Position numbers and translations under genes: made by a program
In this document: piece after piece, positions 1-45,000 of the stretch
How the letters are laid out: each line of letters begins with the position of its first letter
Numbering within the stretch: position 1 is the stretch's first letter
Notes under the pieces: model-generated
What the model was told of the DNA's origin: nothing
The model's input: only the letters and a program-made list of their open reading frames with translations
Database searches by the model: none
From: Acidobacteriota bacterium
Lineage (GTDB): Bacteria; Acidobacteriota; Thermoanaerobaculia; Multivoradales; JAGPDF01
Reading direction: 5' to 3'
Assembly (NCBI GenBank): GCA_014584695.1
Contig: JACTMI010000018.1
Coordinates: 1-45,000 of the forward strand
Length of the DNA: 45,000 nt

Positions 1-420
1 GCGCACCACGTAGAACGCCGCGCTCGTCCCCTCCTCGAGCTGCAGCCAGAGCGGGCGGTCCATCTTGTCGTAGGCGGACGTCGCCAAGAGGTTCCCCGGG
101 TAGGTCGTCGTCAGACGGTTGCCGTTCTTGTCGTAAGTGTAGACGAGTCCGCTCTCGGTGAGCACCTCCCCGAACGCGTTGTACGTGTAGTCGACCGACT
201 GGCCGTCCCGCGCGACTGACAGCAGCCGCCCCTTCTGCCACCCCGACGCGCTCGTGCCGTAGGTGGAAGCGACGTCCAGGCTCGAATCCGGGTACTCGAC
301 CAGCGTCACCCGGCCGGCCGCGTCCACCGTCCGCGCCACCGTCACCAGGCGGGCGTCCGTCTCCTCGACCAGCTCGCCGTGCTCGTTGTAGCCGTAAGTC
401 AGCCGCCCTCTGGTGCGGTG
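1..420 (-). CDS. RHS/YD-repeat protein fragment, partial at the left edge and with no visible start
   Basis: The minus strand reads as tandem YD repeats, with GRLTYGYNEHGELV, VDYTYNAFGEVLTESG and LVYTYDKNGNRLT in one frame, then runs out of the window at base 1. This spacing is characteristic of RHS or wall-associated repeat proteins, large secreted shells that often carry a C-terminal toxin. No ATG or GTG occurs in this frame near its upstream end. The repeat pattern starts inside the last codons of the upstream nuclease gene, in another frame. The frame stays open for a few hundred bases further up, but I see no repeat character there. I therefore read it as a 5'-truncated or recombined RHS copy whose continuation lies to the left. 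It could still be translated by coupling to the upstream gene. Confidence 0.8.
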
Positions 421-1319
421 CGTACCGGCTCGAGGCGGTCGCTTTCGCGGTGGAGCCAGTCGGGGAGCTCGATCGAGGCCGATTTTTCCCAGGCGGTGGC
501 GAACAGGCGCGCCAGGAAGAGCGCGGCGGCGCGGTAGCGCTCGCAGGTGAAGGCCACGACCTCCGGATGGCGGTGGCCGTGCGCGCTTTCGAGCAGCGGC
601 TCGAGGCGGTAGGTGGCGTCGAGCCGCGCGTGGCTCGCCGCGAGCTCCGCGGTCACTCCAGCGAACAGATCCTCGAACGGGCGGACGTCGAGTCCGGCGA
701 GCGTCGCCTCGTCGTCGAAGTCGACCCGCTCGAACAGCGCGTCGACCCGGCGGTGGAATCCGGTCAGGGGCGAGCGACCGTCCGGCAGCGCCCAGCCGTC
801 GTGGTGGATGGTGGTGTGCAGCGGCTGCGCCAGGTCGGCGCCGTAGTGGGCGAGCAGGCCCGCGAAGACCAGGCACTTGGCGCGCACGTGCGGGTTGCCC
901 GGCCAGCGCCGGTGCTCGGCGAGACAGATCGAGAGCCGCTCGGTCCCCTCGATCACGGCGTAGGGGAGATAGCCGAGCTCGGCCGGAGAAAACCCGCTCG
1001 AGAGCCGCAGCTGGTCGAGATCGACTCGCCGGGAGGGCAGCGGCCTGCCGCCCAGCCGCTCGACGTCCAGGTAATGCTCGACCTCCTCGCGGCGGCGCAG
1101 CTCCGGCGTGCCGGGATTGCGGTAGAGATCGGGATCGACGGACAGGTGCGCGACCGTCGCCGCTCCGGCGCGCAGGAAGAGCGGCAGATCGCCGCCCAGC
1201 CGCTCGACCGCGGCGAGCGTCAGCCGCCGGTGACCCGGCGTCAGCCAAGCTCCGCCCGGAGCCGGCGCCAGCAGCCCGAGCAGGAGGATCGCGGCGAGCG
1301 GAATCCGTGGACGTCGCAT
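399..1319 (-). CDS. Exported S1/P1 nuclease / zinc-dependent phospholipase C-like protein
   Basis: The 306-aa product begins with a typical signal peptide (about residues 1-23), and the mature chain would start near Trp25. That fits this family, where the N-terminal Trp ligates zinc. Other candidate trinuclear zinc ligands are His30, an Asp around 62-64, His82 in EHYLD, the HYGADLAQPLH block (His158, Asp162, His168) and His189/Asp193 in GFHRRVDALFE. The spacing matches phospholipase C and S1/P1 nucleases, which hydrolyse phosphoesters outside the cytoplasm. I cannot tell lipid from nucleic acid as substrate. It is last in a minus-strand run, 46 nt after ygfZ, but has its own -10-like TAGCCT 7 nt before the ATG. 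Its last codons overlap the RHS repeat frame, so the C-terminus may be altered. Confidence 0.8.
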   Translation of the reverse strand: MRRPRIPLAAILLLGLLAPAPGGAWLTPGHRRLTLAAVERLGGDLPLFLRAGAATVAHLSVDPDLYRNPGTPELRRREEVEHYLDVERLGGRPLPSRRVDLDQLRLSSGFSPAELGYLPYAVIEGTERLSICLAEHRRWPGNPHVRAKCLVFAGLLAHYGADLAQPLHTTIHHDGWALPDGRSPLTGFHRRVDALFERVDFDDEATLAGLDVRPFEDLFAGVTAELAASHARLDATYRLEPLLESAHGHRHPEVVAFTCERYRAAALFLARLFATAWEKSASIELPDWLHRESDRLEPVRTAPEGG

Positions 1320-1326
1320 CCGCTTC

Positions 1327-1332
1327 AGGCTA
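1327..1332 (-). promoter_or_regulatory. -10-like TAGCCT, 7 nt before the nuclease start
   Basis: On the minus strand the hexamer TAGCCT, preceded by CGA, ends 7 nt before the ATG at 1319, and no Shine-Dalgarno is present. Initiation 6-7 nt after the hexamer would place the transcript start at or next to the ATG, giving a leaderless mRNA. No clear -35 element is seen. Confidence 0.45.
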
Positions 1333-1365
1333 TCGGAATCGGTCCGCGGCCGCCCGCCGTGGCAT

Positions 1366-2352
1366 TCAGGCGAAAGGGAGCGCGACCACGGTTGCTCGAC
1401 CGCCGCCTTCGACTCCGATCTCGACCGGGGGCTCGCCGATCCGCCGATGGAGCAGGGCGAGGCCGATCGGGCCGCAGCGGGGCGAGAGCGCCCGGCTGGT
1501 CAGCCGGCCGGCTTCCCGCCCGTCGTGGAGGAGCGCCGTGCCGACCGGCGGCGGACCGCTCTCGAAACGGAGACCGCGGCCGATCCGCTGGACGCCGCCG
1601 CGGTAGTGGATTCGCGCCACGACTTCCTGGCCGAGGTAGCAGCCCTTGGTGAAGCTGATCGCCCCGTCGTCGCCGCTCTCCTGCGGGAAGGCGTCGATGC
1701 CGAAGTCGACGCCGAAGGCGAGCTCCCCCGCTTCGATGCGGGCGACCTCGAGCGCTTCGGCGCTCCCCACGCGCCAGGATTCCGGCGCGCCGGCGCGCAG
1801 CCGCTCGAGGCCGGCGGCGAGCGCCGCCGCTTCGCCCCAGAGCTCGAAGCGCGGCGGACCGCCCCGCTCCATCCGCGCCAGCCGCAGCGTCGCCGCTTCC
1901 ACCGGTGCCGAACCGTGCTCGCCGGGCGCCGGCGGCGGCCAGCCCGCGCCCGCGACCAGCGCTGGCGCCGCGGGTCCGCGCAGCGTCCAGCGCTCGAGCC
2001 CCGGTTGCGGCACGAGCTCGACGCGATCCGCCAGCAGGTACTTGCCGAGATGCGCGGCGATCGACTCCGAAGCGCCTTCCGGCAAGCGGAGGCGGAGGCG
2101 ATCGTCGAACGCCAGCAGGTCGAAGTCGGCCAACACCTGGCCCTTGAGCGCGGTCAGGAAGCCGCGGGTGAGCCGTCCGGCCGGCAGCGACTTGGTGTCG
2201 CAGGTGACATAGCCGTTGAGGAAGCGGCGGGCGTCGGGGCCGACCAGATCGAGGAAGTCCGCGGCGGGCGCCGGAGCGGCGAGCGCGCTCTCGGCGAGCG
2301 CCGCGAGCGCCTCGGCGAGCGGCAAGGGCGAGGGCGGATTCGGGTTCGACAT
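1366..2352 (-). CDS. ygfZ: YgfZ/GcvT-domain folate-binding protein
   Basis: This 328-aa protein belongs to the YgfZ branch of the aminomethyltransferase (GcvT) fold, which helps maintain certain Fe-S enzymes using tetrahydrofolate. The diagnostic motif KGCYLGQE lies in the last third and contains the conserved cysteine. The N-terminal part (RRFLNGYVTCD, then LTALKGQVLADFDLL) fits the folate-binding fold, and the C-terminal region forms the usual small barrel. I chose the ATG at 2352; an in-frame TTG lies two codons upstream. It follows the HAD phosphatase by 42 nt and precedes the nuclease by 46 nt on the same strand. Family assignment is secure, but no Fe-S client can be named from the neighbours. 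Confidence 0.92.
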   Translation of the reverse strand: MSNPNPPSPLPLAEALAALAESALAAPAPAADFLDLVGPDARRFLNGYVTCDTKSLPAGRLTRGFLTALKGQVLADFDLLAFDDRLRLRLPEGASESIAAHLGKYLLADRVELVPQPGLERWTLRGPAAPALVAGAGWPPPAPGEHGSAPVEAATLRLARMERGGPPRFELWGEAAALAAGLERLRAGAPESWRVGSAEALEVARIEAGELAFGVDFGIDAFPQESGDDGAISFTKGCYLGQEVVARIHYRGGVQRIGRGLRFESGPPPVGTALLHDGREAGRLTSRALSPRCGPIGLALLHRRIGEPPVEIGVEGGGRATVVALPFA

Positions 2353-2394
2353 CGACAACCTGCTCTCGGCAGCCGGCGGGCTCCGGCCCGGCGC

Positions 2395-3075
2395 TCAGGC
2401 GGCCAGCATCTCCTCGAGATCGGGGCCGGCCAGATCGGCGACGACCCGCTCGGCGCCGGCGGCCGCCAGGCGGTCGGCCGGCGTCCAGCCGGTGGCGACC
2501 GCCAGACAGCGGATGCCGTGCGCGCGGGCGCAGGCGACGTCGAGCGGCGAATCGCCGACGATCAGGGTCTCGGCGGGCGTGAACCGCCGGCCGACCGCGG
2601 CCTGCGCACGTTCCCAGGCGACCGGCGGCAACTCGTCCCGGTCCAGCCGGCCGTCGCCGAAGGCGCCGAAGCGGAAATACTCCTCGAGGCGGTGGCTGCC
2701 GAGCTTGATCCGGGCGCCGCGCTCCCAGTTCCCGGTCAACAGGCCCAGGACCACGTCCGCGCGCGCCGCGAGCTGCCGCAGCCGCTCGACGACCGCCGGC
2801 AGCAACCGCACCCGCGCGGGCTCGAGCGTCCGCGCGAACCGGTCGAGATAGTGGTCGCGGACCGCGTCGAGGCGATCCAGCACCCGCGCGGCCGGCACCC
2901 CGGCCGCGGTCATCAGGTCGAGCACGATGCGGGGGTCGGTCTTGCCCGAGAAATCGTAGCCCGGCAGGTCGCCCCGGGTGCCGAACACCGCCTCCAGGGC
3001 GTCGCCGAACGGCTGCCGAGTCTGCCCGCCGCAGTCGACCAGGGTGCCGTCGATGTCGAACAGGACCAGCTTCAT
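2395..3075 (-). CDS. HAD-superfamily hydrolase (phosphoglycolate phosphatase-like)
   Basis: The 226-aa product starts MKLVLFDIDGTLVD, HAD motif I with the nucleophile and acid/base aspartates. Motif II is LGLLTGNW and motif IV is LIVGDSPLDVACA. A helical cap lies between motifs I and II, so it is a subfamily I phosphatase of Gph/PGMB type with a small phosphorylated metabolite as likely substrate. The frame stays open upstream, but the ATG at 3075 directly precedes the family N-terminus. A candidate extended -10 (TGATACGCT) lies 11 nt before it. It sits 43 nt after the crotonase gene and 42 nt before ygfZ, so it may be co-transcribed or have its own start. The substrate is unknown. Confidence 0.9.
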   Translation of the reverse strand: MKLVLFDIDGTLVDCGGQTRQPFGDALEAVFGTRGDLPGYDFSGKTDPRIVLDLMTAAGVPAARVLDRLDAVRDHYLDRFARTLEPARVRLLPAVVERLRQLAARADVVLGLLTGNWERGARIKLGSHRLEEYFRFGAFGDGRLDRDELPPVAWERAQAAVGRRFTPAETLIVGDSPLDVACARAHGIRCLAVATGWTPADRLAAAGAERVVADLAGPDLEEMLAA

Positions 3076-3118
3076 CACGCCCCGCCAGCGTATCACCGCG
3101 CGGCGGCCGCGCCGCCGC

Positions 3119-3922
3119 TCACTCGCGCCAGCGCGGCGGCTGCTTGGTCGCCAGAAACGTCGCGATGCCGTGGCGGCAGTCGTCGGTAGCGCGCGCCGCC
3201 GCGTTGGCCTCGGCGGCGGCGTCGAGGCGCTCGTCGAAGCGCAGCCCGGCCAGGCCGAGCAACAGCCGCTTCGTCCGCGCGATCGACTCCGACGAGCCAT
3301 TGGCGAGGATCTCGGCGGCGAGCCGCTCGCCCGCCGCGGCGAGCTCGGCGGCCGGCACCACCCGGTTGGCCAGCCCGATCTCGAGCGCGCGGGCGGCGGG
3401 GACGAACTGCGGGAACAGCAACAGCTCGCGCAGGTCGCGCCCGCTCACCCGCAGCGGCAGGAAGGTCGCGACCAGGGCCGCCACGAAGCCGATCCGCACC
3501 TCGCTGTAGAGGAAGCGGGCGTCCTCGGCGGCGATGACGAAGTCGCAGGCGGTGGCGAGCCCGCAGCCGCCGGCGACGCACGAGCCCTGGACCAGGGCGA
3601 GCGTCAGCGCCTCCTGGCGCAGCACCGCCTCGAACAGCTCGCGCAGGCGCCGCGAGTCGAGCCGGTTGTCGAGCTCGGAGGCCGACTGGAGCGCCGCCAG
3701 GTGCTCGAGGTCGGCCCCGGCGCAGAAATGGCGGCCGGAGCCGGCGAGCAGCACGGCGCGCACCCCCTCCGCGCGCAGATCGCGCCGGTAGAGAGCGGTG
3801 AGAGCGACGGTGAGAGCAGGGGACAGCGCGTTGGCGCGCGCCGGATCGTCGAGCGTCGCGAAGAGCAGATCGCCGCGCCGCTCGACGCGCAGCCGAGAGT
3901 CGGAGGAGGTCGCCTCGGTCAC
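3119..3922 (-). CDS. Enoyl-CoA hydratase/isomerase, methylglutaconyl-CoA hydratase-like
   Basis: The 267-aa crotonase has the oxyanion-hole segment GRHFCAGADLEHL and the second active-site block GGCGLATACDFVIA followed by FLYSEVRIGF. One catalytic glutamate position of classical hydratases is Gly here (GGCGLA), while the glutamate in SEVRIG is kept. That pattern is usual in the LiuC/AtuE/AUH branch, which hydrates 3-methylglutaconyl-CoA or isohexenylglutaconyl-CoA. I chose GTG at 3922 because it overlaps the upstream stop as GTGA; the open frame extends about 20 residues further. Position right after the AtuA pair, and a carboxyltransferase of matching type at 17589, support a branched acyl-CoA role. 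The exact substrate is inference. Confidence 0.87.
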   Translation of the reverse strand: MTEATSSDSRLRVERRGDLLFATLDDPARANALSPALTVALTALYRRDLRAEGVRAVLLAGSGRHFCAGADLEHLAALQSASELDNRLDSRRLRELFEAVLRQEALTLALVQGSCVAGGCGLATACDFVIAAEDARFLYSEVRIGFVAALVATFLPLRVSGRDLRELLLFPQFVPAARALEIGLANRVVPAAELAAAGERLAAEILANGSSESIARTKRLLLGLAGLRFDERLDAAAEANAAARATDDCRHGIATFLATKQPPRWRE

Positions 3923-4299
3923 CGTCGGTCCGGATCGTCGCGGTGCCCGCCCGGCGCGGAGAGCGGCAGCCTCGCGACCCACTCCGCGGGCAGCTCGATC
4001 TCCATCTCGAGCAGCCCCTGGCCGTGGGTCTTGCCCTGGGCGTCGGTGGCCAGCGAGGCGGTGCCGCCGCCGCCCAGGGAGTCGTGCAGCAGAAAGTTGA
4101 GCGCGCGCAGGTTGGGCACCTCGAAACGCTCGACCTCGCCCCGGCAGATCGCCGCGAAGTGCGCGCGCACCCGCTCGGCGGTGACCTCGCGGCGCAGCAC
4201 CTCGTAGAGCTCCGGAGTGTCGGCGATCAGGCCGACGTTCGAGCCGTCGCCCTTGTCGCCCGAGCGGGCATGGGCGAGCCGCGCCAGCTTCACTCTCAT
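3919..4299 (-). CDS. AtuA-like small protein (separate C-terminal domain)
   Basis: This 126-aa protein begins MRVKLARLAHARSGDKGD and contains NFLLHDSLGGGG, both typical of the roughly 100-residue AtuA-like ferredoxin-fold domain. In many relatives it is the C-terminal part of acyclic terpene utilization protein AtuA; here it is a separate gene. Its ATG overlaps the stop of the larger AtuA gene (ATGA), and its own stop overlaps the crotonase GTG (GTGA). All three are thus likely made together in fixed ratio. Biochemical function is not established; a complex with the large AtuA protein is a reasonable inference from the fused homologues. Confidence 0.88.
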   Translation of the reverse strand: MRVKLARLAHARSGDKGDGSNVGLIADTPELYEVLRREVTAERVRAHFAAICRGEVERFEVPNLRALNFLLHDSLGGGGTASLATDAQGKTHGQGLLEMEIELPAEWVARLPLSAPGGHRDDPDRR

Positions 4300-5666
4300 C
4301 CGATCGACTCCACCGAGACCTCGAGACCCGGCTCGACTTCTCGCCGGTCGAGCAGCGCCGGCCAGTAGGCGACCACCTCCTGCGCCTTGGGCCGGCCGCC
4401 GGCGAAGCCGGTGACCCCCGGCGGCCCCGCCGTCACCAGCGGGGCGATCTCCTTGCCGAAGCGGTCGACCTTGGCGCGGTCGGCGTCGCGGACGGCCAGG
4501 CGCAGCACCACCTCCGGCGGCGCCGCCGGCGCGGCGAGGATGCCGGGCAGCACGCCGGAGACCCCGAGCAGCTCGGTCCGCCGATCGCCCTCGGCGAAGG
4601 TGACGCCGGCGCGCTCGAGCCGCCGCCAGACGATGTCGGCGGCGAGCCGCGCCTTCTCGATCGCGCGCGGCCCCGACACCGTCACCTGCCCGGCGGCCTT
4701 CCAGCCGTCGAGATAGGAGGCCGAGAGCTTGAGGAACGGCGTGTTCGGCCGGCCGCGGATGCCGCGAACCGCCACCCGGTCGGGACCGGCCGGAGCGAGC
4801 TCGATCGAAGTGAAGTCGGCGGTCACGTCGGGCGTCACGTAGCCGCAGGGCGCGCCCATCTCGTAGAGCAGCTGCTCGGCGACCGTGTCGACCGTCACCA
4901 GTCCGCCGGTGCCTGGATGCTTGGTCACCACGAAGCTGCCGTCCGCCGACATCTCGGCGATCGGATAGCCGACGTTCCACAGGTCGGGGACCTCCCAGAA
5001 GCGGGTGAAGTTGCCCCCCGTCGCCTGCGCGCCGCATTCGAGCACGTGGCCGCAGATGGTGCCGGCGGCGAGGCGGTCCCAATCGTCGCTCGCCCAGCCG
5101 AACTCCGCCACCAGCGGCCCGAGCGCCAGGGCGGTGTCGGTCACCCGCCCGCAGAGCACGATCTGGGCGCCGTCGCGCAGCGCGCTCGCCACCGGCTGCG
5201 CGCCGATGTAGGCGTTGGCCGAGGTGACCTGCTCGAGCACCGACGACAGCGGCGCGCCGGTGTCGAGGTTGGTCATCGGATGGCCGGCGGCGACCAGCTC
5301 CGGCAGGCGGCCGAGCAGATCGTCCCCCTCGACGATGCCGACGCGCAGATCGCCGATCCCCAGCTCCCGCGCGATCGCGAACACCCGCTCCCGGCAGGCT
5401 CTGGGGTTGAGGCCGCCGGCGTTGGTCACCACCTTGACGCCCTTGGCAACCAGCAGCGGCAGGGCGCGGCGGACGAAGTCGAGGAAGTCGGTGGCGTAGC
5501 CCGCGCGCGGGTCGCGCAGCTTTTGGCGCATCATGATCGACAGCGTCACCTCGGCCAGGTAGTCCAGACCCAGGTAGTCGATCGGGCCCCCGCGCAGCAG
5601 CTCGAGCGGCGCGTCGACGCTGTCTCCCCAGAAGCCCTGGCCGTTGGCGACGCGAACGCTCTTCAT
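4296..5666 (-). CDS. atuA: AtuA-family (DUF1446) acyclic terpene utilization protein
   Basis: The 456-aa protein opens MKSVRVANGQGFWGDS and carries family features such as DYLAEVTLSIM, VVTNAGGLNP, CGRVTDTALALGPL and the ending ALLDRREV. AtuA is required for citronellol/geraniol catabolism in Pseudomonas, but its reaction is not known, and DUF1446 proteins also occur beside short branched acyl-CoA carboxylases. The ATG at 5666 is preferred because it begins the conserved N-terminus; a GTG at 5687 is in frame upstream. A TAGGCT hexamer lies 11 nt before the start. It is the first gene of a minus-strand run with the AtuA-like protein and hydratase, and is divergent from the ferritin-like gene. 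Confidence 0.88.
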   Translation of the reverse strand: MKSVRVANGQGFWGDSVDAPLELLRGGPIDYLGLDYLAEVTLSIMMRQKLRDPRAGYATDFLDFVRRALPLLVAKGVKVVTNAGGLNPRACRERVFAIARELGIGDLRVGIVEGDDLLGRLPELVAAGHPMTNLDTGAPLSSVLEQVTSANAYIGAQPVASALRDGAQIVLCGRVTDTALALGPLVAEFGWASDDWDRLAAGTICGHVLECGAQATGGNFTRFWEVPDLWNVGYPIAEMSADGSFVVTKHPGTGGLVTVDTVAEQLLYEMGAPCGYVTPDVTADFTSIELAPAGPDRVAVRGIRGRPNTPFLKLSASYLDGWKAAGQVTVSGPRAIEKARLAADIVWRRLERAGVTFAEGDRRTELLGVSGVLPGILAAPAAPPEVVLRLAVRDADRAKVDRFGKEIAPLVTAGPPGVTGFAGGRPKAQEVVAYWPALLDRREVEPGLEVSVESIG

Positions 5667-5677
5667 GCCCGGCCGGG

Positions 5678-5683
5678 AGCCTA
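5678..5683 (-). promoter_or_regulatory. -10-like TAGGCT upstream of atuA
   Basis: TAGGCT on the minus strand ends 11 nt before the atuA ATG, separated from it by the palindrome CCCGGCCGGG. No Shine-Dalgarno is visible, so the transcript would have only a very short leader. No convincing -35 element is seen. Confidence 0.35.
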
Positions 5684-5778
5684 GCACCCCGCCCCTCGGC
5701 CGGCCGGTGCGCCGGGTCGCTGACGCCGCCGGCGCGAGCGCGCCACGCCGCGGGGCGGGGCGGCTCCGCGCCCTGGGT

Positions 5779-5787
5779 TGATAGCGT
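5779..5787 (+). promoter_or_regulatory. Extended -10 TGATAGCGT for the ferritin-like gene
   Basis: TGATAGCGT has an extended -10 form (TG-N-TANNNT) and lies 25 nt before the ATG at 5813. The predicted leader would hold the strong Shine-Dalgarno GGAAGGGAGG. This is pattern recognition only. Confidence 0.4.
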
Positions 5788-5812
5788 TCGCCATCGGAAG
5801 GGAGGCCGCCCG

Positions 5813-6262
5813 ATGGCGAAACCCAAGCGCTCCGACAAGCCCACGACCAAGGCCCTGATCGCGGGCCTGAACCTGGACCTCGCGCACGAGTACGCGGCGG
5901 TCATCACCTATCGCACCTACGCCAGCCTGGTCCAGGGACCCTGGCGGCTCGAGCTGCGCGAGTTCTTCGAGGCGGAGATCCCCGACGAGCTGCTCCACGC
6001 CCAGACCCTGGCCGACAAGATCGTCTCGCTGGGCGGCCTGCCGACCACCGAAGCGGCGCCGGTCGAGGTGACCGAGGATCCGCGCAAGATGCTGCAGAAC
6101 GCTCTCGCCGACGAAGCGGCGACGATCGAGCGCTACGTCGAGCGGCGGCGCCAGGCCGAAGCGCTCGGCGAGCACGGCCTGGCGATCGACCTCGATGCCT
6201 TCATCTCCGACGAGACGAAGCACCGCGACGAGATCCGCAAGCTGCTGAAGCGCTGGAGCTGA
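5813..6262 (+). CDS. Ferritin-like di-iron protein
   Basis: The 149-aa helical protein has the ligand pattern of a four-helix ferritin-like bundle: Glu in LAHEYAA, the EIPDELLHA block (Glu plus His), Glu in ADEAATIERYVE, and the final DETKHRDE. This is the bacterioferritin/rubrerythrin-type arrangement that binds two irons. The chain is short and lacks a rubredoxin tail. It may store or oxidise iron or handle peroxide; the sequence does not decide. The start is well supported by GGAAGGGAGG about 8 nt upstream. It converges with the small cytochrome c gene, the two stops being 7 nt apart. Confidence 0.85.
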   Translation: MAKPKRSDKPTTKALIAGLNLDLAHEYAAVITYRTYASLVQGPWRLELREFFEAEIPDELLHAQTLADKIVSLGGLPTTEAAPVEVTEDPRKMLQNALADEAATIERYVERRRQAEALGEHGLAIDLDAFISDETKHRDEIRKLLKRWS

Positions 6263-6269
6263 CCGGCAG

Positions 6270-6617
6270 CTACTTCTGCTGCTCGAGCCAGCCGAGCAGG
6301 GCCTGGACGTCCGCCTCGGACAGCTTGGTGATGTCCTTGGCGTGCTTCTTGCCGTCGTGGTCGACCTCCTTGCGCAGGTACTTGGTCGTCCACTCGACGC
6401 CCTTCTCGGCGACCGCTCCCTTGAGGTCCGGACCCTTCATCTTCTCGGACTTGGTGGTCGCCTCGATGCCGGCGCTCGAGACCGCGTGGCAGGTGTTGCA
6501 CTTCTGGCCCAGGAACACCTCTTTGCCGTCGGCCGCCGCCGGAGCGGCGCCGAGCAGGAAGCCGAGGGCGAGGGTGCCGAGGGCCGGGATCATCGTGCGG
6601 CGGAAGCTCGTCGTCAT
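6270..6617 (-). CDS. Small exported mono-haem cytochrome c
   Basis: The 115-aa product has a signal peptide (about residues 1-29, ending AAPAAA) and one haem-attachment motif CNTCH near residue 40. A GPDLKG segment and a short C-terminal helix (SEADVQALLGWLEQQ) follow, as in class I cytochromes. The likely axial Met lies in KMKGPDL, before the usual position, so the sixth ligand is uncertain. It would carry electrons in the periplasm. The ATG at 6617 follows an AAGGGA ribosome site and a leader containing a 7-bp hairpin. It lies downstream of the histidine kinase gene, with 112 nt between, so it probably has its own promoter. Confidence 0.88.
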   Translation of the reverse strand: MTTSFRRTMIPALGTLALGFLLGAAPAAADGKEVFLGQKCNTCHAVSSAGIEATTKSEKMKGPDLKGAVAEKGVEWTTKYLRKEVDHDGKKHAKDITKLSEADVQALLGWLEQQK

Positions 6618-6636
6618 GGCTTGATTCCCTTTCTGC

Positions 6637-6657
6637 GGGCGAGATCCACGCTCGCCC
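6637..6657 (-). other. Stem-loop in the cytochrome c leader
   Basis: GGGCGAG and CTCGCCC form a perfect 7-bp inverted repeat with a 7-nt loop, about 20 nt upstream of the cytochrome c ATG. There is no U-tract on the minus strand, so it is more likely a leader structure than an intrinsic terminator of the upstream kinase gene. Confidence 0.5.
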
Positions 6658-6729
6658 AGCTGTGGTTTCGTACTGCAAGGACCCTACCAGCGCGGGGCGC
6701 GAGGGCCATCGCGCCCGGTCGCGCACGGG

Positions 6730-8340
6730 TCAACGCTCCGCCGCCGGCACCGCCGTCAGCGCGAGCGGCAGCAGGATGGTGAATCTCGTGCCCGTCCCGG
6801 GAGCGGTCTCGAGCTCGATGGCGCCACGGTGCGCGCGCACGATGCCGAGCACCGCCGCCAGCCCGAGGCCCCGGCCGGTGAATTTGGTCGAGAAGAAGGG
6901 CTCGAAGATGCGCGGCAGGGCCTCTTCGCCGATGCCGGCGCCGTCGTCGGCGACCGACAGGTAGGCGTAGCGGCCCTCTTCGAGTGCCCGGCCCATCTCC
7001 GCCCGGTCGAGGCGATCGCGGTCGCAGCTGCATTCGCCGGTCGCGACCGTGATCGTCCCGCCCTCGCCCGGGATCGCCTCCGAGGCGTTGAGCAGCAGGT
7101 TCAGGACGACCTGCCGGATCTGGGTCGCGTCCCCCTCGAGGCCGGGCCCGGGCCGCGCCAACTCGAGGTGGAGCGTCCGCGTCGCCGGCATCGCCACCCG
7201 CACCAGCTCCGCCATCTCGCGCACGATCTCGTTGAGTCCCAGCCAGGCCACCTCGAGCTGGCCGCCGCCGGCGAAGGCGAGCATCTTCTGGGTCAGCTCG
7301 GCGGCGCGCTGGGCACCGACCAGGATCTCGTCGAGCAGCGGGCGGATCGGCGAGGCGTCGCCGGCCTTGCGCCGGGCGAGCTCGGCGTAGCCCTGGATGC
7401 CGGTGAGCAGGTTGTTGAAGTCGTGCGCCACGCCGCCGGCCAGGCGGCCGAGCGCATCCAGGCGCTGGGCGCTCTGCATGTCGCGCTCGAGCCGGCGCCG
7501 CTCGGCCTCGGCGGCGCGCTGCTCGGTCACGTCCTCGGCCAGCACCAGCAGGCAGGCCTCGCCGTCCATCTCGATCCGCATCGCGGAAATGAGCGCCTGC
7601 CGCGGCTCGCCCCGCGCGCTGCGGACGCGCGCCGGCAGCCGCTGGACGAAGCCGTCCTGGAGGACGGCCGCGATCACCCGCTGGCGCTCCTCGGCGCCGT
7701 CCCAGAGCCCGAGCTCGGCGCCGCTCTTGCCGATCAGCTCCTGCCGCGGCAGGCCGATCAGGCGGGCGAAGGTCTCGTTGACGTCGAGGAAGCGGCCGGT
7801 CGCGAGCGAGCTGATCGAGAGGCCTCCCGGGTTGACGTGAAAGGCGGTCGCGAAGCGGCGCTCCGACTGGCGCAGCCGCTCGAGCATCTGCCGCTCCTCG
7901 GTCAGGTCCCGCTGCTTTCCCCACGCCGCGACGAGATGTCCCTCCTCGACGACGCCGACTGCGGAGTTGAGGAAGATCCGCTCGGCGCCCTGGCGGTCGA
8001 CCTCGACCGATTCGACATCCCGATAGCGGTAGCCGCCGCGCACGAAGGCGTGCAGCGAGCTCTGCGTGATCGGGTTGTCCACCACCAGCATTTCGGAGAC
8101 CGCCCGGCCGATCAGCTCCTCCTCGCTCGCGAAGCCGTACATCCTCGCCATCGCCGGGTTGGCCGCGGCGAGGCGCCCGGAGAGCAGGATGCGGCGCACC
8201 TGCTCCGCCTCGTCGAGGTCGAGCGGGATCGGCGGCGCGAAATCGAGCCGGTAGATCCCCTCGCCGCTCGCCGCGACGAGCTCTCGGTAGAAACGGAGCT
8301 CCAGATCGGCACGGAGCGTATTCGAGGTCTCGACTTTCAC
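6730..8340 (-). CDS. PAS-domain sensor histidine kinase, probably cytosolic
   Basis: This 536-aa kinase has no membrane segment. An N-terminal PAS region (about 20-150) is followed by a second PAS (about 160-275, with FLDVNETFARLIGL), a short coiled coil, then the H-box GGVAHDFNNLLTGIQGYAEL with phospho-acceptor His306. The ATPase domain has the N-box QVVLNLLLNASEAI, G1 DDGAGI, an FEPFFSTK F-box and G2 GRGLGLAAV. The VAHDFNNLL form of the H-box is typical of NtrB/hybrid-type kinases. The start is a GTG at 8340 with TTGGAG about 5 nt upstream. No response regulator is encoded nearby, so it is an orphan kinase. It is divergent from the permease gene; the sensed signal is unknown. Confidence 0.9.
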   Translation of the reverse strand: MKVETSNTLRADLELRFYRELVAASGEGIYRLDFAPPIPLDLDEAEQVRRILLSGRLAAANPAMARMYGFASEEELIGRAVSEMLVVDNPITQSSLHAFVRGGYRYRDVESVEVDRQGAERIFLNSAVGVVEEGHLVAAWGKQRDLTEERQMLERLRQSERRFATAFHVNPGGLSISSLATGRFLDVNETFARLIGLPRQELIGKSGAELGLWDGAEERQRVIAAVLQDGFVQRLPARVRSARGEPRQALISAMRIEMDGEACLLVLAEDVTEQRAAEAERRRLERDMQSAQRLDALGRLAGGVAHDFNNLLTGIQGYAELARRKAGDASPIRPLLDEILVGAQRAAELTQKMLAFAGGGQLEVAWLGLNEIVREMAELVRVAMPATRTLHLELARPGPGLEGDATQIRQVVLNLLLNASEAIPGEGGTITVATGECSCDRDRLDRAEMGRALEEGRYAYLSVADDGAGIGEEALPRIFEPFFSTKFTGRGLGLAAVLGIVRAHRGAIELETAPGTGTRFTILLPLALTAVPAAER

Positions 8341-8438
8341 GGGGACTCCAATGAGTCTGAAGCCGGGACGGCTCGGGCGTCAAGAGCGGCCGGTCGCGGG
8401 CTGGCGGCGCGCCGCCGGACCTCCGGCCGAGCTTCCGG

Positions 8439-8444
8439 TAATCT
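8439..8444 (+). promoter_or_regulatory. -10-like TAATCT upstream of the AI-2E permease
   Basis: TAATCT lies 29 nt before the ATG at 8474 and leaves room for a leader with the GGGAGAG ribosome site. No confident -35 element was found. Confidence 0.35.
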
Positions 8445-8473
8445 CCCCCTCGCCGAACCCGGGAGAGAGCGAC

Positions 8474-9592
8474 ATGCCGGAATCCCCCCGCTTCGCCGAG
8501 GACCGCTCGCGCTGGATCGTCCTGGTCGCCGCCACGGCGATCGCGGTCTACCTGTGCTGGAAGATGCTCCAGCCCTTCCTCTCCGTCGTGCTCTGGTCGA
8601 GCATGCTGGCGCTGCTCTTCTCGCCGGTGCAGCGGCGGCTGGCGCGCCGGCTGCCCGCGAGCCTGGCGGCGACGCTCACGCTGCTGCTGGTGCTGGCGAC
8701 CGTCATCGTGCCGCTGGGCGCGGTGACCGGCGCGCTGGTCAACGAGATCTCGGAGTTCGTCGGCACCGCCCCGGAGCGGCTCAAGCGGCTGCTCGAGGAT
8801 CCCGCCTACGGCGGCCGGATCCAGCAGGGCCTCGACCTGCTCGACCAGCATTTCGACCTGCGCAAGAACCTGACCCGCGAAGCCCTGCAGGAGCACCTCG
8901 GCGGCGCGGGACAGTCGCTGGTCAAGGGCACCTTCAACGTCCTCGGCGGCGCACTGGGAGCGCTCGTCAACCTGGCCTTCATCCTGTTCGCGCTCTTCTT
9001 CCTGCTGCGCGACGGCGAGCGCTTCCTGGCGGCGGTGCGCGGCTACCTGCCGCTGGCGCCGGCCGAGAGCGACCAGATGTTCGAGCGGACGCGCGAGATC
9101 ATCCAGGCCAGCGTCAACGGCGTGCTGCTGATCGCGGCGCTCCAGGGGCTGATGGGCGGGCTCGCCTTCGCCGTCCTGGGCCTCCCCTCGGCCCTGCTCT
9201 GGGGTGTCGTGATGATGCTGCTGTCGATCCTGCCGATGGTCGGCGCCGGCCTCATCTGGCTGCCGGCGGCGCTGCTGCTGGTGGCGCAGGGGGCCTACGG
9301 CAAGGCGATCGTCCTCGTGCTCTGGGGCGCGCTCGCGATCGGCTCGGTCGACAACTTCCTGCGGCCGCGCCTGGTCGGCCAGCGCGCGCGCATGCACGAG
9401 CTGGTGATCTTCTTCGCCGTGCTCGGCGGGCTCAGGGTCTTCGGCGTGCTCGGGCTCTTCTTCGGGCCGGTCGTGGTGGCGGTCACGACCTCGCTGTTCG
9501 AAGTCTTCCGGCGCGGCGGCGGGAGCGGCCAGCGCCCGGACGCGGCGCCGCAGCCCTCGGTGCCCCCCGCCGCCGATCCGCCGCCGGTTTGA
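8474..9592 (+). CDS. AI-2E family transporter (UPF0118/PerM type)
   Basis: The 372-aa membrane protein has the AI-2E family layout: two N-terminal helices (about residues 15-55), a third near 75-95, an amphipathic soluble stretch, then a C-terminal set of helices including FNVLGGALGALVNLAFILFALFFLLRDG as one hydrophobic span. The conserved RPRLVGQRARMHELVIFFAVLGG region is also clear. Members export autoinducer-2, act as Na+/H+ antiporters or are uncharacterised, so substrate cannot be inferred. A proline-rich tail ends the chain. The ATG at 8474 is chosen for its GGGAGAG site; the frame stays open 41 codons further upstream. The stop codon overlaps the -35 of the candidate thiamine-operon promoter. 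Confidence 0.88.
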   Translation: MPESPRFAEDRSRWIVLVAATAIAVYLCWKMLQPFLSVVLWSSMLALLFSPVQRRLARRLPASLAATLTLLLVLATVIVPLGAVTGALVNEISEFVGTAPERLKRLLEDPAYGGRIQQGLDLLDQHFDLRKNLTREALQEHLGGAGQSLVKGTFNVLGGALGALVNLAFILFALFFLLRDGERFLAAVRGYLPLAPAESDQMFERTREIIQASVNGVLLIAALQGLMGGLAFAVLGLPSALLWGVVMMLLSILPMVGAGLIWLPAALLLVAQGAYGKAIVLVLWGALAIGSVDNFLRPRLVGQRARMHELVIFFAVLGGLRVFGVLGLFFGPVVVAVTTSLFEVFRRGGGSGQRPDAAPQPSVPPAADPPPV

Positions 9593-9617
9593 CTCGCGGC
9601 CCGGCGCGCGTCACACT
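9589..9617 (+). promoter_or_regulatory. Candidate promoter of the TPP-riboswitch operon
   Basis: TTGACT at 9589-9594 and CACACT at 9612-9617 are separated by 17 nt, a good sigma-70-like arrangement. Initiation near 9624 would start the RNA just upstream of the riboswitch P1 stem. The -35 overlaps the stop codon of the preceding gene. Confidence 0.5.
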
Positions 9618-9627
9618 TGGCGCGTCG

Positions 9628-9713
9628 GAGCCTAGGGGTGGCCCTGGAGAGCGGGGCCTGAGATCACACCCTCAAGACCTGATCCGGTTCGTACCGGCGT
9701 AGGGAAGGCCAGC
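9628..9713 (+). ncRNA. TPP riboswitch (THI element)
   Basis: The aptamer core is recognisable by sequence: GGGGTG (9635-9640), the CCTGAGA box (9657-9663), CACCC, then ACCTGATCCGGTTC and TACCGGCGTAGGGAA. The 5' GCCTA and the 3' TAGG-GAAGGC can form P1, and GGGGTG pairs with CACCC. These are the hallmark segments of the thiamine pyrophosphate riboswitch, which lowers expression when TPP is abundant. It sits about 90 nt before a TonB-dependent receptor followed by a PnuC-type permease and a kinase, so the whole operon is probably thiamine-regulated. No poly-U terminator follows, so control of translation is more likely. Confidence 0.93.
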
Positions 9714-9763
9714 GGCGAAGTCGCCCGCCCCGTCTCGATCTCACGTCCCGAAGGGTTCCGCTA

Positions 9764-9796
9764 CCCGCGGCTCCGGACCCGTGCCGGAGCGGGAGG
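9764..9796 (+). promoter_or_regulatory. Possible Shine-Dalgarno-sequestering hairpin (riboswitch expression platform)
   Basis: CTCCGG (9771-9776) pairs with CCGGAG (9784-9789), and across a 3-nt bulge CCCG (9764-9767) pairs with CGGG (9790-9793). The latter is part of the GGGAGG ribosome site of the receptor gene, whose ATG is at 9802. The hairpin could thus hide the ribosome site in the TPP-bound state. The competing anti-sequestering pairing was not worked out. Confidence 0.5.
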
Positions 9797-9801
9797 CGAA
9801 C

Positions 9802-12138
9802 ATGACCCGTCACCGATTCCGATTCCTCGTCGCAACCGCCTGCGCCGCAACCCTGGCCGCGGGCGCCACCCGCGCCGACGCCGCCCGGGTCGAGGGAACC
9901 GTGCGGGCCCTCGGCGGCGGGCCGGTCCCGGCCGCGACGGTCTCGACCTCGACAGGCGTCTCGACCTGGACCGACGCCGAGGGCCGCTTCGAGCTCGACG
10001 CCGAGCCGGGCCGGCTGCGCCTGACGGTGGTCGCGGAGGGCTTCGCCCCGCTCGCCCTGCCCCTCGCGCTCCCCCCCGAGGGGCTGCGCCTCGAGCTCCA
10101 GCTCGAGCCCCCGGCCCGTTTCGTCGAGGAAGTGGTCGTGGCCGCCGTGCGCGTGGCGCAGGATGCCCCGTCGGCGGTTTCGGAGATCGCGGGGCTGGCG
10201 CTCGAGCGGGCCGACTACGGCCAGGAGATGCCCTTCCTGCTCACCGCGACGCCCTCGATCGCGAGCTACTCGGAGACCGGCCTGCAGCAGGGCGGCGGCT
10301 ACTCTTACTTCACCCTGCGCGGCCTGCCGCAGTCGCGCGTCAGCATGACCCTCGACGGCGTGCCGCTCAACGATCCGGAGGAATCGGCGGTCTATTTCGC
10401 CAACTTCGGTGACTTCACGAGCGCGCTCTCGGCGGTGCGGGTCGAGCGCGGCGCCGGCACCGCCGCGCTCGGCTCGGCCGCCTACGGCGGCGCCATCCGC
10501 TTCGAGAGCGTCGCCCTCGGCGAGATCTCCTCCGCCAGCGTCGAGGCCGGCCTGGGCAGCTACGGCACCGGCCGCGCCGCGGCCTCCTGGCAGAGCGGGC
10601 GGCTGGCTTCGGGGCTGGCGCTGTTCGGGCGCGTCTCCTACCAGGAGACCGACGGCTGGCGCGAGCGCTCCGGCGTCACCCAGCGCAGTCTCTTCCTGGG
10701 CGGAGACTACCGGGGTGAGTCGACCTACTACCGCTTCTTCGGCTTCTCCGGCCGCGAGCGGACCCAACTGGCGTTCCTGGCGGTCGAGCCCTGGATCCTC
10801 GAAGTCGACCCGCGCGCCAACCCGATGCAGCCCGAGGAAAAGGACGCCTTCGGCCAGGACCTGTTCTACCTCCAGGTCGCGCGGACGCTGGGCGGCGGCG
10901 CCGAGATCGCCGCCCAGGCCTACTACAGCGGGGCACAAGGATCGCTGCGGCTCTACGATGACCCGGTGACCCGCACTGGGCTCGCGAAGTACGGCATCGA
11001 CGGTCACACGGTCGGCCTGTTGCTGTCGGGCCGGGCGCGCGGCGAGCGCTGGCGGCTCGACGCCGGCCTGCACGGGCTCGACTTCGAGCGCGATCACTTC
11101 GCCTTCGCCGAGAGCGGCGCCCGGCTCTACCGCAACACCGGCGCCAAGCAGGAGCTCTCCGGCTTCGCCAAGCTGGCCTGGGAGGCGACCCCCCGGCTGC
11201 GCCTGTTCGGTGACCTCGAGCTGCGGTGGGCGCAGTTCCGCTATCGCGGCACGGTTGACCTGCCGGCGGTCGACTGGGGCTTCGCCAACCCCCGCGTCGG
11301 TGCCCGCTTCGCCGCCACCGAGCGGCTGGATCTCTGGCTCTCGGTCGGCCGCGCCGGGCGCGAGCCGGCGCGCAACGACCTGCTCGAGGGGCAGGACGAC
11401 CTCGGCGCACCGGTCGATCTCGAGCGGGTTCGCCCCGAGCGGGTGACCGACTACGAAGCCGGGCTCGACTGGCGCTCGCCGCGGGCCACGGTCTCGGCGA
11501 CCCTCTACGCCATGGAGTTCGAGGACGAGATCGCCGCCACCGGCGAGCAATCGGATCTGGGCTACGCCATCCGGCGCAATCTGCCCGAGAGCTCCCGGCG
11601 CGGCCTCGAGCTCGAGGCGAGCTTCCGGCCGAGCGAGCGCTGGCGACTCAGCGCGGTCGCCAACGTCTCGCGCAATCGGGTCGAGGTCTGGAGCCAGGCG
11701 CTCGACGTCTACGACGAGAGTGGCTACGCGGGAACCGCGCTGGTCACCGTGCACGACACGCCGACCGCGCTGTCGCCCGAGACCATCCTCGGCGCCGCCG
11801 CCGACTGGAGAATCGCCCCCGGCCTTGAGCTCGCGCTCTCGGCCCGCTGGGTCGACCGCGCGTTCCTCGACAACCTGGGCGAGGCGAGTCTGGCGACCCC
11901 CTCCTACGGTTGGGCGGACCTCGCGCTGCGGGTCGAGCTCGGACGCTGGATCCGGGCCGGCGCGCCGGCGCTCTCCCTGCGCGTCAACAACCTGCTCGAC
12001 GAGCGGCGAGCCTGGCCATCGGGCTACAGCTACCCCTATCTGGTGCGCGCGGGCGGCAGCGAAGCGCTCCACGGCATTCCTTACTTCTATCCGCTGGCGC
12101 CGCGCCACCTGATCGGCGCGCTGGAGCTGCGCTTCTAG
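9802..12138 (+). CDS. TonB-dependent outer-membrane receptor, probably for thiamine
   Basis: The 778-aa protein has a signal peptide (about 1-27), a carboxypeptidase-regulatory-like beta-sandwich (about 28-90, VEGTVRALGGGPVPAATV), a plug domain (about 110-235, with FTLRGLPQSRVSMTLDGVPL and RVERGAGTAALGSAAYGGAI), and a beta-barrel ending in terminal Phe (GALELRF). SLRVNNLLDERR near the end is the usual TonB-dependent C-terminal block. It would move a ligand across the outer membrane using TonB energy. The ATG at 9802 is preferred for its GGGAGG site; a GTG seven codons upstream is in frame. The TPP riboswitch before it and the PnuT-like permease 10 nt after it argue for thiamine or a derivative as ligand. 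Confidence 0.92.
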   Translation: MTRHRFRFLVATACAATLAAGATRADAARVEGTVRALGGGPVPAATVSTSTGVSTWTDAEGRFELDAEPGRLRLTVVAEGFAPLALPLALPPEGLRLELQLEPPARFVEEVVVAAVRVAQDAPSAVSEIAGLALERADYGQEMPFLLTATPSIASYSETGLQQGGGYSYFTLRGLPQSRVSMTLDGVPLNDPEESAVYFANFGDFTSALSAVRVERGAGTAALGSAAYGGAIRFESVALGEISSASVEAGLGSYGTGRAAASWQSGRLASGLALFGRVSYQETDGWRERSGVTQRSLFLGGDYRGESTYYRFFGFSGRERTQLAFLAVEPWILEVDPRANPMQPEEKDAFGQDLFYLQVARTLGGGAEIAAQAYYSGAQGSLRLYDDPVTRTGLAKYGIDGHTVGLLLSGRARGERWRLDAGLHGLDFERDHFAFAESGARLYRNTGAKQELSGFAKLAWEATPRLRLFGDLELRWAQFRYRGTVDLPAVDWGFANPRVGARFAATERLDLWLSVGRAGREPARNDLLEGQDDLGAPVDLERVRPERVTDYEAGLDWRSPRATVSATLYAMEFEDEIAATGEQSDLGYAIRRNLPESSRRGLELEASFRPSERWRLSAVANVSRNRVEVWSQALDVYDESGYAGTALVTVHDTPTALSPETILGAAADWRIAPGLELALSARWVDRAFLDNLGEASLATPSYGWADLALRVELGRWIRAGAPALSLRVNNLLDERRAWPSGYSYPYLVRAGGSEALHGIPYFYPLAPRHLIGALELRF

Positions 12139-12148
12139 GCGCGCCGCG

Positions 12149-12739
12149 ATGGATCCGCTCGAGCTGGCCGGCGTCGCGACCGGCGTCGTCGCGGTGGCGC
12201 TGACCGTGCGTCAGAACCCGATCTGCTGGCCGATCGGCATGGTCAACGTCGCGCTCTTCGCGGTGGTCTTCGCGCGCGCCCGCCTCTACGCCGACTCGGG
12301 GCTGCAGCTGGTCTACTTCGCGCTCTGCGCTTACGGCTGGTGGCAGTGGCGGCACGGCGGCGCCGGTGGCGGTGCGCTCGAGGTCGGACGGACTCCGCCG
12401 CGCGCCGCGCTGGCGCTGGCCGCCGCCGCCGTCGCTGGCGCGCTCGGGCTGGGCGCGCTGCTGCACCATTCGACCGACGCCTCGTTTCCCTGGCTCGACT
12501 CGGCGCTCGCGGCGGGCAGCCTGGTCGCGCAGTACCTGCAGGCGCGCAAGTGGATCGAGAACTGGCTGCTCTGGATCGCCGTCGATCTCGCCTACGTCGG
12601 CATGTACGTCGCCAAGGCGCTGTTCGCGACCGCGCTCCTCTACCTCGCCTTCACCGCGCTCGCGGTCTCCGGCTGGCTCGCCTGGCGCCGCTCGCTCGCG
12701 GCGCGGCGGCTCGCGGCGGCGGCGCACCCGAACGCATGA
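12149..12739 (+). CDS. pnuT: PnuC-family permease, probable thiamine transporter PnuT
   Basis: The 196-aa membrane protein has about seven predicted helices and the PnuC family signatures QNPICWPIGMVNV, YFALCAYGWWQW and KWIENWLLWIAVDLAYVGMY. PnuC-type permeases are facilitators that work with a cytoplasmic kinase trapping the vitamin by phosphorylation. The subfamily is set by context: a TPP riboswitch controls the operon and the receptor stop lies 10 nt upstream, which points to thiamine (PnuT) rather than nicotinamide riboside (PnuC). The stop overlaps the next start as ATGA, so the kinase is coupled to it. Substrate is inference, though well supported. Confidence 0.85.
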   Translation: MDPLELAGVATGVVAVALTVRQNPICWPIGMVNVALFAVVFARARLYADSGLQLVYFALCAYGWWQWRHGGAGGGALEVGRTPPRAALALAAAAVAGALGLGALLHHSTDASFPWLDSALAAGSLVAQYLQARKWIENWLLWIAVDLAYVGMYVAKALFATALLYLAFTALAVSGWLAWRRSLAARRLAAAAHPNA

Positions 12740-13281
12740 GCCGCTCGGTTCCCCTGCGCGCGGTGCTGACCGGCCCGGAGTCGACCGGCAAGACCTGGCT
12801 CGCCGGCCGGCTCGCCCCCCGCTTCGGCGCTCCGGTCTCGGAGGAGGCGGCGCGACGGGTCGCCGAGGCGCGCGGGGGCGCCCTCGACGCCGCCGACATC
12901 CATGACGTGGCGCGGCTCGAGATCGAGCTCGAGGACCTGGCGGAGGCGAGCGCGCGCGCCCGCGGCGCACCGCTCGTCCTGCACGACACCGACCTGGTCT
13001 CGACGGTGGTCTACGGCCGCCATTACAACGGCAGCTGTCCGCCCTGGATCGAGCGCGCCGCGCGGGCGCGGCGCGCCGATCTGTACCTGCTGCTGCTGCC
13101 CGACGTGCCCTTCACTCCGGAGCCGGGCCTGCGCGGCAACGAGCGGGATCGGGCGGCGCAGCTGCCGCTCTTCCGCGCCGCGCTCGCAGAGCTCGGCATC
13201 CGGCCGGTCGAGATCGGCGGTGGCTGGCAGGAGCGCGAGCTCGCCGCGCTCCAGGTGCTGGCGCGGGCCCTGCGCGCCTGA
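12736..13281 (+). CDS. NadR-like P-loop kinase, candidate thiamine-trapping kinase
   Basis: The 181-aa protein has a Walker A loop TGPESTGKTWLA near residue 10 and resembles the ribosylnicotinamide kinase domain of NadR. Shared features include LHDTDLVSTVVYGRHYNG, the DLYLLLLPDVPF segment, LRGNERDRAAQLPLF and a C-terminal IGGGWQER. It lacks the NadR DNA-binding and adenylyltransferase domains. Its ATG overlaps the permease stop (ATGA). In NAD salvage, PnuC and NadR form such a transport-and-trap pair; here the TPP riboswitch implies that thiamine is phosphorylated instead. The usual thiamine kinases (ThiN, ThiM/ThiK, Tnr3 type) are not in this operon. The specificity is inference, with nicotinamide riboside the main alternative. 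Confidence 0.8.
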   Translation: MSRSVPLRAVLTGPESTGKTWLAGRLAPRFGAPVSEEAARRVAEARGGALDAADIHDVARLEIELEDLAEASARARGAPLVLHDTDLVSTVVYGRHYNGSCPPWIERAARARRADLYLLLLPDVPFTPEPGLRGNERDRAAQLPLFRAALAELGIRPVEIGGGWQERELAALQVLARALRA

Positions 13282-13335
13282 TCGGAGCCGCGGCGCCCGG
13301 CGCGCCGGCCGCTCCCCGGGGACCGCGCCTCGCGA

Positions 13336-13341
13336 TAGCCT
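13336..13341 (+). promoter_or_regulatory. -10-like TAGCCT, 9 nt before the MFS start
   Basis: TAGCCT preceded by CGA lies 9 nt before the GTG at 13351 with no Shine-Dalgarno between. The same hexamer in the same setting precedes the nuclease gene at 1319. A leaderless or near-leaderless transcript is likely. Confidence 0.4.
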
Positions 13342-13350
13342 CCCCCGCCC

Positions 13351-14793
13351 GTGCACTCCGCGCTCCCCACGACCGACCGCGAGGCGACCTTCCGCGCGCT
13401 CCTGCTCGCGGTCTTCCTCTCCGCCATGGAGGCGACGATCGTCTCGACCGCGCTGCCGCGCATCGTCGCCGACCTGGGCGGCCTGTCGCTCTACGGCTGG
13501 ATCAGCTCGGTCTACCTGCTGGCTTCGACCGTGACCATGCCGCTGGTCGGGCGGCTGGCCGACCTGCGCGGTCGCAAGCCGGTCTTCCAGGCGGGTCTGG
13601 CGCTCTTTTTCGCCGGCTCGGCGCTCGCCGGCTGGGCCACCTCGATCGGCTGGCTGCTCGCCGGCCGGATCGTCCAGGGTCTGGGCGCCGGAGCGATCCA
13701 TCCGGTCGCGATGACGATCATCGGCGACCACTACCCGGTCGAAGAGCGGGCGCGGGTGCAGGGCATCATCGGCTCGATCTGGGCGGTGGCGGGGGTCACC
13801 GGACCGCTGCTCGGGGCCCTGCTGGTCGAGGGTCCCGGCTGGCGCTGGGTGTTCTGGATCAACCTGCCGTTCGCCGCCGCGTCGGCGTTCGCGCTCCAGC
13901 GCGCGCTCCACGATCCTCCCGCCGACCGCGCCGCCGGTTCGCTCGACTGGATCGGCGCGGCGCTGCTGGTCGGCGCTTCGGTCGGCGTGCTGCTCGCGGT
14001 CGAAGGGCACTTCCCGCTGGCCGCCGGCGGGGGCGGCCTGCTCGCGCTGGCGCTGTTTGTGCGGGTCGAGCGCCGGACGGCCCATCCGCTGGTCCCCTTC
14101 GCGCTGCTCGCGCGGCCGGAGGTGTCGATCTCCTCCGGGGCGTCGGCGGCCGCCGGCGCGATCCTGATGGGGTTCGTCGCCTATCTGCCGCTCTACGTCC
14201 AGGGGGTGATCGGGCGCGGACCGGCCGCCTCGGGGGTGGTGCTCGGGCCGCTGCTGGTCGGCTGGCCGGTCGCCTCGACGCTGTCGATTCGCTGGGTGCG
14301 CCGGGTGGGCTTCCGGCGCGTCGCCGTGACCGGCTCGCTCGCCATCGCGGCGGCCATGGTCGCGCTCGCCCTCGCCGCGGCGGCGCGCGCCCCGCTCTGG
14401 CTGTTGGGCCTGGCGAGCGGCCTGGGGGGCATCGGCCTCGGACTCGCGGTGACCTCGCTCATGGTGGCGCTGCAGGTCGGCGTCGACGTCCGGGAGCGCG
14501 GCATCGCCACCGCGACCAACCTCTTCGCCCGCTCGCTCGGCAGCGCCCTCGGCGTCGGTCTGCTCGGCGGCCTGCTGGCGCGCGGGCTCGGCACCGGCGC
14601 GGTCGCCGAGCAGGTCCGCCTGGCCCTCTCGCCGCTGCCCGGCGCGCCCGCCACGGCGCTCGATCCGGTGGCGGTCGCGGTGCTGGATGCCGCCCTCGCT
14701 CCCGTCTGGGCCCTGCTGGTCGGTCTCGGTCTCGTCCACGCCTGGATCGTCGCCCGCTATCCCCGCGACGCCGGCCGGGCCGGTGGGGGCTGA
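13351..14793 (+). CDS. MFS drug/proton antiporter, DHA2 (EmrB/QacA) type
   Basis: The 480-aa protein has the hydrophobicity of a 14-helix major facilitator. The first helix carries LSAMEATIVSTALPRIVADLGG (split over the helix and loop), the family's proton-linked motif D1 with Glu in place of the usual Asp. Motif A follows as GRLADLRGRKPVF, and motif C-like residues occur in AVAGVTGPLLGALL. Such proteins export lipophilic drugs or metabolites. There is no adjacent membrane-fusion protein, so it probably acts alone at the inner membrane. The GTG start at 13351 agrees with the family N-terminus. It follows the thiamine operon by 69 nt with its own -10-like element, so it is probably not part of that operon. 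Confidence 0.9.
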   Translation: MHSALPTTDREATFRALLLAVFLSAMEATIVSTALPRIVADLGGLSLYGWISSVYLLASTVTMPLVGRLADLRGRKPVFQAGLALFFAGSALAGWATSIGWLLAGRIVQGLGAGAIHPVAMTIIGDHYPVEERARVQGIIGSIWAVAGVTGPLLGALLVEGPGWRWVFWINLPFAAASAFALQRALHDPPADRAAGSLDWIGAALLVGASVGVLLAVEGHFPLAAGGGGLLALALFVRVERRTAHPLVPFALLARPEVSISSGASAAAGAILMGFVAYLPLYVQGVIGRGPAASGVVLGPLLVGWPVASTLSIRWVRRVGFRRVAVTGSLAIAAAMVALALAAAARAPLWLLGLASGLGGIGLGLAVTSLMVALQVGVDVRERGIATATNLFARSLGSALGVGLLGGLLARGLGTGAVAEQVRLALSPLPGAPATALDPVAVAVLDAALAPVWALLVGLGLVHAWIVARYPRDAGRAGGG

Positions 14794-14822
14794 GCGCCGC
14801 GGCGGCGGGTGGCCGCGTGGAG

Positions 14823-14828
14823 TACGCT
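14823..14828 (+). promoter_or_regulatory. -10-like TACGCT, 6 nt before the META-domain gene
   Basis: TACGCT ends 6 nt before the ATG at 14835. The intervening TGAAGG is too close to act as a normal Shine-Dalgarno, so leaderless initiation is a fair reading. Confidence 0.4.
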
Positions 14829-14834
14829 TGAAGG

Positions 14835-15878
14835 ATGACGCCCGAGACGCTGCCCTCGATCGCGCGCGCCATGCTCCGGCCCGGCGCTCCCCTCTTGCTG
14901 GCGGCTCTGCTGGCCGGGCCCGCGGTCGCGCGCGCGGAGGTCCCGGCCGCCGCCGGCCCAACCCCGGAGACCCCCGCGGCACCGACCTACGCGGAGCTCG
15001 GGGAGTTGGTCTATGCCGGCATCGCGACCGAGCCCCTCGCCTTCTCCAGCGGTCGCTGGCAGGGCCCACCGGCGGCGCCCGGCCAGCCGAGGGTCGAGGC
15101 GCGGCTGCTCGAGGCGCCCTGGGCGAGCGGCGATCTCGACGGCGACGGAGTCGCCGAGAGCGCCGCTCTGGTCGCGACGGCGGGCGCCGAGGCGGGTTCG
15201 TTTCGTCACCTCGTGATCGTCGGCCGCCGCGGCGGCGAGCTCGACAACTGGGCGACCTTTCCGCTCGGGGACCGGGTCGAAGTCACCTCGCTCCGCTTCG
15301 AGGAGCGCGACCTGCTGATCGATCTGGTGTTCCCGCCGGCGAGCGAGGGGGAGCAACCCAGCGCGCGGTCGCGGCGCTTCGCCGCCTCGGGCGGCGCCGT
15401 CCGCGAGATCGCCCCGCTCGCGGCGCTGGGAGACATCTACTGGCATCTGGCCGCGATGGACGGCCACTCGCTGGCGCTGTCGCGGCTGCCGCGCACGCTC
15501 GGCCACGGACCCGGACTGCTCGCGGGCAACTCCGGCTGCAACGCCTACCGGGCGCCGGTGGTCGAGGAGCGGGGCCGGATCCGGGTCACCGGCCCGATCG
15601 TCAGCATGAAGCGTGCGTGCGCCTCGGGAGTGATGGCGATCGAACGCTCCTTCCTCGAGACGCTGGCCGGCGCCGAACGACTCGAGTACGCCGGCGAGGA
15701 GCTCGAGCTGATCTGCCGCGATCAACGCGGCGAGCGTCGCCTCCGCTTCAGCCGCTTCGCGCCGAAGGCGATCCTGCCCAAGCCTGCTCCGCCGCCGCGC
15801 GGCCGGGGCGAGCCCTCGCCCAGGCTCCCTTCGACCTCGCCCTCTCAGCCGCCGACGCCGCCCCCGGCGCCGCGCTGA
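14835..15878 (+). CDS. Exported META-domain (HslJ-like) protein
   Basis: The 347-aa protein has a signal peptide (about 13-35) and ends in a proline-rich tail. The middle region has GDLDGDGVAESAALV, a short calcium-loop-like stretch also seen in FG-GAP/VCBS repeats. The C-terminal part (about 230-310) matches the META/DUF306 pattern: GNSGCNAYRAPV, then GPIVSMKRACASGVMAIERSF and a final small strand. META domains are found in HslJ and in surface proteins that bind drugs or stress proteins, with no common biochemical role. It is convergent with the DUF1028 gene and 41 nt after the MFS gene. Function beyond an envelope location is unknown. Confidence 0.75.
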   Translation: MTPETLPSIARAMLRPGAPLLLAALLAGPAVARAEVPAAAGPTPETPAAPTYAELGELVYAGIATEPLAFSSGRWQGPPAAPGQPRVEARLLEAPWASGDLDGDGVAESAALVATAGAEAGSFRHLVIVGRRGGELDNWATFPLGDRVEVTSLRFEERDLLIDLVFPPASEGEQPSARSRRFAASGGAVREIAPLAALGDIYWHLAAMDGHSLALSRLPRTLGHGPGLLAGNSGCNAYRAPVVEERGRIRVTGPIVSMKRACASGVMAIERSFLETLAGAERLEYAGEELELICRDQRGERRLRFSRFAPKAILPKPAPPPRGRGEPSPRLPSTSPSQPPTPPPAPR

Positions 15879-15912
15879 AGCGCAGGCAGAGGGCAGCCGA
15901 TTGCGCCGCTGG

Positions 15913-16899
15913 TCAGGGCTGGCCGTCGCGCAGCGCGGCGAGGTCGGCGTCGCTCGCGGCCTGGGTCCCGAGCTTCGGGTTGAGCGCCAGGGCACGGTCG
16001 AGGGCGGCGCGGGCTCCCCGCCGGTCGCCGTTGGCCAAGCGGATCACCGCGACGTCGTAGAGCAGCTCCGGCAGGACCTCGGCGCCGATCGCCTCGGCCT
16101 GGACGAGCGCGCGCTCCTGCCAGGTCAGGTCCTCGCCGCGGCGGCCGTTCATGAACGCCGCCCAGCCGCGGTTCCAGAGATCGTTGACTAGGGCGAGGCC
16201 GACCAGGCGGCCGAGCTCGACGATCGGCTCCGAATGATCGTCGACTCGGATGTCGATCGCGCGATCGTCGAAACCGCCGTAGCCGCCGCCGGCGCGCGCG
16301 ACCTGAAGCGACGCCGACTGCTTGCCCCGGCTGTCGCCCCCCGCCGCGTCGCCCGCCGCGAGCGCGGCGTAGAGCCGCTCGGCGAGCGGCTTGCCGGCGC
16401 TGTCGACGAACGCCCGCTCCATCGCCACGACCACCGGCTCGCCGGCGAGGATGTTGCCCTGGACCGCGTAGCCGGGGCCGCTTCGACCCCCCGCCCAGGC
16501 GTTGCACTCGGGACCAGTGAAGGTCGCCGCGGCGCCGGAGGCCGCGACGACGCCAGCCTGCCGCCGGCTCCGGTCGCCGTCGTCGCGGGTCAGGATGCCG
16601 AGCGCCTCCTCGGGCGTCACGCCGCGCGCCAACAGCTCGAGCGCCCGCGGTCCGTAGGAGGTGTTCGCCGACGCCTGGGTCGCGACGGCGCCGACGCCGG
16701 CCGCGGCGAAGGGGACCACCGCTCCCACCGCGAAGAAGCGGCTCGCGACCGCGACGCCGACCTCGCCCGCCGCCGGATCCGCGGCGACGATCGAGAAGGT
16801 CGCCGGCTCCGGCGGCCCGGCGAGCAGCGGCGAGGTGAGGCCGAGGCTGGCCACGAAGGGAACGAGAGAGCGGGCAATCCGAACGCTGGCGCTGGCCAT
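15913..16899 (-). CDS. DUF1028 family protein with a signal peptide and TPR-like tail
   Basis: The 328-aa protein is exported (signal peptide about 1-28), and the mature part has the DUF1028 N-terminus TFSIVAADPAAGEVGVAVASRFFAVG split over two strands, with ATQASANTSYGPRALELL and YAVQGNILAG later. DUF1028 is a presumed Ntn-hydrolase-type fold of unknown activity. The last 90 residues (LLYDVAVIRLANGDRRGARAALDRALALNP) look like a TPR-type helical pair, where many relatives carry a peptidoglycan-binding domain. The start is firm: AAGGAGG lies 7 nt before the ATG. It is convergent with the META-domain gene. Role unknown. Confidence 0.85.
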   Translation of the reverse strand: MASASVRIARSLVPFVASLGLTSPLLAGPPEPATFSIVAADPAAGEVGVAVASRFFAVGAVVPFAAAGVGAVATQASANTSYGPRALELLARGVTPEEALGILTRDDGDRSRRQAGVVAASGAAATFTGPECNAWAGGRSGPGYAVQGNILAGEPVVVAMERAFVDSAGKPLAERLYAALAAGDAAGGDSRGKQSASLQVARAGGGYGGFDDRAIDIRVDDHSEPIVELGRLVGLALVNDLWNRGWAAFMNGRRGEDLTWQERALVQAEAIGAEVLPELLYDVAVIRLANGDRRGARAALDRALALNPKLGTQAASDADLAALRDGQP

Positions 16900-17034
16900 G
16901 GCAAACCTCCTTGCGGGGCGACGTAGCGCAGCCTAACCGAGGAGCCCGTCGGTCGACCGTCGCGGGACTGCCGCCCGCGCGGTCCGCGCCCGTCCGCCGC
17001 CGGCGCCCCGAGCCCCTCCCCGAGCGGCCCGCTC

Positions 17035-17556
17035 CTAGCCGGCGCGGGCGCGGCCGCCCCGGCGTGGTCTCTCGCCGAGCAGCTGCTGGACCAGGCTCGA
17101 CTCGCGCTGGAAGAAGCCCTCGGTGTGGAAGGTCTCCGCGAAGCGGTAGAGCTCGTAGTCGAGGTGGTGGAGCAGCTCGTGGACGAGGGTGCGCAGGAAG
17201 CTGCGGAAGGCGACCACCCGCCGCTTGGCCGCGGTGCGCATCCAGAGCGTGATCTGCGCCGGCGGCGGCTCGGGCTCGTAGAGGCCGTGCAGCTCTTCGT
17301 GTGGTCCGCTCGGCCGCGCCGCCCGCACCCGCACTTTGACGGGGGGCACGCCGAGCGCCGCGCAGATACCCGAAGCCAAGCGCCGGCACGTCGCCTCGAC
17401 CGCCCGCCGATCCGCCGCCGCGAGCGCCCGCTCGAGCTCCTCCGCGAGCGGCCGCAGCGCCTCCGCCCCGGGCAGCTCGACCGCCACGATCGCGTCGCTC
17501 GCCCGGTAGATCTCCTTCTGCCGCGCCGACAGCCGCGCATAGTAGGGAAAGGGCAC
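17035..17556 (-). CDS. Small zincin-type putative metallopeptidase
   Basis: The 173-aa protein has a clear zinc-binding HELLH motif at residues 126-130 within LVHELLHHLDYELY. A downstream HTEGFFQRESSL (His144, Glu146 or Glu152) may supply the third ligand. No signal peptide or membrane segment is present, so it would be cytosolic. The N-terminal half is helical and unrecognised. GTG at 17556 is preferred because it follows AGGA and gives a compact protein; the frame continues upstream into the carboxyltransferase region without support. It starts 32 nt after the carboxyltransferase stop on the same strand and is probably co-transcribed. Substrate unknown; the protein may not be a protease at all. 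Confidence 0.72.
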   Translation of the reverse strand: MPFPYYARLSARQKEIYRASDAIVAVELPGAEALRPLAEELERALAAADRRAVEATCRRLASGICAALGVPPVKVRVRAARPSGPHEELHGLYEPEPPPAQITLWMRTAAKRRVVAFRSFLRTLVHELLHHLDYELYRFAETFHTEGFFQRESSLVQQLLGERPRRGGRARAG

Positions 17557-17588
17557 GCCGTCATCCTGCCACGCGGCGCGGCGTCGCT

Positions 17589-19253
17589 TCAGGTCTGCAG
17601 CACTCCGGTCCTGAACGTCGGGATCTCGGGGTTCGAGGCCGCGGCTTCGAGCGCGCGCGCCAGGACCTCGCGGGTCTGGCGGGGGTCGATGAGGGCGTCG
17701 ACCCAGAGGCGGGCGGCGGCGTAGCGGGGGTCCATGGCGGCGGCGTAGCGCTGCTGGACGTCGGCGAGGAGCGCCTGCTTCTCCTCCTCGCCGACCTCGT
17801 GGCCGCGGTTCTTGAGCTGGATCGCGAGCAGCGTGCGCGAGGCCTGTTCGCCGCCCATGACCGCGATCTGCGCCGAGGGCCAGGCGAACAGGAAGCGGGC
17901 GCCGTAGGCCTTGCCGCACATGGCGTAGTTGCCGGCGCCGTAGCTGTTGCCGACGAACACCGTGATCTTCGGCACCACCGAGTTGGCGACCACGTTCACC
18001 AGCTTGGCGCCGTCCTTGATGATGCCGCCGCGCTCGGCGCGCGAGCCGACCATGAATCCGGTCACGTCCTGGAGGAAAACGAGGGGGATCTGTTTCTGGT
18101 TGCAGATCTCGACGAAGCGCGCCGCCTTGTCGGCCGAGTCGCTGTAGATCACGCCGCCGATCTGGAGCTCCTTGTCCCTGTCCCCGAGCCCGGTTCGCTT
18201 CTCGACGATCGAGCGCTGGTTGGCGACGATGCCCACCGCGTGCCCCTCGATCCAGCCGGTGCCGCAGACCAGCGTCCGGCCGTGGCTGGGCTTGAACTCG
18301 TCGAAGTCCGAGTCGTCGAGCAGCCGGGCGAGCAGCTCGTGCGCATCGTAGGGACGCGAACGCTCGACCGGCAGCAGGCCGAGGATCTCCTCGGCGTCGT
18401 GGCGCGGCGGCCGCGCCTCGCGGCGCGCGAACGACGCCCGCGGCGTCGAGGCGAGCTTCTCGAACTGCGAGCGGATGGTGGCGTAGCAGGCCGCCTCGTC
18501 GGCGTGGCGGTGATCGACCACGCCGGAGATGTCGGCCTGGACCACCGCGCCGCCCAGCGCTTCGTTGTCGATCCGCTCGCCGATCGCCGCCTGCACGAGG
18601 TGGGAGCCGGCGAGAAAGATCGAGCCGATTCCCTCGACGATGTGCGTCTCGTCCGACATGATCGGCAGATAGGCGCCACCGGCGACGCAAGAGCCGACGA
18701 TCGCCGCCGACTGGAAGACGCCCGCGGCCGACAGCCGGGCGTTGTTGAAGAAAATCCGGCCATAGTGCTCGCGGTCGGGGAAGATCTCGTCCTGGAGTGG
18801 CAAGAAGACCCCCGCGGAGTCGACCAGATAGACGATCGGCAGCCGGTTTTCGAGCGCGATCTCCTGGGCGCGCAGGACCTTCTTGATCCCGACCGGGAAC
18901 TTGGCGCCGGCCTTGACCGTGGCGTCGTCGGCGACCACGACGACGTCGCGGCCGTGGATTCGCCCCAGGCCGGCGACCACGCCGGCCCCCGGCGCTCCCC
19001 CCCACTCGCCGTACATGCCGTACCCGGCCCACAGCCCCAGCTCGAGCCAGGGGGCGCCGGCGTCGCAGACCGCGGCCACCCGCTCTCGCGCCGTCCGCTT
19101 GCCCTGGGCTCGCTGCCGCTCCTGCGCCCCGGCACCGCCGCCCAGGGCCAGCGCCGCCTCCTGCCCGGCCAGCCGTTCGAGCTCGGCGCGCCAGTGCGCC
19201 CGGCGGTGCTCGTACGTCCCGTCCTTCTCCAGCGTCGATTCGAGCTCGGCCAC
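17589..19253 (-). CDS. Acyl-CoA carboxylase carboxyltransferase (beta) subunit, MccB/AtuC-like
   Basis: The 554-aa protein has both carboxyltransferase halves. The first has VAGLGRIHGRDVVVVADD, YLVDSAGVFLP and HYGRIFFNNARLSAAG followed by VGSCVAGGAYLPIMSDE; the second has IPLVFLQDVTGFMVG and GNSYGAGNYAMCGKAY. The HYGRIFFNNARLSA segment is typical of 3-methylcrotonyl-CoA or geranyl-CoA carboxylases rather than propionyl-CoA carboxylase. The enzyme transfers CO2 from biotin to a beta-methyl enoyl-CoA. GTG at 19253 has GGGAGGAG just upstream. No biotin carboxylase/BCCP (alpha) gene is in the window, so the partner must be elsewhere. It pairs functionally with the AtuA/hydratase module at 3119-5666. 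Confidence 0.9.
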   Translation of the reverse strand: MAELESTLEKDGTYEHRRAHWRAELERLAGQEAALALGGGAGAQERQRAQGKRTARERVAAVCDAGAPWLELGLWAGYGMYGEWGGAPGAGVVAGLGRIHGRDVVVVADDATVKAGAKFPVGIKKVLRAQEIALENRLPIVYLVDSAGVFLPLQDEIFPDREHYGRIFFNNARLSAAGVFQSAAIVGSCVAGGAYLPIMSDETHIVEGIGSIFLAGSHLVQAAIGERIDNEALGGAVVQADISGVVDHRHADEAACYATIRSQFEKLASTPRASFARREARPPRHDAEEILGLLPVERSRPYDAHELLARLLDDSDFDEFKPSHGRTLVCGTGWIEGHAVGIVANQRSIVEKRTGLGDRDKELQIGGVIYSDSADKAARFVEICNQKQIPLVFLQDVTGFMVGSRAERGGIIKDGAKLVNVVANSVVPKITVFVGNSYGAGNYAMCGKAYGARFLFAWPSAQIAVMGGEQASRTLLAIQLKNRGHEVGEEEKQALLADVQQRYAAAMDPRYAAARLWVDALIDPRQTREVLARALEAAASNPEIPTFRTGVLQT

Positions 19254-19364
19254 GGCTCCTCCCGGTGCGCCCCGGGGCCGGAGCGCGGCGCTCGATCTTA
19301 CTCGCAGCGAGGGCTTGGATCGTCTGGTCGACGAGCGCGCCGACGAGTGCGCCGTCGCCGGTGG

Positions 19365-19370
19365 TAAGTT
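19365..19370 (+). promoter_or_regulatory. -10-like TAAGTT, 6 nt before moaD
   Basis: TAAGTT ends 6 nt before the GTG at 19377, with no usable Shine-Dalgarno. The placement agrees with leaderless transcription of moaDE. Confidence 0.35.
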
Positions 19371-19376
19371 GTCGAG

Positions 19377-19622
19377 GTGAAGATCCGTTTGCTCGCTTTC
19401 GCCACCGCCGCGGACGCGCTGGGCGCGCGCGAGACCGAGCTCGCCCTGGAGCCCGGCACGACGGTCGGCGCGCTGCGCGCGGAGCTGGTCCGCCGCTTTC
19501 CGCCGCTCGCGCCGCTCGCGCCGGCGCTCGCGGTCGCGGTGGGCGGCGCCATCGCACCGGCCGGGCGGCCGCTCGCCGACGGCGACGAGGTCGCGCTCCT
19601 GCCCCCCGTCTCGGGAGGCTGA
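19377..19622 (+). CDS. moaD: Molybdopterin synthase small subunit (sulfur carrier)
   Basis: The 81-aa beta-grasp protein begins MKIRLLAFATAADALG and ends PPVSGG. The C-terminal diglycine is the site that is adenylated and thiocarboxylated to carry sulfur into molybdopterin. Length and the terminal GG match MoaD and not ThiS, since moaE follows 6 nt downstream. It starts at GTG 19377 and is divergent from the carboxyltransferase gene (123 nt apart). No other molybdenum-cofactor gene is present, so the rest of the pathway lies elsewhere. Confidence 0.92.
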   Translation: MKIRLLAFATAADALGARETELALEPGTTVGALRAELVRRFPPLAPLAPALAVAVGGAIAPAGRPLADGDEVALLPPVSGG

Positions 19623-19628
19623 GCCGGC

Positions 19629-20057
19629 GTGCGCGCGCGCGTCGTCGAGCAGCCGCTCGCGCCCGCCGAGCTCGCGGCGGCGGTGGCCAGCCGCGCCCGC
19701 GGCGCCGCGGTCCTCTTCGTCGGCAGCGTCCGCGATTCCCATGCCGGCCGCGAAGTCGCCGGCATCCGCTACGAGGCCTACGTGACGATGGCCGAGCGCG
19801 TGCTCGCGGCGATCGAGGCCGACCTCGAGCGGGCTCATGAAGGCCTCGCCTGCGCGATCGTCCACCGCGTCGGCGAGCTCGCCGTCGGCGAGGCCTCGAT
19901 CGCCATCGCTTGCGCCTCGCCCCGGCGCGAGGCGGCGTTCGCCGCCGCGCGCGAGGCGCTCGAGCGGGTCAAGCGCGAGGCGCCGATCTGGAAGCTCGAG
20001 CGCTACGGCGACGGCGCCTCGTCCTGGCGGCTCGAGGAGCCGCTCGGCTCGCGCTGA
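19629..20057 (+). CDS. moaE: Molybdopterin synthase catalytic subunit
   Basis: The 142-aa protein matches MoaE throughout: FVGSVRDSHAGREV (the active-site Arg), YEAYVTMAERVL, AIVHRVGELAVGE and VKREAPIWKLE with the two active-site lysines. It transfers two sulfurs from MoaD to cyclic pyranopterin monophosphate. One difference stands out: the usual AHR near the active site reads SPRR here, losing the conserved His but keeping an Arg. The start is GTG at 19629, 6 nt after moaD. Its last 55 nt overlap the end of the convergent peptidase gene on the other strand. Confidence 0.92.
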   Translation: MRARVVEQPLAPAELAAAVASRARGAAVLFVGSVRDSHAGREVAGIRYEAYVTMAERVLAAIEADLERAHEGLACAIVHRVGELAVGEASIAIACASPRREAAFAAAREALERVKREAPIWKLERYGDGASSWRLEEPLGSR

Positions 20058-21322
20058 AAGCGCGCCCGTGCCGGAATCGCGGCCGCCGCGAACCGGCGCT
20101 GGCGCTCGGCGGCGACCCAGAGCGCGAAGCGCGACTCGAGCTCGAGCGGCGGCACCCCGAGCAGCTCGAACAGGCGCTCGCCGCCGGCCGACTCGCCGCG
20201 CGCCACGCCGGCCAGGAACTCGCGCGTGCCGCGCGCCAGGAGCGGATCCCCCGAGTCGAGCAGGAAGCGCAGCAGGAAGAGGCTCTGCGCGTAGCGCAGC
20301 GATCCGTGCACGCCGACGAAGGCCTCCCAGTCCATGGCGGTCAACGCCGCGAGCGACGGCAGCTCGCCCCGCTCGATCGCCGCCACCAGCAGGTCGAGCC
20401 CGGCGAGGCCGCCGCGGACCAGGATCCTCCCCCCGTCGCGCTCGACGTCGGCGCGCAGCTCGCCGAGCGCGAAGCGCTGGCGACCGGCGTCGAACGGCGT
20501 CTGCGCGAGATCCTCGGCGAGCCCCTCGTCGAGCCAGGGGGGCAGTGCCGGCCCCAGCGCCCGCCGGTGGACGAAGTGCGCGAGCTCGTGGACGAGCGTC
20601 GCCTCGACCTCCGGCGCCGAGCGCCCTTCGACGTACATCGCCGCCAGACCGGCGGCGGCGTGTCCGCTGGCCTCGAGCCCGGCCAGCCGCGATTCCTCGC
20701 GCTGGAGCTCCCGGTAGGCCGCCACCGACTCGAACAGCGCGACCGTCTCGGCGGGCTCGCCCAGCGGCGCGAGCCCGGTGCGCTCGGCGAAAGCGGCGTC
20801 GAGCGCGGCGGCGAGCTCCGACCAGCGCGCGAACGAGCCGGCCAGCCGGGCGTCGGCGACCAGACGATAGGGGCCCAGGCTCGAGTGGACGAGGCGCCCT
20901 TCGAGGAGCGCCTCGGCCCGCGCGACCCGCGACGGCTCGGCGGCGAGAGCCGGCAGCGGCAGCGGCGGCTCGACCTGGCGGCCGCGAAAGGGCTCGACGA
21001 CCTCGCTCGTCGCGCTCGCCCGGGTGGCTCCGTCGGACAGCGCGACCGGGCCACCGTCCATCTCTGGCGGCGGCGGCAGCCAGAGGATCACGACCTCGGG
21101 TGCCGACGGGTGGGGCTCGGGAGCCGGCGGCGGCGGCCGCCACCGCGCGCGGAAGCGTTCGGCGAGGGGTCCCACCAGCGGCCAGCCGACGGCGCGGTCG
21201 ACGATCGGCGCCTCCGGATGCCCGGTCAGCCAGGCGAAGCCGCCGAGCGCCAGGACCAGCAGCGCCAGCGCGCCCCACACGGCCCGCTCCCGCCAAGCGG
21301 CCCGGGCCGCGCGCTCAGGCAT
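20003..21322 (-). CDS. Membrane-anchored gluzincin (peptidase MA-like) metallopeptidase
   Basis: The 439-aa protein has one N-terminal membrane helix (about 15-33), a proline-rich spacer to about residue 130, and a gluzincin domain. The zinc motif is LVHELAHFVHRR (His245, His249) with the third ligand Glu in PPWLDEGLAEDLA near 266. This arrangement is that of the peptidase MA-like family, so the catalytic domain probably faces the periplasm. The ATG overlaps the stop of the upstream GT87-type gene by 8 nt, so the two are coupled. The last 55 nt are antisense to moaE. Substrate unknown; it could act on envelope proteins. Confidence 0.82.
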   Translation of the reverse strand: MPERAARAAWRERAVWGALALLVLALGGFAWLTGHPEAPIVDRAVGWPLVGPLAERFRARWRPPPPAPEPHPSAPEVVILWLPPPPEMDGGPVALSDGATRASATSEVVEPFRGRQVEPPLPLPALAAEPSRVARAEALLEGRLVHSSLGPYRLVADARLAGSFARWSELAAALDAAFAERTGLAPLGEPAETVALFESVAAYRELQREESRLAGLEASGHAAAGLAAMYVEGRSAPEVEATLVHELAHFVHRRALGPALPPWLDEGLAEDLAQTPFDAGRQRFALGELRADVERDGGRILVRGGLAGLDLLVAAIERGELPSLAALTAMDWEAFVGVHGSLRYAQSLFLLRFLLDSGDPLLARGTREFLAGVARGESAGGERLFELLGVPPLELESRFALWVAAERQRRFAAAAIPARARFQREPSGSSSRQDEAPSP

Positions 21323-22532
21323 CCGGCTCCTCCGCGCGCCCCCACAGCGCTCCGGCCGCCACCGTCGCGAACAGCAGCGGATAGAGCATCAGCAGCAGGC
21401 GCGCCGCCAGCCAAGGCAAGTCGCCGCTCAGCGCACCCCGCAGCGCAGCCGCCGCCGAGTCGGCGTAGAAGGCGGTCGCCGTGAGCGCGAGGGCGAGGCC
21501 GAGGATCCAGCGGCGCGGCAGCGCTGGCAGAGCGACGAAGAGGAGGATCGCGGTGTGATCCCAGACCTGCGGCACGGCGAGCAGGGCGACCGCGAGGCCG
21601 CAGGCGAGCAGCCGCTCCGGCTGGGCGCGCAGACGCCAGCTCGCCCAGACGAGCGCCGCCAGACCGGCGACCAGCACCGCTCGCACCAGCTCCGCTGCCA
21701 CCGGCTCGCGCGGCGAAATCCAGGCCGGCGGCGGGGTGACGAAGCGGGCGAAGCCCGCCGCGAGCGAGACCTTGTTGTAGAACGGCGTGACGCCGCGCTC
21801 GGTGAAGCGGACCATCCCCTCGGCCCAATCCGTCCAGGCGGTCAGACCGACCCAGGGCAGCGACAGGATCGCCAGGACGGCACCGAGGGCGGCGGCCCAG
21901 GCCACGCCGCGCCAGAGTCGCGTGGCGGCGAGCGGGGCGACCAGCAGCGCGACCCAGGGCTTGAGGTGGAGCGCCAGCGCGAACCCGGTGCCCGCCGCGG
22001 GTCCCGCGGCGCGGAGGCGGGCGGCGGCCAACGCCACGCCAGCGAACATCACGAAGCTCCAGTTCAGGAAGACCAGCTGGACTCGCGCCGCGTGGCTCGC
22101 CGCGAAGGCGGCCGCGACGGCGAGCTGGAGCCCCGGCGCCGGCAGGCGCACCAGAACGCAGGCGAGACCGAAGCCGAGCAGCAGGACCGCCACCAACCGG
22201 GAGGCTTCGACCGCCGCCTCGCGCGGTAGCGCCGCGAGCCAGGTGGCCGGCGCCAGGAGGAGCGGCGAGTAGAAAAATCCGCCGACCCGGCCCCCCTCGG
22301 GATGGAGCTCGCGGTGGGCGGTGGCGAGCGCCGCGGCGTCGTACGCCGCGGCCGGCGTGTCGCTCCGTGCGGCTCGACCGGCCGCGAGATAGCTGCACAG
22401 GTCACCGCAGCCGAGCCGCGGGGCGTGCAGCAGCAGCGAGGCCGCGCCGAGCAGGCCGAGCAGCGCCGCGCGCAGGCGGCGCGCGCCCGCCGCCGGTCCG
22501 AGCAGCGATGGCGCGCTCGCGGGAAGGGTCAC
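21315..22532 (-). CDS. GT87/DUF2029-type integral membrane glycosyltransferase
   Basis: The 405-aa polytopic protein has about ten membrane helices and the features of GT-C mannosyltransferases of the GT87 family: an early loop with acidic residues (CGDLCSYLAAGRAA, YDAAALATAH), GGFFYSPLLLAP, and HLKPWVALLVAP further on. These enzymes use polyprenyl-phosphate sugars and act on the outer side of the membrane. The start is a GTG at 22532, preceded at 6 nt by TAGCCT. It overlaps the gluzincin gene by 8 nt. Both the sugar and the acceptor are unknown, and the family call rests on topology and short motifs. Confidence 0.72.
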   Translation of the reverse strand: MTLPASAPSLLGPAAGARRLRAALLGLLGAASLLLHAPRLGCGDLCSYLAAGRAARSDTPAAAYDAAALATAHRELHPEGGRVGGFFYSPLLLAPATWLAALPREAAVEASRLVAVLLLGFGLACVLVRLPAPGLQLAVAAAFAASHAARVQLVFLNWSFVMFAGVALAAARLRAAGPAAGTGFALALHLKPWVALLVAPLAATRLWRGVAWAAALGAVLAILSLPWVGLTAWTDWAEGMVRFTERGVTPFYNKVSLAAGFARFVTPPPAWISPREPVAAELVRAVLVAGLAALVWASWRLRAQPERLLACGLAVALLAVPQVWDHTAILLFVALPALPRRWILGLALALTATAFYADSAAAALRGALSGDLPWLAARLLLMLYPLLFATVAAGALWGRAEEPDA

Positions 22533-22538
22533 GGCGGA

Positions 22539-22544
22539 AGGCTA
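22539..22544 (-). promoter_or_regulatory. -10-like TAGCCT, 6 nt before the GT87-type gene
   Basis: On the minus strand TAGCCT ends 6 nt before the GTG at 22532, the same hexamer seen before the nuclease and MFS genes. Leaderless transcription is the simplest reading. Confidence 0.45.
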
Positions 22545-22605
22545 GCGCACCCGGACGGACCGCCGCCGCCGGCCGGGACCGGACGGCGGCGGCGGCGACG
22601 CGCCC

Positions 22606-24135
22606 TCAGCGCGCCGGCTGCAGGGTCAGCGGATCGCGCGGCGGCAGGTGCTCGACCCGGCCGCCGAACAGCTGCTGCATGCTGGCGCGCCCATCGGCGT
22701 CTCCGGGCCCGATCTCCTCCCACTTGCCGACCACCAGCATGACCAGCTCGTCGGGCCGCAGGTACTTCTCGGCCACCGTCCGCACCTGCTCCGCAGTCAC
22801 CGCGCCGATGCGCTCCCGATAGCGGACCCAGTAGTCCGGGGCCCGGCCGATCACTTGGTCGTTGGCGAAGGTGCGCGCGATCTGGGTCGGCGACTCGAAG
22901 GAGCGAGGGAAGGTGTCGACGAAGGACGCCTTCGACACCCGCAGCTCCTCGGCCGTCGGCGGCTCGCGCCGGATCCGGTCGAGCTCTTCGAGCGCGATGA
23001 CGCTGGCGTAGGCGACGGTCGGGTTCTTCGAATCGAAACCCATCTGGAAGATGCCGGGCCAGAAGGTGCCGATGCCGTAGCCCGAGCCGGCGCCGTAGGC
23101 GAGCCCTTCGTCGGAGCGGATCCGCTGGGTCAGGCGAGAGGTGAAGCCGCCGCCGCCCAGGATGTCGTTGGCCACCATCAGGGCGTACATCTCGGGATCG
23201 CTCCAGTCGCGCCACTGCGACCCCAGGTGCCCGATCCGGACCTTGCCCTGCGGGATCTCCTTCTCGACGTGGTAGAGGCCCGGCTGGAGCGTGTGCTCCG
23301 GTCCCGCGGGCGGCCACGCCGGCGGCGCGCCGGCGGCGCGGAATCCCGCCAAGCGCCGGCCCAGATCGGCCAGGATCGACGCCGTGTCGACATCGCCCGA
23401 AACCGCCAGGACCAGATTCTCGGCGCCATAGGTGTCGCGGTGGAAGGCGACCAGATCGTCGCGTCCGATCGCCTCGAGGTCGGCGCGGGTCATCTGCCGG
23501 CTGGCGAAGTGGGTCTCGCCGCGCATCAGGAAGGTCCACTCCCGCGCCACGATGGCGCCGGCGTCGTCGTTGCGCTGCTTCATCTGCTCGAGCAGGATCC
23601 CCTTCTCGATCTCGAGTCGGCGCTCGTCGAAGCGCGGCTCGCGCAACATCTCGAAGAAGAGGTCGAGGCCCTCGCCGAGCGCCGGGGTGATGACGTCGAG
23701 GGTCGCCGTGGCGCGCACGTCGGCCGCGGTGGAGCCGATCTGGGCGGCGAGGAAATCCGCCTTCTCGTCGAACTCCTCCGGTGTCAGGCCGCGGGTACCC
23801 CCCTTCCGGAGCAGCGACGCGGTGAGCGCGGCGAGGCCGGTCTTGCCCGCCGGCTCGCGGAAGGCGCCGGTGCGGAAGGTCGCCTGGAGCTTCACCAGCG
23901 GCAGCGCGTGGTCCTCGACCACGTAGACGACCACGCCGCCCGGCAGCTCGTGGCGCAGGCGCGCGGCCTCCGGAACCTCGAACCGGAGCGCGCCGAAAGT
24001 CAGCGCCTCCGGACGGGCGGGAATCGCCGGCGACTTGGCCTTCGCGGGCTTGGCCGCCAGGACCGGCGCGGCCAGCGCCGCGCCGGCGGCGAGGGCGAGA
24101 GCGAGAGTGACGACAGCGGTCGGACGACGGCTCAC
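22606..24135 (-). CDS. M16 family peptidase homologue, non-catalytic subunit
   Basis: The 509-aa protein has a signal peptide (about 1-28) and the two-domain M16 fold (ELPGGVVVYVVEDHALPLVKL near the start, split over two strands; GGGGFTSRLTQRIRSDEGLAYG in the second half). The HxxEH zinc motif is replaced by TASLLRKGGT, so it cannot bind the catalytic zinc. The RSDEGLAYG segment, which completes the active site in heterodimeric M16 enzymes, is kept. It starts at GTG 24135, overlapping the stop of the catalytic partner (GTGA). This is the usual alpha/beta pair of periplasmic M16 proteases that degrade peptides in an enclosed chamber. Confidence 0.88.
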   Translation of the reverse strand: MSRRPTAVVTLALALAAGAALAAPVLAAKPAKAKSPAIPARPEALTFGALRFEVPEAARLRHELPGGVVVYVVEDHALPLVKLQATFRTGAFREPAGKTGLAALTASLLRKGGTRGLTPEEFDEKADFLAAQIGSTAADVRATATLDVITPALGEGLDLFFEMLREPRFDERRLEIEKGILLEQMKQRNDDAGAIVAREWTFLMRGETHFASRQMTRADLEAIGRDDLVAFHRDTYGAENLVLAVSGDVDTASILADLGRRLAGFRAAGAPPAWPPAGPEHTLQPGLYHVEKEIPQGKVRIGHLGSQWRDWSDPEMYALMVANDILGGGGFTSRLTQRIRSDEGLAYGAGSGYGIGTFWPGIFQMGFDSKNPTVAYASVIALEELDRIRREPPTAEELRVSKASFVDTFPRSFESPTQIARTFANDQVIGRAPDYWVRYRERIGAVTAEQVRTVAEKYLRPDELVMLVVGKWEEIGPGDADGRASMQQLFGGRVEHLPPRDPLTLQPAR

Positions 24136-25925
24136 GGCTGGCCCTCCTCGGCGGCGCGGGCGAGCGTCTCGAGGCGCTCGCGCACCTCGCGCTCGACCAC
24201 GTCGACGATCTGCTGGAACTCGGGTGGCAATTGCGACCGCTGCGCGGCGAGCTGGCCGAGCATCTGCTCGAGCCGCTCCGCGTCGGTGCTCTGGCGAATC
24301 TGGCGGATCTGGCCCATCACCTGCTGCTGCAGCGGGCCGGGCAGGTCGGCGAGCTCGGCGGGCACCGGCTCCGCGGCGGAGCCGGCCTTGCGCAAGTAGG
24401 TCGCGACCGTGCGGTTCTCCGGCGTGAAGTACTTGCGCGCCACCCGCTGGACGTCCTCCGCGGTCACGGCGAGGGTCTGCTCCGACCAGGTGTTCAGATA
24501 GCTCCAGTCCCCCCAGCCTTCGTAGAAGAGGAGTTGGAGCAGAAGGAAGAACGGACTCTCGAGGTTCCGGAACGAGGTCGCCGCGATCTGGTTGTTGACC
24601 TTGGCGAGCTCTTCGGCCGGGACCGGTTCGTCGCGCAGCCGCTCGATCTCGGCCCACAGCGCCGCCTCCAGGTCGGCCGGCGTGGCGTCGCCCTTGGTCT
24701 CGGCGGAGAGCGAGAAGAAGCCGTTGTAGCGCCACGACTGCTGGCTCGAGGAGGCCGCAGCCGCGATCTGGCTATCGAGCACCAGCCGCTTGCGCAACCT
24801 GCCGGTCTCGCCGTTGAGCAGCCCCTCGACGATGTCGAGGACGTAGCTGTCCTTGTGTTGGAACGGCGCGGTGTGGAACTGAACAGCCAGCTGCGGCTGG
24901 CAGTCGCACTCGGCGTTCATCCGCTTCTCGGCGAGCTGTGGCACCTCGAGCGTGACCACGTCGGGCACCGGCTTCTTGCCGCGCGGGATGCGGCCGAAGT
25001 AGCGCTCGGCGAGCTGCCGGACCTGGGCGGGATCGAAGTTGCCCACCAGGGCGGCGGTCAGGTTGTTCGGCGCGTAGAAGGTCGAGAAGAAATCCTCGGC
25101 GTCGGCGAGCGACAGCATGCGCAGGTCCGACATCCAGCCGATGGTGTCCCACTTGTAGGGGTGGGAGGTCCAGAACATGGCGTTCAGCTGCTCGTCGAAG
25201 GGGCCGGTCGGCGTCGAATCGACCCGCAGCCGCCGCTCCTCCTGGACCACGTCGCGCTCGGCGTAGAACTCGCGGAACACCGGCTGCAGCAGCCGCTCGG
25301 ACTCCATCCAGAACCAGAGCTCGAGCTTGTTGGCCGGCACGGTGATGAAGTAGATCGTCGAGTCCCAGTTGGTGGTCGCGTTGAGCCCCGAGGCGCCGGC
25401 CTCGGTGTAGATCCTGTCGAACTCGTCCTTGACCATCAGCTGCCGCTGCTCCTCGACCAGCGTCTGGAACCGGCTCTCGAGGTCGACCAGCTCCCGCGGC
25501 CGCGCGGCCGGGTCGAACGGGTCGTCGATCTCGCCGCGGCGGTAGCGCTGCCGCTGCACCGCGTAGAGCGCGCGGATCTGCTCCTGCAGCGCCTCCTGCT
25601 CGGCGATGATCTGGGCGTCGCGCGCGGCGTTCGTGGTGCCGATCACGCGCGAGCCCTTGAACATCATGTGCTCGAAGAAATGGGCGACGCCGGTGATGCC
25701 GGGCCGCTCGTTGGCCGAGCCGACTTTCGCCACCCAGCCCCCCATCACCGTCGCCTGCTCGGGCCGGGGCACGAGCAGGAACTTCATGCCGTTGTCGAGC
25801 GTGAACTCCTGGACCGGCACCTCGGCCCGCGGCGTCTCGGCGGGAACGGGCGCGAGCCCGAACCCGGCGGCGAGCAGCAGCGCGCCCGCCAGCCGTCGCG
25901 TCCTGCGTCGCGCGGCATCTCTCAT
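24132..25925 (-). CDS. M16 family zinc metallopeptidase, catalytic subunit, with helical insertion
   Basis: The 597-aa protein has a signal peptide (about 1-29) and the inverted zinc motif HFFEH at residues 82-86 in VAHFFEHMMFKGS. Between this motif and the conserved GLNATTNWDSTIYF segment there are about 70 extra residues, mostly charged and helical (QEALQEQIRALYAVQRQ and following). Canonical M16 proteins have only about 25 residues there. The downstream zinc Glu probably lies in LELWFWMESERLL. It should cleave peptides in the periplasm with the non-catalytic partner encoded right after it (GTGA overlap). The start has GGAGAG about 8 nt upstream. Confidence 0.88.
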   Translation of the reverse strand: MRDAARRRTRRLAGALLLAAGFGLAPVPAETPRAEVPVQEFTLDNGMKFLLVPRPEQATVMGGWVAKVGSANERPGITGVAHFFEHMMFKGSRVIGTTNAARDAQIIAEQEALQEQIRALYAVQRQRYRRGEIDDPFDPAARPRELVDLESRFQTLVEEQRQLMVKDEFDRIYTEAGASGLNATTNWDSTIYFITVPANKLELWFWMESERLLQPVFREFYAERDVVQEERRLRVDSTPTGPFDEQLNAMFWTSHPYKWDTIGWMSDLRMLSLADAEDFFSTFYAPNNLTAALVGNFDPAQVRQLAERYFGRIPRGKKPVPDVVTLEVPQLAEKRMNAECDCQPQLAVQFHTAPFQHKDSYVLDIVEGLLNGETGRLRKRLVLDSQIAAAASSSQQSWRYNGFFSLSAETKGDATPADLEAALWAEIERLRDEPVPAEELAKVNNQIAATSFRNLESPFFLLLQLLFYEGWGDWSYLNTWSEQTLAVTAEDVQRVARKYFTPENRTVATYLRKAGSAAEPVPAELADLPGPLQQQVMGQIRQIRQSTDAERLEQMLGQLAAQRSQLPPEFQQIVDVVEREVRERLETLARAAEEGQP

Positions 25926-25973
25926 CTTGAGCTCTCCATACCCAACCTCTCCCGGGAAGACAGACCTCGCGGT

Positions 25974-25990
25974 CGGGGAGCCACTCCCCG
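25974..25990 (-). terminator. GC-rich hairpin after xseB, possible terminator
   Basis: CGGGGAG and CTCCCCG form a perfect 7-bp stem with a 3-nt loop in the 129-nt gap between xseB and the M16 operon. There is no U-tract on the minus strand, so intrinsic termination is uncertain. The rest of the gap shows nothing else recognisable beyond the M16 leader. Confidence 0.3.
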
Positions 25991-26054
25991 CACCTCGCCT
26001 TCTACGTCGGGGCGACGGGCTGGGTTTCCGCTCGCCCGCGGCCCCGGACGGCGC

Positions 26055-26285
26055 TCAGCCCTCCGGTTCGGCCTCGAGGCGCTGGACGATCTGGGCGACT
26101 TCGAGCTCGGCCTTGCGGATCTTGCCCCGGCAGAGCTCGAGCAGCTCGGCTGCGCGCGCGAGCTCCGCGGCCAGCCGGTCGACGTCGACCTCCTCGCTCT
26201 CGATCCGGCCGAGGATCGCCTCGAGCTCGCGAATCGCCGCCGTGAAACCAGGGCCCTCGGCCTCGGCGCTCTTCCTGGCGCTCAT
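26055..26285 (-). CDS. xseB: Exodeoxyribonuclease VII small subunit
   Basis: The 76-aa protein is almost wholly helical, with FTAAIRELEAILGRIESEEVDVDRL and AAELLELCRGKI as its core (split by a turn), matching XseB in length and pattern. Several XseB copies bind each XseA subunit in exonuclease VII, which degrades single-stranded DNA. Its ATG at 26285 overlaps the xseA stop (ATGA). A longer open frame extends upstream inside xseA but has no support. Confidence 0.92.
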   Translation of the reverse strand: MSARKSAEAEGPGFTAAIRELEAILGRIESEEVDVDRLAAELARAAELLELCRGKIRKAELEVAQIVQRLEAEPEG

Positions 26286-27670
26286 CGCCTCTCCTCCACC
26301 CGGCTGGCGATCTCGCCGCCGGCCAATTGCGTCGTCAACCGTTCGCCGGGCGCGACCTCCGACGGCGCGCGGAGCGCGCGCCCGGACGGCCCACGGGTGA
26401 CGCTGAAACCGCGGCGCAGGGTCCGCTCGGGCGCGAGTCCCGTGACCAGCCGCGCCATGCCCCCGAGGCGCGCCGCCGCGAGCGCCAGCCGGCCACGAGC
26501 GGTCACCTCCAACCGGACGGCCAGCTGCCGCCACTCGCGCTCGGCGCGGTCCAACCCGCGCGGCGCCTCGCGGCCGAGCCGCTGCGCGGCGAGCCGCAGC
26601 CGCGAGCCGGCCGCCCGCAACGCCCGCGGCGGTGCCCCGCCGAGGGCCCGCGACAGCGCCGCCAGGCGGGCGGCGAGCTGCGCCAGCCGGGCGCGCGCCC
26701 CGAGGGCGCGGCGCTCGGCGACGGCGAGCGCCGTGGCGGCGCGGGCGAGCGGCAGCCGACTGGCGGTGGCGAGCCGCTCCCGCAGGCGTGCGACCGCGAG
26801 GTCGGCCCCTTGCATCCGGGCGACCAGGAACTCGGCGACCTTGGTCGGGGTCTTGAACGCCTGGTAGGCCACCCGATCGGCGACCGTCTGGTCGATCTCG
26901 TGGCCCAGGCCGGTCAGCACCGGCAGCGGCGAGCGCGCCACCGCGAGCGCGATCGCCCGGCTGTCGAAGGCCGCGAGGTCGCTCCTGGCGCCGCCGCCGC
27001 GAACCAGGGCCGCGCAGTCGGCCCCCGCGGTGGCGACCAGCGCCAGCGCCGAGGCGACGGCGCGCTCGGCTTCCGACCCCTGAACCGCGGCGTGGACGAA
27101 GGTGACGCGGAAGCCGTAACCGCTCTCGGCGAGGGTGGCGAGGAAGTCGTGATAGGCGGCCGAGCCCGCCGAGGTGACGAGCCCGACGTGGAGCGGCAGC
27201 GCCGCGAGCGGCCGCTCGCGATTCGCCTCGAGCAGCCCGGTCGCGGCGAGCTCGGCGAGCGTCTCCTCGCGGCGCCGGGCGAGCTCGCCCAGCGCGAACA
27301 CCGGATCGACCTCCTTGACCTGGACCTGGAGCTTGCCGTGCGGCGGATAGAAGTCCAGCGCGACCCGGCAGCGGATGGCGAGCCCGTCCGCCATCCGCTG
27401 TCCGTGGCGGTCGAGCAGCGTCCGCACGCGCGCCGCGTCGCCCCGCCAGAGGACGGCGTCGAGTTTGCCGACCACGGCGTCGCCGTCGCCCTTCTCGACC
27501 AGCTCGAAGTAGACGTGGCCGCTGGCGTGGGTCTTGAGCCGCTGGATCTCCCCGGCCACCCAGACGCTCGGCAGCGCCGCGCGCAGCAGCCCCTGCAGCT
27601 CGCGACCGAGCCCCGAGACGGTGTAGGTCTCCGGGTCGAGCCGCTCGGTCGCGGGCGCGCGCGGCATCAT
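26282..27670 (-). CDS. xseA: Exodeoxyribonuclease VII large subunit
   Basis: The 462-aa protein has the N-terminal OB fold (YTVSGLGRELQGLL, VWVAGEIQRLKTHASGHVYF across two strands), then the catalytic domain with GLVTSAGSAAYHDF, LVRGGGARSDLAAFDS and LTGLGHEIDQTVAD, ending in a long Arg/Ala-rich helical region. It cuts single-stranded DNA from both ends in complex with XseB. Two consecutive ATGs occur at 27670 and 27667; either may be used. The stop of the 182-aa protein is 1 nt upstream, and the stop of xseA overlaps xseB. It is therefore the middle gene of a three-gene unit. Confidence 0.93.
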   Translation of the reverse strand: MMPRAPATERLDPETYTVSGLGRELQGLLRAALPSVWVAGEIQRLKTHASGHVYFELVEKGDGDAVVGKLDAVLWRGDAARVRTLLDRHGQRMADGLAIRCRVALDFYPPHGKLQVQVKEVDPVFALGELARRREETLAELAATGLLEANRERPLAALPLHVGLVTSAGSAAYHDFLATLAESGYGFRVTFVHAAVQGSEAERAVASALALVATAGADCAALVRGGGARSDLAAFDSRAIALAVARSPLPVLTGLGHEIDQTVADRVAYQAFKTPTKVAEFLVARMQGADLAVARLRERLATASRLPLARAATALAVAERRALGARARLAQLAARLAALSRALGGAPPRALRAAGSRLRLAAQRLGREAPRGLDRAEREWRQLAVRLEVTARGRLALAAARLGGMARLVTGLAPERTLRRGFSVTRGPSGRALRAPSEVAPGERLTTQLAGGEIASRVEERR

Positions 27671-27671
27671 C

Positions 27672-28220
27672 TCAGTGGTAGCTGCGCAGCTCCTTGGCCG
27701 ACGCGAGGGGAATGCCTTCCGCCCACTCGACCACCTTCTTGTCCCCGCCGGTCCGCTTCTTGAGGAAGGAGACGGCCTCCTTGCGGTCGGAAAAGAGCCG
27801 CCAGATGAAGGTGTGGCCGGCCGGAGCGGTGAAGTACGTATAGTCCTCGGCCTGCGAGGAGAGCTCGAAGCCGAGATCGGCTTCGCCGTTGACCCCGACG
27901 CAGGCGGCGGCGATCGCGCGGTGCGCCAGGGCGAGCGCCTTGATCGCATCCTCGAAATCGGACAGTTCTTCCTTCGACTGCACCGAGTGGAGCAGCGAAA
28001 TGCGTCCGGCCTCCTCCTCGGCGAGCAAGTTGTAGGGGATGTCGTGCCGGTCCATCGCCTCCTTCGTCTCGGCGGTGGTGACGAACACGTCGTCGGTGCC
28101 GACCACCTTGTAGGCGATGCAGAAGGCATCCTGCTCGAATTTCGGGAAGGCCTCGGCGAGAATCCCCTCGTCTTCGACGGTAAAGTAGTAGAGCCGGTTC
28201 AAGAGTCGGCGAGACGACAT
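27672..28220 (-). CDS. Unrecognised 182-aa soluble protein upstream of xseAB
   Basis: I do not recognise this protein. It is soluble, acidic and unusually rich in Lys, Glu, Phe and Tyr for this region, with KFEQDAFCIAYKVVGTDDVFV near the N-terminus and YTYFTAPAGHTFIWRLFSD in the C-terminal third. There is no signal peptide, membrane helix or obvious catalytic motif. Two similar alpha-beta halves are possible but not certain. The start is secure, with GGAGG 9 nt before the ATG. The stop lies 1 nt before the xseA start, so it is almost certainly translated with exonuclease VII. That makes a link to DNA repair or mismatch processing a testable idea and no more. Confidence 0.75.
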   Translation of the reverse strand: MSSRRLLNRLYYFTVEDEGILAEAFPKFEQDAFCIAYKVVGTDDVFVTTAETKEAMDRHDIPYNLLAEEEAGRISLLHSVQSKEELSDFEDAIKALALAHRAIAAACVGVNGEADLGFELSSQAEDYTYFTAPAGHTFIWRLFSDRKEAVSFLKKRTGGDKKVVEWAEGIPLASAKELRSYH

Positions 28221-28283
28221 GGTGGCGTACCTCCAGGGCCGAACCTTCTATCACAGCGCGGGCGCCGACGCCGGAGCGGCGGC

Positions 28284-31208
28284 TTGACCGGCGCTTCACC
28301 GGCCCTGCGCCTGCCCGCCGGGCTGCTGCGGATCTGGGTCGACGGGCCGGGTGCTGCCCGGCTCGGCCAGCTCGACCTGGCCGGGGTCGGGGTCCATCAG
28401 GCCGAGCCGGGAACCTGGGTCTTGCCGGCGCTGCCGGGCGATCCCGCCGTGTTCGACCGCGCCGCCCGGCTCGGCCAGCGGCTGCTCGCCGCGCTCGCCG
28501 CCGAGGTGGGCCAGGGCAAGACCCGCGCCCTGGTCGCCCCGGCGGCGCTGCGCCTCGAGGCCGACCGGCTGGAGCTGATCGCCGACGCCCTGATCCAGGA
28601 GCTCGCGCGGCGGCCGCCGGCGCTCTCGCCCGACACCCTGCACCTGACCGGCCACGCCGTGCGCGGGCTCGAAGGGCGCTGGGTGACGGCCGCCGGGCCG
28701 AACCTCCAGATCGGCACCGGCCGGGTCGTGCCGACCGCCGTCCTCGGCCCGGCCGCGCCGGGCCTGCCGCCCTGGCGCAATCCCGAGGTCCTCGCCCGCG
28801 CCTTGCGCTGGGTGCCGCGCGGCGACGCCGGCGACCGGCTCGGCGAGCTGCTCGCCCAGCCCGGCTGCCGCCTCACCGGGCCGATCGGAGTGGGCAAGAC
28901 CCGCCTCGCCTGGGAGATCCTGCGCGCCAGTGGCCGAGCTGCGATCTGGCGGCGGGCGGGGGGCGAGCCGGTCGAGCCATCGCTGCCGCTGGACCGACTC
29001 TTGCGCGGTGAGAAGACCCGCCCGCTGTGGGTCGTCTTCGACACGCTGGAGTCGGCCGACGCCGGCGTCTGGCAGGAGATCCTCGACCTCGCCGCGCGGC
29101 CGGACTTCGGCGCCGGGCTGCACGCGCTGCTGATCGGCCGCTCTGCGACCCCGTGGCACGAAGCGCTCGGGCCGCTGCCGCTGGTCGAGCTCGAGCCGCT
29201 CGCAGGGGAGGCCTGGGAGCGCTTCTGTTTCCAGGCCTTCCACGGCCTGGCGCTGCCGCTCGGGGTCTCCGAGCGGCTGGCCGAGCGCGCCGGCGGCAAC
29301 CCCTTCGCGCTCGAAGAGGCGCTGCTCTACCTGGTCCGCGACCGCCAGCTGCGCCAGGTCTTCGGCTCGTTCTTCTTCAGCGGCACCGAGGACCGGGCCG
29401 AGTTCCAGCCGTCGAGCCGGCTGCGCCTGCACGCCGAGGCGGAGGCCGCTCGCCTCGGCAATCCCACCCCCCTGCGCCTGCTGGCGCTCGCCGGGAACCC
29501 GACGCCCGCCGCCGAGCTGGGCGCGGCCACGTTCACGCTCGGCGCGCCGACCCTCGGCGCCGATTGGGAGGAGCTGCCGATCCAGGCCGGCCTGCTGGTC
29601 CGGCGCGAGGGGCCCTGGGGCGAGGGGCTGGTGCACCGATTCCCGGCGATCGAGCTGGCCCTCGCCGGCGCTTTCGAGCCCGGGGTCGCCCTCGAGGCCA
29701 AGCGGACGCTGGGCGAGCTGCTGGCGGCCCGCAGCTCGACCGGCCCGGAGCTCTGGGGCGCCTGGCCGCTGCTCGCCGGCTCGGAGGACGGCGCCCAGAC
29801 GGCGCTGCGCGCGGCCGCCGCGCCCGGGGCCAGGATTCCGCGCGAGGAGCTCTTCGCCGCGCTGCGCGGCGAGCTCGCCTCGCTCGGCGAGCGGGGCGGA
29901 GACCCGACGCTGGAGCTCGACCTGCTCTGGGCGCTGCTGCCGATCGCGCGGCGGCTCGGCCGCCTGCACGAGCTCGAGGCCGCCATCGCGCGCGGCCTCG
30001 AGCTCGCCGGCGCCCGACCCGAGCGCTTCCTCGCCGTCGCCGCCGTGGCCGCCGAGCTCCAGCAGAAGGCTGGACGGCTGCGCGAGGCCGAGGCGACGCT
30101 GCGCCGCGCGCTCACCGCCGCCCACGCCACCGAGGAGAAGAAGAAGGAGCTGCTGCTGATCGAGCTCGGGCGGGTGATCGTGCGGCTCGGCCGACGCCCC
30201 GAGGCCCAGGAGCTCTTCCTCAAGACCCTGCAGTTCGCGGAACGGGGCGGACGGGCCGCCGTCGCGGCCACCTGCGAGTTCCATCTCGGCAACATCGCGC
30301 TCCACGAATTCCGACTCGACGATGCGATCCGCCACCACGAAGCGGCGCTGGCGCTGCGCCGCCCGGTGGGCCCGGCCGGTTCGGTGGCGGCGTCGCTGTC
30401 CGCGCTCGGGGCGGTCGAGCTGGCGCGCGGCAACTTCCCGGGCGCCCTCGCCCGCTACCAGGAAGCTCAGGCGCAGGTGGCCGACGGCGGCGACGGGGCC
30501 GATCAGGCCTGGACGCTGCTCGGCATCGGCAGGTCCTTGGCCGGGCTGGGCGACTTCGCCGGCGCCATGCCGGTGGTCAAGAGGGCGCTGGCGCTGCGGG
30601 AGGGGCGCGACGACGCGGTCGGCGAAGCGATCGCGCGGGTGGAGCTGGCCGAGCTGCAGCTCGAGCTGGGCCAGCTCGACGCCGCCCACCAGGAGGCGCG
30701 CAAGGCGCTGTTCGCCCTGTCGTTGGTGGCCGAGCACGACGCCCTCGCCGACGCCGAGCGGGTGCTGGGGCAAGTTTTCGTCCGCTCGCGGCGGCCGGCC
30801 GAGGCGATGCCCCGCTTCGCCGAGGCGGAGCGCATCTACCGCAACGCGGGCAACGAGCTGGCGGTCCTCAACATCCTCGCCTGCCGGTTGGATGCGGCGA
30901 TCGCCGCCGGCGAGGTCGCCGGGGTCGAAGCGGCGTTCGCGGCGCTCGCCGAGGAGCGCCGGCGCCACCCGCAGATCTTCTCTGGCGCTCTCCACGACTA
31001 CCACCTCTACGTCGGCGCGCGCTGGCTCGAAGGCCACCGCGGACGGGGCGAGGATCCCAGACCCTATCTGGAGGAGGCCTACAGCGAGCTGCTGCGCCAG
31101 ACCGGCTACCTCGAGCCGGCGATGCGGCAGCGCTTCCTGTTCCAGATCCCCGGCCACGCCGCGATCCTCGAGGCGGCGACCCGCGCCGGGCTGCCGATGC
31201 CGGGTTGA
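28284..31208 (+). CDS. STAND-like P-loop ATPase with C-terminal TPR array
   Basis: The 974-aa protein has an unrecognised N-terminal domain (about 1-190), then a P-loop ATPase with Walker A GPIGVGKT at about 199-206, Walker B PLWVVFD near 247-253 and the GGNPFALEEALLYL block typical of STAND ATPases (about 340). From about residue 545 to the end it is built of TPR-type helical pairs such as LGNIALHEFRLDDAIRHHEAAL split over repeats. STAND proteins are signalling switches that oligomerise on ligand binding; MalT- and AfsR-like regulators and bacterial immune sensors share this layout. No DNA-binding, kinase, cyclase or nuclease effector is visible, unless the N-terminal domain is one. The start is a TTG at 28284 with GGAG 8 nt upstream. 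Nothing suggests its ligand. Confidence 0.78.
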   Translation: MTGASPALRLPAGLLRIWVDGPGAARLGQLDLAGVGVHQAEPGTWVLPALPGDPAVFDRAARLGQRLLAALAAEVGQGKTRALVAPAALRLEADRLELIADALIQELARRPPALSPDTLHLTGHAVRGLEGRWVTAAGPNLQIGTGRVVPTAVLGPAAPGLPPWRNPEVLARALRWVPRGDAGDRLGELLAQPGCRLTGPIGVGKTRLAWEILRASGRAAIWRRAGGEPVEPSLPLDRLLRGEKTRPLWVVFDTLESADAGVWQEILDLAARPDFGAGLHALLIGRSATPWHEALGPLPLVELEPLAGEAWERFCFQAFHGLALPLGVSERLAERAGGNPFALEEALLYLVRDRQLRQVFGSFFFSGTEDRAEFQPSSRLRLHAEAEAARLGNPTPLRLLALAGNPTPAAELGAATFTLGAPTLGADWEELPIQAGLLVRREGPWGEGLVHRFPAIELALAGAFEPGVALEAKRTLGELLAARSSTGPELWGAWPLLAGSEDGAQTALRAAAAPGARIPREELFAALRGELASLGERGGDPTLELDLLWALLPIARRLGRLHELEAAIARGLELAGARPERFLAVAAVAAELQQKAGRLREAEATLRRALTAAHATEEKKKELLLIELGRVIVRLGRRPEAQELFLKTLQFAERGGRAAVAATCEFHLGNIALHEFRLDDAIRHHEAALALRRPVGPAGSVAASLSALGAVELARGNFPGALARYQEAQAQVADGGDGADQAWTLLGIGRSLAGLGDFAGAMPVVKRALALREGRDDAVGEAIARVELAELQLELGQLDAAHQEARKALFALSLVAEHDALADAERVLGQVFVRSRRPAEAMPRFAEAERIYRNAGNELAVLNILACRLDAAIAAGEVAGVEAAFAALAEERRRHPQIFSGALHDYHLYVGARWLEGHRGRGEDPRPYLEEAYSELLRQTGYLEPAMRQRFLFQIPGHAAILEAATRAGLPMPG

Positions 31209-31233
31209 ACCCGGAAGCCTCCCTCGGGCTGAA

Positions 31234-31887
31234 TCAGGGGCGCAGGCTGGCGATCAGCGCGTCGAGGGCGGCGCGATCCGCGTCGCCGAGATCGCCGTCG
31301 GACAGGAAGTGGTCGACCTCGGGCGGCAGCCGGACCGCCGGGCGCGAAAGCGCCAGGGCGAGCGGCCCGCAATCGAGCGCACCGAACGACAGCACCGCCG
31401 CCGTGTCGCACAGCGACAGCGCGTCGTTGATCACCCGCGACTGGATCGCCACCTCGACCCGGCGCGGCAGGCCGTCGGCGAGCACGCGGTAGCCGCCCTC
31501 CACCCGGCTCAGCCGGACGCGCGCGTCGAGCCGCAGCGTCTGCGGCGGAATCACCACCTCGTCGCTCAGCTGACGGCGGACGCCGCCGACCTCGAGGTCG
31601 GCCAGCAGCGCCCCCTTGCCCAGCAGCTCGATCTCGAGCTGGCCATCGAAGGCGCCGTCCGAGCGTGGCGCCATCCGGGCCCGGTGCGAGCGGACGTGGA
31701 CGGTCTGGCTCGGCGAGCGCAGGGTCAGCCGCACCGGATCGGCGACGAATGGCGGCAGCTCACCGACCAGGTCGGTGTAGGTCCGGTTGAGCTTCGAGAG
31801 CGTGAGATCCCGCGCCGGCAGGCTGCCGGCGCCAGCGGCGGCGGCGAGGAGCAGGGCGGTGATCCGGACGAGCGCGGCGCGTGGCAT
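31234..31887 (-). CDS. Exported 217-aa protein with one EF-hand-like loop at the C-terminus
   Basis: I do not recognise the family. A signal peptide (about 1-25) is followed by a beta-rich region of about 150 residues with two Cys near 160-172. The end has the stretch SDGDLGDADRAALDALI, which resembles a single dockerin/EF-hand calcium loop. It follows the VWFA protein by 3 nt on the same strand, so the two are co-transcribed. The location is periplasmic or outer-surface. It converges on the TPR ATPase gene, the stops being about 25 nt apart. Confidence 0.7.
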   Translation of the reverse strand: MPRAALVRITALLLAAAAGAGSLPARDLTLSKLNRTYTDLVGELPPFVADPVRLTLRSPSQTVHVRSHRARMAPRSDGAFDGQLEIELLGKGALLADLEVGGVRRQLSDEVVIPPQTLRLDARVRLSRVEGGYRVLADGLPRRVEVAIQSRVINDALSLCDTAAVLSFGALDCGPLALALSRPAVRLPPEVDHFLSDGDLGDADRAALDALIASLRP

Positions 31888-31890
31888 GGT

Positions 31891-34422
31891 TCAGGGAGTG
31901 TAGCCGCGCGCCGAGCGGGCCTTCAAGCCGGAGCCACGCACTTTGACCTCGACCGCGTGCCGCTCGCCCTCGCGCGGCGGCGGATTGGGCGAGAAGGCGA
32001 GCAGGTACTGGCTGCGCAGCTCGCGTTCGATCTGCGCGTAGACGGCCGCCAGGTCCGTCGCCTGGCTGACGTAGAAGACCCGGCCGCCGGTCTCCTCGGC
32101 CAGCTTCTGGAGCTTGCCCCGAATGCCGAGGCTACCGGCGCCGACGCCGAGGCCGATGGTGTAGATCGCGGCGCCGCTGCGCTGCGCGAAAGCGAGCGCG
32201 TCGGCGAAGGGCACCAGGCTGCTGGTGTCGTCGCCGTCGGAGAGCAGGACCAGAGCCTTGCGCCCGCGCACACCGCGGAACTGGTAGAGCGCGTACACGA
32301 GCGCGTCGTGGAGCGACGTGTTCCCCATCGCCAGCAGGTCTCGGAAGGCGATCTCGAGCGCGCCGCTGTCGGCGGTCATCGGCATCAGAAGTGAGGGCCG
32401 CTCCGAGAACGAAACCACGAAGCCGCGGTCGCGCGGGGTCATCACCTGTCGCAGGAAGCCGGTCGCGGCCCGCTTCGCCTCGCCGATCGACTCGCGCATC
32501 GAGCCGGAGGTGTCGATCGCCAGACCGACGGTCAGCGGCAGGTCCCGCACCAGCTCGAACTTCGAGATCCTCTGCGGCCGGCCGTTGTCGAGCACGGTGA
32601 AGTCCGCCACCGAGAGGCCTTCGACCAGCTCGCCGGCGCGGTCGGTGACGGTGGCGTAGAGCTCGACCAGGTCGACCTCGATCTCTTCCAGGAAATCGCT
32701 CGAGCCCAGGATCCGGAAGTCCTCGACCGTGGTGCCGTCCGCGTAGCGGGCGGTCACGGTCAGATAGACGACGTCGTCCGCCGGCGGCGCGGTGAAACGG
32801 GTCTCCCAGGGGGGCTGGGTGAGGGTCGCGAGCACCTCGTCGTTGAGCTTGAACTCGACCGACGTGACGCTCTTGCCCTCCGGGACCACCACCGCCGCGC
32901 GGGCGAGGGTGCTGCCGACCGGGTGCCGGCCGCGCGGCGGCGCGAGCAGCTTGACCCGCGGCTCACCCTGCGGCTCGTTGAGCAGGATCTCGTCCGCCGC
33001 CACCAGGCCGCCCTTCTCGTCGTAGCCCTCGGCACGGATCACCGTCTCGGTCGGGATGTTGGGCAGCCGCAGCTCCGCGCTCCAGGGCGGCGCCCCGCGA
33101 GTCAGCTGGGCCCTGCCGTCGACGAAGAACTGCACCTTCCGGATCCGGCTGCCGGCAACCAGCGCCTCGGCCCGGAAGAGACCGAAGACGACGTCGGCGC
33201 CCGGTGGCAACAGGATCAGGGTGTCGCGGCCGCTGGGCCGCGCCAGACCGACGTCCTGGCCGACCACCACGCCTGAAGCGGGCCCGCTCTCCTCGAGCGG
33301 TGTGGGTTCGGCGGGCACCACGAAACCGCGATCGAGCCAGGCCCCGCGGCCGGAGACCTCGTCGGTCAGCCGGACCCGGACGACGAAACGCTGCTTCGGC
33401 CGCAGCGCCCGCTCGAGCTCCAGCACGACCGGCACGTCCGCCGCCGGCGGCGGCAGGACGAACCGCGTCCGGAACTCCTCGAACACCCCGGCCTCCTGTT
33501 CGACGCGGCCAGCGGCCGTGATCCGCACCTCCCGCCCCCCTCCCGCCTCCTCATGGACGCCGAGCGGCGCCCCGGCGGGCAGCTCGACGCGGACCCGGGT
33601 CACCAGGCGCTGGTCCCGCCACTCGGGGAAAGCGAATCGGACGGCGCCGATGGGCAAGAGCTCCCCGGCCGCCGCCGGCTCCGCGGCCGCCGCGCGGGCC
33701 CAGCCCGCGAGATCGGCGGGCGGTTCGAACAGCGACTGCACCTGGGCATCGCTCATCCGCTCCCGCTGGAAGCCGAACAGCCCTTCGACTCCGGTCGTCC
33801 GGTCCACTCGGGGCGTGTCCTTGCAGAGCTGGAGATCGGGCCGCTTGCCTCGGATCCTGCCGCGCAGCTCGTCGAACTGCTCGAGGTAGTACTCCATCTC
33901 CTCCTCGTAGAGGCCGCGCTTGGAGTCGGTCGGGATCCAGGCCCGGAAGGCCGACTCGTTGCGGGGGCGGAAGAGCACCGCGGTTCTCGCGCCCGGCCCG
34001 ATGCCGTAGGTCCAGATCTCGAGCGGCCGGAACACGCCGCTGCACTCGACCTTGTAGCGCTCCGTGGGGACGCCGCGCAGGAACAGGAGCCGGGCCCGAT
34101 CATCGAACAGCGACAGGCCCTCCGCCCGCAGCAGCGCGCGGCGGCGCTCGATGCCGAGGGCGAGCTCGTTTTCCGGGGTCTCCGGGATCGGGTCGCCACC
34201 GAGCCAGGCCGCCGCCGCGCCGATCCGCTCGGGCTCCGGAAGTGCGGCCAGCCGCTCCCGCTCGGCTGCGGGCAGGAGCAGCGCCGGGCCGTCCTCGAAA
34301 AACGACCGTGTCCGCTCGACCGCGGGATCGACCTCGATCCAGGCCGCCCGGAGCGCGGCCGGCGAGGTCGAAAGCCCGACCAGCAGGGCGGCGAGCGGCG
34401 GCAGGATGGCGAATCGGCGCAT
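31891..34422 (-). CDS. Exported GWxTD- and VWFA-domain protein (Acidobacteria type)
   Basis: The 843-aa protein has a signal peptide (about 1-25). The N-terminal part (about 50-220) follows the GWxTD-domain pattern with LFLRGVPTERYKVEC and LEIWTYGIGPG; beta-sandwich segments follow (about 250-560). The C-terminal von Willebrand A domain has the MIDAS sequence DTSGS near residue 635 and ALVLLSDGDDTSS near 720. In Acidobacteriota, VWFA-related domains of this kind are abundant and usually exported; their ligands are unknown. The start has GGAGG about 7 nt before the ATG. It is divergent from the YhaM-type gene and followed at 3 nt by a small exported protein. Confidence 0.87.
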   Translation of the reverse strand: MRRFAILPPLAALLVGLSTSPAALRAAWIEVDPAVERTRSFFEDGPALLLPAAERERLAALPEPERIGAAAAWLGGDPIPETPENELALGIERRRALLRAEGLSLFDDRARLLFLRGVPTERYKVECSGVFRPLEIWTYGIGPGARTAVLFRPRNESAFRAWIPTDSKRGLYEEEMEYYLEQFDELRGRIRGKRPDLQLCKDTPRVDRTTGVEGLFGFQRERMSDAQVQSLFEPPADLAGWARAAAAEPAAAGELLPIGAVRFAFPEWRDQRLVTRVRVELPAGAPLGVHEEAGGGREVRITAAGRVEQEAGVFEEFRTRFVLPPPAADVPVVLELERALRPKQRFVVRVRLTDEVSGRGAWLDRGFVVPAEPTPLEESGPASGVVVGQDVGLARPSGRDTLILLPPGADVVFGLFRAEALVAGSRIRKVQFFVDGRAQLTRGAPPWSAELRLPNIPTETVIRAEGYDEKGGLVAADEILLNEPQGEPRVKLLAPPRGRHPVGSTLARAAVVVPEGKSVTSVEFKLNDEVLATLTQPPWETRFTAPPADDVVYLTVTARYADGTTVEDFRILGSSDFLEEIEVDLVELYATVTDRAGELVEGLSVADFTVLDNGRPQRISKFELVRDLPLTVGLAIDTSGSMRESIGEAKRAATGFLRQVMTPRDRGFVVSFSERPSLLMPMTADSGALEIAFRDLLAMGNTSLHDALVYALYQFRGVRGRKALVLLSDGDDTSSLVPFADALAFAQRSGAAIYTIGLGVGAGSLGIRGKLQKLAEETGGRVFYVSQATDLAAVYAQIERELRSQYLLAFSPNPPPREGERHAVEVKVRGSGLKARSARGYTP

Positions 34423-34480
34423 GGTGGAGCCTCCCCGCTGCTGGCGCGGAGCAAGCTCCGGACCAACCCGGCGCCGCGAC

Positions 34481-34486
34481 TATACT
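34481..34486 (+). promoter_or_regulatory. -10 TATACT, 9 nt before the YhaM-type gene
   Basis: TATACT is close to the consensus -10 and ends 9 nt before the ATG at 34496, leaving a leader of a few nucleotides at most. No Shine-Dalgarno or clear -35 is present. It stands out in this GC-rich 73-nt divergent spacer. Confidence 0.6.
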
Positions 34487-34495
34487 TTCGCCGCG

Positions 34496-35530
34496 ATGTC
34501 CCACGTGATCCGCAATCGACCGATCGCGACCTGGAAGGCGGGCGACCTGGTCCAGGGATTCGCCTTCCTGCGCCGGCGGGAGCTGCGGCAGGACAAGGGG
34601 GGGCGCGACTATCTCGACCTCGAGTTCGCCGACGCCTCGGGCACCATCAACGCCAAGGCCTGGTCCGACTCGGCGGCGCTCTCGGGCGAGTTCACGGCGC
34701 CCGGCTACGTCAAGTTCCGCGGCACCGTCCAGAGCTACCGCGACCAGCTCCAGCTCAAGGTCGAGAACTGCCGCGCGGCGGGCGCGGCCGACGCCGGCGA
34801 CGGCTTCGACGAAGCCGCGCTCGTGCCGTCCTCGAAGCACGACCTGGGCGAGCTCTGGCGGCAGCTCGAGGAGACCCTGGCCGGCCAGCTCCACCGGCCC
34901 GAGATGCGGCGCCTGGCCGAGGAGACGCTGGCCGCGCACGGCGCCCGGCTGCGCGTCCACCCCGCCGCCAAGGCGATCCACCACGCCTTCCGGGGCGGGC
35001 TGCTCGAGCACGTGGTCTCGATGCTCGGGCTCGCCGTCCGCGTCGCCGATCACTACGCCGAGCTCGACCGCGACCTCTTGCTCCTGGGCGTCCTCTTCCA
35101 CGACCTCGGCAAGCTCACCGAGCTGGGCGCGATGCCCAACAACGACTACACGCGCGCAGGCCGGCTGGTCGGCCACATCGTGATCGGGCGCGACCTGCTG
35201 CGCGAGCGTGTCGCCGCGATTCCCGACTTTCCCGCGGACCTGGCGCTGACGCTGGAGCACCTGGTGCTCTCGCACCAGGGCAAGAAGGAGTTCGCATCCC
35301 CGGTCGAGCCGATGACCCCCGAGGCCATCGCGCTCCACATGATCGACGACCTCGACTCCAAGCTCGCCGTGCTGCGCGATCTGGCCGCGACCGGCACCGG
35401 CTTCGTCTGGGCGCGCAGTCTCGACCGCTTCGTCTGGCTGGGCGAGGAGGGCCCGGGGAGCGCGCCGACCGACATCGAGCCGGAGGCCCGCGCCGACGGG
35501 CCCGCGGAGGATCAGAAGTCCATCTGGTAG
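34496..35530 (+). CDS. YhaM-family OB-fold/HD-domain 3'-5' exoribonuclease
   Basis: The 344-aa protein has an OB fold (about 12-100, with YLDLEFADASGTINAKAW) and an HD phosphohydrolase domain (about 155-300). The HD residues are His in AIHHAFRGGLLEHV, the pair in LFHDLGKL near 200-206, and a distal His/Asp in LEHLVLSHQGKKEF and HMIDDLDSKLA. This is the order found in YhaM/CbfI, which degrade RNA or single-stranded DNA from the 3' end. It probably acts in the cytoplasm. The ATG begins the family-like N-terminus. The last 19 nt overlap the end of the convergent DUF420 gene. Confidence 0.88.
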   Translation: MSHVIRNRPIATWKAGDLVQGFAFLRRRELRQDKGGRDYLDLEFADASGTINAKAWSDSAALSGEFTAPGYVKFRGTVQSYRDQLQLKVENCRAAGAADAGDGFDEAALVPSSKHDLGELWRQLEETLAGQLHRPEMRRLAEETLAAHGARLRVHPAAKAIHHAFRGGLLEHVVSMLGLAVRVADHYAELDRDLLLLGVLFHDLGKLTELGAMPNNDYTRAGRLVGHIVIGRDLLRERVAAIPDFPADLALTLEHLVLSHQGKKEFASPVEPMTPEAIALHMIDDLDSKLAVLRDLAATGTGFVWARSLDRFVWLGEEGPGSAPTDIEPEARADGPAEDQKSIW

Positions 35531-35937
35531 AGCATCCAGTAGACCGCCACACCGGTCACCGAGACGTAGAGCCAGATCGGCAGCGTCCAGCGCGCGATCG
35601 CCCGGTGGCGATCGAAGCGGCGGGCGAGCGCGCGGGAGAGGGTCACCAGGGCGAGCGGCGGCACCGCCGCCGCCAACACGGTGTGGGTGAGCAGGATGGC
35701 GAAGTAGAGGGTCCGCACCGGCCCCTGGCCCTGAAAACGGACCGAACCGACCTGGAAGTGGTAGATCAGGTAGGAGATCAGGAAGACGGTGGAGCAGCAC
35801 AGAGCGCTCCACATCGCGCGGCGATGCGCTTCGACGCGCCCGCGCCGGATGAAGCTCCAGCCCAGCAGCAGGCAGATCGCCGCGGCGACGTTGAGCGCTG
35901 CGTTCAGGCTGGGCAGATCGCCGAGCGAGGGATCCAT
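35512..35937 (-). CDS. DUF420 membrane protein, cytochrome oxidase-associated
   Basis: The 141-aa protein has four predicted membrane helices with conserved His residues: RRGRVEAHRRAMWSAL, ISYLIYHFQVGSVRFQG, LLTHTVLAAAVPPLAL and HRAIARWTLPIWLYVSVTG. This is the DUF420 pattern (CtaM in Bacillus and Staphylococcus), needed for heme A-type oxidase assembly there. It follows SCO1 by 11 nt in an operon that starts with the haem O synthase, which supports a role in oxidase maturation. Its stop region overlaps the YhaM-type gene by 19 nt on the other strand. Confidence 0.88.
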   Translation of the reverse strand: MDPSLGDLPSLNAALNVAAAICLLLGWSFIRRGRVEAHRRAMWSALCCSTVFLISYLIYHFQVGSVRFQGQGPVRTLYFAILLTHTVLAAAVPPLALVTLSRALARRFDRHRAIARWTLPIWLYVSVTGVAVYWMLYQMDF

Positions 35938-35948
35938 GGCGGGGGCGC

Positions 35949-36557
35949 TCAGCGCTGGCGCTCGGCTTCGACCGCGGCGAGGTCGGCGAGCAGCCGTTCG
36001 AGCCCGTCGGGCTCGAACGCCTCGTAGGTGCCGCGCAGCCGCCCCTCGGCGTCGACCAGGGCGAACCGGTTGCTGTGCAGGATCGGCATGGCCACGTTGT
36101 CCGGATCGTCTTCGACCGGCAGCAGGAAGCCGTGACGGACGAGCTCTCGGATCTCGACCTCGCCGCCGGTGAGCAAGAGCCAGTCGGCGTCGTCGCCGAT
36201 CCCCCACTTCGCCGCGTACTCGCGCAGCACCTCGGGCGTGTCGTGCTCGGGGTCGACCGAGATCGAGACCCGGCGAACCCGCGCGCGAGCGGGGAGACGC
36301 TCGCCGAGCTCCTGCATCCGCGCCGTCAGCCGCGGGCAGTAGACCGCGCAGCGGGTGAAGAAGAAGTCGGCGACCCAGGGCCGGCCCAGCAGGTCGGCGC
36401 GCGTGACCGGCGCGCCCGAGCGCTCGACCAGCGTGAATTCGGGTACCACGGCGATCAGCGGCGGCGGCGGCGGTCGGTGGATCCATTCGAACAGGAACAG
36501 CACGGCGACCGCGGCGAAAGCGCCGGCCAGCAGCCCGATGGCCAGGGCGCGCCTCAC
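35949..36557 (-). CDS. SCO1/SenC family copper chaperone
   Basis: The 202-aa protein has an N-terminal membrane anchor (about 5-24) and a thioredoxin-like domain. The copper-binding CxxxC is Cys70-Cys74 in FTRCAVYCP, and the third ligand is His161 in ILHSNRFALVD. SCO proteins deliver copper to the CuA site of cytochrome c oxidase subunit II from outside the cytoplasmic membrane. GTG at 36557 overlaps the ctaB stop (GTGA), which decides the start over longer open extensions. All three copper ligands are present. Confidence 0.92.
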   Translation of the reverse strand: MRRALAIGLLAGAFAAVAVLFLFEWIHRPPPPPLIAVVPEFTLVERSGAPVTRADLLGRPWVADFFFTRCAVYCPRLTARMQELGERLPARARVRRVSISVDPEHDTPEVLREYAAKWGIGDDADWLLLTGGEVEIRELVRHGFLLPVEDDPDNVAMPILHSNRFALVDAEGRLRGTYEAFEPDGLERLLADLAAVEAERQR

Positions 36558-37456
36558 GGCCCGAATCCCCCGGCGGCCAACCGGTGGTCGGCCACCCAGG
36601 CCGCCAGCACCGCCGGCAGGTAGGCGACCGATGCGAGCAGCAGGCGGCGGGCGCTCGACCGGCTCGGACGCCGGCCGAACAGCGCCGCGGCGGCCAGAAA
36701 GGCGACACCGAGCAAGCTGGCGCCGACCAGATAGAGCGGCCCGGCGAGGCCCACCGCCGCCGGCAGCAGCGAGACCGGCAGCAGCGCCACCGCGTAGAGG
36801 AAGGCCTGACGCGTGGTGCGGCCGTAGTCCGGATCGTCGATGGTCAGCAGGTGGAGCCCCGCGGCGCGGTAGTCGTCGTGGTAGAGCCAGGCGATGGCCA
36901 GGAAGTGGGGGAGCTGCCAGAGGAAGAGCAGCGCGAAGAGCAGCCAACCGCCGAGACCGATCTCGCCCGCGGCGCCGGTCCAGCCGAGCAGCGGCGGCGC
37001 CGCGCCCGGGACGGCTCCCACCAGCGTCGCCAGCGAGCTCCGGCGCTTGAGCGGCGTGTAGACCCAGACGTAGGCGATCAGCGTCGCCGCGGCCAAGAGC
37101 GCGGTCAGCGCGTTGACCGCCAGCGCCAGCTCGAGCAGACCGGCGGCCGCGAGCAGCGCCCCCCACAGCAGCGCCGAATCGGGCTCCAGCCGCCCCGCCG
37201 GCAACGGCCGCTGCGCCGTGCGCCGCATGCGGGCGTCGGTATCCCGCTCCAGGTAGTGATTGAGCGCCGCCGAGCCGGCCGCCACCAGCGCGGTGCCCAC
37301 GATGGTGTGGAGGAACCGGGCGAGGGCCAGCTCTCCGGCCGGCGCCGCGACCAGGAACCCGGCGGCGCTGGTCAGGGTGACCATCAGCGTGATCCGCGGC
37401 TTGGTCAGCTCGACCAGATCGGCGGCGCGCGAAGGCGCGGAGGCGGCTCTCGGCAT
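36554..37456 (-). CDS. ctaB: Protoheme IX farnesyltransferase (haem O synthase)
   Basis: The 300-aa protein has about eight or nine membrane helices and the UbiA-family motifs NHYLERDTDARMRRTAQRPLP (split by a short gap) and YTPLKRRSSLATLVGAVPGA. It attaches a farnesyl chain to protohaem to make haem O for terminal oxidases. The N-terminus LVELTKPRITLMVTLTSAAG also fits the family. It is the first gene of the ctaB-SCO1-DUF420 operon. TAGACT lies 7 nt before the ATG and there is no Shine-Dalgarno. The oxidase subunits themselves are not in the window. Confidence 0.94.
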   Translation of the reverse strand: MPRAASAPSRAADLVELTKPRITLMVTLTSAAGFLVAAPAGELALARFLHTIVGTALVAAGSAALNHYLERDTDARMRRTAQRPLPAGRLEPDSALLWGALLAAAGLLELALAVNALTALLAAATLIAYVWVYTPLKRRSSLATLVGAVPGAAPPLLGWTGAAGEIGLGGWLLFALLFLWQLPHFLAIAWLYHDDYRAAGLHLLTIDDPDYGRTTRQAFLYAVALLPVSLLPAAVGLAGPLYLVGASLLGVAFLAAAALFGRRPSRSSARRLLLASVAYLPAVLAAWVADHRLAAGGFGP

Positions 37457-37463
37457 CCGGGTA

Positions 37464-37469
37464 AGTCTA
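37464..37469 (-). promoter_or_regulatory. -10-like TAGACT, 7 nt before ctaB
   Basis: On the minus strand TAGACT, preceded by CGA, ends 7 nt before the ctaB ATG. The CGATAGNCT form is the same as upstream of the nuclease gene at 1319 and the MFS gene at 13351. Leaderless transcription is likely. Confidence 0.45.
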
Positions 37470-37514
37470 TCGTCGCCGTTGGCGTTCGAACCGCCGCGCG
37501 GCGCCCGCCTCGCG

Positions 37515-37520
37515 TAGCAT
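37515..37520 (+). promoter_or_regulatory. -10-like TAGCAT, 10 nt before the DUF4442 gene
   Basis: TAGCAT ends 10 nt before the ATG at 37531. No Shine-Dalgarno lies between, so the transcript leader would be a few bases at most. Confidence 0.35.
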
Positions 37521-37530
37521 TCGATTCACC

Positions 37531-37989
37531 ATGGCGGGCGAACGACGGTGGCGGCTCCGGCTGATGAACTGGTGGCCGCCGTTCGCCGGCGCGGGGGTGC
37601 GCGCCCGGGTGATCCGCCAGGATCCGCTCGCCTTCGAGAGCCGGCTGGCGCTGCGGTGGTGGAACCGCAACTACGTCGGCACCCACTTCGGCGGCTCGCT
37701 CTACGCGATGACCGACCCCTTCTACATGCTGATCCTGGTCGAGGAGCTGGGTGCCGGCTTCGTGGTCTGGGACAAGTCGGCGCGGATCCGCTATCTGCGC
37801 CCCGGGCGCGGCACGGTGTCGGCGCGCTTCGAGATCGCGCGCGAGAGGATCGAGCAGATCCGCTCCGAGGCGGCCGAGCGCGGCCGCCTGGAAGTCGAGC
37901 TGGGCGTCGAGGTCTTGGACGAAGCCGGCCAGGTCGTGGCCGAGGTCGAGAAGCGGCTGAGCGTGCGCCGCCGCGACCCCGCCGGCTGA
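37531..37989 (+). CDS. DUF4442 hot-dog fold protein, thioesterase-like
   Basis: The 152-aa protein fits DUF4442, a hot-dog-fold family related to acyl-CoA thioesterases. The conserved stretch NRNYVGTHFGGSLYAMTDPF lies at about residues 48-67, where the hot-dog helix packs, and the second half supplies the remaining strands. Acyl-CoA thioester hydrolysis is plausible but not shown for the family. It lies alone on the plus strand between the ctaB operon and the M56 gene, and its stop is 13 nt from the M56 stop. Confidence 0.85.
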   Translation: MAGERRWRLRLMNWWPPFAGAGVRARVIRQDPLAFESRLALRWWNRNYVGTHFGGSLYAMTDPFYMLILVEELGAGFVVWDKSARIRYLRPGRGTVSARFEIARERIEQIRSEAAERGRLEVELGVEVLDEAGQVVAEVEKRLSVRRRDPAG

Positions 37990-38002
37990 GTCCGCAGCCC
38001 GC

Positions 38003-39883
38003 TCAAGGGACGGGTTCGGCCAGGCGCTCCTCGAGCGCCGCTTCGAGCAACGCCGCGAGGTCCTGCTGCAACCGCTCGACGCCCGCCGCGACTTCGGCCT
38101 CGATCTCGGCGCTCCAGCGCGCGATCTCCCGGCTCTGGGCGTCGAGCTCGGCGCGGCTCCGGTCGAGCTCGGCCTCGACCCGCGCGAGATGTTGCTCGAT
38201 CTCGCGCTCGACCGCGACCTCGAGAGCCTCACGGTCCTCTGGGCTCGGGCGTCGATCCTCGCGTTCGAACCGCTCGGCTTCGCGCGCCGCCGCCTGCGCC
38301 GCACGCCGGCTCTCCCGCGCCGCCGTCCGCGCCGCCTCGGCCGCCAGCCGGGCGGAGTCCCGCGCCAGCCGCGCCTGGTCGCGCGCCGTGCGCAGGGCGA
38401 CTTCGCGCTCCGCGCGGTCGTGCTCCAGCAGCGCGCCGAGCCGCGCCAGCCAGGCCGGGTCCCGGACCACCCACTCCCGGCCGTCGCGCACGAACCAAGC
38501 CAGCGGCTCGTTGCCCCGCCGCAGCGACTCGGCTCGGGAGTCGCCACCGGGCCCGGAAGCGAACGAGTATCTGCGTCCGTTCTCGATCAGAACCAGCCAA
38601 TCGATGCCCAGCTCCTCGAGTCGTGCGCCCAGGGTCGGCGGCGCCGGCGGTGCCGGCGGTGCCGGCAGGGCCGCCGGAATCGGCGGCACGGGGGGTGGAG
38701 CCTCGGCAGCCCCCCGGAACCGCGGCGAGGCCGCGACGGGCCGGGCGGCGGGAGCCGGTGGCAGCGGCGTCACCGCCGGCGGCGCCCCGGAGGTGCGCGG
38801 ATATGCCGCCTCGGCGGCGGGCGCCGTCGGATGGACCGGCGGCCCCGCGACCAAGCGGATCGGCAGCGCGAGGAGCAGCGCGGCGGCGAACGCGATTGCC
38901 GCCGCCAGCCGGCGAGCGGGAGAGGGGGTGGTGCGAGCGAGCATGTCGAGCCTCCTGGCGAGGGTTGAGTGGGCGAGCGGCCAGGCCGTCGCGAGCCGTC
39001 CGGGCAGCGAAGGGGGCGCCACCATCCGCAGCAGCAGGCGCCCGTAGAGGTCCGGGGGCGCGCCGGAGCGCCGCAAGACTTCGGCATCGCAGGCGGCCTC
39101 CACCGACCAGGCGAACTCGCGGACGGCGCGCCGGACCAACGGATGAAAGAAGAACAGGCGCTCGGCCAGCGCCGGCACCAGCGCCAAGAGCGTGTCGCGG
39201 CGCTCGAGGTGGACCCGTTCGTGGAGCAGCGCCAGCGCGAGCTGCTCCGCGGGCAAAGCGAGCGCCCGCTCGGGCAGCAGGATCCGAGGGCGGAGCCAGC
39301 CGATCGCCTGAGGAGTTCCGACCCGGCTCGACACGGTGACCTCGATCGGCCTCCGTCCAGGTTCGGTCACCATGCGTCGAGAGCTCACCGGGATCGACGC
39401 CAGGTCGAGCGGCCGCGCGCTCCGGACGGTCCGGCGCAGGCGCGTCAGCGAAGATCCGAGCGCGACCGCCGCCGCTGCGAGCCCGGCGAGCCAGAGCGCC
39501 GCCGCCGCCGCGAGCGCGAGCTCGGGCCAAGAACGGGCCGGCCGCGGCTCGGCACGGTCCGCGCTCGCGCTCGGAATCGTCGGCACTGGCGCCGGAGTGA
39601 GCGCCGCCCACGCCGGATGCGAACGCTCCGGCTGCGGCTTGGCCGTGGCGGGCGGCGTTGCCTGCAGCCATGCCAGCTCGAGAGCCGGTGCGCCCGCCAG
39701 CTCGGCGAGCGCGCGCGCCAGACCGAGCCAGAGCACCAGTGCGCGCGATCTCGACCAGGCCGGCGGCAGGGCCCGCGCCAACAGGAGCGCGACGCCCAGG
39801 ATGACCACGGCCGCGAGCGAGGCGGCGAGCAGTCGGTCACCGAGCTCCGTCAGGCCGGCCGCCGCGGCTGCCGGGAATGGCAT
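38003..39883 (-). CDS. M56 (BlaR1-like) membrane metallopeptidase with proline-rich and coiled-coil tail
   Basis: The 626-aa protein has membrane helices near 15-38, 46-63, 120-142 and 325-345, and the cytosolic zinc motif HERVH at 221-225 (LLHERVHLERRD), with a Glu in WSVEAACDAEVL as likely third ligand. BlaR1 proteins cut their partner BlaI repressor after sensing a signal outside. Here the penicillin-binding sensor is absent. After a Pro/Ala-rich linker (about 345-425) comes a short unit with DWLVLIENGRRYSFASG and LAWFVRDGREWVVRDP, then some 150 residues of Arg/Ala/Glu-rich coiled coil. The signal is thus not a classical beta-lactam sensor input. It starts at ATG 39883, overlapping the repressor stop by 1 nt (TGATG). 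Confidence 0.88.
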   Translation of the reverse strand: MPFPAAAAAGLTELGDRLLAASLAAVVILGVALLLARALPPAWSRSRALVLWLGLARALAELAGAPALELAWLQATPPATAKPQPERSHPAWAALTPAPVPTIPSASADRAEPRPARSWPELALAAAAALWLAGLAAAAVALGSSLTRLRRTVRSARPLDLASIPVSSRRMVTEPGRRPIEVTVSSRVGTPQAIGWLRPRILLPERALALPAEQLALALLHERVHLERRDTLLALVPALAERLFFFHPLVRRAVREFAWSVEAACDAEVLRRSGAPPDLYGRLLLRMVAPPSLPGRLATAWPLAHSTLARRLDMLARTTPSPARRLAAAIAFAAALLLALPIRLVAGPPVHPTAPAAEAAYPRTSGAPPAVTPLPPAPAARPVAASPRFRGAAEAPPPVPPIPAALPAPPAPPAPPTLGARLEELGIDWLVLIENGRRYSFASGPGGDSRAESLRRGNEPLAWFVRDGREWVVRDPAWLARLGALLEHDRAEREVALRTARDQARLARDSARLAAEAARTAARESRRAAQAAAREAERFEREDRRPSPEDREALEVAVEREIEQHLARVEAELDRSRAELDAQSREIARWSAEIEAEVAAGVERLQQDLAALLEAALEERLAEPVP

Positions 39884-40275
39884 CACGGCTCCCCTCCCCG
39901 CCGCTCCCGTAGCCGTTCGAGCAGCCGCTCGAGCTCGGCCAGCTCCGCGGCGTCGAGGCTCTCCTCCTCGGCGAGGTAGGCGACCAGCGGGGCGATCGAG
40001 CCGCCGAGGGTCCGCGCCACGAACGACCGCACGGCGCCGCGCTCGACGCTCTCCGGCCGCGCGACGGGCCGGTAGCGGTAGACGCCCCCGGCCTGGCGGC
40101 GGCCGAGCAGCCCCTTTTCGCGCAGCCGCTCCATCATCGTCAGCACGGTCGAACGCGCCAGAGAGTGCGCGGCGCCGAAGCCCTCCGCCGCTTCGCCGAC
40201 GGTCGCACCGCCACGCTCGTCCAGCCAGCGCAGCAGCGCCAGCTCTCGATCCCCGATGCCGCTGCCTCGACCCAT
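39883..40275 (-). CDS. blaI: BlaI/MecI/CopY-family transcriptional repressor
   Basis: The 130-aa winged-helix protein has the BlaI N-terminal domain (IGDRELALLRWLDERGGATVGE split by a turn, recognition helix in STVLTMMERLREKGLL, wing RRQAGGVYRYRPV) and a helical dimerisation tail. It binds palindromic operators as a dimer and is inactivated by its M56 partner, encoded directly after it. The ATG at 40275 is chosen because an alternative upstream TTG lies inside the operator. Two near-perfect operators and a candidate promoter lie 13-58 nt upstream, so the pair is autoregulated. Other targets cannot be named. Confidence 0.92.
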   Translation of the reverse strand: MGRGSGIGDRELALLRWLDERGGATVGEAAEGFGAAHSLARSTVLTMMERLREKGLLGRRQAGGVYRYRPVARPESVERGAVRSFVARTLGGSIAPLVAYLAEEESLDAAELAELERLLERLRERRGGEP

Positions 40276-40287
40276 CGGCGCCCCCCG

Positions 40288-40305
40288 TGACGACAACTGT
40301 AGTCA
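40288..40305. promoter_or_regulatory. BlaI operator 1 (proximal)
   Basis: TGACGACA-AC-TGTAGTCA is an inverted repeat with 8-bp arms that match at 7 positions. The TGTAGTCA arm equals the classical BlaI half-site. It covers the -10 of the candidate blaI promoter. Confidence 0.85.
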
Positions 40306-40324
40306 TAATGCCCCATGACGACAA
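40296..40324 (-). promoter_or_regulatory. Candidate promoter of the blaI-M56 operon
   Basis: On the minus strand TTGTCG (40324-40319) and TACAGT (40301-40296) are separated by 17 nt. The -35 lies inside operator 2 and the -10 inside operator 1, so repressor binding would block RNA polymerase. The predicted leader is about 13 nt. Confidence 0.6.
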
Positions 40325-40333
40325 CTGTCGTCA
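40316..40333. promoter_or_regulatory. BlaI operator 2 (distal)
   Basis: TGACGACA-AC-TGTCGTCA is a perfect inverted repeat with 8-bp arms and a 2-nt spacer. It begins 28 nt from the start of operator 1, so two dimers could bind nearly 2.7 helical turns apart. Confidence 0.85.
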
Positions 40334-40378
40334 AGAGGTACGCTGGGCGGGCGGAAAGGTTCGATCGCTGGCGCCGGC

Positions 40379-41611
40379 TCAGCCGGGCACGGACCGCACC
40401 CGCAGCGTGCGGCCGATGTCGTCCATCATCGCCCGCAGCTGGTCGTAGTCGGGATGGCGCAGACGAAACCAGGCGTTGGCGAGGTAGCCCTTCTCGATCG
40501 GCACCGTGCGGCGGCCCGGCCGCGGCAGGTCGCTGGCGAAAACGAAGGCGCCATAGCGGGCGCGCACCTCTTCGAGACCCTGGTAGCTGGCGATCTTGCC
40601 ATCCCGGTCCGGGCGGACCTGGACCGAGCCGGTGGCGTAGCGCCGGCTCGGTCGCGCCGCGCTGCGGCCGTGGACGATCGCCTCGGCCCACTCGCGGTAG
40701 AGATCGATCTCGTTGCCGACGCAGTAGAGATCCCAGAGCCGCTCGCCCGGCGGCCGGGCCCCGATCTCCGAGACCTTGAGCCCCTTGGGGCCGAAGAACC
40801 ACTCCATGTGGGTCGCGGACGTGCCGATACCGAGCGCCCGGATCACTCTGCGGCCGGTGTCGAGCAGCTCGCGATAGCTCGCCGCCTCGACCCGGTTGGT
40901 GGCGGCGATCTGGGGCGAGATCTCGCGCCGCGTCAGCGCCTCGAGGACGCTCGGAAAGTAGTGCGAGACGAACTCCAGCCGGGGCTCGCCGTCGATCGAC
41001 AGCGTGTCGTAGAACCCCTCGTGCCCTTCCACGAACTCCTCGACCGCGGCCTCGCCGCCGCGGCCGAGACCGAGCGCCGAGGCCGCGGCTTCGAGCTCGC
41101 GACGGCTGTCGGCGCGGAAAGTCTTCTGCGAGCCGAGGCCCGCGCGCGGCTTGACGATCAGCGGCCACCCGACCCGCTCGGCGAACGCGGCGAGGTCCTG
41201 GGGCGTCGCCACCGCCGCGGATTCGGCGCAGGGGATCCCCGCCCGCCGCAGCGCCTCTTTCATCGCCGGCTTGTCGCGGCACAGACGCGCCGCGGCGGTC
41301 GAGAGCCCGGGCAAGCCGAGCTTCTCGCGCGCGAGCGCCGCCGGCTCGATCAGCCGCTCCTCGACGGTCTCCAGCCGGTCCACGCCACGCTTTCGACTCG
41401 CCCGCGCGACCGCGCGCGCCACTTCGGCGGCATCGAACGGCGACGCCACCGGCTCCCAGTGGTCGAGGTGTCGCTTCAGGCCCGCCCGCAGCCGCGCCGT
41501 GGGCGTCGCTCCGATGCCGGTCACCCGCGCCCCACTGGCCTTGAGGGCGCGGGCGAAGTCGTGGAAGGCCGCGAACAGGTCGGGGCCGAGCAGGGCGATA
41601 TGGAGGCTCAA
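40379..41611 (-). CDS. ATP-grasp domain carboxylate-amine ligase-like protein
   Basis: The 410-aa protein has an N-terminal Rossmann-like preATP-grasp domain (about 1-105), then LCRDKPAMKEALRRAGIP, a typical start of the ATP-grasp fold, LIVKPRAGLGSQKTF as the ATP-binding loop and VEEFVEGHEGFYDTL. Metal-binding acids probably lie in MEWFFGPKGLKVSEIGARPPGE. ATP-grasp ligases join an acid to an amine or thiol through an acyl phosphate. The substrate is unknown, and no peptide-synthesis or carbamoyl-phosphate gene is adjacent. The only start before an in-frame TAG is a TTG at 41611, with TAGGCT 9 nt upstream. It precedes the blaI promoter region on the same strand. Confidence 0.84.
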   Translation of the reverse strand: MSLHIALLGPDLFAAFHDFARALKASGARVTGIGATPTARLRAGLKRHLDHWEPVASPFDAAEVARAVARASRKRGVDRLETVEERLIEPAALAREKLGLPGLSTAAARLCRDKPAMKEALRRAGIPCAESAAVATPQDLAAFAERVGWPLIVKPRAGLGSQKTFRADSRRELEAAASALGLGRGGEAAVEEFVEGHEGFYDTLSIDGEPRLEFVSHYFPSVLEALTRREISPQIAATNRVEAASYRELLDTGRRVIRALGIGTSATHMEWFFGPKGLKVSEIGARPPGERLWDLYCVGNEIDLYREWAEAIVHGRSAARPSRRYATGSVQVRPDRDGKIASYQGLEEVRARYGAFVFASDLPRPGRRTVPIEKGYLANAWFRLRHPDYDQLRAMMDDIGRTLRVRSVPG

Positions 41612-41620
41612 CCTTTTTTC

Positions 41621-41626
41621 AGCCTA
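41621..41626 (-). promoter_or_regulatory. -10-like TAGGCT, 9 nt before the ATP-grasp gene
   Basis: On the minus strand TAGGCT ends 9 nt before the TTG start at 41611. An AAAAAAGG run lies in between, too close to the start to act as a normal Shine-Dalgarno. The rest of the 187-nt divergent gap up to 41798 holds the OsmC leader but no feature I can name. Confidence 0.35.
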
Positions 41627-41798
41627 CTACGCGCGCCGCAGCGGGGCCCGTGGGCTCTCCGGGTGGCCTGCGCGACCCCCGGCCGCCGCGTAATGGCGGG
41701 AACTGCTCCGCCTCGCGTAGCTGTGGGGGACGAGCTCCCCGGCCAGTCGGGCGATTCTCGAACAGGGGCGCAGGGCGCCCAGTCCAGGAGACAAGACC

Positions 41799-42377
41799 AT
41801 GCAGACCCTCGAAGCGAAGCGCGAGCGGGTGCCGCTCAACGGTGTCGACACCCCGAATCTGCTGGGCACCATCAACGCCGTCGGCGGACAGCCCGAGCTC
41901 GCGAAGTTCCAGTTCCGCGCCACCAACCGGTGGCTCCGCGGCACCCACAGCCGGACCCGCCTCGAGCCGTTCGCCGGCGCTGGCGGCGTCCACCCGCAGA
42001 GTGGCGACTTCCAGTACGACGCCGACCACCCGCCGGTGCTGGTGGGCGCCGGCAACGGCCCGACACCGGTCGAGTTCCTGCTCCACGCGCTCGCCGCCTG
42101 CCTGACCGCCGGCATCGGCAACATCGCCGCCACGCGCGGCGTGACGCTCACCTCTGTCGAGTCGACGGTCGAAGGGGACATCGACCTGCTCGGCATCTTC
42201 GGTCTCTCCGACACCGTCCGCAACGGCTACCAGAAGATCCGCGTCAGCTTCAAGATCGCTGGCGACGCTCCTCCGGAGAAGCTGCGCGCCATCGTCGAGC
42301 AGTCGCGCGCGCGCTCGGCGGTGTTCGACGTGATCACCAACCAGGTGCCGGTCGAGATCTCGGTCGAGGCCGCCTGA
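41799..42377 (+). CDS. OsmC/Ohr-family protein
   Basis: The 192-aa protein matches the OsmC fold, with TPVEFLLHALAACLTAGIGN near residues 88-107 holding the first expected cysteine (AACLTAG). The second active-site Cys of true peroxidases (usually in a VC motif about 60 residues later) is not visible; that place reads RSAVFDVITN. It may therefore be a non-peroxidatic OsmC member, and this is a weak point in any organic-hydroperoxide role. A good CAGGAG site lies about 8 nt before the ATG. It is followed by two flavoprotein genes on the same strand at 82 and 22 nt, suggesting a redox-related unit. Confidence 0.86.
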   Translation: MQTLEAKRERVPLNGVDTPNLLGTINAVGGQPELAKFQFRATNRWLRGTHSRTRLEPFAGAGGVHPQSGDFQYDADHPPVLVGAGNGPTPVEFLLHALAACLTAGIGNIAATRGVTLTSVESTVEGDIDLLGIFGLSDTVRNGYQKIRVSFKIAGDAPPEKLRAIVEQSRARSAVFDVITNQVPVEISVEAA

Positions 42378-42459
42378 ACCGACTCGGCACGCGACGGCCG
42401 GTCTCGGGACCGAGGCCGGCCGTCGCGCCCCTTTCCACCTTCCTCCGCGGGCAAACGAG

Positions 42460-43698
42460 ATGCGCAAGACCGAGGTCGTGATCGTCGGCGCCGGCCAGGC
42501 CGGGCTCGCCATGAGTCGCGCGCTCTGCGTCCGCGGCGTCGATCACGTCGTGCTCGAACGGGGCGAGGTCGGCGAGCGCTGGCGTCGCGAGCGCTGGGAC
42601 TCGTTGCGGCTGCTCTCCCCCAACTGGCAGAGCCGGCTGCCCGGCTATCACTACCGCGGCGCCGATCCGCACGGCTTCATGACTCGAAGCGAAGTCGTCG
42701 CCTACCTCGAAGGGTACCAGCGCTCCTTTCTCCCCCCGGTCGAGACCGGCACGGCGGTCGAGACGATCGGGCGCCGCGGCCCCGGTTTCCGCGTCACCAC
42801 CGACCGCGGCTCGTGGCTCGCGGGCGCGGTGGTCGTCGCCACCGGCTTCTGCGACTCCCCCGCGGTGCCGGCCTTCGCCGGCCGCCTGAGCGGCGATCTC
42901 CTGCAGGTGACGACCTCGCAGTACCGGAGCCCGGCCGCGCTGCCCCGCGGTGGCGTGCTGGTCGTCGGAGCCTCCGCCTCCGGCGTTCAACTCGCCGAGG
43001 AGATCCACCGTGCCGGCCGTCCGGTGACCCTCGCCGTCGGCCGCCACGTCCGGCTGCCGCGGCGGTACCGGGGCCGGGACATCCTCGCCTGGCTCGACGC
43101 CACCGGCATCCTGGACGAGCGCGCGGAGCAGATGCGGGACCTCGAACGGGCACGGCGTCAGCCTTCGTTCCAGCTGATCGGCTCGCCCGAGCACCGCACG
43201 CTCGACCTCGGCGTGCTGGCGGCGGCCGGCGTTCGCGTGGTCGGCGGCGCCGCCGACGCCGCTGGCCGCCGCGTCCGCTTTCGTGACGATCTGGCCGCGA
43301 CGACCTTCACGGCGGACGACAAGCTCGCCCGGCTGCTGTTGAGGATCGACCGCTTCGTCGAGCGCGCGGGGCTGACCGCCGAAGTGGCGCCGCCGGAGCC
43401 TGTGCCGGCGATCCGGCTGCCCCGCGCGGCCACCGAGCTCGACCTGCGCGCGGAAGGGATCGAGACCGTGCTCTGGGCCACCGGCTACCGACGTCGCTAC
43501 GACTTCCTGCGCGTGCCGGTTCTCGACCACCGGGGCGAGATCCGTCACCGCGGCGGCGTCACCGCCGTCCCGGGTCTCTACGTCCTCGGCCTGCGCTTCC
43601 AGCGCCGGCGCAACTCGAGTTTCCTCGACGGCGTCGGCGCCGACGCCGAGGCGCTCGCAGAACAGATTGCCGGCGCCGACGCCCGCGCGGCGGCTTGA
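42460..43698 (+). CDS. Flavin-containing monooxygenase-like NAD(P)/FAD oxidoreductase
   Basis: The 412-aa protein has two dinucleotide folds. The FAD loop is IVGAGQAGLAMSRAL near residue 10; the NADP loop is VVGASASGVQLAEEI near residue 168. The aromatic stretch ERWRRERWDSLRLLSPNW after the first fold and WATGYRRRYDFL near the end fit the FMO/CzcO-like branch. Such enzymes oxygenate S, N or carbonyl centres with NADPH and O2; some only oxidise NADPH. The substrate is unknown. It lies between OsmC and another FAD-dependent enzyme. Confidence 0.86.
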   Translation: MRKTEVVIVGAGQAGLAMSRALCVRGVDHVVLERGEVGERWRRERWDSLRLLSPNWQSRLPGYHYRGADPHGFMTRSEVVAYLEGYQRSFLPPVETGTAVETIGRRGPGFRVTTDRGSWLAGAVVVATGFCDSPAVPAFAGRLSGDLLQVTTSQYRSPAALPRGGVLVVGASASGVQLAEEIHRAGRPVTLAVGRHVRLPRRYRGRDILAWLDATGILDERAEQMRDLERARRQPSFQLIGSPEHRTLDLGVLAAAGVRVVGGAADAAGRRVRFRDDLAATTFTADDKLARLLLRIDRFVERAGLTAEVAPPEPVPAIRLPRAATELDLRAEGIETVLWATGYRRRYDFLRVPVLDHRGEIRHRGGVTAVPGLYVLGLRFQRRRNSSFLDGVGADAEALAEQIAGADARAAA

Positions 43699-43720
43699 AA
43701 CCAGATCTCCGGAGCCCGCC

Positions 43721-44899
43721 ATGAGTCCACTCCGCCTCCCCACCTCGCCGGTCGACGTTGTCGTCGTCGGCGCCCGTGTCGCCGGGGCCGCCACCGCGCT
43801 GCTGCTCGCGCGCCGCGGGCTCGACGTCCTGCTGGTCGACCGCGGCCGCTACGGCAGCGACACCCTTTCCACCCTCGCCCTGATGCGCGCCGGCGTGCTC
43901 CAGCTGCACCGCTGGGGGCTGCTCGAGTCGATCGTGGCCGCCGACACTCCGCCCGTGCGCACCACGACGTTTCACTATGGCGAGGCGGCGGTGGAGGTCG
44001 CGATCCGGGCCGCAGGGGGCATCGACGCCCTCTTCGCGCCGCGCCGGACCGTGCTCGACGCACGCCTCGTCGACGCCGCGCGGGCCGCGGGAGTCCGCGT
44101 CGTCCACGAGGTGCGGGCGCTCGATCTGCTGCGCGGCGAGAGCGGACGGGTGAACGGTGTGCTGCTCGAGGATCCGCTGCTCGGACCTCGCCCGGTGCGG
44201 GCTTCGCTCGTCATCGGCGCCGACGGCGCCAACTCTCACGTCGCGAGGTGGGTCGACGCCCCGATCGAGCGGAGTGCCCGCAACGCGAGCGGCGTCATCT
44301 ACGGCCTCTGGTCCGGGCTCGACCTCCAGGGCTACCACTGGCACTTTCGACCCGGCGTCTCCGCGGGCGTGATTCCGACCAATGACGGACTCTGCTGCGT
44401 CTTCGTCGCCACCACCGCCGGGCGCTTCGAGCGCGAGCTGCGGGGCAATCTCGAGGGCGGATACCACCGCCTCCTCGCCGAGACGGATCCCGGGCTCGCG
44501 GCCAGGATCGCGACCGCGCGCCGGGTCGGCGGTCTGCGCGGCTTCGCCGGCCGGCCCGGCTTTCTCCGCCGCGGCTGGGGACCCGGCTGGGCCCTGGTGG
44601 GCGATGCCGGGTACTTCAAGGATCCGATCACCGCGCACGGCATCACCGATGCCCTGCGCGACGCCGAGCTGCTCGCCCGCGCCGTCGCCACGGGCGGCGA
44701 TCAGGAGCTCGCCGGATATCAGGAGAGCCGCGACGACCTGAGTCGGGACCTGTTCGAGCTGACGGACGCGGTCGCGGGCTACGATTGGGACCTCGTCGAG
44801 GTGCAACGGCTCCACCTGGCCCTCAACGAGGCGCAGCGGCGCGAGGTCCGTCATGTCGGCGCTCTCGATTCTGCCTGGGCTCTGCCGCGCTCGGCTTGA
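43721..44899 (+). CDS. FAD-dependent oxidoreductase, PHBH/geranylgeranyl-reductase superfamily
   Basis: The 392-aa protein starts with the FAD fold DVVVVGARVAGAATALLLARRG. It has the superfamily block VIGADGANSHVARWV at about residue 163 and GDAGYFKDPITAHGITDALRD near residue 295, where the flavin ring and phosphates are bound. This superfamily covers aromatic hydroxylases, halogenases and alkene reductases; substrate is not indicated. The ATG at 43721 has CGGAG about 8 nt upstream, and the frame extends 18 codons further without support. It lies 22 nt after the FMO-like gene and 30 nt before the next start, so the unit is probably one operon. Confidence 0.86.
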   Translation: MSPLRLPTSPVDVVVVGARVAGAATALLLARRGLDVLLVDRGRYGSDTLSTLALMRAGVLQLHRWGLLESIVAADTPPVRTTTFHYGEAAVEVAIRAAGGIDALFAPRRTVLDARLVDAARAAGVRVVHEVRALDLLRGESGRVNGVLLEDPLLGPRPVRASLVIGADGANSHVARWVDAPIERSARNASGVIYGLWSGLDLQGYHWHFRPGVSAGVIPTNDGLCCVFVATTAGRFERELRGNLEGGYHRLLAETDPGLAARIATARRVGGLRGFAGRPGFLRRGWGPGWALVGDAGYFKDPITAHGITDALRDAELLARAVATGGDQELAGYQESRDDLSRDLFELTDAVAGYDWDLVEVQRLHLALNEAQRREVRHVGALDSAWALPRSA

Positions 44900-44929
44900 C
44901 CTCTCGATGCCCAGGAAGGGAGATACGCG

Positions 44930-45000
44930 ATGAGCCGGCCCCGTACCGCAGTCTGGCCCCAGGGCGTGCCGCAGGTCGGGGATCGCGCCGAGCGGACCCG
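44930..45000 (+). CDS. Start of an unidentified gene, cut by the right edge
   Basis: An ATG at 44930 follows GGAAGGGAG by about 8 nt, a good ribosome site, and reads open to the window edge as MSRPRTAVWPQGVPQVGDR. Only 23 residues are visible, too few to name a family. It would be the fourth gene of the OsmC/flavoprotein run. Confidence 0.55.
   Translation, partial: MSRPRTAVWPQGVPQVGDRAERT

Follow-up and report, generated by a model that had tools for sequence, protein, structure and literature searches.

A TPP riboswitch in an Acidobacteriota bacterium precedes genes for a TonB-dependent receptor, a PnuC/PnuT permease, and a standalone kinase that matches only the kinase domain of NadR, a family known only for vitamin B3 metabolism. 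Genome comparisons indicate that this kinase is most likely a thiamine kinase that converts imported thiamine to thiamine monophosphate (TMP), which ThiL, encoded elsewhere in the genome, would then phosphorylate to TPP. In the most probable explanation, which we favor with considerable confidence, low TPP leaves the riboswitch open, the receptor takes thiamine through the outer membrane, PnuT lets it diffuse through the inner membrane, and the kinase uses ATP to trap it as TMP, until TPP made by ThiL shuts the riboswitch. The transport of thiamine by the two proteins, the substrate and product of the kinase, and the mode of riboswitch control are inferred from sequence and genome comparisons rather than from enzyme data. 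A preliminary description of the locus had proposed thiamine import plus trapping by a NadR-fold kinase, and this reading is right in substance.

The riboswitch (RF00059) lies at 9624 to 9722 (+) of the 45-kb stretch of DNA analyzed here (the window) and is complete, matching model positions 1 to 105 of 105 with 63.2 bits against a gathering score of 54.3 (E 3e-10). It was the only Rfam match in the window and the only TPP riboswitch found in the 4.35-Mb genome. The range of 9589 to 13281 previously assigned to the operon needs a small correction because its first bases (9589 to 9592) are the end of the upstream AI-2E-family transporter gene (8351 to 9592). No intrinsic terminator was found and the predicted fold was no better than that of shuffled sequences, which leaves translational control as the likelier mode. 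The receptor gene (9802 to 12138, +) has a likely ATG start at 9802 behind GGGAGG, has a likely ribosome-binding site (GGGAGGCGA, 9791 to 9799, +), and encodes TonB_dep_Rec (PF00593), Plug (PF07715), and N-terminal CarboxypepD_reg (PF13620) domains. It is a probable thiamine receptor (OMthi-like), and the same receptor family follows TPP riboswitches in related genomes. The permease gene (12149 to 12739, +) gave a whole-domain match to PF04973 (190 bits, positions 2 to 175 of 175), and the PnuC structure 4qtn is its best solved relative. The product is probably PnuT, but the PnuC equivalog model TIGR01528 also passed its cutoff, and thus sequence alone does not tell thiamine from nicotinamide riboside as the substrate.

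The kinase gene (12736 to 13281, +) overlaps the permease stop as ATGA at 12736 to 12739, an arrangement annotated as translational coupling. The 181-residue product contains GPESTGKT (Walker A) and DTD (Walker B) motifs and matches Pfam AAA_28 (PF13521) with 108 bits. The NadR model TIGR01526 was matched only in its kinase part (model positions 167 to 324), with 67 bits against a cutoff of 341, and the NMN adenylyltransferase (NMNAT) domain of NadR is missing. There was no match to thiamine pyrophosphokinase (TPK; PF04263) or to ThiK (TIGR02721). The solved relatives of the kinase are NadR proteins. An AlphaFold prediction (pLDDT 94.6) placed the fold with NadR as well: the five best structural matches were all NadR, with Z of 21 to 23, ahead of thymidylate kinases at Z 17 and below.

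The genome, which is 97.8% complete, has ThiL over the curated cutoff but no TPK, no ThiC, no ThiE, and no ThiK over cutoff. ThiL phosphorylates TMP. Without ThiE there is no known source of TMP from the two halves of thiamine, and without ThiK or TPK there is no known enzyme for imported thiamine, although ThiD, ThiM, ThiG, YjbQ, and unnamed APH-type kinases were not among the proteins searched. The only kinase under TPP control in the genome is the one in this operon. The closest loci are from Acidobacteria MAGs, one titled Thermoanaerobaculia, and the genomes of related loci share the gap. Of 15 genomes with the kinase, including Bacteroidota, Chlorobiota, Verrucomicrobiota, and one Pseudomonas, 14 had ThiL over cutoff, none had TPK, two had ThiC, and two had ThiE over cutoff.

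To determine whether this pattern holds more broadly, 396 genomes of the phylum, taken to be Acidobacteriota and each at least 90% complete, were searched with profiles for the kinase, TPK, and ThiE. Kinase and TPK never occurred in the same genome, although the kinase search scored eight candidates per genome and a further kinase could be missed. Because NadR itself matches the kinase profile, the 39 genomes with a kinase match were split with an NMNAT profile into 22 with a standalone kinase and 17 with only bifunctional NadR. Of 49 genomes without ThiE over cutoff, 18 had the standalone kinase, 21 had TPK, one had only NadR, and nine had none of these. ThiL was over cutoff in 18 of 18 genomes with the kinase and in 0 of 21 with TPK (Fisher p 1.6e-11). 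By families, the count was 7 against 7 (one-sided p 2.9e-4). Related genomes are not independent. ThiC was absent from both groups. So where thiamine must be taken up whole, a genome has either TPK alone or the standalone kinase with ThiL, as expected if the kinase makes TMP. MAGs can lack genes by chance, but a perfect partition over 39 ThiE-less genomes argues against this. An exception was G019, a genome that lacks ThiE and TPK and keeps ThiL but in which only a NadR-type kinase was found (loci L063, L104, and L105); one of its two TPP riboswitches is at a contig edge. Five of the nine ThiE-less genomes with neither kinase nor TPK have ThiC and probably a ThiE that was missed or not assembled. 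Genomes G086, G199, G221, and G328, which also lack ThiE, the kinase, and TPK, had no ThiL over cutoff (G328 just below it), which may reflect incomplete assembly or another route to TPP.

The preliminary description placed the kinase where TPK genes are found in related operons, and one possibility is that the kinase is likewise a pyrophosphokinase that turns thiamine into TPP in one step. This would explain why the kinase and TPK exclude each other and can hold the same place behind the same receptor. However, a pyrophosphokinase would make ThiL needless, yet ThiL is kept in every ThiE-less genome with the standalone kinase, and NadR kinases transfer one phosphate. We therefore consider this alternative improbable. 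It is also very unlikely that the operon salvages a part of thiamine (HMP or hydroxyethylthiazole) and that the kinase phosphorylates that part. HMP and thiazole kinases appear to be common in thiamine salvage, but no ThiE was found to join the halves in this genome and 17 others with the kinase, and ThiC is absent too.

A further alternative is that the kinase is a nicotinamide riboside kinase, as in NadR, and the permease a PnuC, so that the operon brings in vitamin B3 and lies behind a TPP riboswitch only by accident. The NadR kinase domain is the nearest characterized family, and the permease passes the PnuC cutoff. However, the bifunctional NadR relatives provide an internal control: only 1 of 17 genomes with NadR-type fusions alone was ThiE-less, compared with 18 of 22 genomes with the standalone kinase (p 2e-6). 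Furthermore, the NMN adenylyltransferase domain that uses the product of nicotinamide riboside phosphorylation is missing. This alternative is thus also unlikely.

The operons are consistent with this conclusion. The preliminary description had held that absence of the kinase from other TPP-regulated pnuT operons would refute its proposal, but the arrangement of TPP riboswitch, receptor, PnuT, and kinase was found in 15 of 22 genomes with the standalone kinase and in none of 17 NadR-type genomes. In one genome, G101, the riboswitch scored 54.2, just under 54.3, and in another, G073, the kinase is cut by a contig end. In G063, G219, and G391, pnuT-kinase lies elsewhere, but the TPP riboswitch still precedes the same receptor family. 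The loci of G064 and of G392, a genome of the same genus, are cut by contig ends; the G392 kinase is identical to that of the record named Acidobacteria ACD1. In four TPK genomes (G265, G026, G226, and G384), TPK follows the TPP-controlled receptor directly, with no PnuT between. Such riboswitch-receptor-TPK operons without PnuT were seen at loci L107, L108, L109, and L110.

Similar salvage systems are known. In Bacteroides, TPP riboswitch genes OMthi, pnuT, and tnr3 form one operon in most gut Bacteroidetes, and deletions showed that receptor and permease matter for thiamine use (PMC5613172). There the enzyme is Tnr3, described as thiamine pyrophosphorylase, whereas here it is a NadR-fold kinase that is found only with ThiL. 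PnuC with NadR shares the permease family, the kinase fold, and trapping by phosphorylation, but the kinase studied here stands alone, under a TPP riboswitch, in genomes whose gap is in thiamine metabolism. E. coli ThiK (YcfN) followed by ThiL carries out the reactions predicted here, but ThiK belongs to another family. TPK also commits imported thiamine to the cofactor but is of another family and, by the ThiL pattern, makes another product, TPP at once. No earlier proposal of a NadR-like thiamine kinase was found, although an earlier mention in older papers on thiamin regulons, the NadR kinase domain, or PnuT transport cannot be excluded. Such an enzyme would fill a missing step in many bacteria that cannot make vitamin B1, give the NadR kinase fold a second vitamin as substrate, and show that a transporter and its trapping enzyme can change substrate together. 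We infer that the change is chemically plausible because both substrates are positively charged rings with a primary alcohol. These genes are now named PnuC and AAA ATPase or NadR-like, so B1 and B3 needs are likely to be mispredicted in microbiome models.

In a tree of kinase domains, the standalone kinases of these operons, the window's among them, formed a clade of 21 (support 100/98) comprising 20 standalone kinases and one fusion. The fused member, from genome G228, is an NMNAT-kinase gene convergent to a TPP-receptor-PnuT operon (locus L115, 755 to 4343) and may be an evolutionary intermediate or a re-fusion. G219 and G391 branched with a NadR-type protein outside the clade, with weak support, and the Bacteroidota kinases formed a separate group. 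Thus, the standalone form may have arisen more than once, and the same function outside the main clade is less sure. The clade has fixed residues that differ from the NadR types (L87, S89, Y93, and P102). Position 93, Tyr in the clade and mostly Trp in the NadR types, separates the groups in this phylum, but H. influenzae NadR has neither in this stretch, and no binding-site claim is made. The permease tree was less resolved, and neither the W..W...N/D motif nor any other alignment column separated TPP-linked from NadR-linked permeases.

Outside the phylum, Bacteroidota, Chlorobiota, and Verrucomicrobiota with PnuC-kinase pairs mostly lack ThiC, ThiE, and TPK but keep ThiL. It is possible, and somewhat more likely than not, that standalone NadR-fold kinases paired with PnuC-type permeases in these phyla and in Acidobacteriota are a widespread, unrecognized family of thiamine kinases, unrelated to ThiK and TPK, that arose from the nicotinamide riboside kinase domain of NadR together with its permease. 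In one Bacteroidota MAG a ThiE-like (TMP-TENI) gene lies directly upstream of the pnuT-kinase pair (locus L023, 4845 to 5477). A conserved ORF of 85 to 96 amino acids directly before pnuT-kinase in Bacteroidota/Chlorobiota (L005, 5099 to 5359; L008, 5069 to 5359; L020, 5050 to 5307; L024, 5038 to 5307; L026, 5075 to 5359) has weak similarity to YkoF/thiamine-binding proteins but stays below cutoffs and is only a hint. A Rikenellaceae standalone kinase (locus L012, 4894 to 6537) has no adjoining pnuT and has quinolinate synthase NadA upstream; the substrate may differ there.
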